Under the pieces are notes generated by a model. It made no database searches and had not been told where the DNA came from. It saw only the letters and a program-made list of their open reading frames with translations. Both the position numbers and the translations under genes were made by a program. This document shows, one piece after another, positions 1 through 64,000 of a DNA stretch of 64,000 bases (position 1 is the first letter of the stretch; every line of letters starts with the position of its first letter). The DNA comes from Pseudomicrostroma phylloplanum (lineage: Eukaryota > Basidiomycota > Exobasidiomycetes > Microstromatales): contig BCHS01000013.1 of assembly GCA_039545275.1 (NCBI GenBank), forward strand, positions 124,001-188,000. The letters are read 5' to 3'.

Positions 1-373
1 TTGGTTCGTCGGGTATTGTCTGTCACCGACGCAAGCATGTACTCACCCTAGAGAGGGGGTTCCAGATCAGAGGGCCGATGGCGAAACCGAGCAGACTGTA
101 GCCGATGGTGTTTGGGATGGCGCCCGGAGAGACTCCAAATGCTTTACCCAGCTCCGGAAAGGCAGTCAGGACAATGGCGATGCTGAAGTTAGGCACGAAT
201 CCAGTGTAGGCCAAGATGCAGAGAATGACGAACTTGCGTGTGGCGGTGAGGGCATTGATTGGGTGGTTGGGTGGGAGCGTAGCGTCCTTGACGTCGGAGA
301 AGAAACCCTTCTTCTCGACCTCCCTCGGAGGCGGTGCCTTTCCCAGGCCCTGGGAGTTTTCGACGTCGGTCAT
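1..373 (-). CDS. MFS transporter, 5' exon only (gene runs off left edge)
   Basis: The ATG is at 373 and the first exon runs to 47 (109 codons), where a GTGAGT donor starts; the rest lies outside the window. The product begins with about 45 polar cytosolic residues. Two hydrophobic segments follow (KFVILCILAYTGFVPNFSIAIVL and the stretch around NTIGYSLLGFAIGPLIWNPLSR). The second pattern, 'GPLIWxPLSR', is typical of TM2 and the following loop of fungal DHA1-type MFS drug or metabolite carriers, placing the protein in a membrane as a multi-pass carrier. It is divergent from the FAD monooxygenase at 1318, so it may import or export the substrate of that cluster (inference). A TATAAA-like sequence on this strand lies at 596-601. 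Substrate unknown. Confidence 0.7.
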
Positions 374-1317
374 GAGTGGATTGAGCAAGAGGAATGAGCA
401 AAGGTGAAGAGGCGGGCGGACAAAAGGGAAGAGAGATTGGGCGAGTGAAGGATGTGGAGGAGTGAAGGATGTGGAGGAGTGAGGTGACTGGCACTGGGCT
501 GGTCGGATGTGGGAGGGGGATGGTGACAATCAAAGGCGATTGTAGGGAGATTGTGGGGAAAGATTGTGGGGAAAGGGGCAAGGAGGGGTGCCGTCTTTAT
601 ATCCCTGAAGGGCCAGCGGCTCCTTCCGTCGGTATGGGGAAAACGCCGTGGGGCCCCATCTGGCAGTGTTGATTCCCCAAACGGCACCAATGGGGTAAGG
701 CCGGCAGTAGAGCTCAGTCTGCAAGCATGAAGGAACCCTTCGCCCTTACCAGATCTGTGCTACAGGGCTGCAAGAGAGGTAGTAAGGCCGGACTTCTCTT
801 GAACCTCGGAGTCCGGCATGCTGCCGCTCCCCTTGCCATTCGTACGCCACGGTACGCCATGCAGCTGCGAGACATGTGCCATCTGCCACTTCTCTGCCGC
901 TCATCTGCCGCTCGTCGACCATTCCCGCACGTAGCCGCACCTCACCGCACCTTGCCGCTCAGGGCGAGGTGCAGCTCGGCACGGCGGAGAAGACACTGAC
1001 AGGCAGATTGCCGTGAGATTTGCGGCCGGCAAACACGGCGGACGCGGCAGACACGGCGTCGGCCACGTGGGTGCGGGGAACAGCCTTGGGGTGCACAGAC
1101 CTTACGCGGCGGCGTGTTCCCCGCTCCGAACATTGCGGGGAATACGGGGGGAAAATAGAGCCAGGCCCGTCGTCGTCGCCGCATGGACGACAACGAGGAC
1201 GCAGCCTGGGGAAAGTTCTCCCTCCATAAATTGCGAGGTGACCTTCTTTCCGATCCATTTGGTCGCTATCCGCTTCCTTGCCCACACCTACCAAGTCTCC
1301 ATCACCTTGCCAACGCC
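374..1317. promoter_or_regulatory. Divergent promoter region with GYGGGGAA motifs
   Basis: A 944 bp gene-free stretch between the MFS gene (minus) and the monooxygenase gene (plus). It contains TGTGGGGAA at 552-560 and 565-573. GCGGGGAA-type copies lie at 1073-1081 and at 1117-1124 (reverse) and 1135-1142 (forward); the last two form an inverted repeat, TTCCCCGC and GCGGGGAA, with a 10-base spacer. CATAAAT at 1225-1231 lies about 90 bp before the monooxygenase ATG. The motif fits the SYGGRG consensus of Mig1/CreA-type zinc-finger repressors; binding is inferred. Confidence 0.5.
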
Positions 1318-3006
1318 ATGACAATTCCCAACGGCACCACACGCCCTGCGCTGGCGGACAGCCTCAATATCCACATGTGAGTGCCTTGAAGGACAACTGA
1401 CCCAGCTTCGCAGCATCTGACAAGCGAGACTTACCCCCGCCTTCTCCTTTATTTGACAATAGCATCGGCGCTGGTATGGGTGGGACAGCTGCCGCCCTTG
1501 CCCTCGCCAAGAAGGGCTACACCAACATCAATGTCTGGGAGAATGCCTCTGCCCTCGGCGAGGTCGGCGCGGGCATCAATATTACCCCTAACATGAGCCG
1601 CATTCTCGAGCGATGGGGAGTGCTCGATATTGCTAGCAACGAGGGGACAGCACTCGACGGAGCTAGCGTGCTGAGTGAGTCAATTCGACAGATCGGCAAC
1701 TGGACGAGCGCCTCGACGCTGACATATTCTCCTGATATCCTCTCTCGTCTCAGACTGCAGTTCCGACGAAGTCCTGACAAAAGTCGACTTCTCCTACATT
1801 GAGCAGGAATTCGGCTACCCATTCTACACTGTACACCGCGCCTCCCTTCAGAAGGCCCTCATCAGCGGTGCCCAGAAGAGCAGCATGGTCAAATTCCATC
1901 TGGGCAAGCAGGTCCTCTCTTATGATTTCGACAACACCAAGTTCCTGGTGGAGGATCGAAAGACTAAGCAACAGGAGTGGGTACAGGCAGATGTGCTCCT
2001 CTGCTCAGACGGTGTCAAGTCTAAGGCTCGCGGCGAGATGATGAAGCGTAGAGGCGAGGAGGACCATGTCGAGGACACGGGACAGGCAGCCTACCGTATC
2101 CTGGTCAAGAGGGAGATGATCAACGAGGACCCGGACCTGGTCCCATTCTTCGAGGGCTCCCACAGCTATAGGTGGATCGGTGAGAAGCGCCATATCATTG
2201 TGAGTAACGACGGAAGGGTACAGTCTCCTGGAACGAATAGCTGACGCAGCTCATCTGGTCCTCTTGACCTTTTAACAGGCATACCCAATCTCTTCACACA
2301 ACGTCTTCAACATGTCTACCGCTCATCCTGATCGACGATTCGTAGAAGCCGAGACCTGGACTGCAAGTGGCTCAAAGGAGGAGATGCTGGAAATGTTTCA
2401 CGACTTTTGCCCTCGCGTTCAAAAGCTCCTCCGTCTAGTCCCCGAGGGAGAAGTCCTGGAGTGGAAGCTGAGGGTACACGCCCCGATTCCCAATTGGGTT
2501 GATGGGGCTGCCGCTCTCCTCGGAGACGCTTGCCACCCCACACTGCCCCACCTTGCGCAGGGTGCCGCTCAGGCTGTCGAGGATGGTGCGGTGCTGGGCT
2601 CCGTCCTTGCTCGCCTGACGGACAAGAAGGATATCAACAAGGCGCTCAGGGTGTACCAGGAGCTGCGAAAGCCCCACGCCGACTGGGCTGTCGCAACGGC
2701 CGCCAGCAATGGAAAGGGACTACACCTCGCCAAGGGCACGGCAGCTGCTGAAGAGCGTGATAAGCTCTTCAAGGAGGCTAGCGGAACTGGAGGCTCGAAT
2801 CCCGACAAGGCCATTGACAAGTGAGTATCCCCTCTCTACTCTGCCGCTACTGGCACACACGTGCTTTTGCCTCGTCTGAAAACTGATCAACATTGCTTGT
2901 CACCCTTTTCTTCGCTCTCAGGGTGACTCAATCCAAGCTCTACTCACACGACTGCGTGGCGAATGCAGAGGCGAAGTACAACGAGCTCTTCGCGCAGATG
3001 GCTTGA
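1318..3006 (+). CDS. FAD-dependent monooxygenase, salicylate hydroxylase-like
   Basis: Five exons (1318-1376, 1463-1674, 1754-2199, 2279-2820, 2922-3006) give about 447 residues. The N-terminus holds the Rossmann motif IIGAGMGGTAAALALAKKG created exactly by the first splice. The mid region 'YTVHRASLQKAL' matches the aromatic hydroxylase group, and 'LLGDACHPTLPHLAQGAAQAVEDGAVLG' is the second FAD-binding GD motif. Length and motifs fit class A flavoprotein monooxygenases that hydroxylate benzoates with NAD(P)H and oxygen, such as salicylate 1-hydroxylase or 3-hydroxybenzoate 6-hydroxylase. The exact substrate cannot be told. No signal peptide, so cytosolic. Lies tail-to-tail with the DUF3500 gene and near an FAH-family hydrolase, consistent with aromatic catabolism (inference). 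Confidence 0.85.
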
Positions 3007-3358
3007 CGACTTGTGTTGCCCTACATTCCTTTTACACGCTTCGGCCCCCTGTTCATACCACAAGTCACCCTACTCTCGCTCTTGTCTGGCTTCTTGTTCC
3101 TTCCTCATTACATTGCAATGTCACTCCGTACACAATGCTGATATACGGAGACATTATGATCGGTGCTCGGGCTTCGATGAACAGTGGGAATTTCGTATCT
3201 CCAAGAATTGCTCAGAGCTGCTCTACACGTTCACTCAGAGTCTCAGGGGGTAACGTGGGCACGCTCTATTCTTCAATGACGCGGCAAGAAGTACACAGGT
3301 GGGAGGGTGAAATGTCTGGTCACTGGAGTAAACGCCCTCGCAACTCTCCTTCCACCAC
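3007..3358. other. Convergent intergenic region
   Basis: A 352 bp stretch between the ends of the monooxygenase and DUF3500 genes. It should hold both 3' UTRs. No supported gene is seen; short ORFs here do not resemble known proteins. Confidence 0.6.
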
Positions 3359-4951
3359 TCAGGCCTGACCCTGCTCTGACTTCCATTGGCGAATGAGAGC
3401 CTTTCCATAGTCGCCGATGTTGGGGAAGCGGTTCACAGTGTGGATGTGACACTTTGCTGGACGTGTGTTAGTAAGGAAGACTGTAGAGAAATTGAAGGAG
3501 AGGCGGAGTGAAGAGGGTGAGTATCATCCTGACGTCTCTGGAATGCTCAGGAGGCTCTGCTCGGTTCACACTCACTGCCACAGTGGAAATCGAACTCGCA
3601 GAAGGTGACAGGACTGTGTATGCGGTAGTAGTATGGGTCCTTGTCTCCGAACTTGCCGATCCAGGCAAAGTACATCTGGTCCTCGTGCTGCTTCAGTCTA
3701 GCCAGCTGAGCCTCGAGCGGCTTGGCTGGCAGGTAGGCATTGAATGCCTTGAGTACCTCATATAGCATGGACTTTTGCTCCGGAGAGAAGGCAGAGACAG
3801 GGCAGCCCTCTGGTCGGTGGTGGAACGTGAAGAAGGTCAGAAGTGAAAGTCTGAATTTCCATCGCAACATTGCAAGGCGGGCACTCACCGAAAGGCACTG
3901 TACGATTGTCCTGTCGTGCTCCTCCCAAATGTCTCTCGTCGAAGGGATTCCAGCGGTCTTCCGCCAAACCTTCTTGCGCTGTCATACCTTCATTGAGCTG
4001 TGCTTTCTTCTGGTTCTCCGGGCTCAGACTCTGCATGAGCTTGAGTGAGTATTGCTCTTCCTCTTTGAAAAGTCGGAGACCAGCATGCGGGCCTACATCG
4101 ATGGAGTCAGGCTCAGCGCCGCTGAACGTGGGGGCAATGACCATCCTCCGTCCGACAAACATGACATTGAGACACAAGTGGTGGCCAAAGAAGCTCCAGC
4201 CCCAAGGAGCAGTCGGGGAGGGTGTTCTGATCTCGTGCTGCCCAACTTCCGGGAGGAAGAGACGGAAGTTGTACGAGTGCTTGTTGAGGACCTTGAGCCC
4301 ATTCACGAGCTCTCCCAAGAAGTGGTTGGTGAGAGTACAGCCGAGTGCCTTCTCGTAACCCTTTGGCGAGAGACAGGCTCGAAGAACATCGTGCACGGCA
4401 TCCTGTACTTCTGCGCGAGTCTCATCTAGCCGAATGCCACCTGTGTGTAGGACAAAAGAAACTCCGGTCAGCACAGCTACACCCAAAGAATACCGCTGCA
4501 GTGGTGACTCACCCGGGTTCATGTACAGCTCAGGGTTCGACCAAGCTCTAAATTCGTCATCCACGGCTACGTCTCCCTTGATGAGAGATTTCTTCTCTTC
4601 CGTGCTCAACAGGGCCAGCAGCTTGTTTGTGGCCTCCATTGCGGCCTCTACGGGAGCCCCTTCGTCCTGCTCATACTTCCACACACTGCCGTCCGGGTTG
4701 CCATCAGCGGAGAAGCCGTTGTATGGCTTCTCGAGGTTCTCGAGATCCAGGCGACTAATCAGCCATGCAGGTGCTGGCACCTGCCGGCGAGAGCCACACC
4801 AGGTGTGGGCATCGTGCGTCTCGATCCCTGCGATTCTTGGATGATCGGGCTTGGGCAGCAGAGACCGGAAGGGAATCGTAGCATCGGCACCAGCACCAGT
4901 CGGGTCGTCTTCTTGCAGAAAGCCAGAGTCGATGGGGAGTGCTGCTGTCAT
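3359..4951 (-). CDS. DUF3500 family protein
   Basis: Four exons on the minus strand (4951-4513, 4440-3889, 3809-3576, 3480-3359) give 448 residues. Intron placement restores the family's conserved blocks. 'ELYMNPGGIRLDE' spans the first junction. 'PWGWSFFGHHLCLN' lies near residue 230, followed by 'APTFSGAEPDSIDVGPHAGLRLF'. Near the C-terminus come 'RIHSPVTFCEFDFHCGIFLTN' and 'CHIHTVNRFPNIGDYGKALI'. This order is that of DUF3500, a family found in bacteria and fungi without an assigned activity. Several invariant-looking histidines (GHHL, FDFHCG, CHIH) suggest a metal site, which is inference. The ATG at 4951 follows a TTTAAA element (5019-5024). Its position between a monooxygenase and an FAH-family enzyme makes it a candidate for an unassigned catabolic step. 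Confidence 0.8.
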
Positions 4952-5943
4952 GGCGGGTATCTTGCTAAGTCAATGGTGGGATATCGTAGGGCTATGAGCC
5001 ACTACGATGCTACTATCCTTTAAACATTGGCTCGGAATGTGGGTGCAGCGGCCGCCCGGCAAAGACGGGAATGGCCGCCCCCCTCGGCGCCAAGGCGGGG
5101 AACAGTCGGCCGCCCCCACCGGCCACATCGCCGCAAGCCCGCATGTCTTCCCCACATTTTTCCCCGCGAAGCCACTCTTGGTCCGCCTTGATGCCCGCAG
5201 AAGCCCGCCCAAAATACTACAAGTCTTGTCGTTGCAGGCAAATTAGTACGGCAAGCTCAGGCAGCCAAGCCTGTCAACCTTACGCACTGCCTTGGTCTCG
5301 AAGTCGCTCACATCACATGACCTCAGCCTCACATGATGTTACTCTCACAGTCGCCACCCCAATTACCACCACGAATGTGGTGATCTCTCAAGTCGCATGG
5401 TCATGCTTCATCGCCACGAGGACACATGTGGAAGCATCTGAAACCATTTGCTGCCTCTCTTCAATTTCAGGGCGCTCGTGTTGCACGGGGCTTCCAATGC
5501 GCCCCAGACCCTGACTTGACACTACCGGGCCGAAGGAGCACTGAACGGCTCCGCCGCGACCTTGAGGGGGCTCATGGGCGAGTCTCTAGCCTTCTTGAGG
5601 GATCTCTGAGTCTGTGCATCACATCAATCAAAGGTCAAAGGGCTTAGCTCCCGCTCCCGTTCAGCTTCGCTCAGTGTTGATCAAGCTGTTTGGCCGGTAG
5701 AACTTTCCAACCCGCGGGGGACCAGTCAGTCAAGGACCAACCTGGATCTCATCGCGAATCAGACCCGGGAGTCAGCTCACAAAGTGAATCGTTCTCGCAC
5801 TGCGACGACGACTGTCATAGAGGTGACTAAGTGATATTGCGTAGCTGTTGAATGTATGGGACAGACTGATATTCCTGCTCAGGGCAAGACTCCCCCGCTC
5901 CAATCTATACATCTCCGCCTGCAAAGCCCTGCTCGCCTGCTCT
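4952..5943. promoter_or_regulatory. Promoter region of DUF3500 gene with GYGGGGAA motifs
   Basis: A gene-free 992 bp stretch. Close to the DUF3500 start it has GCGGGGAAC at 5095-5103, TTCCCCAC at 5148-5155 and TTCCCCGC at 5160-5167, and TTTAAA at 5019-5024. The right part (5240-5940) contains the 3' flank of the next minus-strand gene; nothing else was recognised. Confidence 0.45.
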
Positions 5944-6420
5944 CTAGTCCTTCATGATGATGTCGATCCTCTCCATCAGGTGATCCACGATTCCCTGGGG
6001 GCCCACCTTGACCTGCAGACCAGTGGGGATAGCATAGGTCTTGATGCCGGGGATAGTATCCCTAGCGATCTTTTGGATCTCCTCTTGCTGCTCTGGAGTC
6101 CACATGGACGCACAGAAGAGGATGCCTGGGGCTGGTTGAACCGAGCGAAGCAGCGGCTCGACGCCCTCGATGGCTGCAGAGGTGGTGTGGAGCAAGTGAC
6201 TAGTCAGTAATTCGCTCATACTCCTACTGGCGGCTGATTGATAGTCATCCCAGAGTGGAACAATCGTGCGGCCAGACTCACTCTCGGTGTTGCCGGCGTG
6301 GATGATGTTGTACCTGTCTTTTACGTTCTCGATGACCTGTCCGATGACCACCTTGGCACGATCAGGGGCTGTGTTGACCGACACGAGCCTTACGGTGGGG
6401 AGAGACTGAGAAGAAGCCAT
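5944..6420 (-). CDS. Small conserved protein of unknown function in catabolic cluster
   Basis: Two exons (6420-6282 and 6173-5944) give 122 residues. The intron is supported by a GTGAGT donor, a CTGCAG acceptor, and by the continuous product across it (HAGNTETIEGVEPLL). The body reads as an alternating alpha/beta protein: 'VRLVSVNTAPDRAKVVIGQVIENV', then 'FCASMWTPEQQEEIQKIARDTIPGIKTYAIPTGLQVKVGPQGIVDHLMERI'. I do not recognise an assigned family; the style resembles conserved fungal hypothetical proteins. An in-frame upstream ATG at 6498 would add a basic, Ser-rich leader that could target mitochondria; the 6420 start is preferred because family-like sequence begins there. Divergent from the FAH-family gene, so probably co-regulated with it. 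Confidence 0.6.
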   Translation of the reverse strand: MASSQSLPTVRLVSVNTAPDRAKVVIGQVIENVKDRYNIIHAGNTESESGRTIVPLWDDYQSAASRSMSELLTSHLLHTTSAAIEGVEPLLRSVQPAPGILFCASMWTPEQQEEIQKIARDTIPGIKTYAIPTGLQVKVGPQGIVDHLMERIDIIMKD

Positions 6421-6848
6421 TCTGATGGAGTTGCAGAAGGGGGATGAGAGCTGTCGTGTGGTGAGACTGCCCAGGAATCGTGAGGAGGCTGGGATCATTC
6501 AATGGTGCGAAGGACGGACAGCTTTGGGTACCGGGAAGAAGCGAAGCAAGAAGGAAAGAAGGTCCGCCAATGTGTCAATTTCCCACAAGGACTTCTGTCT
6601 CCCACGCGAGGCGGGCGGAGCGGCGAGGTGCCGGATGTCGCGGAGAATGCACTTGCGGGGAATTGTGGGGATGCGGCCGGTGTCAGGAAGCGGCGCACGC
6701 GCCAAAAGTGCAAGCCGAAGAGCCTGGCTGACTCGGATGTCTGCGCTTCCCCACAAGCAAGATCCCCATACTATAAATACCATCATTCAATACACACAGA
6801 TCGCGGAGGATACTATCTCTAAACAAACAGTTTCAATCGCCCAGAGCC
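6421..6848. promoter_or_regulatory. Divergent promoter with GYGGGGAA motifs and TATA box
   Basis: A 428 bp region between the small unknown gene (minus) and the FAH-family gene (plus). It has GCGGGGAAT at 6655-6663, GTGGGGA at 6665-6671 and TTCCCCAC at 6747-6754. TATAAATA at 6772-6779 lies 70-77 bp before the FAH ATG, a strong core promoter signal for the plus strand. Confidence 0.5.
6772..6779 (+). promoter_or_regulatory. TATA box of FAH-family gene
   Basis: TATAAATA lies 70 bp upstream of the ATG at 6849, just downstream of the GYGGGG cluster. The spacing is normal for a fungal TATA promoter with a short 5' UTR. Confidence 0.5.
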
Positions 6849-8209
6849 ATGTCGTCCTTCGCCCGCCTCATTCGCTTCATTCCTGCGGGAACTTCACGCC
6901 CTCTCATCGGCGAGCCCGTCGACGCTGCGCTGGATGTGGGTCTCGCCTCGCTCAACTCGAGCAGCTCCATCAAGGTCGAGGTCTTCTCGGGCTCTTCGGT
7001 GCTCAACCCGGGACAAAAGACTGGTCAGATTGAGACGGTGCAGAGGTTACTCAGCCCGCTGGCCATTGAAGAGGTCGGATCCATTCGCTGCATTGGCCTT
7101 AACGTGAGCAGATGATGAGGGCACAGTAAGCCCCTTTGCAGAGGCGCTATGAATGAACAACGAGCTGACCCCGCGAGAGCTATCGAATTGCTGCCGCAGT
7201 ACCGAAGTCATGCCGAGGAAGTCAAGCTGCCGTTGCCAAAAGTTCCCATCTTGTTCCTGTGAGTCGCTGAGGCCTTCGGCATTGCACTTTGGTCTGAGGC
7301 AATAGCAGCTCATTGACATCTCCTTCCTCGGTGTTCTGCTCTCTACAGCAAGCCTGATACTTCCCTCAACGACCCAGCACCAGCAAAGGTGGTGATTCCC
7401 AAGGAATTTGTCAAGGACGACGCCGCTGATTGGGAGTCTGAGCTGGTAAGTAGCACTGTCATAGTAACGTGGGTCTGTGTCTCATCGGAGCGTCTTCTCA
7501 CACTGCGCTTCGCATTGCTATGCGCTTCACTCCCTCTGTAGGCAATCGTCATTGGTAAGACATGCAAGGACGTGCCCGAGTCTTCTGCCCTCGACTACCT
7601 CCTCGGCTACACTGCCGCCAACGACATCTCTTCGCGTGCAGCTCAATTCGAGCAGAACCAGTGGTGCTACTCCAAGGGCTTTGACGGGGCTTGTCCCCTC
7701 GGCCCTGCTTTGGTGCACAAGGACCAAGTCAAGGATATTGGCGAGCTACGAGTCCGTGGCCTGCTGAATGGCAAGGTCGTGCAAGATGGCACTTTGGAGT
7801 GAGTATCATTGCTGTACTGGGGAGTCAGGGCTGTCGATGCAGTCCTAGGGATGGACACCAGCTCACGATTGTCCCGGCCTTTTCAATTTCTTTCCCCCTC
7901 TTGACAGTGATCTCATCTTCTCGGTGCCCAAGATCATCTCTTTCCTATCGCGGGGTACCACACTGAGGCCAGGCACTGTGATCCTGACTGGGTGAGTATG
8001 GGCTGCCGACAGACCTGGCGGTTGGCGCCTTTTCACATTCGGAAAGACTGACACGTCCTGCCCTTTCGCCTCTTTTCTTGCTCAGTACGCCCGCAGGTGT
8101 GGGTTGGAGCATGACCCCCAAGACAACTATGCAAGACGGCGACGAGTTCCGCGTTGAGATCAGTCACGGCGTGGGAACTCTGGTGAGCCCAATTGTTACG
8201 GAGAAGTGA
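6849..8209 (+). CDS. Fumarylacetoacetate hydrolase (FAH) family enzyme
   Basis: Six exons (6849-7103, 7200-7258, 7349-7445, 7542-7798, 7908-7991, 8086-8209) give 291 residues. The conserved FAH core is rebuilt across the splices: 'CIGLNYRSHAEE', '[11 protein letters not shown]', '[17 protein letters not shown]', '[15 protein letters not shown]', '[14 protein letters not shown]' and 'GTVILTGTPAGVGW'. The acidic residues of HAEE and DWESE are the usual divalent-metal ligands. The family hydrolyses or tautomerises beta-diketo and oxo acids, including fumarylpyruvate from gentisate. With a hydroxylase nearby a fumarylpyruvate hydrolase-like role is likely, but an oxaloacetate tautomerase or acylpyruvase role is not excluded. 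No targeting signal is obvious. Confidence 0.85.
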
Positions 8210-8563
8210 GCGGCTATTGGAAGCAATGTACTCTTCTTGGCCATGTGAAAGGATCTCATGACCTCGGCCGACGCTCACAAGGTGGGCTTTGGTCGCGAAT
8301 GAATTCGTAGGACAAAGGGTTGGCCTTGTGAAACAAGAAGTCCTGGCATTATAACCATCCATTCTGCCCCATGTGTGAATAGAACGGGTATTGCATTGGT
8401 AGTGATGCTGTGAGCGGAAATCCTTCTTTGGTTATCAGCTGCGCTGTCCTGCGTGAGTCTCCCACCCATGCTGTCATTTTGAGATCTGTCTGCCCCTGCA
8501 CTACGTCTCCCTCCTCCCCATCTCCCTTTCCCCTTACTCTGGCCGCGCCGCCGCCTTTGCCAC
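8210..8563. other. Convergent intergenic region
   Basis: A 354 bp stretch between the FAH-family gene and the next, convergent gene. It holds 3' flanks only; no gene signal seen. Confidence 0.5.
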
Positions 8564-10002
8564 TCAACCCTTCAGAGCTCCCAAGATCATCTCGCCCCAT
8601 AGCGCACTCTCCCTCTTTCGCCTCTCGCTCGTCACGCGAGCAAGCTGCAACAGCTCCGGATCGGCAGCTCCTGCTCCCGGTACAGCTGGTGCTGGTGCAG
8701 GTCCATTGCTGGACGACGCGGAAGGAGGGAAGCTCAATTGCTCCGAGAGGCGCTTCCACTCGAGTTCTCCGTGGAAGGAGGAGAGGCGGGCTAGTGGGCT
8801 ACCTGATTGCTGCAGGAGGGAGTGCAGGGCGGCAGACAATGCGGGGAGGGGTTGGAGCTGTTGGTGTAGGGTGGGCGAGGGAAGAGCAGAAGGCTGAGGT
8901 GTCAGCTCAAAGCGAGGACGGGCGCGAGCCAGGTCAGAGGATTACTCACATCGCTACTGCTGCCGGTGCTGGCAAGTCGGTCGATATCCACGTCCCCATA
9001 TCCTCCACTCATCCAAAGCGCCCTCCCTTGACTTCTTGAGTTCTTCAGAGAGGAGAGGACGCCGTCCAGCGCCTTGAGTATGCGCACGTTCGACTCCCTC
9101 CACCTGTTCAGCTTCTCAGTGGTGAGCTTCACGCCTCCAGAATCGATGGCATTGACGGCAGCTGGGAGCGCTGCATCTGCCCTGATCCAGCTGCGCACGT
9201 CGGCCTCGTACGAGGACCAAATTGTCAGGTCTGGTAGGGCCGACTTGCGGGGCGGTGGGGTGAGCGATGACGACTCCAGGGGCAACGTGGAAGCGAGTGA
9301 GCCCAGGAAAGGCGGCAGGACACTCTTGACTGTGAATTCGAGGGAGCTGGCGCTAGCGAGGCCTCCGTGGGGGAAGTGGTGCAGGAGGAGGTCTTGCGAG
9401 GGAAGATAGCAGTATGTGCCCAATGTGAGGCCGTCGCCTCTTCCTGGATGCTTCAGAGCCCTACCCCAAGGGTGACTTGCATCTACTGCGCCTCGCGTGC
9501 CACCGAGGATGTCGCACAGCCCCATCAACCGCCGTCTGGTAGGCTCCAAATCGCCGATGATCAGGACAGTCTTGTTCGCTAGATGGTCCGCTCCCGAGAG
9601 TACATTGCTGGCATCGAATGCGTTCGCATGGAGGTCGGCCACAAGCCTCGAGGTAGCACAAGGTCCCTCTGCCTGATCAAAAGTATTCCATACCGGCAGC
9701 TCCGTCTTTGCGTCGATGCTCAACCAGCCAGGCTGCGAAATCGGCACGCAGCCCTTTACTCCTCCTCGCACTCTATCGCTGACCATCCCTGCGTATTTTG
9801 TTATCCTTCCAGATCCGGCCAGGAGGACATCGTCTTTTGAGGTGGAGCGCACAGTAAAGAGGAGGGAGAAGAAGAGGAAGATGGAGGAGAAGACGGTTAG
9901 GAGGCGCCCGGCTCGTAGGACGAGGGAGGAGGCGGAGATGAAGGTACCGGCTTTGTGCCGCGGGCGTGTGAGAGAGCGACTGGGAAACTGATTGGATGGC
10001 AT
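8564..10002 (-). CDS. Type II membrane protein of unknown function, possibly a degenerate PC-esterase/GDSL-like protein
   Basis: Two exons (10002-8950, 8893-8564) give 460 residues. A basic N-terminus is followed by one hydrophobic anchor around residues 30-50 (LLTVFSSIFLFFSLLF), so a lumenal C-terminal domain is expected. The segment 'NKTVLIIGDLEPTRRRLMGLCDILGG' has the layout of the 'GDSxxRN' block in fungal SGNH/PC-esterase-like proteins, but the nucleophile serine position reads Leu. Further family residues (a DxxH block) were not identified. Function is therefore unknown; loss of hydrolase activity is possible if the alignment is right. An upstream in-frame ATG (10155) would lengthen the N-terminus, but the anchor fits better near the start chosen. 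Confidence 0.55.
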
Positions 10003-10309
10003 CGTGGGCAAGAGGAAGGGAGAGAGGGGGATCGCTAGAAAAGTGCCCGTATGAGGCCTACACAAGGTATAGCGCACTGGCTTCCAGAAGATACGACGGT
10101 GGAGAAAGGGGCGAATCCTCAAAGGGCAGGAAGAACGAGGAGGTGCCGATGGCAATCAAGTGTGGAGCGCGTGCGGAAGTGCCGTGGATTTCAATCTCCG
10201 CCCGGATGAGTCCATCGATCGGTTCTTCTCGCGGCATTTTTTGGTTCGTAGCGACCAAGGGATCATCCTCCAACACCATCTTGCCCGCCCCTCCCTCTCC
10301 TATCTCACC
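10003..10309. promoter_or_regulatory. Divergent promoter region
   Basis: A 307 bp region between the membrane-protein gene (minus) and the deformylase gene (plus). It is pyrimidine-rich just before the plus-strand ATG. No clear TATA or repeated motif seen. Confidence 0.4.
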
Positions 10310-11639
10310 ATGTCTGCCTTGCCGATGACATCCCTGCGGCGGGCACTCGCACAAGCCGTACCTCGTGCCACTCTGCGCCTTGGCAACCCGCACTGTCGTC
10401 ATGCTCTGACCGCCTCTCGCGTGCAGGTCCGAGGTCTCCGCTCCCTCTCCGAGCTGGACGGCCCGATCCAGTCGCAAAAGCAAGCAACGGCCGCCAAGAA
10501 GGAGGCAGACCAGTCAGAAGCAGTCTCTGCCTCTAGCAGCTCCCACCCTGCCTCTTCTACTCGTCCACCCACCGCTTCGGCTTCTACCACGACGACGGCC
10601 GTCCTGTATGGAAAGGAGGCTGTCCCTCCGTCCGCCTCCAATGGGAGCAGCAAAAAGTCAGCCAAATCGGCACGGCAGTCCCTCATCATCACCCTCTCCT
10701 GCCCCGACGCTCAGGGTATCGTACACACCGTCACCGGCTGGCTCGCCTCGCGGTCCTACGACATCCGAGATTCGGCGCAGTACGGTGATCCGCAGACGAA
10801 CACCTTCTTCATGCGAGTGCACGCCTTGGGTCCTGAAGGCAGAGAGGTGGATGTAGCTGGATTGAGAGAGGAGTTCGGAAGGGATGTAGCGGGGAGGATG
10901 GGTGGAGAGAAGATGAAGTGGGAGATGGAGGAGGAGGATAAGAAGATCAAGGTTATGCTGATGGTCAGCAAGATTGGACGTGAGTAGAGCTGCGGGCCAA
11001 TCGCCTAGAAGAGAGGTACCATCTACTGACGTCCTCTTTGAAACAAATTCACCATGCTCTCTATGCTATGAAGACTGCATCCACGACCTCCTATACCGGC
11101 ACTCCGTAGGTGTCCTACCCATCGACATTCCCTGCATCGTCTCCAACCACCCCACCTTTGCCTCTCTAGCCGCTCAGCACAACATTCCCTTCCACCATCT
11201 CCCCATCGACTCTTCCCACACAAAAGAGTGGCAAGAAGAGCAGATCCTCCAGCTCATCTCTCAGCACAAAGTAGACCTAGTGGTACTAGCGAGATACATG
11301 CAGATCCTCTCACCGAAGTTGTGCGAGGTGATGTCTTCGCGGATCATCAATATCCACCACTCTTTCCTTCCCTCGTTCAAGGGAGCCAAGCCTTATCACC
11401 AAGCTCACTCCCGCGGTGTTAAGCTCATTGGAGCTACGGCCCATCTGGTCACTAGTGCCCTGGACGAGGGACCTATTATTGAGCAGGACGTGGAGAGGGT
11501 AGATCATTCGAGCACACCGGAGGAGCTGGTGAGAAAGGGAGCAGAGATTGAACAGAGGGTACTGGCTAGGGCAGTTAGGTGGAAGGCGGAGAGGAGGATC
11601 CTGGAGAATGGCGCAAAGACGGTCGTGTTTGGCTCGTGA
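10310..11639 (+). CDS. purU: Formyltetrahydrofolate deformylase, mitochondrial type
   Basis: Two exons (10310-10979, 11074-11639) give 411 residues. The first 45 residues are rich in Arg, Ala and Leu and lack acids, as in a mitochondrial presequence. A Ser/Thr/Ala linker follows. An ACT-type domain then begins at '[22 protein letters not shown]'. The splice restores '[14 protein letters not shown]', the start of the formyl-transferase-like domain. '[20 protein letters not shown]' and '[11 protein letters not shown]' carry the His and Asp expected for catalysis. The enzyme converts 10-formyl-THF to THF and formate, balancing the one-carbon pools. Length with the presequence and linker is longer than the roughly 280-residue bacterial enzyme. 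Family assignment is firm; location is inferred. Confidence 0.87.
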
Positions 11640-11755
11640 GAGAGAGAGAAGGAAGGAAATGCAGAGGAGATGGGGTAGATTGACTTGGACTTGGGGGTAT
11701 CACAATTGCATATACAGTAGACAACATCGCCTCCTCTCCTGCTCGAGACTCCCCC

Positions 11756-12909
11756 TCATTTGCACTTCCAACTCAAGATGACATACCCCTTCCTCTCCTC
11801 CTCCTTCACCCCCACTTCATCCTCCTCATCCACCTCCACCCCTCTCGGGCTAATCCCATCCACCTCCCACCCTTTGCACTTGTGCAGGTAGAAGCGCAAC
11901 GCGGCGGTATTGCATCTCCAGCATGTGAGCATGACTTTGCGCATGCCTGTATGGGTGGAGAGGTGGGAGAGGGAGGAGAGGAGGGCGGATCCTAGGCCGG
12001 TGCTGGAGTGGGAGGGGGAGATGGAGAGCTCGTAGCTATGAGGTGAGGAGCGAGGAGCGAGGCGCCAGGTCGGATGAGTGTCACCAAGTGGAGCTGAAGT
12101 CATCAGGAGCAGACTTACCAGTATCCCACAGGCAAGAGGCGCTCCACCTTTGGCCTCTTAACGACCAGCCTGCCCTTCCCACCTGGACCGCGCTTGGCGC
12201 TGGGTAGTGGTAGTACCCGCTTCTTCTGCAGTGGAGCTGAGGGCGAACCTTCCCCTGCTGCCTCTCGTCGAGTCTCATCCCGCTCTGTCCAGTCCACTTT
12301 TGTGCACTCCTCGGTATCGAATCGCCAGAGGATGAACCCCACGAGGCTCCTCTCTTCCTCCTCCTCCCCTTCTTTTGATTGATCTCCCTGTGCAGCCTTT
12401 GTGGAGCGCTCCCAAAGCAAGATCCACCTGCCCTGCTGCTGCGCATCGAACATCTCATCCTTCTTCTCTGCTGGGTTCCAGGCGCTGTTGAGCTCATAGC
12501 TGGACTGGAGGTTGCGTTGAAAGAGGTCGAAGATCTGAGCGCGGGTGAAGGCGGTGAGGAGGGCTGGGGATGTGATGAGGGTCGCGTCGAATGAGGTGGG
12601 TGGGAGGGGTTGCTGATCGCTACCGTGGGCTGCTTTGCAAACGGAGCCTTCGACTGCTCCGGACGTGAAGTGCTGGTCGCGGTCCTGCGGCGGGAAGGTC
12701 CATTGCCAGAGGCCGGTGTTCAGACCATGAAGGTGAGCCGCAAGAGTGGGCGCGTCAAGCTGCGAGGAAGGAGTCGTCGCAGCGATGAGCCTCTACTAGA
12801 TCCGTCACCCTGTATGTCCCCTCTCTATACTCACCTGCGCAGCCTGCTGTGCTACCGCTTTGGCTGGATGTACATCGCTCTGGCCCTGAGCATTGCTGCT
12901 GAGGGGCAT
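11756..12909 (-). CDS. NAA40: N-alpha-acetyltransferase 40 (NatD) homologue
   Basis: Three exons (12909-12835, 12759-12119, 12035-11756) give 331 residues. Joining them creates 'HGLNTGLWQWTFPPQDRDQHFT', 'LFQRNLQSSYELNSAWNPAEKKDEMFD' and 'PVGYCYELSISPSHSSTGLGSALLSSL', then 'KVMLTCWRCNTAALRFYLHKCKGWEVDGISP'. These follow the NatD pattern: the N-terminal strap, the GNAT acetyl-CoA loop (here GLGSAL) and the C-terminal beta strand. NatD acetylates the N-terminal serine of histones H4 and H2A. The Gly/Lys/Arg-rich region around residues 150-200 is a lineage insert. The start at 12909 is the nearest ATG giving the conserved first exon; its exact position is less certain than the core. Divergent from pyruvate kinase. 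Confidence 0.78.
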
Positions 12910-13582
12910 GAGTACGGACAGGGCTGGGCCAATGTTGACCTCGTCTGGACTGGAGGGTGTGTGTGGAGGAAGGACAGGCGGACGGCAAGACGGGAGCAGA
13001 GGCAGGCAGGGCAAGGCACACGCGCAGGGCACACGCTCAGACGCGGCACACGCACACCCCGACGGACAGACGGCGAGATTCTGGTGGGTGGCTCGAGCGT
13101 GTGGCGGGAGAGTGTGGGCGTGTGCCTGGGCGAAGAAAATTCGCCTTGTCCTTTGCCCCAACGGGTCGAGGCGCGGCGGAGGAGCAGGCAGGCAGCCAGG
13201 CAAGGCAGGCAAGGCCCAGTCTAATCTCTAAGGAAAAAATGCAGGGCAGCCAGGAAGAACAGCCGTGCGCCTAGGTGGGCGGGCCATGCTGTCCACTCTG
13301 CCCCCTCCCCCCCTTGTGCTTCCCGTTCCTCATCACCACTACCACCATCACCCCTTTCCTTCCATACCAAAGCATTCGCCTGAGCAGACCATCCAGTGTC
13401 ACTCCAATACCACCACTCTTCACCCTTACACTCTCTCCCTGTATCTTGGAAGAGTAGCCCGCGCATATCAGACGCAGCACAGATCAACGTCCATTATCGG
13501 CTAGCACAAGTTCCCTCCTGTTGCTAATCACATCGCACACATACCACATCCCTATACCTCACCTACGAACCCTTCTCTCGAC
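12910..13582. promoter_or_regulatory. Divergent promoter, NatD / pyruvate kinase
   Basis: A 673 bp region. It contains short G/C/A-rich direct repeats (AGGCA, GGCAA and CACACGC units around 12990-13060 and 13184-13217). Toward the pyruvate kinase start it holds a long C/T-rich tract (13300-13440), a common feature of highly expressed fungal promoters. No TATA box was identified. Confidence 0.45.
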
Positions 13583-15498
13583 ATGCTCTACCAGCCCATC
13601 GCCAGTGAGTACACATATCTGTCCCTGCTGCTGCTGCTGCTGCTCCCTGCACCGTCACTGCAACCTCGACCCCAAGCTGATCACCACCTCTCACCGCCTC
13701 ACCTCTCCACACCCAGAGTCCCAGCTCGAGTGGTATGCCTCCCTCAACCCACTCGAGCACTCCATCAGTGCTTCCAACAAGTACTTCCGTAAGACGTGAG
13801 TATCTTCACGGCCAGCCCTGATAACAAGGGGCTATCATCACTACTGTGACCGCCCGCGATAAGGCAACGAGTGCACTACTGACGTGCATATCCCCTCCCC
13901 CGTTGCTCCCCTCCAGCTCCATCATCGCAACTATCGGTCCCAAGACTATGAGCGTGGAGATGCTAGGAAACCTGCGCAAGGCCGGTATGAACATCGGTGA
14001 GTCATCAGCTGTCACGCGGCAAGGCACACTTGGCCCAAGGACATCTGCTCACCATCTGCCCTGTCGCGACGTGCTGTCCTCCCTTCCAGTCCGACTCAAT
14101 GCATCTCACGGATCTCACGAGTACTTCAAGACCGTAGTGGACAACTCCCGAGCCGCCGTCGCTGCCGCACAGGGTCGTCCTCTGGCCATTGCCCTTGACA
14201 CCAAGGGACCCGAGATGCGAACCGGTGTCATGACAAATGGCGACGACGTCAAGATCACCATCGGACACGAGTTCTACGTCACCATGGACGAAAAGTACGC
14301 AGAGAGCTGCTCTGCCGAGTACCTCTACATCGACTACAAGAACCTCGCCAAGAAGGTCGAGGTAGGAAGGATCATCTACATTGACGATGGTATCCTCGCT
14401 CTCGAGGTCATCGCCATCGAGTCTGACCTCCTGGTCAAGGTACGAGCCGTCAACAACGGTACCCTCTCCAACAAGAAGGGTGTCAACTTGCCCCTCACCG
14501 ACGTCGACCTGCCCGCCATCTCCGAGAAGGACAAGAAGGACCTGCTCTGGGCTGTCGACAACAACCTTGACATGGTCTTTGCCTCGTTCATCCGAAGGGG
14601 TTCCGATGTCCGAACCATCCGTGAGATTCTGGGAGAGAAGGGAGCTCACATCAAGATCATCTCCAAGGTCGAGAACCACCAGGGTGTCCTCAACTTCGAC
14701 GAGATTCTGCGCGAGTCGGACGGTATCATGGTTGCCCGAGGTGACCTGGGTATCGAGATCCCAGCTCCCCAGGTCTTCATGGCCCAGAAGATGATGATCG
14801 CCAAGTGCAACATTGCCGGCAAGCCATCCATCTGCGCTACCCAGATGCTCGAGTCGATGATCGTCAACAACCGACCCACCCGTGCCGAGGTGTCGGATGT
14901 AGCCAACGCCGTCCTGGACGGTGCTGACTGTGTCATGCTGTCCGGAGAGACTGCCAAGGGAGCTTACCCTCTGGAGGCTGTTCGTATGATGGCCGAGACT
15001 GCCTTCCTGGCTGAGCAGTCCATCTCCTACGTTCCCCTCTTCAACGAGATGCGCACTCTGACTCAGGTGCCCACTGAGACTTCCGAGACTGTGGCCATGG
15101 CTGCCGTCGCCGCCTCTCTCGAGCAGCAGGCACACGCCATCCTGCTCATGTCCACCTCGGGCAACACTGCCAGGCTGGTGTCCAAGTACCGCCCACGATG
15201 CCCCATCCTGACCATTACCCGTGACGAGCACACCGAGAGGGACGTGCACCTGTACCGAGGATGCTACGGCATGTTCTTCCCTTATCCTCGTCCCGCAGAC
15301 GAGTCTGGCTGGCAGAAGGATGTGGACAACCGAATCAAGTACGGACTCAGCGAGGCCCTCAGGTTGGGCATTGTTGAGAAGGGAGGAGTGTGCATCGTCC
15401 TGCAGGGCTGGAGGGGTGGAACAGGTAACACCAACTCGCTGCGCGTACTCAATGTGCCCGACGCTGCTGCCGACTTCCAGATGGAGACTCTCAAGTAA
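13583..15498 (+). CDS. CDC19: Pyruvate kinase
   Basis: Four exons (13583-13604, 13717-13795, 13917-13996, 14090-15498) give 529 residues. The introns are crowded at the 5' end. The reconstructed start runs from '[11 protein letters not shown]' to '[12 protein letters not shown]' and '[16 protein letters not shown]'. The core has '[12 protein letters not shown]', '[19 protein letters not shown]', the signature '[13 protein letters not shown]', '[34 protein letters not shown]' and the allosteric C-domain. It transfers phosphate from phosphoenolpyruvate to ADP in the cytosol, the last step of glycolysis. Metal, K+ and PEP-binding residues are visible (NASHG, RGDLG, SGETA). Length is normal for fungi. 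Codon use is strongly biased to C-ending codons, as expected for a highly expressed gene. Confidence 0.97.
13625..13645 (+). repeat. CTG microsatellite in pyruvate kinase intron 1
   Basis: About six CTG units lie inside the first intron of the pyruvate kinase gene. Confidence 0.8.
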
Positions 15499-16093
15499 AA
15501 AAGTTTAGAAGAGACGATGCGGGGAGGGTGCGGTGGAGAGGATGGGGAGCGGAGCAGGGCCGCGGTGGCATCGTATTGTTAGCTCCTCGGCACCATAGAG
15601 CGCCATCCCTATCCTTGGTGCCCCCTTTTGTGTTCTCTTGTTGCGCGAGAGTCATCTCTCGTGCCGTGGCTCGTTCCTCTCACAACACACACACAATGTA
15701 AAGTGAATTTTCTCTCTTGGAGCATAAAGCGAGTGCTTAGAAGCTTGAGTGCGTTGTGCACTTTCGGAATTCATCTGGGCAAATTGTCAAATGACAGCCC
15801 GTCTCGCACAGACCTCACAGACCTCACGGCCCGGCGGAACGAGAAAACAGTCTAGTCTATGCATTGCCCCACATGGCATGGCATGGCAATGGCAGGTGCG
15901 CTTCCTAGACTCCAACACGCCCCGCCCCGCCCTGCCTGCTTCCTGCTTCCATACCCTGCTGCGCAGAGCAGAGCACTCACTTCTAGATCCTTTCTGCCTG
16001 GGACCTTTGACCTCTGCTTCTCTCGCCTGGGGTGTCAGCTTCCTCTGTTGGGGTATCAGCCTGCTTCCTCTCCCTTTAGGATTGTCAGCGGTC
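15499..16093. other. Intergenic region, pyruvate kinase 3' flank / MFS promoter
   Basis: A 595 bp region with the pyruvate kinase 3' UTR on the left and the MFS promoter on the right. A short GCATG direct repeat occurs at about 15875-15895. No additional gene is supported. Confidence 0.45.
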
Positions 16094-18317
16094 ATGGTAG
16101 AGCCTCGCCCACGCCTGAGCATCGATGGCGCCGCTCCTCGCGCCCAGAGCTATGCGGGATACTCGACTCTGCACCCGCTGCAGGAAGCCGGCTCCTCCTC
16201 CTCCTCATCATCGCGACCTGCTGTCCCTCGTACCAGTACCGGTTTCAACACAGGTGCGGGTGCGGGTGTGGGAGCGGGAGGGGGTGGGCAGCGACCCCAG
16301 CGACCTCAAACTCTCTTCCTCTCCCCTTCCTACTCCCATCCTTCCTCTTCATACGCCATCGATGCTTCACCCAGCCGGTCGAAGATGATCCGGAGCGTCT
16401 CCGCCGTAGGAGCGCCCTCGCTCGCAATGGAGAGCGAGACGGTCCTCTGGCGAGGGGGAGCGCAGGGCGAGACGCCGCTGGACAAGACGATCAACGTCAT
16501 CGGTATGGGACGGTACCAATGGGCTCTTCTCCTCCTTACTGGATGCGGGTACGCAGCGGATAATGCCTGGCTGCAGGGGGTGGCAATCATACTCCCTCGA
16601 GTGCAAAAGGATTTCGAGGTGCCCGATGGACAAATCGGTCTGCTCAGCTCGTGCACATTCGCAGGTATGATGCTCGGCGCCTTTGCCTGGGGGACCTGGT
16701 CTGACGCGAATGGACGGAAGCTGGCATTCGACGGGACACTACTCCTCGTGACCATCTTCGGCTTCCTTTCCGCCTTTGCAGGCTCCTTCTCCACGCTCTG
16801 CCTCGGTCTCTTTTGCTTGGGACTCGGATTGGGAGGGTCGATGCCTACGGATGGACTGGTGTTTGTGGAGAATCTGCCAAAGGAGAAGCAGTACCTCCTG
16901 ACCTTCCTCAGCGTATTCTTCAGTATGGGATCGGTGGCGAGCTCGGTACTGGGCTTGCTCATCATACCGGGATCGGTGCAGAGGTGGAGATGGTTCTTGG
17001 GGAGTCTTGCTGCATTGGTGAGTGACAGGCAGGTAGGGATCCCTGCATAACGGGGACAATGACACTAAACGCCCGTACTATCCACTCTTTCAATAGACGA
17101 CCTTCTTCCTCAGTCTCCGGATAGTCTTCTTCCGCCTAATCGAATCACCCAGGTACCTCGCCTCTTCGGGAAGGTACGAAGAAGCGCGGGAAGCTCTACA
17201 GAAGATTGCAGCATACAATGGAGCTCCGCTGCCCGTTGCTCTGAGCGATGTTCGTGATCAGGCAGAAGTTGCTGGCGGAGGAGCAGGAGGAGGTGGAGGA
17301 GGGGGAGGGACTTCAAGGCAGGGCAAGTCTGGACGACAACGGCAGACTAATTCTCGAGGTGGATATTCGGCGGTGGCTAGTGATGACCCTCTGGAAGCTT
17401 CGGAAGGGGCAGACGAAGCGACAGAGCAGGAAGAAAGGGCAGCATCACAGAGCGCACCGCCGAAGTGGGCAGAGGATTGGCTGCCGGCTGCTCTTGGCGA
17501 TGCGCTCTCGCCTCTGCTGGCAAAGTATGGCGCCTTGTTCGATGACCAGTGGCGGTTGACGACGGTGCTCGTGTGGAGTATCTGGACTAGCGTATCCCTC
17601 GCCTACACAGTGAGTGATGGCGGGAGAGAGGCTTCTCGATATGCTCCGATGTAGCTCTTGAGCTGACCCTGCCTTAACTCTCCACTACAGATGTTCAATG
17701 TCTTTCTCCCCAAGTTCCTCGAATCACGGCTCACCACCCCCACGGCCCCCTCCGAGCCGAGCGCCGTGATGCGCGACTACCTCTTCTACGCCCTCGCCTC
17801 TCTCCCCGGCTCCCTCCTCGGCGCATGGACCGTAGAGACTCGTCTCGGACGCAAGGGGACCATGGCGCTCAGTCTAGCTCTGACGGCCATGGGGATGCTG
17901 AGCTTCATCCAGGCGGGGGAGAGGTGGCAGATCATACTTAGCTCGATGCTCATCTCGCTCACGGCTACAACGGCGTATGCGGCGTTGTATGGATATACCC
18001 CGGAGGTGTTCGAGACGGAGGTTAGAGGGACTGCTTCTGGCGTGAGTTTCGAAGCGCCCGTCCACCAGCACCAGAAGAGAAGCTCTTGCTGACCTCTCTA
18101 CCCACTTCCTCCGCTTCATCATCAGACTGCCTCTGGCCTCTCACGGTTAGCCGGCATCATCGCGCCCTTACTCGCCGGCTGGCTCTTCTCTATCTCGATC
18201 AATGTCCCGCTGGTACTGTCTGTGATCCTCTTTGTCACGGCCGCAGCAATGTGTCTGGCTTTGCCAATTGAGACGCGGCGAGTAAGAGAGGTGGGGGAGG
18301 AAAGCGACGAGACTTAA
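16094..18317 (+). CDS. MFS transporter, SV2/SVOP-like sugar-porter-type family
   Basis: Four exons (16094-17017, 17097-17609, 17691-18041, 18126-18317) give 659 residues. About 130 Ser/Gly-rich N-terminal residues precede 'DKTINVIGMGRYQWALLLLTGCGYAADNAWLQGVAIILP', which is the TM1 motif of SVOP-like carriers. 'GTWSDANGRK' is the conserved loop 2-3 motif. A central cytosolic loop of roughly 120 residues is Gly- and Glu-rich. The last exons carry 'ETRLGRKGTM', 'YGYTPEVFETEVRGTASGTASGLSRLAGIIAPLLAGWL' and the end of TM12. Twelve membrane segments are expected at the plasma membrane. Substrate cannot be assigned. The start is the first ATG in frame near the beginning of a conserved-looking leader; an upstream ATG in the same ORF is possible but unlikely. 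Confidence 0.82.
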
Positions 18318-18808
18318 CAAGTTGTTGTCCTCGTTGTCGACTGTACTGCAATGTCACACCCTTTTCTTTTCCCCACAAAGTGCCATCGAGAGCCTCCCTG
18401 CGACGTCTGACCTGTTGCGGCCACAGAGACCTGCTGAAGGAGGTGTGATAGAAGTCGTCGTCGATGCCAAGCGGTTGGATGCTCCTTGGCAGGCAGAGGT
18501 CATCTTCGGCTACGGCTCCTTATGCTCCCGGTCCGGTGTGCAGAGGGAAGAGAGCAACAGATGCCCAGCCAGCCGAGTCGAGGCCAAAGGTGAGCGGGCC
18601 ACCCTAATTCAATTCCGCGGCGCATCCCTCGTCCGTCCTGGCTGCTAATCCTCGTCGAGCAACATACTCATCGTCTCTGCTTTTACCCTTCTGTCCTTCC
18701 AACCATACATTCGTTGCCAGCATCTTTTAATCCCTCGTCCCATCCTTACTAGTAGAAAAGGGCCGCTTCATCCTCGGTCACCTGCTCTCTCTCACCAGAT
18801 CAGGGAAA
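18318..18808. other. Intergenic region, promoter of kinase gene
   Basis: A 491 bp stretch between the MFS gene end and the kinase start, both on plus. No feature other than C/T-rich sequence near the ATG was seen. Confidence 0.4.
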
Positions 18809-21800
18809 ATGACTCGCGGCTCCGCAACTGCTTCTCCCGAGCCGGGCAGCGGCAGCGGTCAGCCAGAGGAAGAGGAGCAGGATCAGGCCGATCAGATCAC
18901 CGTGTCGGAGGAGCCGGCAACGATGTCCTCTTCGCCGTCGTCTTCGAATCACTCGCCTGGAGACTCGCCACCGAGAGCACCTATTGCATTGGCGACTTCG
19001 CCTTCGGCTGCTCGCGCTCGTGGGCAGGCGTCAGAGGGAAAGCGGGAGGAGAATGGAGAGGGTGAGCAGCAGCAGCAGCAGCAGCAGCAGTGGACGTCAT
19101 CACCACCTCCGTCCTCTTCGCCCGTACAAGAAAATGGGGACCATGCGGAGGGAGAGAGCGCTTCTCCAGTCGCCGCCTCGCCTTCTTCGGAGCGTAGGAA
19201 CTCCAATCCACCTCCAGCGGCTCAGAGCAATGCGGTCGCAGAGCCTAGCGAGACAAAATCCCAGGAAGCGAGACGGGAGGAACGTCCAGCGCGGAATCAG
19301 TCACGGCAGCCGAGTAGGGAGTACAAGGAGACGCTTGATGCCACGACAAAGGACGAGAAGGTTCGTTGATCCGGCGATCGTTGGACAACCGGCATTGATG
19401 GCTGACCTCTCACCTCTTCACTTCCACAGGACGGCACTCGTATGCTCAACCAGTACCACCTCACTCGGGTCATCGGTCAGGGCGCCTACGGCGTCGTCTT
19501 CGAAGGTCGTCTGCGCGAGGACCCTTCACAGATTTTTGCAGTCAAGGAGCTCTCCAAGACTCGTCTGAAGAAGTCACGCCGGAGCGAACAGCTCAGAAGG
19601 TCTGGCGCTGCTAGAGGGGGACTGAGAGGTAGAGGGTTACAGAGGGGACCCTCGAGGGGAGCTTCTTCGGATAAGGAGGAGGATAAGGATCCACTGGAGC
19701 TGATACGGAGAGAAATCGCGATCATGAAGAAGCTCGATCATCCGAATATCATTTCACTCCACGAGGTCTTGGACGATCCGTCGAGAGATGAGCTGTACAT
19801 GGTGGTGGAGTATTGTCCGTGAGTAGATCCGCTGATCTGATCAAGGTCTGCGCATTTGAGCAACCCATGCTGAATTCCCCCTCGCTGCCAAATGCTCTAC
19901 AGGGGAGGGATCGTTATCGATGTCAAGCTACACGAGCGGACCACACCACTGAAAGAGGATGTTGCTCGGTCCTACTTTGTGCAGATCCTCCTGGGCATCG
20001 AGTACCTCCATTCGAGCGACATTGTCCACCGAGACATCAAGCCCGCCAACATCCTGTTAGCCGAGGGCGGCAAGACTTGCAAGATCGTAGACTTTGGCGT
20101 CTCGGAGCTTTTCGCTCCCTCGGAGAAGCCCGCAGATGAAGTCTCCACCGCCAGAGGGCAGGGTACGCCGGCCTTTCTCAGCCCGGAGATCTGCTCGGCT
20201 CGAGCTCCCTCTCGAGAATCGACAGGCGAGAGGAGACCGTCTGCCGGGGAAGGGGCGAGCCCGGATAAGCCTGGCGTCAAGTCGGAACGAGAAACTTCAG
20301 GGTACCGGGACGATATGTGGGCCTTCGGAGTCACCCTATACTGCATGGTGGTGGGTCACCTGCCCTTTGACAAGTCGGGATTCATGGATCTATACGAGGC
20401 CATATGCAACGAAGAGCCCGAATACCCGTCTCACCTGTCACAGGAATGCGTCGATCTCCTCCAGAAGTTTTTGATGAAGGATCCGGAGAAGCGCATCACC
20501 ATCGAGGACGCACGAGAGCATCAGTGGGTCACATTGGCTGGTACAGCACCTATCCCTTCGGCTGCCAAGAATCTCAGCGCCGTGGTCAGTGAGATCACGG
20601 AAGACGAGCTGCGCAAGGCCATTTGCAGGGTCTCGGGCGTTTTCGCAGTAGCAAGAGCTGTCACGAAGTTCAAGAGACGCAAGAGCACAGCGAGGTCTAC
20701 CAGCAGCAGTACGAATGGAGACGGAGGCCAAAACAGCAACGATCGTCAGGGATCCCTGCTGTGGTCCGCTGCCTCCTCTTCGAATCCTTCCTCGCCACAT
20801 GTACAACAGGGACCGTACGACTCTCCTCTGGCATCTCCTTCTGTCTCCCGGGCCGGGACCATCATCTCTTCACTGACGGGAGGTGAGTCCGGATTGGGCC
20901 TGACGTCCGCCTTCAACAGCTTGAGGGGCCTTGGCTTCGGAGGCGGGCAGAGTGGAACATCGGACGACGGGCGTCAGGCCTCTCTGGAGGAAACAAAGAA
21001 AGGCACTGATGCTGCAGACACGAAAACGAAGGAGCCGGAACAACCAGCGACATCTCTCATCTCTCCCCTGTCCTGGGCGAGATCGGCTGGATCGTCCTCC
21101 AGCTTGAGAAGTAGCATCCCGAGCCTCCCCTCGGCAATTAACACTGCCGCCTCTGCCGGCGCGAAAACGCTCGGTCTTGGTACAATCGCCGAAGTGAACA
21201 CGCCCGCGTCTCCGGAAAGCAAGTCTGGTTGGCCGCTCTCAAAGGGCACGAAGGGAGGACCGGCTCAAGAGAAGAGCAAGGATGACTCGGACTCCGTCGA
21301 CGTGGTGGCCTCCCCCAGTGAGGAAGAAGAGCAGCAGGGCTCGAACTCGCCTACCAAGGTCGAATCGCCTTCTGGCGAAGAGGCAGGAGGAGACCCGTGC
21401 GAGATCCCCGCTGATCGGCGTCAGAGCCACAGCGAACGTCTGCATGCATCGCTGAAAGCTCTCGAAGCGCGCTTGGAAGCCCGGATGAGACAGTCTGACC
21501 CTACGGGCGCTACAAAGCATCTCAGCAATCGCCTACAACAGGCCGGACCGCTGGACCGCCTCTCTGCGGGTCTCAAGGGCTTCGGTCTGGATACGATTTC
21601 GGCTACGCTTGCTGAACTCACTGGTCAGGATAGAAAGCACACGCGGGCAAAGGACGAGGATGCCAAGAAGGACAAAGAGGATGCTGATCAGGACCGCCCA
21701 GACTCCGACAGCGAGGAGAATGAGCAACGTCGTCCCTCTCATCGGCCAGACTCTCTCATCGAGCCGGACCACCTCAAGGAGGACGAAGAAGGCCACAATG

Positions 21801-22783
21801 TGCACACGGGCCGCAAGACGTCGCGGGGGACTGCCTCTTCGGGAGTGAAGGTGGACCGTTTCTCCGAGCAACAGGAGCACTGGGCTCGCGTTCAGGCTCG
21901 AGAACGCGGAGATGAGTCTTCCTCTTCCCTGCTGGAGAGCAACGAGAGACCACATCTCTTCGATGGACCTGTCGTGGAGAGTCCTGTGCGCGAGGAGGTG
22001 CCGATGGACCAGGCGGTGCAGACGCTCAGCGCCCTCATTCCCGACGGGGAAGATGACGACCACGACCTGCAGGAGGACGAAAAGAAGCTGGTTGCGGATT
22101 CTGGGCCTGCAGATATGGGCAGCAGCAATGAGAGCGGCACCAGCGGCACCAGCAAGGGCAGCGGCGACTACTTTACCTCTTCCCTCGGTCCCAAGTCCAA
22201 AGCTGCCGCCCAGCACCGGGAGAGGCAGCGGCAGCGTCAACAACCGCAAAGTGAAGGGAAGGAAGGAGAAGAGGGCGCGCCGCCTTTCTCGGCCGACGCC
22301 TCGTCAGGCGCCATCGACCCGCACTCGGGCCGGATCGACGGGGACGTGCAGGTGGGCGATGGTGGGCCGATGCACCACATTGAGCGACCCGCGGTGGGTG
22401 AGCTCAGCGCAGATGAGAAGCACGCCCCGCCGGTTGAGTCGGAGAGCGAGAGTGGCAGCGGTGGCACTGGCGCTGGCGCTGCCGAGGGAAGTGGCGGCAG
22501 CAGCAAGAGCAAGCCCGACGCGGACCCTACTAGAAGTGCGACCTCCCCAGAGACAGAGAAGGAAGGAGCGGACACGGAGCCACGGAGAGACACCCGACTC
22601 GAAGCACAGTCAGCCACACAAACACCACAAGACACATGCACGCACTCAAAACGCGCGGCGGCCGGACCAATCAGTACCGAGGACTCGCTTCCTGCGTCTG
22701 GGTTTGGCGACGATGATGGGCAGGGAGGCGAGGGCGTGTCGAGGGACCGCAAGAAGGGGGGACAGGGCGCTGCGGTCCTCTGA
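18809..22783 (+). CDS. Ser/Thr protein kinase, CaMKK / Snf1-activating-kinase type
   Basis: Three exons (18809-19360, 19430-19818, 19903-22783) give 1273 residues. The kinase domain runs from about residue 190 to 480. It has the glycine loop 'VIGQGAYGVVFEGR', catalytic Lys in 'FAVKELSKTRLKKS', 'IVHRDIKPANILL', 'VDFGVSEL' and 'GTPAFLSPEI'. A basic insert lies after the Lys strand, and 'EYCPGGIVIDV' is typical of the CaMKK/LKB1-like group (Ssp1, Elm1, Sak1). Such kinases phosphorylate AMPK/Snf1. The N-terminus is Ser/Glu-rich with a Q8 run (19067-19090). The C-terminal tail of nearly 800 residues is disordered and acidic. The first intron has an uncommon donor (GTTCGT), so that border is the least certain. 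Confidence 0.85.
19067..19090 (+). repeat. CAG microsatellite coding Q8
   Basis: Eight CAG codons in the N-terminal disordered part of the kinase gene; in frame, so likely to vary in length between strains. Confidence 0.85.
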
Positions 22784-23451
22784 TGCCCGAGGGCAATGAG
22801 AATGAGAGAAGAGGAACTAGCTCGCCATTTTCAGCGTGAGCGAGAGAGAAGGAGGAGGATGAGAGGGAGAGGAGGAGGAGGGGGAGTCCCCTCGAATCCA
22901 CAGCTGGCAAGCTCTCTCTGACTGGTTCTCACATGTAGTCTGTAATCTAGCGGTCCTTTTAATCACTCGTATCCTAATGTGGTGTCATACTCCTTGCTCT
23001 TCCTTCTTGTTTCACTCTCCCTGTTCCTCTCACTCTCCGTCATGCTGCCTGACCAAGCTCGCCTATCCACACCATCTCTTGAAATGCAGTCACTCAGCCA
23101 GAACTCCGAACCCACACGTTACAGAGGAGACCCTCGCTTGTCAATCATCAGGTCTCGTTGTGATTGATTTGACCAAGGGAAAAAGAGGTGAAGAAGCCCA
23201 CAAACGGAGAGACACGACGCATTCGAGGAGTGGCGGGCTGGACAAGTGCGAGCGAGCGGGTGAGTGAGCATTTGTGCGATGGGGGATGCGCTCGGACAGT
23301 GATCATGAAGGGGGGGATATGACTTCCACCTTATGGTGTGAGGACCAGGATGAAAAAGGTGGCTCGCGGGTGGTAGTGGGCATTGAAAATCGCGTCAAGC
23401 GTATTCGGCGTGCCTGTAGGGAGTGTAGCGAAGAGTCCAGGCTTGCCGAGC
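22784..23451. other. Convergent intergenic region
   Basis: A 668 bp stretch between the kinase gene end and the end of the minus-strand 4E-T-like gene. Purine-rich GAGAG tracts lie at 22840-22890. No gene recognised. Confidence 0.45.
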
Positions 23452-26400
23452 TCATCTCTGTGGGCCATTGCCTCCGCCGCCGTAGTACGGCATCCCGCCC
23501 ATCATACCTGGAGGCGGGGGNGGCATCCCCTGTCCGCCAGGGGAGTTGCCTCCAGCAGCTCCAGAGCCGCCGCCATAGGGACCCAAGTGCTGAGGAGATC
23601 CCGCTGCACCTGGTCCAGGTCCGTAGAGCATCTGCTGGTGGAAGTAAGGCGAGTGAGGAGGCGGAGGAGGAGGTCCAGGGGGCATCCCGCGTAGGGGACC
23701 CATGCCGGGTGGCATGCCCTGTGGGCCAGGACCGCCGCCTGTCAGGTAGGAATGCTGCACGTGAGGCGGTAGGCCCATGAACTGGTGCTGCACGTGAGGT
23801 GGGAATCCGGCGAGCAGGTTGCCGAGGTTAGGGCCCGGACCTTCTCGAGCGTTGCCGCCTGCGCCGCCGCGCATCGCAGGATGGTTGTTGCCGTTCATGC
23901 CAGGAGGAGGAGGACCTTGAAGACCAGGAGGTGGGCGAGCAAGCAGACGTGGATCAAAGGGTGGTCGGCCTGTACCGCCAGGGGATTGAGCAGGCCCACC
24001 ACCATTACCAGAAAAGCCGGGAGGCATCGAGCCGAATTGCTGCATACCGCCTTGCTGCGAACCCATTCGCTGATGTTGGCCGCCACCTTGCTGGGGGCCT
24101 TGTTGCTGTTGTGGGTGATCGAAGAAACCTACACCTGGGCTTTGAGATCGGTGCTGCTGGGCACCAAAGCTCATGTTGGGACTCTGCGCCCGAGGCGGAA
24201 TGCCCATAGGAGGGGCAGGCGAAGCTCGGCCCGTGACACCTGGAGGAGGATGAGCGTGAGCATTGAACCTTGCTGCTTCGAGCCCGGGGGGAAGCCCTTG
24301 ACCTTGTTGAGGATGTCGCTGCTGTTGAGGCGAAGGAGCGCGCTGACCGCCCGAAGTGGATGCAGATGGTGAAGGCTGAGCACCTCCTGAGAGCATTGCC
24401 ATCAAGCCGGCTGCCGCTGCACTGCTGACGCCATCGCCTCCAGCTCGACCTGACGCCTGTTGGGAAGGAGTGCGGGACCCATCGCCCTTACCATTGCCAC
24501 CTCCTCCGCTTCCTCCTCCTCGAAGAAGCGCCATGATCTTCTGCATACTTTCAGCGTCGGCATCACTGGGTTTCCCGTCGCTACTTCCTCCGGTGGCCCC
24601 AGCCGGCGGAGACTTCATTGCCTCTCCACGCCGCTGCGATTGTGTTTGATCCGAAGAAGATTGCTGAGGATGGGACTGGTTCATCATCATGTTCTGGAAC
24701 AAAGCCTCCATTCCAGCGCTAGCGTTGGAAGGCGTGGAGGTCCCACCCGGGGTGGAAGCAGTCACACTGGGACTGCTGGTGGAACTGATACCTTGTGTGT
24801 GGGCCGCGAGAGCCTTCTCCTGTGCTTCCTTAGCCTTGTTTGTGGCAGCGGCGCCGTCAAAGAATCTAGCGAAGCGACTCGAGCCTCGACCTCCTGCGGG
24901 AGTAGCCGCGGCAGCTGAAGGAGTTGATGCGGCCGATGCAGAGGCAGCCGATGAGGCAGGGCCGCTGGCAGCGCCGGTCAAGCCGGGAGGGGGACCCGAT
25001 GACGCTGTAGACGGCTTGCTGTCTACAGAGTCAGCAGGCCCATCTGTAGCCTCATCCGCCTTCTTTTGCGAGACCGAAGTCGCTTCCGATGGCTTCGAGA
25101 GACCAGGTGGTGCAGATGGCCGAGCAGCGGGCGCGGGCTGCGAAGTGGCTTCGCGATCGGTACCCGTGCCATCGCCGCTCTCTTTCTCCCTCGCTCTCCT
25201 CTCTCGCTCCTTCATCTCCCTCTTGAAAGCCTGTATGCTGTCTTCACCTGCGAGCGGTGTAGCGTGGATCTCGGATCCCTGGAAAGCGTCGAACTTGAGC
25301 TTGCCTCTTTCCTTCTTCTCGCCTTGCGCTGGGTGCGAGGGAGTGGAAGCATTGTCGTCCATCCAGCTTGGCGACTCTGCTTCCTCGGCCATCCATGCAG
25401 GGAAAGCGGCAGATCCACTTGCTCCTCCTCTCCTGGAGTCCTCGCCCCTTGCGCTTCTAGGTCCCACTGCTCCCCTCCCGCCAATCGCTTCAGAGTTTCG
25501 CTTGGGCAGACCAGCGGCTCCCGGACCTCTTCTCCAGTCGGAAGCGGCATCGGCGAGTGCGCCAGCTCGAACCATCTTTCGCTCAGCATCAGGTGAGCGG
25601 GGGACCGTTTCCCACTCGCCATCCTCCTCTTCTCCGCCTCCTCCCCTTGAGCTGGCACCACCATCTTCGCGTCGGTGGTCACCTCGGTTATTGAAGTCTT
25701 TGCCCATTCCACCGCTACGGGGCATTCGAATTGGCTTGCCAGCCTCATCGAAGGCGACGGGCTCTCGCTGTTCTCGGTCGCGGCCGTACGAGGACATTCG
25801 TCCCATTGGGAACTGGGGCAAGAAGGCAGCAGAGCCGAGGTTAGCTACATTCGCTTGTCAAGGACAGGCCATCCAAGATCAAACTTACCCTGCCTTCGCC
25901 GTCTTTGCCTGCTGGCTTGAAGGTGCCACTTGCAGAGACCTGACCGAACGGGTTCTTGCCTGTAAGAGAGAAGCGAGAATTTGCTCCGCGTGGATCTGGA
26001 ATACGCAGGATCTTTCATCAGCTCTCGAGCTCGCTGAGAATGTCCTTCAGCGATGACTCACCGTTTGCATACCTCGGAGCAGCGCCGTCGCCCCCTCCTT
26101 CTCGGTCCTCGTATCGCTTGTTGTAGGGCGCTCTGCCCTCTCCTCTGTCACCGCCTCTGTCTCCTCTATCGTGTCGTTCCGGGCGATCTCCACCCCGCTC
26201 TGGCCTCTCTCCAGGAGGTCCGCCCTCCCTCCTCCTCACTCCCTGGAAGCCGGGTAGGTAGCCGTCCCGGCCATTAGCATGACTCGACTGCTGAGCATCG
26301 CCTCCTTTGCTGTGAGAGAATTCGCCCATTGGGCCGGATGCATCATCGTGTTGCATACGTCCATAATGTCTGCCATGGCCACCTGCTTCTCTGTCGCCTC

Positions 26401-26943
26401 CGCGGTTGTTGTACCTTCCCTGCTGCTGCTCCGAGTCGCCTCGATGCTGGTATTGATTCGAGTGTGAGGTATGACCTTGGCGTGGTGTGTACGATTCCCA
26501 GTCCCTGAGAGGATGTTGACACAAATGCGTAAGGATCAATGTACGACTGAGTACCCGCGTCTCGCATAGATTTTCATGAACTCACCCAAACCACTGCTGG
26601 AACGGAGGCATCTCTGGTTGCTGTACCAGCGGGCTACCAGACAGCTTGAGTAGAAAAGCGCGGGAATACTTGACCCTACTGTCGTGCACGGCAGCTTGTG
26701 GAGCTTGGCCGTTCCCATCGCCGGTGGATGGTCGAGAAGCAGGGCCTAGCCCCGGAGGAGGGCCGACTATGAGATAGCAAGGGTGGTGACTGTCAGAAGA
26801 AAGGCACTACCGCAAGCATAGGTCGCCGGAAAGGCCTCTCCTTGACCTTCGCTCTGCCTTGCTGAGGGAGGCTCTCATGTCGCTACTCCAGCCAACGATG
26901 CCTTCCGCTGTCGCTTGTACTCACCCACTGCTGCGGAAGCCAT
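23452..26943 (-). CDS. Candidate eIF4E-binding protein, 4E-T-like
   Basis: Five exons (26943-26925, 26766-26586, 26504-26062, 25995-25889, 25812-23452) give 1036 residues. Exon 2 encodes 'VKYSRAFLLKLSGSP' followed by 'PPFQQW'. YSRAFLL fits the canonical eIF4E-binding motif YxxxxL-hydrophobic near the N-terminus, as in 4E-T. The rest is low complexity: an Arg/Gly/Asp-rich part, a block 'RFSLTGKNPFGQVSASGTF', an acidic coiled stretch (QAFKREMKERERRAREKE), and a long Gln/Pro/Gly/Ser-rich C-terminus like RNA-granule proteins. Role in translational repression or mRNA decay is inferred. One ambiguous base (N, 23521) gives one unknown residue. Exon frames fit, so splicing is well supported; function less so. 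Confidence 0.65.
23521..23521. other. Ambiguous base (N)
   Basis: One N inside the Pro/Gly-rich 3' end of the 4E-T-like gene; it affects one codon and does not break the frame. Confidence 0.95.
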
Positions 26944-27443
26944 GCTTAGTCCGAGAGCCAAGTCAAGTTCAACGGCTGGAACGTAGACGCTGATCTAGCT
27001 GAAGGTGGTGGACCTCTCCAGAAGGAAGAGGCAGAGAGGCGGGAAGAGACGAGGTATGTCCGTAGGTGAGGTCCAATGGTATCGACGAGGGGCTGGCGCT
27101 CGTTTGTGACTCGTTGAGACCAACAGCGGGGTATGCGTCTGGCGACACTTCAGTAATACTAGCGATGATGGCGATGATGATTGGTAGGATGTGTTGATGG
27201 AGGAGGTGATGGACCGGGCTCCTTGCACTTTTGGACGAGCGCCCTGCAGACGGACGGCCATCCACACGCACCCTTCCATCCATGGCCCTGGGCATTGGCA
27301 TTGGCCAGTCCGCACCGCGCACTCGGAGCCGAGACAAACAGTCACAGGCGCAAGACGCACTGTGACACACACACACACACACTTTACGCTCTCCACTCAG
27401 CCAGGACCTTCTTCCCTCTCTAGTCCATCATACTAACACCACC
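26944..27443. promoter_or_regulatory. Divergent promoter, 4E-T-like / MGM101
   Basis: A 500 bp region between two divergent genes. It contains an AC dinucleotide run at about 27365-27382, 60-80 bp before the MGM101 ATG. No TATA box was recognised. Confidence 0.45.
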
Positions 27444-29049
27444 ATGTTGCCACGCTCACTCGCCATGCGCTCCATGCGCTCCGCTCTGCGTCCCTACTCC
27501 ACCACCCCCCGCCTCCTCAGTGCCTCCAAGAAGCCCGCCGCAACCTCAGCAGCGGACCTGCACGACCTGCCTTCCTCAGTCAAGCAAGCGGGCAAGCCCT
27601 CTTCCTCTTCCACCTCGTCCTCCTATGCTCCCTCGGGCAACTCGACTTCAGCAGCGGACATCTCCTCGCGTCCCTCTGCACCGGGTCCTAGCGGGCCCGA
27701 AGTGGACGCCTCGGTCGCTGCACCCGGTCAGGCGGGAGCAGGGGGAGTCAGCAACGGCGAGCAGCAGGAGAACTGGACGACTAGTTTTGCTGGGATGAGC
27801 GAGAAGCCATTCGGTGGAAAGGCGGCAGAGGTGCTGGGAGAGGACATCAATGCAGAGGACGTGGAGATCAAGCCTGGTGAGTAAGGATTGCAGAGCTACT
27901 GGCTGAGTCCGCCGATCAGGACAATGCGAGCCCTTACGGTCCACAGAGCCATGCAAGGGCGATGTGAGCGCTTCAGCTTCGTCGCCGCAAGCTGCGCCAT
28001 CCCAATATACCTTCTGTCGCTGCCACTATTGGGAAAGAGGGATCACAAGCTTACTCCTAAGCTTTTCCCGATCATCTTGGCAGAGTGTTCTCCCAAGTCT
28101 GAAGGAAAGCCGGGCGCGGCCATGAGGCGGGCCATGGAGGGGCACGAGACCAGGAAGAAGAGGAGCAACCCTAGGTCCGCTGGCGGATGGAGTTGATTGT
28201 ATAGAAATAGAGGAGGGGGCAGTGCAGGCCGATCTACGAGGGCAACTGTTCGGTGCACATACACACTTTCATTGTACAATGCAACAGTCATACGGCTCTT
28301 TCTTCTTCCATTCCCGCCGCTGTTGCCTCACCAGTGTCTCGCCAAAGTAAAATTGTTCTGACTGCCTCCTCATCCATACCTTTGTATCTGTCGACCCATT
28401 CACTACAGACGGACTCCTCTACCTACCGGAAATCAAGTACAGGAGGGTCCTCACACGTGCATTCGGAGCTGGTGGATGGGCTATGGCGCCCCGCGGGGAG
28501 ACGAACGTGGGGCCAAAGGTGGTCTCGAGGGAGTGGGTGCTGGTGTGTCTCGGTCGGTGAGTAAGGCAAGACAAGACAAGATCGCCTTAAAGTGCGACCC
28601 GTACTACCTTTCTACGAGGGAGTACTCCCTCTGAGTTTCACACCTCCTTACCTGTCCACCCACCCACCCTCTCACCCCCCAGCTTCGTCTCCACAGCCCG
28701 CGGCGAGCAAGAGTACTTCGACCCAAACGGCATCGCGACTGCCTCTGAGGCAGCCAAGTCCAATGCCCTCATGCGGTGCTGTAAAGACCTAGGTATCGCC
28801 AGTGAGCTCTGGGACCCGCGCTTCATTCGAGAGTTCAAGAAAAAGTACTGCATGGAGGTCTTTGTTGAGGATGCTAGGACGGGGAGGAAGTGAGTAGAGA
28901 GAGGCGGGAGCGGTACGAGGCTCTTGCTTGTCTAGAACAGAGACAGAGAAGCTGACAATTGACTCTTCGTGATTTTTTCGTGCAGGCGTAAGCTCTGGAG
29001 GAGGAAAGACGCTGGTCCATTCGAGTATCCGCTCAAGGAGGTCAAGTAG
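27444..29049 (+). CDS. MGM101: Mitochondrial genome maintenance protein Mgm101
   Basis: Four exons (27444-27876, 28409-28556, 28683-28889, 28986-29049) give 283 residues. The first 40 residues are Arg/Ser/Ala-rich (mitochondrial presequence). A Ser-rich linker precedes the core '[23 protein letters not shown]', '[36 protein letters not shown]', '[14 protein letters not shown]' and '[32 protein letters not shown]'. These are the diagnostic blocks of this Rad52-like mtDNA recombination and maintenance protein of the nucleoid. The RCCKDLG cysteines are conserved. The first intron is 532 bp, about five to eight times the usual size here. Ends only about 100 bp from the convergent oxidoreductase gene. 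Confidence 0.93.
27877..28408 (+). other. Outsized intron 1 of MGM101
   Basis: A 532 bp intron with GTGAGT donor and CTACAG acceptor. Protein conservation across it ([16 protein letters not shown]) shows nothing coding is missing. Content is otherwise unremarkable; short ORFs do not match any family. Confidence 0.75.
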
Positions 29050-29155
29050 TCACGATTATGGTATGATAGGGTCTCTTGATGGGACACATGTAGATTGCAC
29101 CTGGACCCACACCACTCGCAGCCTTCTTTGCATCATACATTGAAGACTTTGACGA

Positions 29156-30789
29156 CTATGACAGCGAGGGGATCCCGTCCTTTGAGGTGATGATCTTAAC
29201 GCTCCTCTGCTCGTCGAGACTGACACGGCCGGCATTGAGGATCGCAGTGGTATAGACCGTGTCCTTGATCTGTTCAGCGCAAAGCGCAAGAATTTGGTAG
29301 ACATGGTCAGTCGATTTGCGCCGCTGCCGCTGCCGCTGTCACCTTTGCAGGCCAGCCCTCAAGCCCTTACTCACAGTCGGCAAAACCCCCTCGTACGACT
29401 CTGCCGTTCTCTCTCCCTTGTTGATCGCCGTGCAAGCCCTAGTGAAGAGCTCTAGCGAGCGGTACCCATACCCGTTCTGTCCAGCAAAGTGTCCATCCAG
29501 ATCGGCCGAGTAGAGCATGTAGAAGGGGTTGATATCCGCCGACGCGCCCTGTCCCTGGCCATCCTCCCTCACTAGCATGTAACCCCTGCGGGATTGGTTG
29601 ACCTTGGCTTCGCCCTTGGTGCCGACGTAGTGGAAGCCCTGCTCGCTGTGCACGCCTGCGCCCGAAGGGGCTGTCCAGCTGGCAGTGAAGATAGCTGTGG
29701 CACGCTGGCCTGGCAGTGGGGAGCCGGTGGACTCATCGAGTAGCTCGCACTCGACGAGGAGGGTAATCGTGTCCTCTGTCCCGGCCTGGCAGCCCAGGCT
29801 CTCGGCGATACCCTCTGACGCGGAAGCGGTGACTTTGATAGGTCTTGCCCGACCTCGGACATACCAGTCGAAGATGTCTACGTGATGTGAGTTCTGTAAG
29901 GCCAAACAAGAGTCAGGACTCCCCGTCTGATTCCCTTCTCGGCTTGATTGCCTGCAGACTTACCAGGTAGTATGAGATATCGCTGTCCTTTCCCGCCCAG
30001 CTGGCAAATGTAGCCAGCTGCTGCTTCGGCTGCGACATGTACGAGTAGAAGTAGTTGGGCAGTCCCAGCTCCATCCTCGCCTTCTCCCTAGCATCCGAGT
30101 ATGCCGGGTCGAAGCGCTTGTGATGCTCTACGTAACACAGTACACCTTCTTCCTGAGCGATCTGGGCGAGGCGCAAGTGATCGGAGAGCTTCTGCACGGC
30201 GGGCTTGGTGACGAGGACGTGGATCTTACGACGCAGTGCGTATTCGGCAATGGGGAAGTGGGTGGAGTCGGGGGTGAAGATCGTAATGGCGTCGCCGGGG
30301 GAGAGGGCATCGATGGCTGTCTTGTCTGCGAATGGGAAGAGGAGGCCGCCGGCAGGCTGTCAGCGTATTGCTGCCGACAAGGCCGCGGTTCATCGCTCCG
30401 CTACACTCACAAGCATCGGCATCCTTGACTCCCGGTGCAGGATAGCCCGTATAAGAAGTGTCCATGTTCTTGTACCTGTCCTCAATGTTCTTCTTGAAGT
30501 GCGCCTTGATCTGGGCATGCTTGTCTCCCGATGTGCCGACCATGCTCAGCTCGGGTCCACACAGACCTCTTCTCCGTAGATCGAAGTAGACCAGGCCTAC
30601 CACGCCGACCTGTTGGTGTACGGAGAAGATACTGAGGTGAGCCCTTGCGCCGCTTGGCTGCGTGCGGGACCTGGCTCTACTCACCTTCTTGTCGGAAGGA
30701 CTGCTCTCGCTCCCGCCTCCCACCATTCCACTGGTGTACTCGCCGCTGCCCACCCAAGTGACGTTCGGTAGATGATCTGCAGTCGGCAT
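29156..30789 (-). CDS. Gfo/Idh/MocA family oxidoreductase
   Basis: Five exons (30789-30685, 30609-30411, 30325-29964, 29893-29375, about 29323-29156) give 450 residues. The N-terminal NAD(P)-binding half contains 'VGVVGLVYFDLRR', 'DAITIFTPDSTHFPIAEYALRRKIHVLVTKPAV' (the EKP motif of the family reads TKP) and 'VEHHKRFDPAYSDAR'. 'YLNSHHVDIFDWYVRGR' holds the His/Asp region used for catalysis, followed by the C-terminal beta-sheet domain. Members oxidise or reduce sugars, inositols or related polyols; the substrate is not predictable here. The last acceptor is ambiguous between three in-frame AGs in a CGGCAG repeat (29323-29335), which changes only two to four residues. Cytosolic. Confidence 0.8.
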
Positions 30790-31885
30790 GGTAGTGGTAT
30801 CTTGAAATGAAGACCTTGTGCTTGGGACAATATGCAAGCTAGGAAGGTGTGATTGAACTACGGGGAAGCTTCTTATACTGGACCCCTCTGCCAGCCCCGG
30901 ACTGGTGCCGGGCGCTGCTTCCGCTTTCGGTCTCTTCGCGGCGTCCTGGGCCTTGTCTGAGCGAGTGCGAGGTCAAGGCCTTTTGGGATGGATAGACTCA
31001 TGATGTGGGATCTGGCGCCAGCGTGTGTTCCAATGGAAGCCAAGGCAATGCATTTTCGCTCATCTCATTTATACTGTGAGTGGACCTGGACATGAAGTCG
31101 TAGTGGCAGCGTGGCAGGTGACTGGAGGTGGCCGGGGAGTCTTTACCGGCGGCAAGCGGTGTGAGATCGGACCGGAGGATGGGATCGTCTGCCGCGGGCC
31201 ATTTGGGGAGATGGCGCTGTGGCTGGCGGCTGGCGCTCTCCTCTCCCCCGAGGCTTGCTTAGCCTACGCTTAGACTACGTCTTGCTCCCCAGCCCGAGGT
31301 TTCTTGGCGCGTAAGCCGGCGGGCGAGTGTGAGAGTGCGCATGTGCCTGAGCTGGGCGCTGCGCCTGGGAGAGGGGACGGTGTCGGGGATTAGTAGTGTG
31401 TGAGGGCGGGCGTACGCCGTGGCTGCCACCTGAGCCACACCACGTCGCTGGCCACTCACCGCCTCTCCGCTTCTCCTTGCAGCCTTGAGGGGGGAAAGAC
31501 CAGATCGATCAAGGCGCAGCGTAAACTAAGGTTCAATTCCAATCATTCGCCGCTCCGCTGCACAAAGGAAATCAAAGTCAAGTCAAGTCACAGTCAGGGC
31601 AAGTCAAATTAAGTCAAGTTTAGAGCTCCAGCAGCCCATCACCACCTCGCCTCGATCATCGTAAGCGATCCCTAGCCGCCGCAACCGAGTCACCCGCTTT
31701 GCCCCCGTCCTCATACCTGGCACATTGCTCTCGTCAACATCATCTTCCTCTTCGCATCCACACAAATCATCCATATGCCTTGCTAGCCGCCTCGTCCACT
31801 CCACCGCTCGACGGCCCTCATCTACAGCTTAGGATTTGTTTCCCTCGCTCAATCGCCTGGTCCTTCTGCCTGCGCTTTCGTCCTC
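30790..31885. promoter_or_regulatory. Long divergent promoter region
   Basis: A 1.1 kb gene-free stretch between the oxidoreductase (minus) and the SIT-type MFS gene (plus). It contains a run of AAGTC units at 31573-31620. I looked for GATA-type sites common at siderophore genes and found no convincing cluster. Confidence 0.45.
31573..31620 (+). repeat. AAGTC short tandem/interspersed repeat
   Basis: Six copies of AAGTC, some directly adjacent and some spaced, in the promoter region about 270 bp before the MFS start. Confidence 0.7.
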
Positions 31886-34150
31886 ATGGGCGTAGTGCCA
31901 GACCGGCCTCGGCTTCGAGGCTCAGCCAACGACCTATCCTCATCGTATCAGCAGGACCAGACGTCAGGGTACCAGCAGGAGTCTACTTCTACCATCGTCA
32001 AGCGGCCATGGTGCCGTATACAGACGCGCTACCGGTGGGGATGGTGCTTCTTCTGCATCATGGTCTGGGGCAGCATCCTCTCCCTGGATCGTCTCGTCAC
32101 CTACTCCTTTCAGACCCTAGCGGCCAACTCTTTCGAGAAACATTCCTCCCTCACCTTCATCTCCGTCGTGCGCTCGGTCATTGCTGCATTGACTGGCCCT
32201 CCCTTTGCCATTCTCGAACAGCTGGCAGGGAGTCAGGTTGCCTGGCTCGTCGCCCTCGCCTGCTACGTAGCAGGTCATAGCTCCACGGCCGCCTCTACTT
32301 CTGTCTCCACCTACACGGTAGGCATCACCTTGTACGAGCTCGGTGCAAACGGCTGCGTCATTCTACAGCAGATCCTCGTGGCCCACGTCACCTCCTCGAG
32401 GGATCGACAGCTTTTCTCCATCCTGCCCCAGCTCAGCTTCCTCGTCTGGGCCTTTATCTCATCTAGCATCTTCAGCGCACTCTCCGATCATTGGAGGTGG
32501 GGCGTTGGACTCTTCGCCATACTGGGCCCCGTTGCATTGCTGCCCCTCGTCGGACTGCTGCACTTCACTCCATCACCGATCCGTGAAACGGAGGATCTGC
32601 CAGCTTCATCAGGAAGGAAACATTGGCTGTCCAAGGTTAAGGCCACCTGCTCAAAGGCAGACGTCATTGGCCTTTTCCTCGTCGGCAGCGGCACTGCCGG
32701 TGTCCTGGTCCCACTCATCCTTGCCGGCCCCGCCCTTGCCTGGGCAAGACCGGAATACCTGGCACCCCTCCTCGCATCCGGTGTGCTGATCCTTCCAGCC
32801 TTTCTGGTCTGGCAGCTCAAGTACGCGCCACACCCACTGATCCCTCGATCACTGTTCCGCTCAAGGACGTTCCTCTTTGGTTCGGTGGCCGAAATCCTTT
32901 TTCAGGCCTGCGCTGCCGGCACGGCTGCTTACCTCCCCACCTACCTCTACGTAGTCATGGGCACATCGGCCGACGCGCAGCAGAATGTATCCTCGGTGTA
33001 CAGCTTCTCATATGCACTAGGCTGTCTCCCCATTGCACTCATCGTTCGCTACGCACGCAGGGTCAAGTACGTCGTCGTCTTCGGTGCAGTCCTCCTGACG
33101 ATTGGCACGGGGGTGATGATCCTCCGCGGGTCGCAGGACACACCTTCGCTCTTCAGGATCGTCGTCTCGCAGGTCTTGATGGGATTGGGAGCGAGCGCAA
33201 GTACGGCAGTCATTCCCTCAATGGTGCAGATCGATGCTCAACGGCGCTGGGCACTCTCCGCAGAGGATACCGTTGTCCGACCACCTCCGGATGACCAAAG
33301 TAGCAGACTGGCAAGGGACGAGTCGGACGACACCATCAGCGTCGTCGCTTCGCCCAGAGCCGCCACAGAAATTCGAGACGCACCCGCACGCTCTCCAGCT
33401 CCCCTTGGTCTTCTGAACAGCGACGTGGGCAAAGCAATTGCCGCGCTCAATATCTGTCAGTGCATAGGCGGCGCCATTGGTAATGCCCTCAGCGGAACAG
33501 TATGGTCCACCTTCATCCCCCGCTACCTCTACGAAGAGCTCGTCGAAGTCGGACTGACAAATCAGGTCGAGGCGATCTTCTCTGCTCCACTCACGTGGAT
33601 CGTGGACTACCCTATTGGGACAGATGAGAGGGACGCGGTGATAAAGGGCTACAACAAGGTGTGGAGACTGATCATGATCCTCTTCACTGCCCTCGTCGCA
33701 TGCTCGGTGCTGGTCGCCCTGCTGATGGAGAACCTCCGGCTAGACGATGGGATCGGTCAGTCGGCCGAGGGAGCAGCAGCAGCAGAGGGGAAGGCAGACA
33801 CGAGACGCTCCACTGGCGCGCTGTTGGTGGCAGAAGACCGGGAGCGCGGACGGGAGCGCGAGCAAGGCTTCGTGAACGAACTCCTCGGCCAGGCCTTCTT
33901 CCTACGAGTCGAAGAGTGGTTTCGCGCAAGGTTCCCCGGCCGCACCAGCAGCAGCAGCAGCAACAAGGCGAAAGCACCCGCCTTTGTAAGACGTGTCACT
34001 GCGAGCCCAGAGCCGGAAGACACTTGCGATCACGTCGTCTCAATTGCGCTGCACGGTGGTATTTCTCGAGGTCGAGAGTGCGAGACTGCTGCCTCTCTCC
34101 AGGTGCGAAGGCCCAGCAAGCAAGACGGTGCGGACACGCTCGAAGTCTAG
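31886..34150 (+). CDS. MFS transporter, siderophore (SIT/ARN)-like
   Basis: A single exon of 754 residues. About 45 polar residues precede the first membrane segment (WCFFCIMVWGSILSLDRLV). The pattern 'YSFQTLAANSFEKHSSLTFISVVRSVIAALTGPPFAILEQLAGSQVAWLVAL' and 'STYTVGITLYELGANGCVILQQILVAHVTSSRDRQLF' follows the layout of the 14-TM siderophore iron transporters. An acidic loop (about residues 465-500) and a C-terminal tail of 120 residues with a poly-Ser run are cytosolic. It would carry ferric siderophores or a similar chelate by proton symport at the plasma membrane; substrate inferred from family likeness only. The lack of introns is unusual among its neighbours. Confidence 0.72.
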   Translation: MGVVPDRPRLRGSANDLSSSYQQDQTSGYQQESTSTIVKRPWCRIQTRYRWGWCFFCIMVWGSILSLDRLVTYSFQTLAANSFEKHSSLTFISVVRSVIAALTGPPFAILEQLAGSQVAWLVALACYVAGHSSTAASTSVSTYTVGITLYELGANGCVILQQILVAHVTSSRDRQLFSILPQLSFLVWAFISSSIFSALSDHWRWGVGLFAILGPVALLPLVGLLHFTPSPIRETEDLPASSGRKHWLSKVKATCSKADVIGLFLVGSGTAGVLVPLILAGPALAWARPEYLAPLLASGVLILPAFLVWQLKYAPHPLIPRSLFRSRTFLFGSVAEILFQACAAGTAAYLPTYLYVVMGTSADAQQNVSSVYSFSYALGCLPIALIVRYARRVKYVVVFGAVLLTIGTGVMILRGSQDTPSLFRIVVSQVLMGLGASASTAVIPSMVQIDAQRRWALSAEDTVVRPPPDDQSSRLARDESDDTISVVASPRAATEIRDAPARSPAPLGLLNSDVGKAIAALNICQCIGGAIGNALSGTVWSTFIPRYLYEELVEVGLTNQVEAIFSAPLTWIVDYPIGTDERDAVIKGYNKVWRLIMILFTALVACSVLVALLMENLRLDDGIGQSAEGAAAAEGKADTRRSTGALLVAEDRERGREREQGFVNELLGQAFFLRVEEWFRARFPGRTSSSSSNKAKAPAFVRRVTASPEPEDTCDHVVSIALHGGISRGRECETAASLQVRRPSKQDGADTLEV

Positions 34151-34604
34151 GCGCTCCACGTCCCACCCCTTTCAAAACATTGGTCTCTATCTATTTGTAT
34201 ATACAGGTATCGTCGTCACCGTCACCCGTTCCCTTCTCATCGCTCCGTGTATTACATTGGCGCTGGTTCGCCCCTGTTCATAGTTACTGTCTTGCTCACT
34301 GCCCGCTCACCGTGTTGATAACATTGTCCTTTGTAAGCCAACATAATCTCTTGGTTGACTAATAGGCTTTCCATATGTTGTGGCTCTACGAGTGATGTGT
34401 TGAAGCGGAGGAGTGCTGAAGCGAATGGCGACGGCGGGGGTGTGACCGCGCCTATCCTTGGGAAAGTGAGACACTCCCTCTCTGAGAAAGAGGGTGGCTA
34501 CGGTGAGCTCGTGGATCTGCATGACCAGTCGAGTGGGAGAGCTTGGAGTGTATGTCGAGGGTGAGGCAACCGTCTTGATATGCCACATCGCTGCTCTCCT
34601 TTTC
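34151..34604. other. Convergent intergenic region
   Basis: A 454 bp stretch between the ends of the MFS gene and the ARL2 gene. No gene or repeat recognised. Confidence 0.45.
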
Positions 34605-35300
34605 TCAGCTTGTGACGATTGGCCTGGCGGCCGAAGCATCTGTATCACTCGCAGGCAAGAAATCCTTTGTTTCGCTGCCCGTCAAAGGTAGCGCTTGATC
34701 CTTTTCCAGCCTCTTCTGTCTGTCGACTGCATTGGACCAGTAGAGCCTCTGCTCACAGTCCTCGACGACCCACTGCAGTCCATCCTGGTATCCCATCTCC
34801 TTGACTGCCGAGCAAGGCAGGATCCTCCCTTCGCCTCCTCCCCTCACCCTCAGGAGCTCCTCCAAACCCAGCGCTGCCCTGATCTCTTCACTGCTCATCG
34901 CGCCGGGAAGGTCCTGTTTGTTGGCGAGTACGAGGAGGGAGCAGGTGGCTAGACGCTCCTCGCGAACCATGAGCTCCCACAGCTCCTCCCTACACTCGGC
35001 CATGCGCGCCCGATCCCCCGAGTCGACGACCCAAACGAGTGCGTCAGTGCGCTCAAAGTAGTTCCTCCAATAAGGCCGCAGCGTGCGCTGCCCGCCGATA
35101 TCCCAGACATTGAGCGTGTAGGGCGGATGGGAGAGGGAGACAATGTCGAAGCCTAGCGTTGGGGAGAGGCGATCCCAGTCTGGCGAGTGCAGGAGACGCT
35201 TTAGGATGGTGGACTTGCCCGAGTTGTCCAGACCGAGGAAGAGGAGACGTAGCTGACGCTCGCGGTGCGCTGATTTGCGAATGATGGTCAGCAGACCCAT
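34605..35300 (-). CDS. ARL2: ADP-ribosylation factor-like GTPase Arl2
   Basis: A single exon of 231 residues. MGLLTIIRK at the start and 'LGLDNSGKST' (P-loop, residues 23-31) begin the domain. 'SPTLGFDIVSL' is switch I, 'WDIGGQRTLRPYWRNYFERTDALVWVVDS' switch II and following, 'ANKQDLPGA' the guanine-specificity motif and 'CSAV' the last one. These match Arl2 (Cin4/Alp41), which works with tubulin cofactors in tubulin folding. The P-loop has Ser and Ser in place of the usual Ala and Thr (SGKS for AGKT). A C-terminal extension of about 35 residues beyond the GTPase fold is unusual for Arl2. The lack of introns is also notable. Confidence 0.9.
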   Translation of the reverse strand: MGLLTIIRKSAHRERQLRLLFLGLDNSGKSTILKRLLHSPDWDRLSPTLGFDIVSLSHPPYTLNVWDIGGQRTLRPYWRNYFERTDALVWVVDSGDRARMAECREELWELMVREERLATCSLLVLANKQDLPGAMSSEEIRAALGLEELLRVRGGGEGRILPCSAVKEMGYQDGLQWVVEDCEQRLYWSNAVDRQKRLEKDQALPLTGSETKDFLPASDTDASAARPIVTS

Positions 35301-35545
35301 GCCGGGCCCAAATAAGAGGTGCGAATAAGGTCAAGGCTGCGTACAAGTAGTGGCAATGGTGATGGAAGCGTGATGGTCATGGTGTCGAATCGTAGCGCTC
35401 TTCTTGCTCGTGAGCGGAGTTGAAAGGTGTTGCTCTCCACAACGCAGCTGCCTTCTTCCCGATGCAGGACCCTACACAGCAGTATCATCTTTCACCTGCT
35501 CCTCCCTCGATTCCATACCTTCTTCTTCCTTGACCTACTCATCCC

Positions 35546-36844
35546 ATGCGTCCCAGCAGAGCGTGCTCCTCACAGTGTGCTGCGAGTGGCAGTAGTCGGA
35601 GCGGTAGTAGCTCTCTGCTCCTACTAGCCTCGGCCACCTCTGGTCCTGGTGCTGCCGCTGCTGCCGCTGCTATCGCTCTCCCGCCTCTCCCACGGCGGCT
35701 TCCTCCCACCTCAAGATCAGAAAGGCACTCGCCATCGGGACGCTGCTTCTCTTCTACCCCTCGGACGCATCTGCCCTCATCCTCATCTGTCGGAGAAGAG
35801 CATCCTGCAGAGCCAAAGGATGTCGCGGCGCAGATCCGCGCTCTCATGCGGCAGTCTGCTCAGCCCGTAGCGATCATTACCGCCTTTCTCCCACCTGCCT
35901 CCTCCTCCAAAGGAGGGAGTTCATCCAGCAGCAGCAACAGTAGCAGCGGAGATGCCAATGGAGCAGAGCAAGGCGACAGAGGAGAATCACTGCTGGTCCA
36001 CGGAGCCACCCTCTCCTCTCTAACGACCGTCTCCCTCGACCCACCACGCGTGGCCTTCTCCCTCAAGCTACCCAGCCGCATGGCCGATGCCCTTCTCCAC
36101 CATCACCATCACTCTCACAGAAGAGGAGGAGGAGCACCGAAGAACGCTTCCAGAAGTACCTCGAGAAAGCTCTCCCCCCGCCCACACTTCATCATCAATC
36201 TCCTCTCCAGCACTCAAGCACGCATAGCCGCCTCCCTTGCCCGGCCAGGCACCGCTCCTCTCGATCCCGCGACGCATCCCACGCTCCTCTGGAGCAGCGC
36301 TAGTCGAGCTGCAGCGGCAGCGGCTGCTGCTACGCAGGGGGAGTTGAGCTCGGCGGAGCCGGTGAAGGGGGAGGATGCGCATCCCCTGCACATGGAGGAT
36401 CTGGTGATGAGTGCTCATGCGTTCTCTTCCGGTAGCAGTAGCAGTAGCAGTAGTCGTACGGACGGCAAGGGAGTAGGGAGTGAGGAGACGCAGGGAGACG
36501 CAGAGGAGTTAGGGGAAGGAGTGCCCCTGTTGCGCGACTCGCTTGGCGCGCTGGCCTGTACGCTCGAGACGAGTCTGGATCTCGGATCAGAGGTGATCAC
36601 TATTGACTCTTCAGCCCATGATGGGGACGCTTCCACTGCGGACAAGACAGGGAGTCAGGTGGACGAAGCAGGGGAGGCGGGCAGCAGGCTCTTCATCGCG
36701 AGAGTAGACGCCGTCGAGGGCGTGGGGCACCTGGCCTCTACTGCGAGTACAGACGGCGCGGGAACGTCGGGCGAGGGCGAGGAGAGCAGGCTGCCGTTGC
36801 TGTATTGGCGGTTAGGCTTTACAACTGTCAAGGACGAGAGCTAG
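35546..36844 (+). CDS. Flavin reductase-like (FMN-binding split barrel) protein, mitochondrial leader
   Basis: A single exon of 432 residues. The N-terminus is Arg/Ser/Ala-rich with 'RCFSSTPRTH', a likely mitochondrial targeting and cleavage region. The split-barrel domain starts at 'IRALMRQSAQPVAIITAFLPP'. It continues through 'VHGATLSSLTTVSLDPPRVAFSLKLPSRMADALL', 'FIINLLSSTQARIAASLARPG', 'LGALACTLETSLDLGSEVITI' and ends with 'FIARVDAVEGV...LYWRLGFTTV'. This is the order of the flavin reductase-like domain seen in NADH:FMN oxidoreductases. Long Ser- and Ala-rich inserts interrupt the domain at residues 120-140 and 250-330. Substrate and partner are unknown. Tail-to-tail with AIP1, 130 bp apart. 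Confidence 0.75.
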   Translation: MRPSRACSSQCAASGSSRSGSSSLLLLASATSGPGAAAAAAAIALPPLPRRLPPTSRSERHSPSGRCFSSTPRTHLPSSSSVGEEHPAEPKDVAAQIRALMRQSAQPVAIITAFLPPASSSKGGSSSSSSNSSSGDANGAEQGDRGESLLVHGATLSSLTTVSLDPPRVAFSLKLPSRMADALLHHHHHSHRRGGGAPKNASRSTSRKLSPRPHFIINLLSSTQARIAASLARPGTAPLDPATHPTLLWSSASRAAAAAAAATQGELSSAEPVKGEDAHPLHMEDLVMSAHAFSSGSSSSSSSRTDGKGVGSEETQGDAEELGEGVPLLRDSLGALACTLETSLDLGSEVITIDSSAHDGDASTADKTGSQVDEAGEAGSRLFIARVDAVEGVGHLASTASTDGAGTSGEGEESRLPLLYWRLGFTTVKDES

Positions 36845-36974
36845 CAGAGGAGCACACGGCTGGACAGAGGAGGACGCTGAATGTCAACGGACAATGTGAT
36901 TATCAAGCAAGAGCGTCCATCCCTTGCCGCATGAGTGATGTTCTAGCGCGGCCACACGCTGTAGATGAAGCAGT

Positions 36975-39118
36975 CTACTTTGGGATCCACTGAGAAGATC
37001 GGACCGCAGAGCACGGCAAGGTCAAATGTCAGCGATGGGTGTCTGCTTTTCTGGGGAGTCCTCTCCCACATCTGGCTATTACTCACTACTTTCAGAGCTC
37101 CATCACTCCCCAAAGTGGCCACCTCGCCACTTCCACTCTCTCCGCTCTCCTCATCCAGCCAGCCAGCCCACCCCACACCGCCCGCATGGGCGTTCCTCTT
37201 CTCAACTTTGCTCATCGGCCTCTCCGTGCTCCACACATACACGCTACAGTCCAAGCCGCCACTGATGGCTTTTTTCCCATCGGCAGAGAATTTCAGTGAC
37301 GTGACGCGGGAGGTGTGGAAGACCCACTGGGAGAACTTGAGGTCAAGAGAGGGGAGGGACACGACGGGAATCTTGCCTGTCGAGTCGGCGCTGGCGAGGT
37401 AGGCCTCGTCGCGCGAGATGGCAAGGGCGGTGACGGCGGAGCGGTTGCGCTCGCTCACTTGTGGAGCCTTGTCGAGGGCTGCCGCCGAGTAAAGGTAGAC
37501 CTTACCTTGCTCGGAGCCGATGGCGAGGTAGTTTGCCGAGGCAAAGAGGGCTGAAGGGGATGGAGTGGGGAGGCTGGAGAGGGGTGTGCTGAAGGAGCTG
37601 GATCCGGCGGCAAGTACTACTACAGAGGTCGATGTGAGGACGTAGACGTCGCCTTTGGGGGACACGCTGAGTCCCTTCGCGGCCGAAGGCAAGGGCAGCG
37701 ATAGCGAGCTGAGGGGAAGGCAAAGGATGCCTGTCGTCAGCACTGTCGCCTTCACAGCCGTCTGTTCACACCGTTATGACCACTCACTCTGTCTTGCCTC
37801 CCACAACCCGCCTCAAAACATCGTCTAGTCCCACGGCATACACTTCCTCGGGCTTCCCTTCGGCCGACTGCAAGAAGGTCACGACAGGCCCTCCGATCTT
37901 GAAGCCTGCGACTGTGCTGACTTGCCAGTCTGCCTCGCCCGCCTTGCTGCGCTTATACCGGTAGACGTTTCCATCCCAAGAAGCGGCCAAAACCTCCTTA
38001 GCGCTGACCCGAACAGCAGTAGTGATGCCCTTGGTAGGGTTCAAGTACCTCCCCTTGGTCGAGCCCGGCTGAGTAACGTCGAAGGTGACAAATTCCCCAA
38101 GAAGATTGAGAGCCACACCAGTCTCGCCGTTCGCGACGACGACTGCCACGAGTTGATCGCCCGCATTGGCATGTCCGGCCTTGAGGTCCCACTCGCCGAT
38201 CTTTTCTCCTGCAGGGACACTCCACAGCTTTGCCACGCCGTCTGCTGCCACGCTAACCAGCTTCGAATCGTCGGATCCCACGAAGGCGACGTCAAAGACG
38301 GTTCCCCCGCCGCCCGCCGAGTCGATTGTGCTGACCACTTCGCCCGAAGAGCCGTCGTAGAGGATCACCTTGGAGTCGGAGGCACATGACGCAAAGTACT
38401 TGCCCGAGGGGGAGTACACCAGGGATTGCAGGAACCGCGTATGCGAAGAGAGGGTCGAGGTGTACTGTCCGAGTAGCAACGCATGTAATGCTGCATCAGT
38501 ACCAGTACTTGCCTCTGTCGTTCGTGTATAATCTCAGCAGTCTCAGATCAGGCTCACCTTGTATGGTACCCCGGCAAAGAGCACGACCTTGGTATCGTCT
38601 CCACCACTGACGGCCTTGAAAGGCCTGGCGGATTTGAGTGCAACACAGCTGACCACTTTCCCATGTCCTCCCAGCTCACCGCAAGAGCTCCCACTATCAA
38701 CCAGAAAGAAAGCTCCAAACTTCTCCCTCCCTTCGCCCACGACAGCGATTCGCTTGCTCTCTCCGTCCCATGCCAGATCTCGCACGACGCCGGAGAAGGG
38801 ACGATACTCGGCCTTTAGGATCTGCTCTGAGCCGAGGATGTCCCAGATGCGGACAAGGCCAGAGGTATCGGCGGATGCGATGTAGGCGCCCGAGGGGGAG
38901 AAGCGGGCGACGCTGACTGGGTGTGGGTGCTGGGAGTAGATGATGGTGGCAGAGGGACTGTTGAGTCCAGGTAGGGAGGTCACGACGACGGATCTGCCGT
39001 TGCAATAGGCCAGACGGTCGCCCTTTGGGGAGAGGGAGATCTTGGCCGCCTGCCCGCGCACAGTGGTCGGATTGGGCGGGATGACTGCGCCAAGGTGGAG
39101 CGTAGGAGGAGCGGTCAT
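36975..39118 (-). CDS. AIP1: WD40 actin-interacting protein 1
   Basis: Four exons (39118-38558, 38464-37788, 37708-37087, 36989-36975) give 624 residues, the usual length of Aip1. Repeated WD-type blades are visible: 'VSVARFSPSGAYIASADTSGLVRIWD', 'VRDLAWDGESKRIAVVGEGRE', 'LQSLVYSPSGKYFASCASDSKVILYDG', 'KLVSVAADGVAKLWSV', 'VTSLKFSADGKKAISGGLDCSVYVWS'. Two seven-bladed propellers fold around such repeats. The protein enhances cofilin-driven actin filament disassembly in cortical patches. The last exon is only 15 bases: splicing it gives a C-terminus 'GALKVWIPK', closing the last blade; without it the frame reads into unrelated sequence. Homologues end in a comparable way, so the micro-exon is well supported. 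Confidence 0.88.
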
Positions 39119-39472
39119 GGTATCGATGGAGATGAAGGTGGTGGTGGGAGTTGTGGGGAGGTAGGGAAGGCTGTGGATAGTCTATATGCTATTGTCTGTC
39201 CACCAGGGTGTGTTGCTGTGCTGCCACTTGTTCCTGTGCACGGCGCGCCTCCAGCAACGGAAAGGGACACAGGGCGCATCAGCACAAGCTCCACTTGTCG
39301 CATACGCACGACGCTGAGGGGACCAGGCACTCAGAGGTGTACGAAGGCCTTGGGCAGTCGCATCGCTCAAGGAGACCATGACCCAGCTCACTCCTGTAAC
39401 TTTCAGCGCTGATGCAATAGCATTGTCTCATATCATGTAACGCATACAGTTCCTCGCCATGAGCTACTCTTC
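39119..39472. other. Intergenic region, AIP1 promoter / MMT 3' flank
   Basis: A 354 bp region with the AIP1 5' flank on the left and the transporter 3' flank on the right. No further gene recognised. Confidence 0.45.
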
Positions 39473-41376
39473 TCATGCCGGAGCAAAGTGCACCCGCACC
39501 TCCTTGACACCCTTGTGAGCTTCGATCAATGCCTCCCGCACCCTATCCTCCACCAATCGAGCCTCATCTAGAGTAGTTCGACCACTCATCACCAGCGTCA
39601 CATCGACAAAAGTACTGACACCGCTCTTGACCGCTCTCAAATCGCGCCACTCGACCAGACCGAGCTTCTCGTCGCCCTGCAGGGTACTCATGGCCGACTC
39701 GAAGCCCTCTAGGACGTCCAAGTCCACTCCCCTGTCTGACAGCTCCGACAGAGCGGACCAAAGAAGATCGAAACCTTGCTTGCCGATGAGGGCGGCTACC
39801 AGTAGACCGCCTAGGGGATCCAGAATGGGGAAGCCCAGCCACGAACCGCCGATCGCGAGGAAAGTTACGCCAGACGAGAGGGAGTCGGAGCGGTGGTGAA
39901 TGGCATTGGCCTCGAGCACACTGCTATTCTCCTCCTTTGCAATCTTGAGCGTGGCGCGGTAGAGCCACTCCTTGACTAGCACGCTGGCCAGGGCAAACCA
40001 CATTGCGTTTGGATCCAGGAGTCCCGCCGTTCCCTCGGCCGTGTGTGCCACTTCGGCTCCATGGCTGTGTCCACCCCACTGGGCAAGGGCGCCAGACCAG
40101 CTACCCAAAGTCTTGATCCAGACAGGAGCAGTCTCCAACATGGGACCCAGAGCTTCCAACAGGAGTCCCCAAGAGTGCAGTCCAATTCCTGCCGCACCAC
40201 CGACTAACACAACAGAGACACCCAGCCCGCCCATCGTCTCGTACTTTCCATAGCCAAGAGGATGGGTACGAGAGGGAGGCTTCTGGGACATCTTCCAGCA
40301 GAACAGCGTCACCATGTCTGAGAACATGTCCGACAGCGAGTGAGCTGCATCAGCGACGAGAGACGCCGAATTGAGGAAGACGCCTGCCACGCCCTTTGAG
40401 ATGCAGAGGACAATGTTAGAGAAGAGGCCCAGGAGTGTGATGTTGCTTCCTCGGTCACCTGTGGAGCGAGGCAAGGGTAATCAGTAGTCTGGCCGGTACA
40501 CTGTGCTGCCATTGTACTCTTTGCAGGTCTCGCTGACTCACCTTTGCCTTTCAGAGCTGCGATGAGCCGATCAGCCTCTTCGGGGCTTCCATGGTCGTGC
40601 GAATGAGAATGCGAGTGACCAAAGAGGCCGTGAGAGTGACCTTGCCCATGCTCGTGCTCGTGCGGCTTCTCTGGCGCATGCGTTGTGTTTACCCTCTGTC
40701 TGATATCTGAAGCTCCAGCCGCATTGGCCGGCAGAGCAGTCGATTGCTGCGTCATATTGTTCTGTTGCGAAGAAGGAACCACAGGCAATTGTTCGTCGTG
40801 TCTGATCTGATGCACACCGATGTCCGTTTGCTGACTACCAGGAAGACTTCCTTGCCGCTGCTGTCTCAGAGCCTCGTTGTTGCTCTGTTTTGTAGCCTGC
40901 CAAGTCAAGGGGTTCTGCTGAGCCGCCCAACCGATGGGTGAATCAAAGTCGACTTCTGCTAGGGAGCTCCTGAATTGGAAGAAGGGCAGGACAGGGATAC
41001 GTGATCCTCTACGTCTCGCAGCAGCGGCTCGGTGTTTTGCTATGAGGGCCGAGGCTCCGAGGGGTGAAGGAGGAGTGTAATAGTGTGGAGCCGGATAGTA
41101 ATCAGGGGGCAGGAGGGTCTTGGGATTGGGACGCGGAGGGTACCTGATCAGGCGGGGAGGTCCCGTGGAGGGAGGAGGCTCGGCTGCGTGGAGTCTATCC
41201 TGCGATGCAATCGGCGAAGATGACGGTGACGGTGTCGGTGGCTTCTTGGATGTCGATGCTAAGCGACGAGAGACGAGCGAGATGGGGACGCTCTGTGGTC
41301 GTGTAAAGGTCGAGGTAGAGGCCTGTGTTGGAGTCTGTACTCCTCGAAGGCAGACCGAGATTCCTCGCCGCGGCAT
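39473..41376 (-). CDS. Mitochondrial cation diffusion facilitator, Mmt1/Mmt2-like
   Basis: Two exons (41376-40542, 40458-39473) give 606 residues. The N-terminus (MPRRGISVCLRG..., then 'SLVSRRLASTSKKP') looks like a mitochondrial presequence. A His-rich stretch 'HGQGHSHGLFGHSHSHSHDHG' precedes TM1. The CDF core has 'GVFLNSASLVADAAHSLSDMFSDMVTL' and 'HHRSDSLSSGVTFLAIG', giving the two H/D metal-binding pairs on TM2 and TM5. The C-terminal cytoplasmic-type domain ends 'VKEVRVHFAPA'. Fungal Mmt proteins move iron across the inner membrane, so iron export or distribution is likely; zinc or another metal is possible. An upstream in-frame ATG at 41649 exists but would push the presequence inward. 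Confidence 0.83.
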
Positions 41377-41728
41377 CAAAGTACCTCTCGACCCAGTCTC
41401 AAAGACGGAGCGGACCGGCGGCGGCGGCGGAATGAGATTGAGGTGACGATGCACGAAGCACTGCTTTGTCGTGAGCTGAGGCAAGGCACGGAGATACGAG
41501 GTAAAGACGAAGAAGGGCACAAAGGGGGCGGAGGAACAAGATGGCTTCCAGCGGTGGACCGGAATCTCTCCTGTGCGCCTCTGCTGCAACCAACACGTTG
41601 CACGCGGCGCCAAAATTGACGCGGGGCAGGCGGGCAAGAGGCGGGGCAAACCTCTAGGCTGGACGATGAGGAGTCAATTGAACATGATGGTGGCTATAGT
41701 ACATGTGACACTGCGGGGCGGACCGATC
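41377..41728. other. Intergenic region, MMT promoter / ITT1 3' flank
   Basis: A 352 bp region with the CDF gene promoter. GCGGGG-type sequences occur near 41619 and 41640. No gene recognised. Confidence 0.4.
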
Positions 41729-43330
41729 TCAATCTTCACCATAGGCTGCTTGAATTGCTGCGAGGGCGACCATGTGCTGTTCTGCCTCCCTCCTCATCTC
41801 CTCCGTCTCGAGGACTCCTTCCTCCCCGTCTGCGTTCTCTCCTTCGGGCGGCCGCGCGAGAATGCCGTCGAACAGGCGATTGAAGCATGGCGAGCCAGGC
41901 GTGTTGAAGTGCTGGTACGGATGCGCAGCATTCAGTCTACTTCCACAAAGGTAGCAGAAGTGCGACTGACAGTGCTGGCAAGTCATGTGGTTGCAGCCGA
42001 GTGACTTTTCGATGCGAGAGGAACAGTGTGGACATGCTTGCGTCTTGCCCTTGAGCCACTCCTGATTCGCCTTCTCCTCCTCGTATTGAGCTTTCAGTCG
42101 CAAGAGATTCTTTCGACCATACCTTGCTTCCAGAGCCCTGCGCACCTCTGGCGTTGCGGCGGCGTATTTGTCCAGAAGTGAACTCGTAGAAGGAAGAGAG
42201 CAAGGGGATGGCGCATGCCAAGTCTTGCGGCACCATACACAAAACGAGTACGAGCAGGCACGGCATTGCCGAAATGCCTCCCATCGCGAACTGTTGTCGT
42301 TGCTTACGTCTTTCGGCGTCAGCGTTTGACAGTCCGGGCGAGGACAGGGGACAGCGGTAGGGTCGGCCTCGGCTGCCTCCTTCTCTTGAAGAAAGTGAAA
42401 ACGATTGAGAAGGCTTGGGGAGTCCTTCAGAAATTCAGAGAGCTCGGAAACACCAATTGAGCCGGCTTTAGTGACTTTGGGATCAGTTGGCCCACCCTCG
42501 CTGCTATTTCCCTGATTAGACCGAGCCTTTGATGAGACGCACGAAGCATCCGGACAGGAGAGAGCCAGCCTCAGCGAGCCTTCGGTCAGATGCAAGGTCA
42601 GGTAGTCGAGCAGGCACTCTCTACAGAAGACGTGTCCACAAGCCTCTATCCTGGTACACGCCTCGCCCTTCTTGGCTTCCAAGCAGATCGAACATAGGAA
42701 GCGTTCTTTGCCAAAGGCAGACTGGCAAGCTAGGCGATCGTAGGCTGATAGGGTGTCCCGGAGACGCCGAGCAGGAGGGGAACCACTCTTCGTAGAAGCG
42801 GCCGTTATGGCTGGACCTTGGAGATGCAGACTCTTGGGAGCATTGGGGTTCAAGAAGGGGGACTGCGACCGAGAGCGCAAAGTCTCATCTGCCCACCCTT
42901 CTCGAGCCCATTCACCATACGTCCATAGTATTTCTCCCTGCACCTCTTGCCACTGCTCGAGCAGCCTTTGCCCAACCCACTGCGCCTGAGAAGAGTGAGC
43001 ATCTGGAATCCATGGCGTGGCTATGCGGACAATGTGCGGTGGCTCTTGAAGGGGGTATAGAGGAGGTAGAGAGACCGTGAGGGCCAGTGGCGGTAAGTGA
43101 AGCAGACGTAGTGGTGATCCTGCCGCCTCTGGCTCTCCCTCGACTTGCGTGTACACATCAGTCTCCTTATGAAGGGACACAGGAACATTGAGAGTGACCT
43201 CTGTCTGCCGTTCGCCACTCTTGCGAACGATCCTCAGCTGCTCAGGAGGGTAGATTGCCTCGAGCGCCACCAGCTCGTCGTCCTGCAGGTCTGCGCACTC
43301 TTGCCGCATCGCTACCGCCTCGTCTTCCAT
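41729..43330 (-). CDS. ITT1: RBR-type E3 ubiquitin ligase, RNF14/Itt1-like
   Basis: A single exon of 533 residues. An RWD domain comes first ('LQDDELVALEAIYPPEQLRI'). RING1 lies at about residues 215-270 (CSICLEAKKGEACTRIEACGHVFCRECLLDYL), followed by an IBR with 'FRQCRACSYSFCVWCRKTWH'. RING2 reads 'CPHCSSRIEKSLGCNHMTCQHCQSHFCYLCGSRL' near residue 440; its 'GCNHMTC' cysteine is the expected thioester site. RWD plus RBR is the RNF14/Itt1 arrangement. Yeast Itt1 affects translation termination and RNF14 acts on stalled ribosomes, so a role in translation quality control is likely. Cys and His spacing looks complete. Confidence 0.88.
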   Translation of the reverse strand: MEDEAVAMRQECADLQDDELVALEAIYPPEQLRIVRKSGERQTEVTLNVPVSLHKETDVYTQVEGEPEAAGSPLRLLHLPPLALTVSLPPLYPLQEPPHIVRIATPWIPDAHSSQAQWVGQRLLEQWQEVQGEILWTYGEWAREGWADETLRSRSQSPFLNPNAPKSLHLQGPAITAASTKSGSPPARRLRDTLSAYDRLACQSAFGKERFLCSICLEAKKGEACTRIEACGHVFCRECLLDYLTLHLTEGSLRLALSCPDASCVSSKARSNQGNSSEGGPTDPKVTKAGSIGVSELSEFLKDSPSLLNRFHFLQEKEAAEADPTAVPCPRPDCQTLTPKDVSNDNSSRWEAFRQCRACSYSFCVWCRKTWHAPSPCSLPSTSSLLDKYAAATPEVRRALEARYGRKNLLRLKAQYEEEKANQEWLKGKTQACPHCSSRIEKSLGCNHMTCQHCQSHFCYLCGSRLNAAHPYQHFNTPGSPCFNRLFDGILARPPEGENADGEEGVLETEEMRREAEQHMVALAAIQAAYGED

Positions 43331-43615
43331 GGTGTGTGCAGCGGAGCCGATGCCGAGAGGATCATAAGGTGACGAGGAGGATGAAAGAGTACTCAGTGTT
43401 GCTGTTCGTGAAATGAGAGGGGTGTACCGCTATTGGAAACGGAAGGGAGAGCAAGCGAGGTGTTCGGTCTGACCTGAGAAGTTCCCGCTCCACCTGCAGC
43501 CGCCCCGCGTACGGCTCGGCTCGGACTTAACAGCCAACACCAGCCAAGACAGTAATAAATCGACATTCCTTGAGAAGACCGTGACGAAGATGGGCGGCGA
43601 CACTCTCGCTCGACT
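43331..43615. other. Short intergenic region
   Basis: A 285 bp stretch carrying the ITT1 promoter and the CoA-transferase 3' flank; nothing else seen. Confidence 0.4.
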
Positions 43616-45092
43616 TTACAGTTTACTTCTTGGCTCTTCGCTCTCTACGTCGAGCCCATCACCGCTGACCGCTTTGCTGCGCGCCAGCGCCATCATATCG
43701 TCATCCCCAAGGCCTACCCACTCCCTGAGCACCTCCCTCGTGTGCTCTCCGCAAGACAGCAGTGCTTCGTACGCTCCTTCCTCCTCTCCCGCTTGGGGAC
43801 TTCCAGCTGCCACCTTTGCCGGCGTCCGTGTCAACCTCGGCGCTGGAGAGGGCACCACAGTCTCTCCGTCATCGACCAGGTCCCGCGATAGGCCGGGCGT
43901 GATCCCGGAGATAGCAGCTTCGTCGCGGGCGAGCACAGGCACGCAGCAGGCGTCTGTGTTGAGGAAGATCTTCTCCCACTCTGAGCGAGACTTCGATAGG
44001 AAGGCGTCCGTAAGATACTGGGTCAGAGCAGGCCATTCGTCCTTCTTGTGCTGGTCGGCTGGGGAAGGGTGAGATAGCGAGGAGGAGGGAAGAGAGCTCT
44101 TGAGGAGTGACAGGAGTTCAGAGTAGAATTGTGGCTCAATTGCGCCCCTGTAGACATTCGAACGACAAGGCTCTGCGGTCAGCGAACAGACGCTCGGCGG
44201 GTCGGCTGACCTAGCCGTCAGACTCACACACTCATCCAACCGCCATCTTTACAGCGATAGACGTCGTACCAAGGCGCTCCACCGTCGAGCATGCCCGTTC
44301 CTCTTTCCTCGTCTGTCCCGTTGTTGACCACCTTGCCCCATTGAGGGTGTTCCAGATACGATGTAAGCAGGAGGAAGCTAGCTACGTATCTTGCTCCTGT
44401 GACCATGTCGGCCTCGACGACCTGACCCTTGCCAGAATTCGACCTTTCGAGTAATGCGAGGAGGATACCGAGGAGGCAGATGAGAGAGCCACCGGCAAAG
44501 TCGCCGAGGAGATTGATCGGAGGCTGAGGAGCGCCGCCGCGAGGGCCTAGCATGGAGAGGAGACCAGAGAGAGCAATGTAGTTGATGTCATGGCCGGCCA
44601 TGTTTGCATAGGGACCTGTGAAAATGGAGTAGGCGATACAACGTCAGTCTCTACGATCTAGTGCGCCTCGTCTTGTACTGTCACATCCGGCGCACCTGTC
44701 CGCTGGAAGCCTGTCAATCTTGCATAGACCAGCCTAGCATTGCCCTCAATCCCCTCCTGCTTCCAGCCACGCTCCACCTCAGCCGGACCCAGTCCCAGCC
44801 TCTCCAACACGTTGGGTCTGAATGGGTCAATCAGCACGTCCGCCCTCGCAACCAACTTCCTGAGGGTCCTCAGCCCCTCTCCAGTCTTGGGATCCACGGC
44901 AATGCTGCGTTTTCCCCTGCAGAGCCCATCGGCATTCAGAGCCGCGCCGACCTTGTCGATGCGAATCACGTCGGCTCCAAAGTCGGCCAGGACCAGGCCG
45001 ACCATGGGACCGGGAGCTAGACCGGCGAATTCGACGACCTTGAGACCAGCGAGGGGGAGGCTGGAGGAGGAAGAGGAGGAGGAAGAAGCCAT
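43616..45092 (-). CDS. CaiB/BaiF CoA transferase or alpha-methylacyl-CoA racemase, peroxisomal
   Basis: Three exons (45092-44696, 44615-44228, 44147-43616) give 438 residues. It opens with a Ser run, then 'LPLAGLKVVEFAGLAPGPMVGLVLADFGADVIRID' and 'KRSIAVDPKTGEGLRTLRKLVARADVLIDPFRPNVLERLGL'. The splices rebuild '[31 protein letters not shown]' and 'DGGWMSVGAIEPQFYSELL'. 'GHDINY' carries the catalytic Asp/His pair of alpha-methylacyl-CoA racemase. The C-terminus is SKL, a canonical PTS1 signal for peroxisomes. Racemisation of 2-methylacyl-CoA for beta-oxidation is likely. The first donor is GTGCGC rather than GTGAGT, a weak but acceptable splice site. Confidence 0.85.
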
Positions 45093-45773
45093 GATGCTTT
45101 CGGAAGCAGCAGCGCTTGTACGCTAGCAGATAGAAACAACCCTAGATGAAGCAGAGACGATCAATGGCGAGAACGAAGAGACCTAGAATGCCCCCGGAGC
45201 CAGCTCTTCATAGCACCCTAGCAAAGGAGCTCTGGAAGCATGGGTGCTGCCCCCCGCACGCTTCCTCGCTTGTTCGTGGTGGTCCTCTTTCCGCACCCAT
45301 CCCCGGCTCGGCACCCTGACTTCTGGCCTCGAAGCCGAGAACCCGAGATCCGGTCCTCCACTGCACGCAGCCAGCCAGCCACGCCCGGCGTTGTCTCTTC
45401 AAAGCCTACTCGGGCTCTCTGGCCGCTGGTGCTCCCAATAGTCCAGCTATCAGGTAGGAAGATCACGCGAGGCAAAGCGCACAGCTAATATGAGAAGATG
45501 GCGTTGTTAAGGTGACGATAAAGTTGACAAGCGTTGGGGGCTTCAAAAAAGGATATGTGCTCGCGATCAAAGGTGCGGAGTCAATGGAAGTCGAAAGAGG
45601 GTATAGCCTCAAAGGCTCGGACGCAGTGTGGCGTCTATGAGATGTGACAAGCCTAGAGGTGGCGGTGGTGGTGGTGAGGGGAAGGGAAAGAAAGTCGCTT
45701 GCTGGTATAGATCTTCAGCTGCGAAGAGTGGATATCTTTTGGCTCAGCCGGGCAGAGCGCACCGAATGACCTT
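45093..45773. other. Intergenic region, CoA-transferase promoter / chitin deacetylase 3' flank
   Basis: A 681 bp stretch. Its short ORFs are GC-rich random frames with no family likeness. No repeat or RNA gene recognised. Confidence 0.45.
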
Positions 45774-46789
45774 TCAAGGAGAGGGGGTTCCAGCACAGGT
45801 CCAAGTCGAGTCCCTCTTGCCAGGCGTAGCCTTGACCTTGTAAGGGCTACCGGAAGCGCCAATGCAGTCGTGTACCGTCTGCGACTTGATTCCCTGGTTC
45901 TTGAAACGGGCAATGGCCGTGTCTGCGACGGAGTGAGAGGCAGACTTGTGGGTCTCGTGGTTGAGGACGAGGTGCCTCTGGCCGGCTGTGTAGCTGTTGT
46001 AGGTAGCCCTCTGGGTGGCTGCGGAGACTCCATCGGCATCTCCAATGTCGTCACTCCATTCAACCACGGTCAGACCGTGCTTGTTCTGCAGACGGGCTAT
46101 GACCCTGGAGTCGTATTCACCGTATGGGCAACGGAAGTACTTGGGCACGACACCGACAGTCTTGAGGAGCATGGTCTCCATCAGGTTGACCTGCTCGTCG
46201 ATCTCTGCATCGGTGAGCTGGGTCAGGTGAGGGTGAGACCACGAGTGCGAAGCTAGCAGGTGTCCTGCAGCAACAGAGTGTCGCATGTAGCTAACCCAAG
46301 GCGCATCGTAGGCGCACTCGTAGTTGTTACCATTGACAAAGAAGGTGACTTGCTGGCCTGCGTCAGACCACTTGTTGTTGAGCAGCTCATGCCACTTGTA
46401 GGGTCCGTCGTCGTAGGTGACGGCGACTTTGCCCTTCTTGCAGTTGTAGATGACACCGTTGTCCTTGGTCACCTGACGACGCTGCAGCTCAGCCTCGCTG
46501 GGGATATCGATCTCGTAGTCCCGAGGGTCGAGAGTCTCGAGGTACTGTGGTAGGAGAGGTAGGATGAGTTGAGGTCTTGAGCGTCAGTCAGGAGCTCAAG
46601 AAAACGGTCAGGCAATGTCTGCACGGAACGGGAACTACTCACAGCTCGAACACCAGGGCTGAGGTTGTTGAAGGCCTCGCTTCGCTTCATGGCGAGGGTA
46701 GCCTCCTGACTGTCCGACGACACAGGGGTGGCAAAGGCAGAGGCGGCGCCGAGGGCGAGGGCGACAATGGCAGTGGAGAGGCGTACCAT
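45774..46789 (-). CDS. Secreted chitin/polysaccharide deacetylase (CE4)
   Basis: Two exons (46789-46643, 46544-45774) give 305 residues. The N-terminus is a signal peptide (MVRLSTAIVALALGAASAFA) followed by a propeptide-like segment with Kex-like 'QRR'. The CE4 (NodB) motifs are 'VAVTYDDGPY' with the catalytic and metal Asp, 'ASHSWSHPHL' with two metal His, 'RCPYGEYD', and 'WSDDIGDADG'. They are present in the right order. The enzyme removes acetyl groups from chitin or oligosaccharides in the cell wall, secreted to the extracellular space. No GPI-anchor signal is visible at the C-terminus (TPSP*). Length is close to other secreted fungal chitin deacetylases. Confidence 0.88.
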
Positions 46790-47877
46790 GATGAGGAGTG
46801 GAAGCTGGAGGGTGTGGGTGTGATGGTGGAAGGTAGGGGACACTCAAGGTTCTTCGATGAGGCTGCTTTAAGGCTTAACGAAGGAGGTTGCGTTTGCGCT
46901 TAGAGGAGGTCTTGATGGGAATAGGAGGTCAGTCGAGGGGCTGATTGCTTGATGATGTCTTGAAGTACAGGAGGGGTGGATGAGACCCTGATTTGCTTCT
47001 GAGGGGTAAAGGCCGGATAGGGGTGTGGAGAAGTTAAGGGTGAGTCTGCAAGTCTTAAAGGGAGCGAAAGGACAGTGGGAAGCAGTGGGGGAGGGGAGAT
47101 GAGCGTGGGAGTGGTAAATAGGTCAAGAGGTGGGGGAAGAGTAGGGTTTGCTTCGTCAAGCAGCACAGCAGGCACGACCGTGAGACATGGAAGACCGGAG
47201 CTCAGGCGACGACGCCGCGCTGCGCTCAGGGCAGTACCACCCAAGAGCAACCAACCTGCACGGCTACTTAGTGGAGGCGAAGCGAGGCGAGGCCAGGCGG
47301 GTGAGGTCCGATCGTGAAGCTGTTTGCTTCCATGAGAGCCAACTTCTACCCGCCAATCAGGGGCGGCGGCGGCGAGGAGGGGAAGTGCGGCGGTAGAATG
47401 AAACCAAGGAAAGACCCGCTCAGGGCGGACTCGTCGGCCCATCAAAACAGAAGTGTCTCACTCGTCACTGCGCCATACTCAGCCCAGACCCAGGCCAGAC
47501 CCGTGTGAGCGGCGAGGAGGAGGCAACGCAGCGAGAGACAGTGGGAACGGGTGAGAGTACTCGACGGAGCGACCTCCGAGCACGTACGCTCTGTCCCCCG
47601 CCCTTGGACTCTGTCTCACCCTCGCCCACAGCCACGGTTATTGATACTCAGCCAAGCCACGCCCTTTTCGCCACACCCGCCCACCACTGCCGCCAGGACG
47701 CAGAGGGGGGACGCTCAGGCAGTGATCGGCCAAGTGATTCACCTTTACGCATCGCATTGGCCTCGTGCAGCTACCCTCGTTGCCTCTACTCTTCCGCACA
47801 CAGTCCGCACTCTGCAATTGTTCTTTCATACAAGGGCGAAGATTCTTCAACTCTACCCGAAGCTGCCCAACTCCCGC
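46790..47877. promoter_or_regulatory. Long promoter region of chitin deacetylase gene
   Basis: A 1.1 kb gene-free region between two same-strand genes. A GAAGCGAGGCGAGGC repeat-like stretch lies at about 47275-47300. No supported coding sequence or tRNA found. Confidence 0.4.
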
Positions 47878-50271
47878 TCACTGCGTCCGTGATTGGGCCG
47901 ATTCTGACCGATCCCCGCCCCGCTCTGCCCTCTCCGCATCCGCCGCCGCCCCTTCCGCTAGGCCCTGCTCCCCTGCTGTTGCTGGTAGATCGAGCAGATG
48001 ACCCATACGTTCAATCTTGGTCCGAAGGTAGCGCTCCAATTCCACGCCGCGCGCCGCTGCACCGCCTATGAGCGTAGCTCCCGACGAGCGGAGCATGTGT
48101 TGCTGATAGTCGTCGCTGTCTCCGTCCTCTTCTTCTTCGTCTTCTTCGTAGTGGCTGCTCTCGGACTCCTCTTGGCCCCCGCCCTCCACTCCCTCAAAGT
48201 CCGAGCCCTGATGCCGCCGGCCGAAATGGGATGCCTCATCGTCGTCCTCTGCTTGAGAAAGAATGGAGCGGGACATACCCTCGTCGGAAAGCTGAGAGGA
48301 AGCGAGAGCAGCCACTCGTCGATCTCGCTTTGGGCCGGCGGCAGTCTTTCTGAGCCTTGATGACTTCTTCTTGCCCTTCCGAGCCGACGGGCTCTTGCCG
48401 TCCTTTGAGCGCTTCACCTCCTGGGTCCAAGCTCTGGGGACCATACCCACCCGTTCCTTGACCTTGATGCCCTCGGCCTCTAGCGCTTCCATCTTCTCTG
48501 GGTTGTTGGTCAGCAGACGACAGCTGGACACGCCCAGATCCTCCAAGATCGCTCCGGCTGCTGCGTAGCTCCTCGCATCAGGGAGATGGCCCAGGAGGAC
48601 ATTGGCACTGACGGTATCGTGGCCCATGTCTTGCAAGTTGTAAGCCATTAGCTTGTCCAACAGTCCAATGCCTCGCCCCTCTTGTCTTAGGTAGACGACA
48701 ACGCCACGAGGCAGACGAGGCCTCTGAGGGTCGCGAGAAGCATCGCGTGAGGGTTCGGAACCGGAGCCACTTTGAAGGATGAGGCGCAGCGCTTCATCGA
48801 GCTGCTCACCACAGTCGCAGCGTTGTGAACCGATCGTCTCGCCGGTGTAACACTCCGAATGGATTCTCACTAGAGGTGCCTCCCAGTCCACATCGCCCTC
48901 GCTAGCGTGTGCAGGGTGCTCCCTGCCCCGTCGTATACCGGCGCTCGCGACTTGGCAATGTGGGCCCAGTCTGCCCACGTACGCGCCGCGAACGATTCGC
49001 TCCATTTCAGTCTCTTCAGAACTCCAGACTTCATCGAGCGTTCGACTACGGAGCGAGGGCGGGCCAGCAGGCTTCGACAATTCGTCTACGCTGACGTCTG
49101 GCTCATTTTGGGCGGGGTCGATGACCAAGGCAAGGTGCTCTTTGTTGTCTCGATTGTTGCGGTAGAGATGACAGAAGATTTCGCCATGAGGGGTAGGTAT
49201 CCTCGTGCGGGCGTAGCAGCGGATCTGAAGTGGCGGCGGGCGCACGATGGAGGACAGACGAGAAAGTTGAGGTACGGCAGTGGCGGGTGAAGCTGACAGT
49301 GGCCCTTGGTTGAGTTCCCTCGGCGTGGAGGGGAGAGCTGGTGTAGTCGGAGCGGAGGCGATAGCTTTCCTCTCTGAGAGAGCCTGCTGAATGAGTGCAG
49401 CAGTGCCTTGCGGACGCTGATCACGTTGACCCTCGTCTCCGGGAGGTGCAGTAGGAGCGCTAGTACCCGGTGCGGAGGAAGAGCCCTCCTCCTGGCTTGC
49501 ACGAATGCCTACAGATGAGGCCACTTGAGCCTCATGAGCAGCCTCTACTTTGCGGTCCTGACCTGCCTGGTTCGATTCTCGACTTTGAGTCTCCCTTTGC
49601 CTGAGTGCTTCTGCACGCAGCCTCTTCGCCTCCTCTTCAAGCTTGATGCGAACGCTACGAGGCGCTTGCCGGCTGGCGTACATGGCCCTTTCCGAGTCGG
49701 TCACCTCGGGTACAGGCTCGATATCTCTGATCAGCTCCTCGGCTTGAAGCTCGTTGTCATCCATGTCGCAATTGGCATAGGACCCAAAGCTTGTGGACTG
49801 AGAGCGAGAGGTGCGGGTTCTCTCCTTCGGCGCAGCGGGTGCCGGAGGTTGGTGGGACTGAGCTGCCTTGACAGCCTGCCTTTGGCTTGCTGGCATCTGA
49901 CGAGACGGACCATGAGCCGTCTCTCCATAGGTATGATGGAAGTGGTGTCTTGTGACCTGGGGTCCAGAGGAGAGACTGGCTGCGAGAATGATTGGGTCGA
50001 TGGGTGGTCTTCGCAGCGCGCTTAGTGTCGCAAGAGGTCGACGCCTTCCTGCAACGTGCTGTCCAGAAGCATGACTAGACGAAGGAGAAGATGATGAAGC
50101 TCCAGAATGCGGGAAAGAGGAAGGCATGGAAGTCAAGAGATCGAGGAGCTCCTTCTCCGAGGTAGCATTGGCAGCATGGTGCTGATGGAACCCGCCTACC
50201 GGTGATCTGGCGGCCATTGCTGGGCTCGAAGGTGAGGATGAAGATGCCCGACGGGGATGAGTGTCGGCCAT
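47878..50271 (-). CDS. RIB1: GTP cyclohydrolase II with long extensions
   Basis: A single exon of 797 residues. The catalytic domain spans about residues 340-620. '[19 protein letters not shown]' opens it; '[26 protein letters not shown]' gives three zinc-binding Cys. '[31 protein letters not shown]' is the catalytic Arg/Glu loop; '[25 protein letters not shown]' follows. It hydrolyses GTP in the first step of riboflavin synthesis. Typical enzymes have 200-350 residues; here about 330 disordered N-terminal residues and 170 acidic C-terminal residues are added. The C-terminus has a highly acidic run and a Lys/Arg segment that could be a nuclear localisation signal (inference). An internal start near residue 330 would still make a full enzyme. 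Confidence 0.87.
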
Positions 50272-50791
50272 GGCTCCAGGCAGCTATACGAGGACGCCGC
50301 TACGGTCACGAAGAAACAAATGAAGAGGCGAGTGAAGGAGCGATTCGGCAATGCGGCAATGCGGAATGGTCGAAGGGGGCGGAGGCCGTGGATTCAGGCG
50401 TCGGGTGTAGTGGTCTGCGAAGCTGACTCTTCCCGGCCTCCGCTTTGCCGTGCTTGCCTGCTTCCGTTCCGGTCTGGCTCAAGTCACATGTGATTCAAAC
50501 TTGCGCCTCGCAACTCATCCAACACCTCGCTCGCCCCGCCCCCCGCCGCCGCCTCCTTCCCTCTACTCTGCCATCCCCACACCATCGCCCACGCTCTTCG
50601 TACTCCCTCCCGAGTTGGCACCCCAGATACACACGCCTCGGTCACCTTTGAAGACACAGAGTCGCACAAACGGGTACCTCCTCGACACTCTTCGTTCACT
50701 AGAGGACCGCTGCTGACTGCACTTCCCTGCAAAGGATATTCCTAACACCACCTTCCACTCGCACGCACGCACGCATACACACACCTGCATC
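50272..50791. promoter_or_regulatory. Divergent promoter, RIB1 / importin alpha
   Basis: A 520 bp region between divergent genes. It holds pyrimidine-rich tracts and an ACGC/AC repeat at 50764-50785 just before the importin alpha ATG. No TATA box identified. Confidence 0.45.
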
Positions 50792-52665
50792 ATGTCGACC
50801 ACTCGTCGTCAAGATGCCTATAAGAACAAGGGGCAGTTCAAGGCAGATGAGCTCCGTCGAAGGAGAGAGGAGGCTCAGGTAGAGATCAGGAAGCAGAAGA
50901 GGGAGGAGAGTATGGCAAAGAGGAGGAATCTCGACGCAGCCGCCCTCAGCGATGCAGAGACCGACGATGAAGAGGCAGTCGGAGCCATGCTTGACAAGGA
51001 CGTGAGTTGACTTTTGCGAAAGAGCGACGGAGACATTACTGTGTATGCTGACGAATTCGGCGCTGACGCACCCCATCGCCCCCTTACAGCTCTCTGAGCA
51101 ACTGCCGATCATGATCCAAGGTGTCATGTCCGAGAACCTCGACGCTCAGCTTGACTGCACCACCAAGTTCAGGAAGCTCTTGTCCAAGGAGAGGAGTCCT
51201 CCCATTGACAAGGTCATCGGATGCGGTGTCGTACCACGATTTGTCGAGTTCCTTCGTAGCCCACACAGCCCCCTCCAGGTGAGTAGGCAGGCCGAGACAG
51301 ATCTTGACGCTTTGAGGGGTAGCCGATGCTGACTTCGTCTCCATCGACTTCTGCTTCACAGTTCGAAGCTGCGTGGGCCCTGACCAACATCGCTTCGGGA
51401 ACATCCGACCACACTCAAGTCGTGATCAGCGAGGGTGCCGTCCCCATCTTCATTGAGCTCCTATCTTCGCAGGTCTTTGATGTTCGGGAGCAGGCAGTGT
51501 GGGCATTGGGCAACATCGCAGGTGACAGCCCCAAGTGCCGAGACTTTGTTCTGGGAGCAGGTGCCATGCGACCTCTTATCGCCCTGCTCAACGAGAACCA
51601 TAGGCTCAGTATGCTGCGCAACGCAACCTGGACACTGAGCAACTTCTGCAGAGGAAAGAACCCCCAACCCGAGTGGGAGCTGGTGAGTAGTAGTGGCACA
51701 CAACTTTCCTGGTCTTGGATTACTTCTGACGTCCTTGCCTCCACTTATGCCGTTGCTGATAGGTTGCCCCGGCCCTCACGGTTTTGACGAAGCTTATCTA
51801 CTCCTCGGACGATGAGGTGCTCATCGACGCTTGCTGGGCTGTCTCCTACCTCTCGGATGGAGCTAATGAGAAAATTCAGGCTGTCATCGAGGCAGGCCTC
51901 TGCCGTCGCCTTGTCGATCTGCTTGTCCACAACTCGACAGCAGTCCAGACCCCCGCGCTTCGATCGGTCGGCAACATCGTCACAGGTGACGACCTGCAGA
52001 CACAAGTGGTGATTGCCTCTGGCGCTCTGCCCCCGCTGCTCTCTCTGCTGTCTTCTCCCAAGGACGGCATCAAGAAGGAGGCTTGCTGGACTATCTCCAA
52101 CGTCACTGCCGGCTCTAGCCACCAGATTCAGGCCGTCATTGACAACAACATCATCCCGCCTCTGATCGACATTCTCGCCCACGCTGATTTCAAGACGCGG
52201 AAGGAGGCCTGCTGGGCCATCTCAAACGCCACTTCTGGAGGTCTGAACGAACCCAGCCAGATTCGCTATCTCGTCAGCCAGGGATGCATCAAGCCTCTGT
52301 GCGACATCCTCAAGTCGATGGACAACCGAATCATTCAGGTTGCCCTCGACGGACTGGAAAACATTCTCAAGGTCGGTGACCAAGACAAGGAGGCCAACGG
52401 AGCGGGAGCTGTGAACCAGTACGCCCTCCACATCGAAGAGTGCGGTGGAATGGTAACAATCCACCAGCTGCAACACCACGAGAATCTGGAGATCTACAAG
52501 AAGTGCTTCTTCATCATGGACAAGTACTTCCCTGACGAGGAGGATGCTGGAGCGGACACCGGAGTCGATGCGCCTCAAGTGGATGCATCGGGAGCATTCG
52601 CTTTCCAGCCTACTCTGGCAGCACCCAGCGGTGGCTTCAGCTTCGCCTCCAACGGCCAGCAGTAA
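50792..52665 (+). CDS. SRP1: Importin subunit alpha
   Basis: Four exons (50792-51001, 51090-51278, 51362-51682, 51763-52665) give 540 residues. The N-terminal importin-beta-binding domain is basic ([25 protein letters not shown]). Ten armadillo repeats follow, with the diagnostic '[27 protein letters not shown]', '[18 protein letters not shown]', '[15 protein letters not shown]', '[16 protein letters not shown]', '[15 protein letters not shown]' and '[16 protein letters not shown]' segments. W and N residues of the NLS-binding groove are visible. A C-terminal acidic stretch ([12 protein letters not shown]) binds the exportin. It carries classical NLS cargo with importin beta. Confidence 0.96.
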
Positions 52666-53856
52666 GCTGCCTTGTAGATTCGTGCGGTCATAGAGAATGG
52701 ATCATTACCTTTCATCGTTCACTTTCGCCGTGCTTCTGTGACTGCCAAGCCTTCTCCCGTGCGGAGACTTTCCAGCTTGGACATCCAGAAGCGGCAGGGA
52801 CGGGCAGCTCTGTTGGTCCGCACTCAGGTCTACACAGAGGGTTTCCCAATCCTCGCTGACTGCTGTCAGCCACTGGAGACCTTGCCGTAGCCTGGGTCGC
52901 CGACTGATCGGACGTCCGTCTCTCCCTTCTCGCATTTGCACGCCCGTCCGCGTCTCCGTTTTGAACTTATCCCTCACTATACGACCACCATCACACAGCG
53001 AATCTCATCTGTCCCCTCTCTTCTCATCACTCTCTTCCCCACTCCTTCACACGCAGCAGTCATCATCTGCCGCCGCCGTCGTGTCTGTCTTCCTCGGCCT
53101 CTTGTCACACATCCATCACGCCTGTCTCCTTGCCGTGGGTCATGCTCTCAAGGAGCACTTTGACTCCACCCGCAAGAAATCTCTTCAATCAATGTACTCT
53201 CGCCATTACCCTCTGCCAAGTCCATCTAGCACTTTACGTCTGCGTCTGAGGTTCCCGCTCTGTGGTCTGTTCGTCTCTGCGTGAGTCTGCCCTACGCCTG
53301 GATGGATGCATCCACCGTCGATACTCCCGTCTCGTTCGTTTCAGCTTCAGGCTTCGCAATGGCAGGCTCAGCACTCTCAGTCTCGCTTCAAAGCAATCTT
53401 CAGCTTCCACAAGATCTATAGTATAGAAGAGGGAGACAACAAGGCAGAGACAAAAGACAGGGAGATATTCGTCGTCATTTGGATTTGGATAGAGTAGAGT
53501 CGGGCGAAGAGTACAGGTATAGAACACAACAGACTTCGGCTTTGGGAAAAGGGGAAGAGAGAGAGAGTCGGAAATTTGTGGAGAAAGGCGTAGCGTAGGC
53601 GTTAAATTGCGTGTCCGGAGGAGAATAGGAAAGTGCGTTGGACTTGCGAATCCTGTCCAGAGTAGAGGAGCGGAGCGGAGGGAGAGCGAGGGCGTACTCT
53701 TGCGTACACTAGGATAGTGGTGGACTGTGCACGACCAGGAGCACGTGTTTGGCAGAGTTTTTGAGAGCACATTTATGGTAGCGATCGTCTAGGTGTGTGT
53801 GCAGGGAGAAGACGACCCATTGGAGCAAGGATGTCGTCGCTGGGCAGGTCCTAGAT
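52666..53856. other. Convergent intergenic region
   Basis: A 1.19 kb stretch between importin alpha and the repeat-precursor gene. 52970-53100 is strongly C/T-rich on plus. No complete coding sequence fits; ORFs in it have low-complexity shadow character. It should hold both 3' UTRs and perhaps an untranslated transcript, which cannot be decided from sequence. Confidence 0.4.
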
Positions 53857-54874
53857 TTACCAAGGGTTGTTTCGGACAGTTCGCTTCCAAGGGGCGTTGC
53901 GGACGGTTCGCTCCTCGAGGTCCTCAGCGTCCTCACGCTTCCAGGGAGCGTTGCGGACAGTGCGCTCCTCGAGTGACTCCTCCTCACGCTTCCAAGGAGC
54001 GTTTCGGACGGTGCGCTCCTCGAGAGACTCCTCCTCGCGCTTCCAGGGAGCATTGCGAACGGTTCGCTCCTCAACGGTCTCGTCTCGCTTCCAAGGAGCG
54101 TTGCGGACTCTTCGCTCCTCGAGAGACTCCTCCTCGCGCTTCCAGGGGGTGTTGCGGACTCTTCGCTCCTCGATNNNNNNNNNNNNNNNNNNNNNNNNNN
54201 NNNNNNNNNNNNNNNNNNNNNNNNNNNNNNNNNNNNNNNNNNNNNNNNNNNNNNNNNNNNNNNNNNNNNNNNNNNNNNNNNNNNNNNNNNNNNNNNNNNN
54301 NNNNNNNNNNNNNNNNNNNNNNNNNNNNNNNNNNNNNNNNNNNNNNNNNNNNNNNNNNNNNNNNNNNNNNNNNNNNNNNNNNNNNNNNNNNNNNNNNNNN
54401 NNNNNNNNNNNNNNNNNNNNNNNNNNNNNNNNNNNNNNNNNNNNNNNNNNNNNNNNNNNNNNNNGCGTTGCGGACTCTTCGCTCCTCGATGTCTTCGTCG
54501 CGCTTCCAGGGAGCGTTGCGGACTCTTCGCTCCTCGATGTCCTCGTCGCGCTTCCATGGTGCGTTGCGGACGGTTCGCTTCCAGGGAGCGTTTCGAACAG
54601 TCCGGTCCTCGAGGGTCTCTTCCTCACGCTTCCAAGGTGCGTTGCGGACGGTGCGCTCCTCAACGGCAGCTCGCTCGGCAAGAGGAGCGTCGGACTGGTG
54701 GTGTGCGAGAAGGGAGCGAAAGGTAAGGGTAAGTAAAGAGCCGATTGAGAGGGGGAACAGGGGCGGATGAGGTGCGGCAGTGTCGAGGTGGATCGGGTTA
54801 CTCACGACGGGGGCGGCAGCAACACCGAGAGCGGCGCAGAGGGCCAGGGCAGTAGCAGCAGTGATGAACTTCAT
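53857..54874 (-). CDS. Secreted Kex2-processed repeat precursor of TVRNAPW-type heptapeptides
   Basis: Exon 1 (54874-54806) codes a hydrophobic signal peptide (starting MKFITAATALALCAALG); the 111 bp intron has GTGAGT/CCAG borders. Exon 2 starts at 54694 and ends with TAA at 53857. After 'SDAPLAERAAVEER' the protein is tandem units: a heptapeptide [T/R]VRNAPW, then KR, then an acidic spacer such as EEESLEER or DEDIEER. Twelve units are visible (8 T-type, 4 R-type, variants TPW and NPW) plus those lost in the gap at 54175-54464. The KR pairs are kexin sites; units 3 and 12 lack the spacer, so the mature peptide probably starts at T. It is not a farnesylated CaaX pheromone. Secreted signalling or antimicrobial peptide is inferred; no known family recognised. 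Confidence 0.82.
53876..54662 (-). repeat. Tandem 48-51 bp coding repeat of the heptapeptide precursor
   Basis: Units of 48-51 bp (27 bp where the spacer is missing) alternate on both sides of the N gap. Nucleotide identity between units is very high, which points to recent tandem duplication or unequal crossover. The R-type units flank the gap on both sides. Confidence 0.9.
54175..54464. other. Assembly gap (290 N) inside repeat
   Basis: All bases are N. The right side ends with the first two bases of an Ala codon and the left side resumes at a codon start, so the true gap must be 1 modulo 3. 290 is 2 modulo 3, so the stated length is not exact. Confidence 0.95.
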
Positions 54875-54933
54875 GATGATAAGAAGGGAAGAGGGTTTAG
54901 GGATCACTAGAGGTGATACTAAGAGTCGATGAG

Positions 54934-54964
54934 AGAGTAGAGTAGAGTAGAGTGGAGTGGAGTG
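54934..54964 (-). repeat. AGAGT/GGAGT pentanucleotide repeat in 5' UTR
   Basis: Six copies of a five-base unit (AGAGT then GGAGT on plus) lie 60-90 bp upstream of the precursor ATG, between it and the TATA box, so in the probable 5' leader. Confidence 0.7.
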
Positions 54965-55019
54965 AAGGCGATGGAGAGTGTGATGGAAAAGGGGCAGAAT
55001 TGGTTCCGGAGGGGTGCGG

Positions 55020-55026
55020 TTATATA
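55020..55026 (-). promoter_or_regulatory. TATA box of peptide precursor gene
   Basis: TATATAA on the minus strand, about 146 bp before the ATG at 54874. This predicts a transcript start roughly 110-120 bp before the ATG. Confidence 0.55.
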
Positions 55027-57667
55027 GCAATCGAGGGCCCGCTAGCAAAGGTTGATGCTGGCGACGACGACGACGATGATGTTGTTGGTTGAGTTGGAAT
55101 GATGACGAGGAGAGTGACCACGAGGCGTGCAAGGACGATGACTACCCAGAGAGGAAAGGACAGCGATGGATGTCATGGACAGGGGCATGGGGGAGGGTGG
55201 CCAACGGGCGGAGTGCGTCTGGGGGCTCTGGCGTCCTATCAATGGAAGACGGCACGGCAGATTGAAAGCGGACTTTGTCGGACTCATCAGCTCGCCGACG
55301 TAGCCCCGCCCACTCACTCCGCCCAAGCTCCGATGCCCGGCCGAGCTTAGACTGGCCCAGTGCCTGCCGCTCTCACGGTACACTGCCACTGGCACTCCGC
55401 CTGCCCGCCCAAGTCTCCGCTGCGAAGCACACCCAGGAACCCGCCCCCCAGCCAACCTTGGCGGACTGGCACCTCGACATGCCCCTCGCCCTGCCTTGGC
55501 CCTCGTCATTGGGCCCGCCCTCGGCACTTGGCCATCACCTCGCTTGCACTCTCTCGGCCTGCGCAGGGGAGCAATTGGGTGTGATCCATTCGATTCAGCC
55601 CTTGCTCTGTGTCTCTCTCTCTCTATGTGTTGCAGGATCGCAAGCGAAGACAAGCGAGGTGATTTAGTAAGGGCCTCGTGCCCTTCCCTGCAGGATCACC
55701 CCCACTGCAACAAGGCCAGCTAGGCTCACCCCGTGCTGCCATCTCCCTCAGGCACAACATGCAGGCCAAGGGTGATCATGCCGTAGGGCGTAGGGGCATG
55801 TGCGTGGGCGTGAGCGTGGGCACCGGCTGCCGTTCCTTGTCCTTTGTCCCGCCCTCCCACGCTTCCCCTCAATCACGTTATCCAGGAAAAAGGGATTCCG
55901 AATAACGCCGGCGATCACGGGCAATCTGCCCCATTCCGCTGCCTGTCAGGCGCACGGCCGTCAGTTTTTCTTTTCGTGCTCAGCCTCCCGCACCCATCTC
56001 TAGACGTGTGCGGATAGAATCCCTGCTGACCTCTGTTCCTGCGCTCTGATTCTATGTTTCCAATGCCGCACGTATACCCCTTCGTCCATTCCAGTCGTCG
56101 TCACTTTAGCACTCCACTACAGCGTGGCATGACCATCACGAACAGAGCTGGGACAGACGCGCTCAATTGGGGAAGGGCAAGGCGCGGCGCGCTTCAAGGT
56201 CCGCACTCCCGCCTGAGACCTGGATCTGGCCCTCGAGATGGATACCAAAAGGGGGTCGGGGACATCAATACTGACGTACCTCACCTTGGCTGCGCTGCGT
56301 GGGGCTGTGCGGGTGTTGAGAAGGCCACGTTACCCATATCTTAGAGTCCCCATTGACAACGTGGCTCCTACCCGAGTAAGATAGGCCACATGGGCCTTGC
56401 TATCAACTAGCCGAATAGGAACCCGCGGGGGACCCACGACTTGCCTGCTTAAGGTTTGTGGTGGAACCACCCAGGTGCCTCTTCGATGTCTATTCTGTCT
56501 CTCGTCTTCTATCCCTTTCTGACCTTCGATCACTCCGCTCGGCATACTGCTTCCATGCCGGCCAGCCAGGCAGGTCGTCAGTACCTGCTCGGAGCAAGTC
56601 GTCGCCCGGCACGCGCCGACCGGATCGTGACCGGAGCATCGCAATCCGAAATCTCCCACGCTGCCCTCGATCGGTCTTGGGGCATGTAAGGTCACCTGTT
56701 CATGCGTGGGTACGTATGTCCGTACGTACGAGTGAATGCCGACGTCCATCCAGCTTTTTCTCTTTTACATACCCGCTACTCAGCTTCGTATCCAGCATGT
56801 CCGTCCCTTCCACAGAGAACTCAGCCAGATTGAAGTCGGCATGAGAGACTTATTGCCCCTCCGACATTGCGTGAGGCGACTTGAATGACGAACATGGTCC
56901 AGCTCCGTCTCCAACACCGCGACAGTACAAACATTCCTGAGGGCGGATGGGAACGCGAGCGGAGCGAGCGGGCCGGGTGGGCGGACTTTCGCGAGGGCAA
57001 AAGTCGGAGCGTAACCCGTTTTGGACTCATTCTTCTTTGAGCGATGGTCAAGTGGAATACGGAGTACCAGTACGCAATGTTTGAAGCGGAGCCCAGTAAG
57101 CTGTAGCTCCACACTACGTCGTTGCCGCCGACGGCCGCCTTACCACTACGTCGCTCCGCACGCCTGTGCCGACGTTCTATCCTGACACTGCTCCTCCACA
57201 GCAGCTTCTGCATGGAAGGCTCGGAAGTTTCGGCCATCCCTCCCCCGCCAAGGAGGTCATGGCAAAGCATGTCGTCACATAGGAGGCGTCTGTCTGCAGC
57301 TTCGCTTGCGAAGCGACGGCGATACACCCAACAAGGTAAGTGGTACCTCCATTGATTGCTCTCTATCGAGGGTCTAGCGTCATCGCTTAAAGGGACATAC
57401 CGGCATACCGAGCCCACATGGCAGTGTGATCTGCCTCGGCTAACCGCGGCGATGGCGAGAATAGCATGGTCTACAAGGTTTGACCATCGATTGTGGGGCA
57501 CAACACTCGGCTCAGAGCATAGCCGATCACGATACGGGAAAGGAATATGCAAACGTGGCAAATGAATTTGTTTTTCAGATACAACGTGGCGAAGCTAACA
57601 CCGTCTTGCGGTTTGCGTCGTCAAGACCACCCTCCTTCGCGATAATGTCGTCATCTGCGCCGCCCCT

Positions 57668-59386
57668 TCACTTGCGGTAGCCCGCCTCCTCCAGGGCCTC
57701 CTTCAAGTTCTTGAGAAGGTAGTCGATGTCACCCCTCTCCTTGTTCACAACGGACTCGGACATGGTGCCAATTCGGAAGTACTGTTGGGAAGGTCGCATC
57801 GGAAGACGGGAGAGACCACGATCAGCACGCGTACTTGGGTGGTTTTACTCGACCGAACCAGTGCCGGATGTTACTCACCTCGTCCTTGCACTCCTTGTGC
57901 AAACCAGCAGCTACAACGATCTTTCGTGCTACCATCTTGGGCAACACGTCGGGCGCCTTCAAGCCTTCTGGGTACCGAACAGCGGTCATACCGTGAGCGC
58001 CGTCTTTGCTCGGGTCTGCGACCAGCTGCTTCAGGCCGAGGTCCTTGACAAAGTTCTTGACCTGATCAGACACGGCAATGTGCTGCGCCCATCGGTCCTC
58101 GATGGACGTCTTGCCCTTTGTGATTGTGGTCAAGGAGGCGTGGAGGGCGTAGATCAAGTTCGTGGGCGGTGTTGCAAAGTAAGCACCAGTACCAGACTCG
58201 TATGCCTTCATGACAGGCAGCCACTTGTTCCAACTGGAGAAGTAGCTGTTGGGCTTCGTCTTGCGGTTCTCGTATGCCTTGATGGCCTTCTTGCTAGCTG
58301 CCAGGAGCATCAGTCCGGGTGGGCATCCGATTCCCTTCTGCGAGGCCGTCAGAACAACGTCGATGCCCCACGCGTCCATGCGGATCTCTTCCGAAGCGAC
58401 GGAGCAGACACCGTCCAGGACCAAGATTGTCTCGGGTGAGACTCGCTTGACGAGCTCACCAAGAGCTTTGGCATCGGTCAGCACGCCGGTAGAGGTATCG
58501 ACGTGTGTGAAGGTCAGCACCTTGTACTTCTTCTTCTTGAGCTCAGCCTCGACTTCCTCCAGGCTAGGCTTCGATCCGATTGGTGCCTTGATCTGAGTGA
58601 CTTTTGAGCCATATACCTCGAGACATTCGGCGAATGAATCGCCGAAGTAGCCAGAGTTGAGGACGAGCGCCTCCTCTCCCGGCTCAATGACGTTGGACGC
58701 TACGTGATCCCAGCCGAGAGTTCCAGAGCCGGCAGTGATGATTGGCTGAGACTCGGGAGCCAGAATGACCTCTCGGAACATTCGGATGCAGTCGCCAAGG
58801 ACGGGCACAAAGTCTGGAGAGACATGTGACATTGAGGGGTGGGCGTTGGCGAGAAGAACATCGTCGGCCACCTCAACTGGTCCTGGGATGAGCAGGAGCT
58901 GTGAAGGGAAGGGTGTGCAGAGGAATGTTCAGTTTGATTTCAAGATGGCGAGCAAAAGATATGCATGTACACCTCGCGAATATGACTAACCTTGTGAGGG
59001 GCTTGCTTAAAGTCTGATTGGCTCATTTCGTATCGAAGAGTGCTAGGGAGATTGGCTGAGCTGTGAAAGTTGAGATGACCGCCGATATTGGCAAGGCGTC
59101 GGGCAGGAGTAGAAATGGACGGTAGACCCGAAGTCGAAGGTAGCGTCGGTGTCGTTGACGTTGGGGTTTCAGTCGTGCGAGGGCCGTAGATTGGTTCACG
59201 GGCAGGCGAGTTTGATGGGGCAGACGAGGATTTGCCGGACGTCATCAGTGGGCGATGGAGGTAAGAGGCCGATTGACAGGATGTTGAGAAGGTGCGCAAG
59301 GAAGCGGCAGCAGCGGTAAAGGGAGAGATCGTGGATCGAGGCAGCGTTTGCGCGAGTGTGGAGTAGGGAAACAGGAGGGGAGGCAT
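57668..59386 (-). CDS. AGX1: Alanine-glyoxylate aminotransferase, two possible starts
   Basis: Three exons: a first exon to 58991, then 58898-57879 and 57781-57668. From the short start (ATG 59026, MSQSDFKQAPHK) it has 389 residues, the usual length; from the far ATG (59386) it has 509. The core contains 'LLLIPGPVEVADDVLL', 'AGSGTLGWDHVASNVI' and 'THVDTSTGVL'. The PLP lysine lies in 'LTASQKGIGCPPGL'; the C-terminus rebuilds 'YFRIGTMSESVVNKERGDIDYLL'. It converts glyoxylate and alanine (or serine and pyruvate) to glycine. The upstream 120 residues are Ser/Thr/Arg-rich with 'SLRTFSTSCQSASYLHRP', resembling a mitochondrial presequence. No PTS1 (ends YRK). Alternative start use could give two locations. 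Confidence 0.9.
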
Positions 59387-59840
59387 GGGCTTTGGTGAGA
59401 ATCTCTCCGGAGCGGTGCGCGGATGGAGGACGAGGTGCCGAGAGGCGAGGGTTGCTGGGACGTTGCGCTGCGGAGGGGGGGATCAGGAAAGTCACTCACC
59501 TCTGCGGTATGTGAGTGTTCCGGTGGGATGGATGACTTAGTTGGGTCTGTGCGGAAGAAGGTGGGGGTGGTGCAAAGGGCGCCTTGGGTTTGCTTCCTTG
59601 CTTGCTTGCTTGCCAATGAGGCGGGGAATGATCGGCGCTGCTCCCCGCCCCGCCTTCCTCCGTGTCTTCCCCGGGCGCCGCGTGTGCCGGAGAGAGGTGG
59701 AGGTGCAGACGCCGCCGCTTGCCTTGGTTCCGATGTGCTTCCGATAGACGTCGCGTCACACTGTCCGTGTTGGATGGAAGCAGCAGCAGCAGTAACAGCA
59801 GCAGCTACCCTCATCCCGCGTGTGCACACAAATAGCAGAG
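59387..59840. promoter_or_regulatory. Divergent promoter, AGX1 / unknown nuclear protein
   Basis: A 454 bp region between divergent genes. It contains GCGGGGAAT at 59622-59631 and a reversed CCCCGCCCCGCC at 59643-59655, the same motif class as in the 5' catabolic cluster. CAG units occur near 59780-59800. Confidence 0.4.
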
Positions 59841-61200
59841 ATGGACTCGGACTCGGACGACTACGAGCGAGCAAGAGAGAGGCAGATCAAAGAGAACAGG
59901 GCACTATTAGAAAGCTTGGGTCTGAATGTGAGTAACCAGCCTTCTCGGCGAGCCTTGCCGGCTGACAAGAGCCGACTTGACCTTGACGGCTCGCTCTTCT
60001 ACCTCCCACCAGTCTGAAAGTGTGCGGATACGGTCACCCTCTCCGCCACGACCAGTCAAACGGACTCGCACAGTCAAGACTCGACCCGCATCGGTCTCAC
60101 CTCCTGTCGAACGTCAGCGGTCTTCACGCATCGCCTCCTCTTCCAAGCAGACCTACAATGAGCGAGAGCTCACGCGGCGCAGCAGTACTCGACAGCCAAA
60201 AGCGGTGAAGGCAAGAGAGGGTGAGAGGAAGTCAAAAAGATTGTCCGCCGGCAGGTCCAAGTATACAGAGGCCAACACCTCCGATACCGACTCTGAGAAT
60301 GACTATGTGCCTGCACCGCAAAAGCCCGTTTTTCAGCTCAAGAAGATTCGCAACCCCTCCCCTCCTACTCTGGACGACTCAGACGATGACACGGCAGTCT
60401 TCACAGAGAATGCTCCTCTGCCAACAAGATTGCCATTGAAGCCAGGGATGGGAGGCAGAGGACCACTGAGCTTCGAGAAAGCATGGAGTCACTTCCGGCC
60501 AAATTTGACGCCAGAAGAGGTGAGCTAGCCGTCGTGAAATACAAGGAGATCGCCAGCAGCCACTGATCGTTTGCGATCTCCTCTCCCGTTCCCACTTCAG
60601 GTCATCCGAGGCGGAGCTTTCGGCGGGACCTTCTTCCGGACCTGCTATTCGGGCGTCCTGAAGCGAGACCTGATTGCTGAGGACGACATTGCAGAGCTGC
60701 CGGAAGCGTGGACAGAAGGGCTCGACCAAGATGTGTACCTCAAAGCACAGGAGTACTCTGAAGAGATCAACATGTTCGGGAAGAAGGCCGGGCAGAGTTT
60801 GCAAGCTTGGGAACAGGCAGGATGGATCGCTCGGTGAGTTGGACGTCACTCAGAGCGGACCCGCCCAGTTCGCCAGCTCTTCCGTCAGCTGACCAAACAC
60901 ATTTGCTCTTCTTTCACTCGATTTCACTCTTATCAACGCATCAGTCAAGACCCTCGCGGCTGGTTCCAGTGGTACTGTCGCTTCTATTCGGGCCGCCGCT
61001 CCGCTGACGATGCTCGCCAGGTGCAGCGATGGCAAAGGGCGTGCGGTCCGGCAGGCAGATTCAAACGAGCAGTCGCAGCCAAGGTCGCAAAAGCTGGAGC
61101 AGCGTGGGACGACGGGGAAGTCGCTGCTGTCTTGCGACAGGTCATCTGGCAGTGGGCGTGCGAACTCTCACAGGAAGACTACGAGGCTTATTTTGCTTAG
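59841..61200 (+). CDS. Conserved protein of unknown function, nuclear-looking
   Basis: Four exons (59841-59927, 60013-60519, 60601-60833, 60945-61200) give 360 residues. The start 'MDSDSDDYERARERQIKENRALLESLGLN' is an acidic then basic helix seen in many fungal nuclear proteins. Residues 30-150 are Ser/Arg/Lys-rich and probably disordered with several basic clusters (KRTRTVK, RKSKRLS). The conserved C-terminal half contains 'VIRGGAFGGTFFRTCYSGVLKRDLI', 'DVYLKAQEYSEEINMFGKKAGQSLQAWEQAGWIARQDPRGWFQWYCRFYSGRR' and 'DDARQVQRWQRACGPAGRF'. I recognise the GWFQWYCRF block as a pattern of fungal hypothetical proteins of unknown function; no enzyme signature. The start follows the first AUG after the divergent promoter. 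Confidence 0.65.
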
Positions 61201-61301
61201 GTATACAGATGATGAGCGAATTGCCGACCCCAGCCCCACCTCCCTTATCTCATTGCCCTCGAATCCATACCCATCATGTACTCTCTCAACACTCAAGTCC
61301 C

Positions 61302-63275
61302 TCAATCGACATCTATGCCCAGCTTTCTCAGAAGATCACGCCTATCAGCCTCCCTCTCATAGTAGCGTCGCCTCTTCTCCTCCCTGAAGCTGACTCCTTC
61401 TTCACGCTGGTGATCCCAGCCAAGAGGCTCCGCGTCGAATTCAGGTCCCTCAGTCACTTCACTGATTCTCTGAGCGAGTCTCTGGATGAGATTCTGCTCT
61501 TCTGGACCGCATCTCAGCCCAAGCTTGAAAAGCTCCACCTCACCGATGAAGCGAGCTTCTCCAGGCTTGGGATGGACGAACGTAGGTCCAAGCTGGTGCG
61601 CGTGCTGAGGAGTCTGGGCAGATACACCCAAGATCAGCTCCAGAGCTGAACGGCGGTGATCCTCCGTAGGAAGATCGTCTAGCGTGCGCAGAGCCCTCTC
61701 GAAACCTGCTCGGCGCTCGCCGTACGGGTGCTGGTCTGTGACCGGAGAAAGGAGTGAGCGAAGCTCCTGATCTGTCGCGAGGAGCTCGAACTGCTTTCCT
61801 GTCAATGGCTTCGGGTCGTTACGTCTCATCGGGTCGAGAAAGAGCATCGGGTCTGGCTCTGGTGGCCAGGCCAATTCCTTCAGAGGTCGGAGCAAAGGCG
61901 AAGATGGCTGATAGAGCGACCGACTCGGCTTCGACGACGTCGAATCGTCGACTGTTTCAGTCGCAATTTGCAATGCGCCATCTTCCAGGGGGTGAGAAAG
62001 TTCTGCTGGAGTAGGGAGCGCAGTGATCTCATTCGCCCCATTGCTAGTCGAGCTGACATCTTGGATCATGTTGCGTTTCCTCTGCTGTGCTTCTGCCAGG
62101 CCAGGTTGTACTTCGACACGTGTAAGGTAGTCGTTTCGAACAATGAAGCGGATGACCTGAGCCACTGCGTTGACATGCTGTCCGATGTCTTGCTTCAGAA
62201 GAGCATGCAACAGGTTCTTTGGCTCAAAGGGATTCTGGACTGGATTGCGAGGACGCGGACGCCGAGACGAAGGTAGGTGAGAACTGCTTTGCGGCTTCGA
62301 GATCCCCAATGGCTGAGAGTGAGACTGTCGGCAAAGATCACCGTAGTTGCAGCGGCCCTGAAGGAAGTAACGACAGACGTTGCCTGCAGCAGGTGAGCTG
62401 GCAAGATTCCCAGTTTCTTCCATCGACGGTGCGTCCGGGGCTACCTTCTTGATAGGCTCTTCCGACGGGGCATCTGAAGTGGACCCGTCCTCTGAATCGG
62501 AGGCATCAGAGGAGTCAAGCTCGGACGAGGACTCATCCTCCTCCTCGCCGTCTGGACGCAAAGAGCTCTGTTCGGGGTCGCCTGTTCTTGCGACCTTTGG
62601 TCGGGGTCCTTCGTGATCCGTGGCTACAATGTCCTTCGCTTGTTGCTCACTCGCACCAGCCTCTGGTTCTTGCCTCCGTTTGTTTTGCTGTGTAGACCGT
62701 CTGCCCGACCAGCCTTCCTGTTCCTTCTGCTGTACCACCTTGTCGCTCGGCCACCTCTTCTTTCGCTCTGCAATCCATTGGTCCACAAGCTCAGGCGTCG
62801 AGAGAGCTATGTTCAGCCCTGGAATGGTGTTTAGAGCTTTGGCCTCCTCTTCCTCGAGTCTACCACCATGATGTTGGCGCTTCGCCCTCCTCGCGGTTTC
62901 TTTGCGCTCTTCCACGAGCAGCGGGTCTTTACGGTCCACTTCTTCCTTGCCTCCCGGAGGGTATACGAGATGCCTATCTGCCTTGTGCAGCATCAAGGCG
63001 AGGTCAGAGTTGGTCTGAAAGGTGCACGGAGTCACGGAGGAGGATGCTGTTTCGGGTGTGTAGCCGCAGACGAGTCGACCGCCTGGGACCATCCCATTGT
63101 CAGGTTGATGCAGGGAAGATCTCTCAGAGAAGGGTCTCCCACCCCGGTGAGAATGACCTCGCTGGCTGCCGCCATAGCCACCACGCCCGCTGGTGCCGTT
63201 TGCACGCCCATCGCTTGGGTTGTACGATGGGCCCACAGCAGGCCAGGCTCCGTGACGGTGAGGTGGGAGTGACAT
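61302..63275 (-). CDS. NUFIP1/Rsa1-like CCCH zinc-finger protein
   Basis: A single exon of 657 residues from the ATG at 63275; the open frame continues upstream but overlaps the divergent gene, so the longer form is rejected. After a Gly/Arg-rich N-terminus comes 'NTIPGLNIALSTPELVDQWIAERKKRWPSDKVV', which matches the NUFIP1 conserved domain. A later 'CRYFLQGRCNYGDLCRQSH' is a CCCH-type zinc finger. The region between is acidic and Ser-rich. The C-terminus (RLAQRISEV to RREADRRDLLRKLGIDVD) is helical. NUFIP1/Rsa1 proteins act with R2TP in assembly of box C/D snoRNPs in the nucleus. The family call is based on the two motifs, with no full alignment. Confidence 0.72.
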   Translation of the reverse strand: MSLPPHRHGAWPAVGPSYNPSDGRANGTSGRGGYGGSQRGHSHRGGRPFSERSSLHQPDNGMVPGGRLVCGYTPETASSSVTPCTFQTNSDLALMLHKADRHLVYPPGGKEEVDRKDPLLVEERKETARRAKRQHHGGRLEEEEAKALNTIPGLNIALSTPELVDQWIAERKKRWPSDKVVQQKEQEGWSGRRSTQQNKRRQEPEAGASEQQAKDIVATDHEGPRPKVARTGDPEQSSLRPDGEEEDESSSELDSSDASDSEDGSTSDAPSEEPIKKVAPDAPSMEETGNLASSPAAGNVCRYFLQGRCNYGDLCRQSHSQPLGISKPQSSSHLPSSRRPRPRNPVQNPFEPKNLLHALLKQDIGQHVNAVAQVIRFIVRNDYLTRVEVQPGLAEAQQRKRNMIQDVSSTSNGANEITALPTPAELSHPLEDGALQIATETVDDSTSSKPSRSLYQPSSPLLRPLKELAWPPEPDPMLFLDPMRRNDPKPLTGKQFELLATDQELRSLLSPVTDQHPYGERRAGFERALRTLDDLPTEDHRRSALELILGVSAQTPQHAHQLGPTFVHPKPGEARFIGEVELFKLGLRCGPEEQNLIQRLAQRISEVTEGPEFDAEPLGWDHQREEGVSFREEKRRRYYEREADRRDLLRKLGIDVD

Positions 63276-63546
63276 CTGTGTGGCTCTTGCGGTCAGCAAG
63301 ATACTCAGATGGCGTGAGGCGTACAGTACTGGGCACACACGGAAGGGGCAGAAATCTCCAGGCGGGGAGGAATTCCAACTCCACGCGCGGAAGTAGGAAC
63401 AGCCCTGATGCTCCCGCACCATCCTCGGCCCTCGGGAACACATCCATACTGCGATCCCAACGGCCTCGATATCCCACAGCGTACGACGCCCTGGAGGCAC
63501 CTTCCGCGGCTCTACACATACTCTACCAGGTGCTACTCCGGCACAC

Positions 63547-64000
63547 ATGGCCTCTAAAGAACCCTCGGGTCGTGGCGGGGGTCGCGGGCAGAGATCCAGC
63601 GGTACGAACAACTACGCAAGTACTGTTGCGACCCAATCGGATGTTGTGAAATACAGGGGAAAGTACAAGGAGCTCAAAGCAAAAGTCAAAGAGATTGAGA
63701 TGGTAAGTAGCAGATCTTTGATAGCTGCATGGATCACAGGGAAGAGAGAGTCGACTGCCCTGTACGACAGAAGGCATAGGGGTCTTGCATAGATCGCCGC
63801 GGGCTTCCTGGAGGGTAACAACGGCTCTTGAGGTCTATACTGACCCTTTTGCTTCGATCGTATTACAGGAGAACGATGCCATTCACTTGAAGACACTCAA
63901 CGTGAAGCGGACAATACAGAGGATGCGTCTAGAGAGAGCGTGAGTCTTCACAAGCCTGGAGATGTGTGTTGTACTTGCTGATCACCAACCCCTTGCCCAT
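63547..64000 (+). CDS. Probable INO80-complex subunit Iec3-like protein (5' part only)
   Basis: Exon 1 (63547-63702) and exon 2 (63869-63939, GTGAGT donor) are inside the window; the rest runs past the right edge. The visible product begins with a Gly/Arg/Ser-rich leader, then a coiled coil 'KYRGKYKELKAKVKEIEMENDAIHLKTLNVKRTIQRMRLERA'. The combination of a long basic coiled coil at the N-terminus resembles the Iec3 subunit of the INO80 chromatin remodeller. Other coiled-coil proteins could look the same, so the call is tentative. Divergent from the NUFIP1-like gene with about 270 bp between the two ATGs. Confidence 0.4.

Follow-up and report, generated by a model that had tools for sequence, protein, structure and literature searches.

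A probable kexin-processed precursor of repeated [T/R]VRNAPW peptides in a genome of the Ustilaginomycotina

The gene at positions 53857-54874 (minus strand) of the window, the 64,000-nucleotide stretch of DNA analysed here (bases 124001-188000 of contig 13; genome 17.08 Mb in 20 contigs; window G+C 58%), probably encodes a kexin-processed precursor that gives rise to linear, secreted [T/R]VRNAPW, a probable signal or interaction peptide. We put the probability of this reading as a whole at about 0.68. A sequence-only reading had already proposed a secreted, multi-copy precursor cut by kexin, and the proposal is supported by the kexin homologue that the genome encodes and by cores bounded by KR and LxxR-type sites. 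In the mechanism we envisage, the precursor would enter the secretory pathway via its signal peptide, and in the late Golgi kexin would cut after the KR behind each core; cutting at the [LIV]E[ED]R ahead of most cores would be slower or only partial. A Kex1-type carboxypeptidase would then trim the KR, and many linear, cationic, Trp-ending copies of [T/R]VRNAPW would be released together with acidic spacer peptides; VRNAPW would come from copies with Arg at position 1, and uncut 14-16-mers may come along. Outside the cell the peptide would then most likely act as a signal or in interactions, toward own cells, mates or neighbouring organisms.

By the sequence criteria that could be checked, the gene is a well-formed KEP and would work like one. 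The methods passages of PMC6339444 define KEPs by at least three similar fragments between KR, RR or KK and by repeats amounting to at least 15% of the protein. Here 12 cores are visible, 10 of them followed by KR, the complete cores (11 × 7 residues) make up 38% of the 204 visible residues, and a kexin is encoded in the same genome. KEPs are common and diverse: Umemura counts 7878 of them across 1345 of 1461 strains, and 2560 of these lack a homologue. Being an orphan is thus nothing unusual for a KEP, and the present gene belongs to a known kind of fungal precursor, with a peptide to which the searches gave no relative. It offers a clean array at what is, as far as searched, a single locus, alongside one kexin match in the genome and clear target masses.

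Gene anatomy and the repeat array

The coordinates first assigned to the feature proved exact: on the minus strand the ATG lies at 54874 and the TAA ends at 53857. The gene is a probable two-exon gene with the following parts.

55021..55026, minus strand: TATA-box-like TATATA, 152 bases 5′ of the ATG (motif match only)
54806..54874, minus strand: exon 1, signal-peptide-like N-terminus MKFITAATALALCAALGVAAAPV (read directly; signal peptide judged by eye)
54695..54805, minus strand: probable 111-base intron, GTGAGT...CACCAG, pyrimidine-rich in its 3′ half (predicted from splice signals)
53857..54694, minus strand: exon 2, with the short pro-region SDAPLAERAAVEER, the repeat array and the TAA stop; 12 cores visible
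54465..54694, minus strand: pro-region and 5′ array, with three TVRNAPW, one RVRNAPW and one truncated RVRN
54175..54464, no strand: assembly gap of 290 N within the array, left unfilled
53857..54174, minus strand: 3′ array cores RVRNTPW, RVRNAPW, four TVRNAPW and TVRNNPW-stop
53857..54174, minus strand: 3′ array spacers EEESLEER (three), DETVEER, EDAEDLEER and a gap-cut one ending in IEER

By eye, MKFITAATALALCAALGVAAAPV reads as a hydrophobic stretch followed by Ala-X-Ala, and a pyrimidine-rich leader lies downstream of the TATATA motif. The intron probably separates the signal peptide from the repeats. Since its 111 bases are a multiple of three and free of stops, the frame stays open if it is retained, so that splicing is likely from the signals but not forced. 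At face value the 290 N of the gap set the flanking parts of the array out of frame with each other, and we treat this length as the assembler's estimate. The array frame is open and repeat-consistent on either side, and about 5-6 more units of 48-51 bases would fit into the gap if its length were correct. Elsewhere in the window, a single N lies at 23521 inside an 801-codon frame (23455-25857, minus strand) that has no Pfam match.

Across the visible array the core consensus is [T/R]VRN[A/T/N]PW. The earlier count of 12 or more copies holds, with 11 complete cores and one cut by the gap (seven TVRNAPW, two RVRNAPW, one RVRNTPW, one TVRNNPW and one truncated RVRN). Two parts of the earlier description apply to most copies rather than all. 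KR follows 10 of the 12 cores; of the remaining two, the last core runs into the stop codon and the other is truncated by the gap. Leaving the first core aside, nine of the other 11 have an acidic spacer before them (gap-cut in one case), and two lie directly behind KR, where the core stands alone. The idea that the acidic spacers offset the basic cores and sites is borne out by a net charge, counted over K, R, D and E, of +1 over the 183 visible residues after residue 21.

The array is not a chance product: when all six frames of the window were scanned, this was the only frame of at least 60 residues in which a 4-mer was common to at least four KR-, RR- or KK-bounded fragments. Searched genome-wide, the pattern V-R-N-A-P-W-K-R (which three of the 12 visible copies are unable to match) has nine exact coding copies, all at this locus, and the reversed pattern has none. 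Over the seven core codons of the 11 complete copies, pS is 0.51 and pN 0.075 (ratio 0.146); for the VRNAPW portion alone the ratio is 0.076, and the Pro and Trp of the core are invariant. This large excess of synonymous over replacement changes supports selection, as a descriptive comparison, short of a formal test, among copies related by descent.

Cleavage sites and processing enzymes

One P_proprotein match was found genome-wide; it lies in a 1051-codon open frame whose product has yeast kexin as its best match in the PDB (E 5e-139). In alignment to yeast kexin it keeps the DDGLD, DDxHGTRC, SCSWGPxDDGR, GNGG and HGGTSAAAP stretches, which we take to hold the catalytic Asp, His and Ser, the oxyanion Asn and the acidic S1/S2 residues. 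The kexin gene (contig 1, 517500-524500; L023) is a single open frame without introns, 1023 codons from the first Met, and its product has a long, acidic, low-complexity C-terminal tail. The genome also has one DPPIV_N match, to a DPPIV-type protease, and 13 stretches matching S10 carboxypeptidases, which we grouped into eight places. Three of these were compared with the PDB; two had yeast Kex1 as best match and one was carboxypeptidase Y-like, and at L035 the Kex1 match scored 96.6 bits versus 92.6 bits for carboxypeptidase Y. A Kex1-type carboxypeptidase step is thus plausible, with several candidate genes for it and none pinned.

KR directly precedes the core in only two of the 12 copies. 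The sequences before the 10 spaced cores (the pro-region, eight complete spacers and the gap-cut one) have the ending [L/I/V]-E-[E/D]-R in common, the last four residues being LEER in four cases, IEER in three, VEER in two and LEDR in one; these copies share descent, so that neither the fixed motif nor the pN/pS value is a set of independent counts. The distance from motif to core is constant, with complete spacers varying from 7 to 9 residues, and the P4 codons are CTC, ATC and GTT, which means that the aliphatic character is kept and not one codon. According to the passages of PMC8528282 drawn on here, kexin has Arg at P1 and Leu or another aliphatic residue at P4, with LxxR as an expanded motif, and at P2 of Kex2 Glu is one of the leading alternatives; PMC9769878 reports some KEP products apparently cut after a single Arg. 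In the light of these data we favour taking the end of the spacer for a putative second, weaker kexin site that fits LxxR. Such a site would provide a route to the N-terminus of the heptapeptide, and the pattern is new here.

The heptapeptide proposed by the sequence-only reading survives as the likely product, but its N-terminus would be set by KR in two of the 12 copies and otherwise by a non-canonical cut at [LIV]E[ED]R. Because 10 of the 12 N-termini depend on that cut, VRNAPW and acidic 14-16-mers are possible products as well. Arg occupies position 1 in four of the 12 copies and creates an RR site before VRN, where VRNAPW is a possible product. Kexin's acidic stretches favour Lys or Arg at P2, so a site with Glu or Asp at P2 should be weak, in which case the acidic 14-16-mers could be the main product; with no cutting at the weak site, most products would be acidic 14-16-mers ending in TVRNAPW. 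The computed [M+H]+ values are 843.447 for TVRNAPW, 898.501 for RVRNAPW, 742.400 for VRNAPW and 1844.877 for EEESLEERTVRNAPW. Two further processing routes were dropped: trimming by Ste13, since an XA or XP dipeptide follows none of the 10 visible KR sites, and release of an NAPW tetrapeptide through cleavage at R-[TR]-V-R, where P2 is Val and which has no separate support. Kexin is able to take a basic P4.

The sites can be assembled into a two-site kexin code, in which KR behind and a weak [LIV]E[ED]R before most cores would frame the peptide, a Thr/Arg switch would turn some junctions into RR, one transcript would set a fixed ligand ratio, and the Trp-ending product would belong to a kind of signal common across basidiomycetes. 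We offer this fuller scheme tentatively and doubt that all of it holds. If it were true, the mixture of TVRNAPW, RVRNAPW, VRNAPW and extended forms would shift with kexin activity. The fixed LxxR motif makes for a concrete test of kexin at non-dibasic sites in natural KEPs (substrate type EEESLEERTVRNAPWKR).

Alternative readings, genomic surroundings and relatives

The genes identified on either side of the precursor include the following.

47881-50283: GTP cyclohydrolase II
51763-52662: Arm-repeat protein
57825-58928: class-V aminotransferase
61305-63611: NUFIP1/CCCH protein

RING-IBR, cation efflux and polysaccharide deacetylase genes are also among the neighbours. Two other frames of the set match IBB, which suggests that the Arm-repeat protein is importin alpha. 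In the same window, a frame of the uncharacterised DUF3500 family lies at 3761-4969 (minus strand, E 1.2e-56), and three of the 87 frames at about 38000-64000 of the window match CoA-transferase family III (best E 1e-26).

Several other accounts of the array were weighed against the linear peptide precursor. Kexin might cut at KR and RR alone, so that acidic 14-16-mers of the EEESLEERTVRNAPW type would be formed along with VRNAPW from the RR copies and few TVRNAPW, the constant part being the C-terminal VRNAPW. Kexin stretches like those of yeast Kex2, the four RR junctions before VRN and the two cores directly behind KR are in line with such cutting, as is the C. cinerea supernatant, which in the account given in PMC9769878 held short GPPAPSW and acidic-extended DDDPEGPPAPSW forms of one peptide. 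Purely canonical cutting, however, gives no reason for aliphatic-E-[ED]-R at a fixed distance in 10 of 10 cases, unless by plain descent from one unit, and we consider it unlikely. An array that is non-functional or untranslated, and perhaps decaying, would agree with the out-of-frame gap length and with the deviating RVRNTPW and final TVRNNPW; but the open, repeat-consistent frame on both gap sides, the dominance of synonymous changes and the presence of a TATA-like box and intron signals make this account extremely improbable.

Repellent peptides are hydrophobic, and the cores here, 6-7 residues long, cationic and containing Pro, are unlike such a hydrophobic, fibril-forming repeat. A structural role at the cell surface, as for the repeat peptides of U. 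maydis Rep1 (repellent), is for this reason quite improbable, even though Rep1 comes from the same subphylum and from a kexin-processed repeat precursor, and its peptides appear in passages of PMC8528282 as amyloid-like fibrils on hyphae. A modified cyclic peptide, that is, a dikaritin-type RiPP matured by UstY oxidases, is suggested by a precursor layout equal to the ustiloxin-type KEP layout and by Umemura's report that DUF3328 genes accompany 22% of KEP genes. Against it, UstYa gave no match genome-wide (in a search run without a positive control), none among 20 large window frames and none in the best 25 of 33 families for 87 frames of about 38-64 kb, the other eight families having one member each at E no better than 0.00028. 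UstYa, P450 and methyltransferase were likewise absent from the families listed for the window frames examined (these include at least 89 of 131 frames that have 85 or more residues and extend past base 38000; short exons could escape the check). The identified neighbours look like housekeeping genes, and the core is without the Tyr of ustiloxin-type cores (EDYXI motif, as excerpted from PMC6339444), which leaves the dikaritin reading very improbable. Membership of either class, dikaritin or repellent, lacks support.

The favoured precursor of linear [T/R]VRNAPW stands alone so far as the databases go. Its core had been called unfamiliar, and the protein-database searches agree, with no homologue and no cross-species conservation seen: the precursor with the gap entered as X drew 2967 candidates and the 105-residue 3′ part 202, none at E ≤ 10 in either case, and the 3′ part had no PDB match at E ≤ 1. 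The scoring was calibrated on 48 random KEP-like decoys, built with 4 to 15 copies and 0 to 3 core changes and scored by phmmer under the database size of the searches. When the gapped query was used and the filters were off, all 48 decoys reached E ≤ 10 and 46 reached E ≤ 1e-3, the two weaker ones having three core changes. The scoring step would therefore see close relatives; the calibration applies to this step alone, with the exact 5-residue word filter and the length limits lying outside it and the decoys sharing KR and acidic spacers by design. Distant, unannotated or mis-predicted relatives could escape the database searches.

Within the genome, neither exact VRNAPWKR coding copies nor the protein search revealed further arrays. 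A looser paired W-KR pattern matched seven times here and twice, singly, elsewhere; with one match in the control, the two are a chance number and were rejected as further arrays. For the strings TVRNAPW and VRNAPW, the only match located in open-access main texts was the Cex binding domain of Cellulomonas fimi, a coincidence.

The host was placed through the pyruvate kinase frame at 13825-15495, among whose best named matches are Sympodiomycopsis kandeliae (84%), Jaminaea rosea (82%) and Ceraceosorus species (76-80%). Of the 8000 rows scored for this frame, the 120 listed include none marked as the protein of the window itself. In a tree of 19 rows it belongs with a five-row set that includes Jaminaea and Sympodiomycopsis (100/98 support). 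The 5.8S rRNA, tried for the same purpose, gave no match. By this one gene the host would lie in Ustilaginomycotina, near Jaminaea and Sympodiomycopsis, presumably in class Exobasidiomycetes, order Microstromatales. No dedicated study of such peptides in Exobasidiomycetes near these two genera is among the papers listed for this lineage; relatives may be covered by the KEP surveys PMC6339444 and PMC7329392.

Comparison with known peptide systems

Yeast MFalpha1 resembles the precursor in its signal peptide, several copies, KR sites and acidic spacers, and its first site, SLDKR, is similar to SLEER here. The two differ in the Ste13 dipeptide, XA or XP, that follows KR in MFalpha1 and is absent here; without the Ste13 signature, membership of the ascomycete alpha-type pheromones fails. 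Ste2 (PF02116) has no match in the genome in a search run without a positive control. The claim that a CaaX motif is missing is confirmed, as the precursor ends in TVRNNPW-stop and the core is without Cys, and membership of the basidiomycete lipopeptide (CaaX) pheromones fails for lack of that C-terminus. Two stretches matching an STE3-type pheromone receptor lie on contig 6 (361200-362291), so an ordinary lipopeptide pheromone system is probably present beside this precursor. Basidiomycetes, in the wording taken from PMC6339444, use a-type mating pheromones only, yet carry alpha-factor-like precursors of unknown use.

Rep1 of U. maydis is likewise a kexin-processed repeat protein from Ustilaginomycotina, but the present cores are short and charged; the ustiloxin- and phomopsin-type dikaritins have the same KEP architecture, but no UstY gene was found in the searches above and the core has no Tyr. 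The earlier comparison with Cryptococcus Qsp1 stands in one respect, the secreted peptide (NFGAPGGAYPW, as then quoted) also ending in Pro-Trp, but the Trp-ending mushroom KEP peptides of PMC9769878 are closer. In passages of PMC7537855, Qsp1 matures extracellularly through the serine protease Pqp1 and acts via the transporter Opt1; they make no mention of kexin processing of many copies, which is what we propose here. OPT genes are represented in the genome by 14 matched stretches.

The mushroom peptides offer the nearest parallels. Lentinula and Pleurotus KEP peptides ending in -AADW, seen by mass spectrometry, likewise derive from basidiomycete precursors that carry many copies of a core with Trp at its C-terminus; their core sequence is another one, and Pleurotus has Ste13 spacers (PMC9769878). 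The same source, in the sections used here, reports QYKAPSW and QMRPPSW (490115) on expression in Pichia, and GPPAPSW with DDDPEGPPAPSW (447393) from C. cinerea itself. These too are heptapeptides ending in Trp from basidiomycete kexin-processed precursors; position 3 is basic (K/R) in two of the three and is Arg here, and GPPAPSW also occurred in a form extended by acidic residues at its N-terminus, a pair comparable to the heptapeptide and the possible acidic 14-16-mers here. The precursors differ in that 490115 uses RR and Ste13 dipeptides, against KR and [LIV]E[ED]R here, and in that the 447393 peptides stem from a non-repetitive C-terminus, against a repeat array here. As to function, those sections record no visible phenotype for six C. 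cinerea KEP knockouts in axenic growth and the persistence of KEP peptides in kex knockouts, and they favour KEP roles toward the biotic environment. By analogy, the knockouts would speak against an essential own-cell signal and, in that fungus, against dependence on one kexin. Aligned by eye and free of gaps, TVRNAPW shares the basic third residue and the final Trp with QMRPPSW and QYKAPSW, which is a resemblance over seven residues and not homology; a C-terminal Trp recurs in basidiomycete KEP peptides, as far as PMC9769878 was drawn on.
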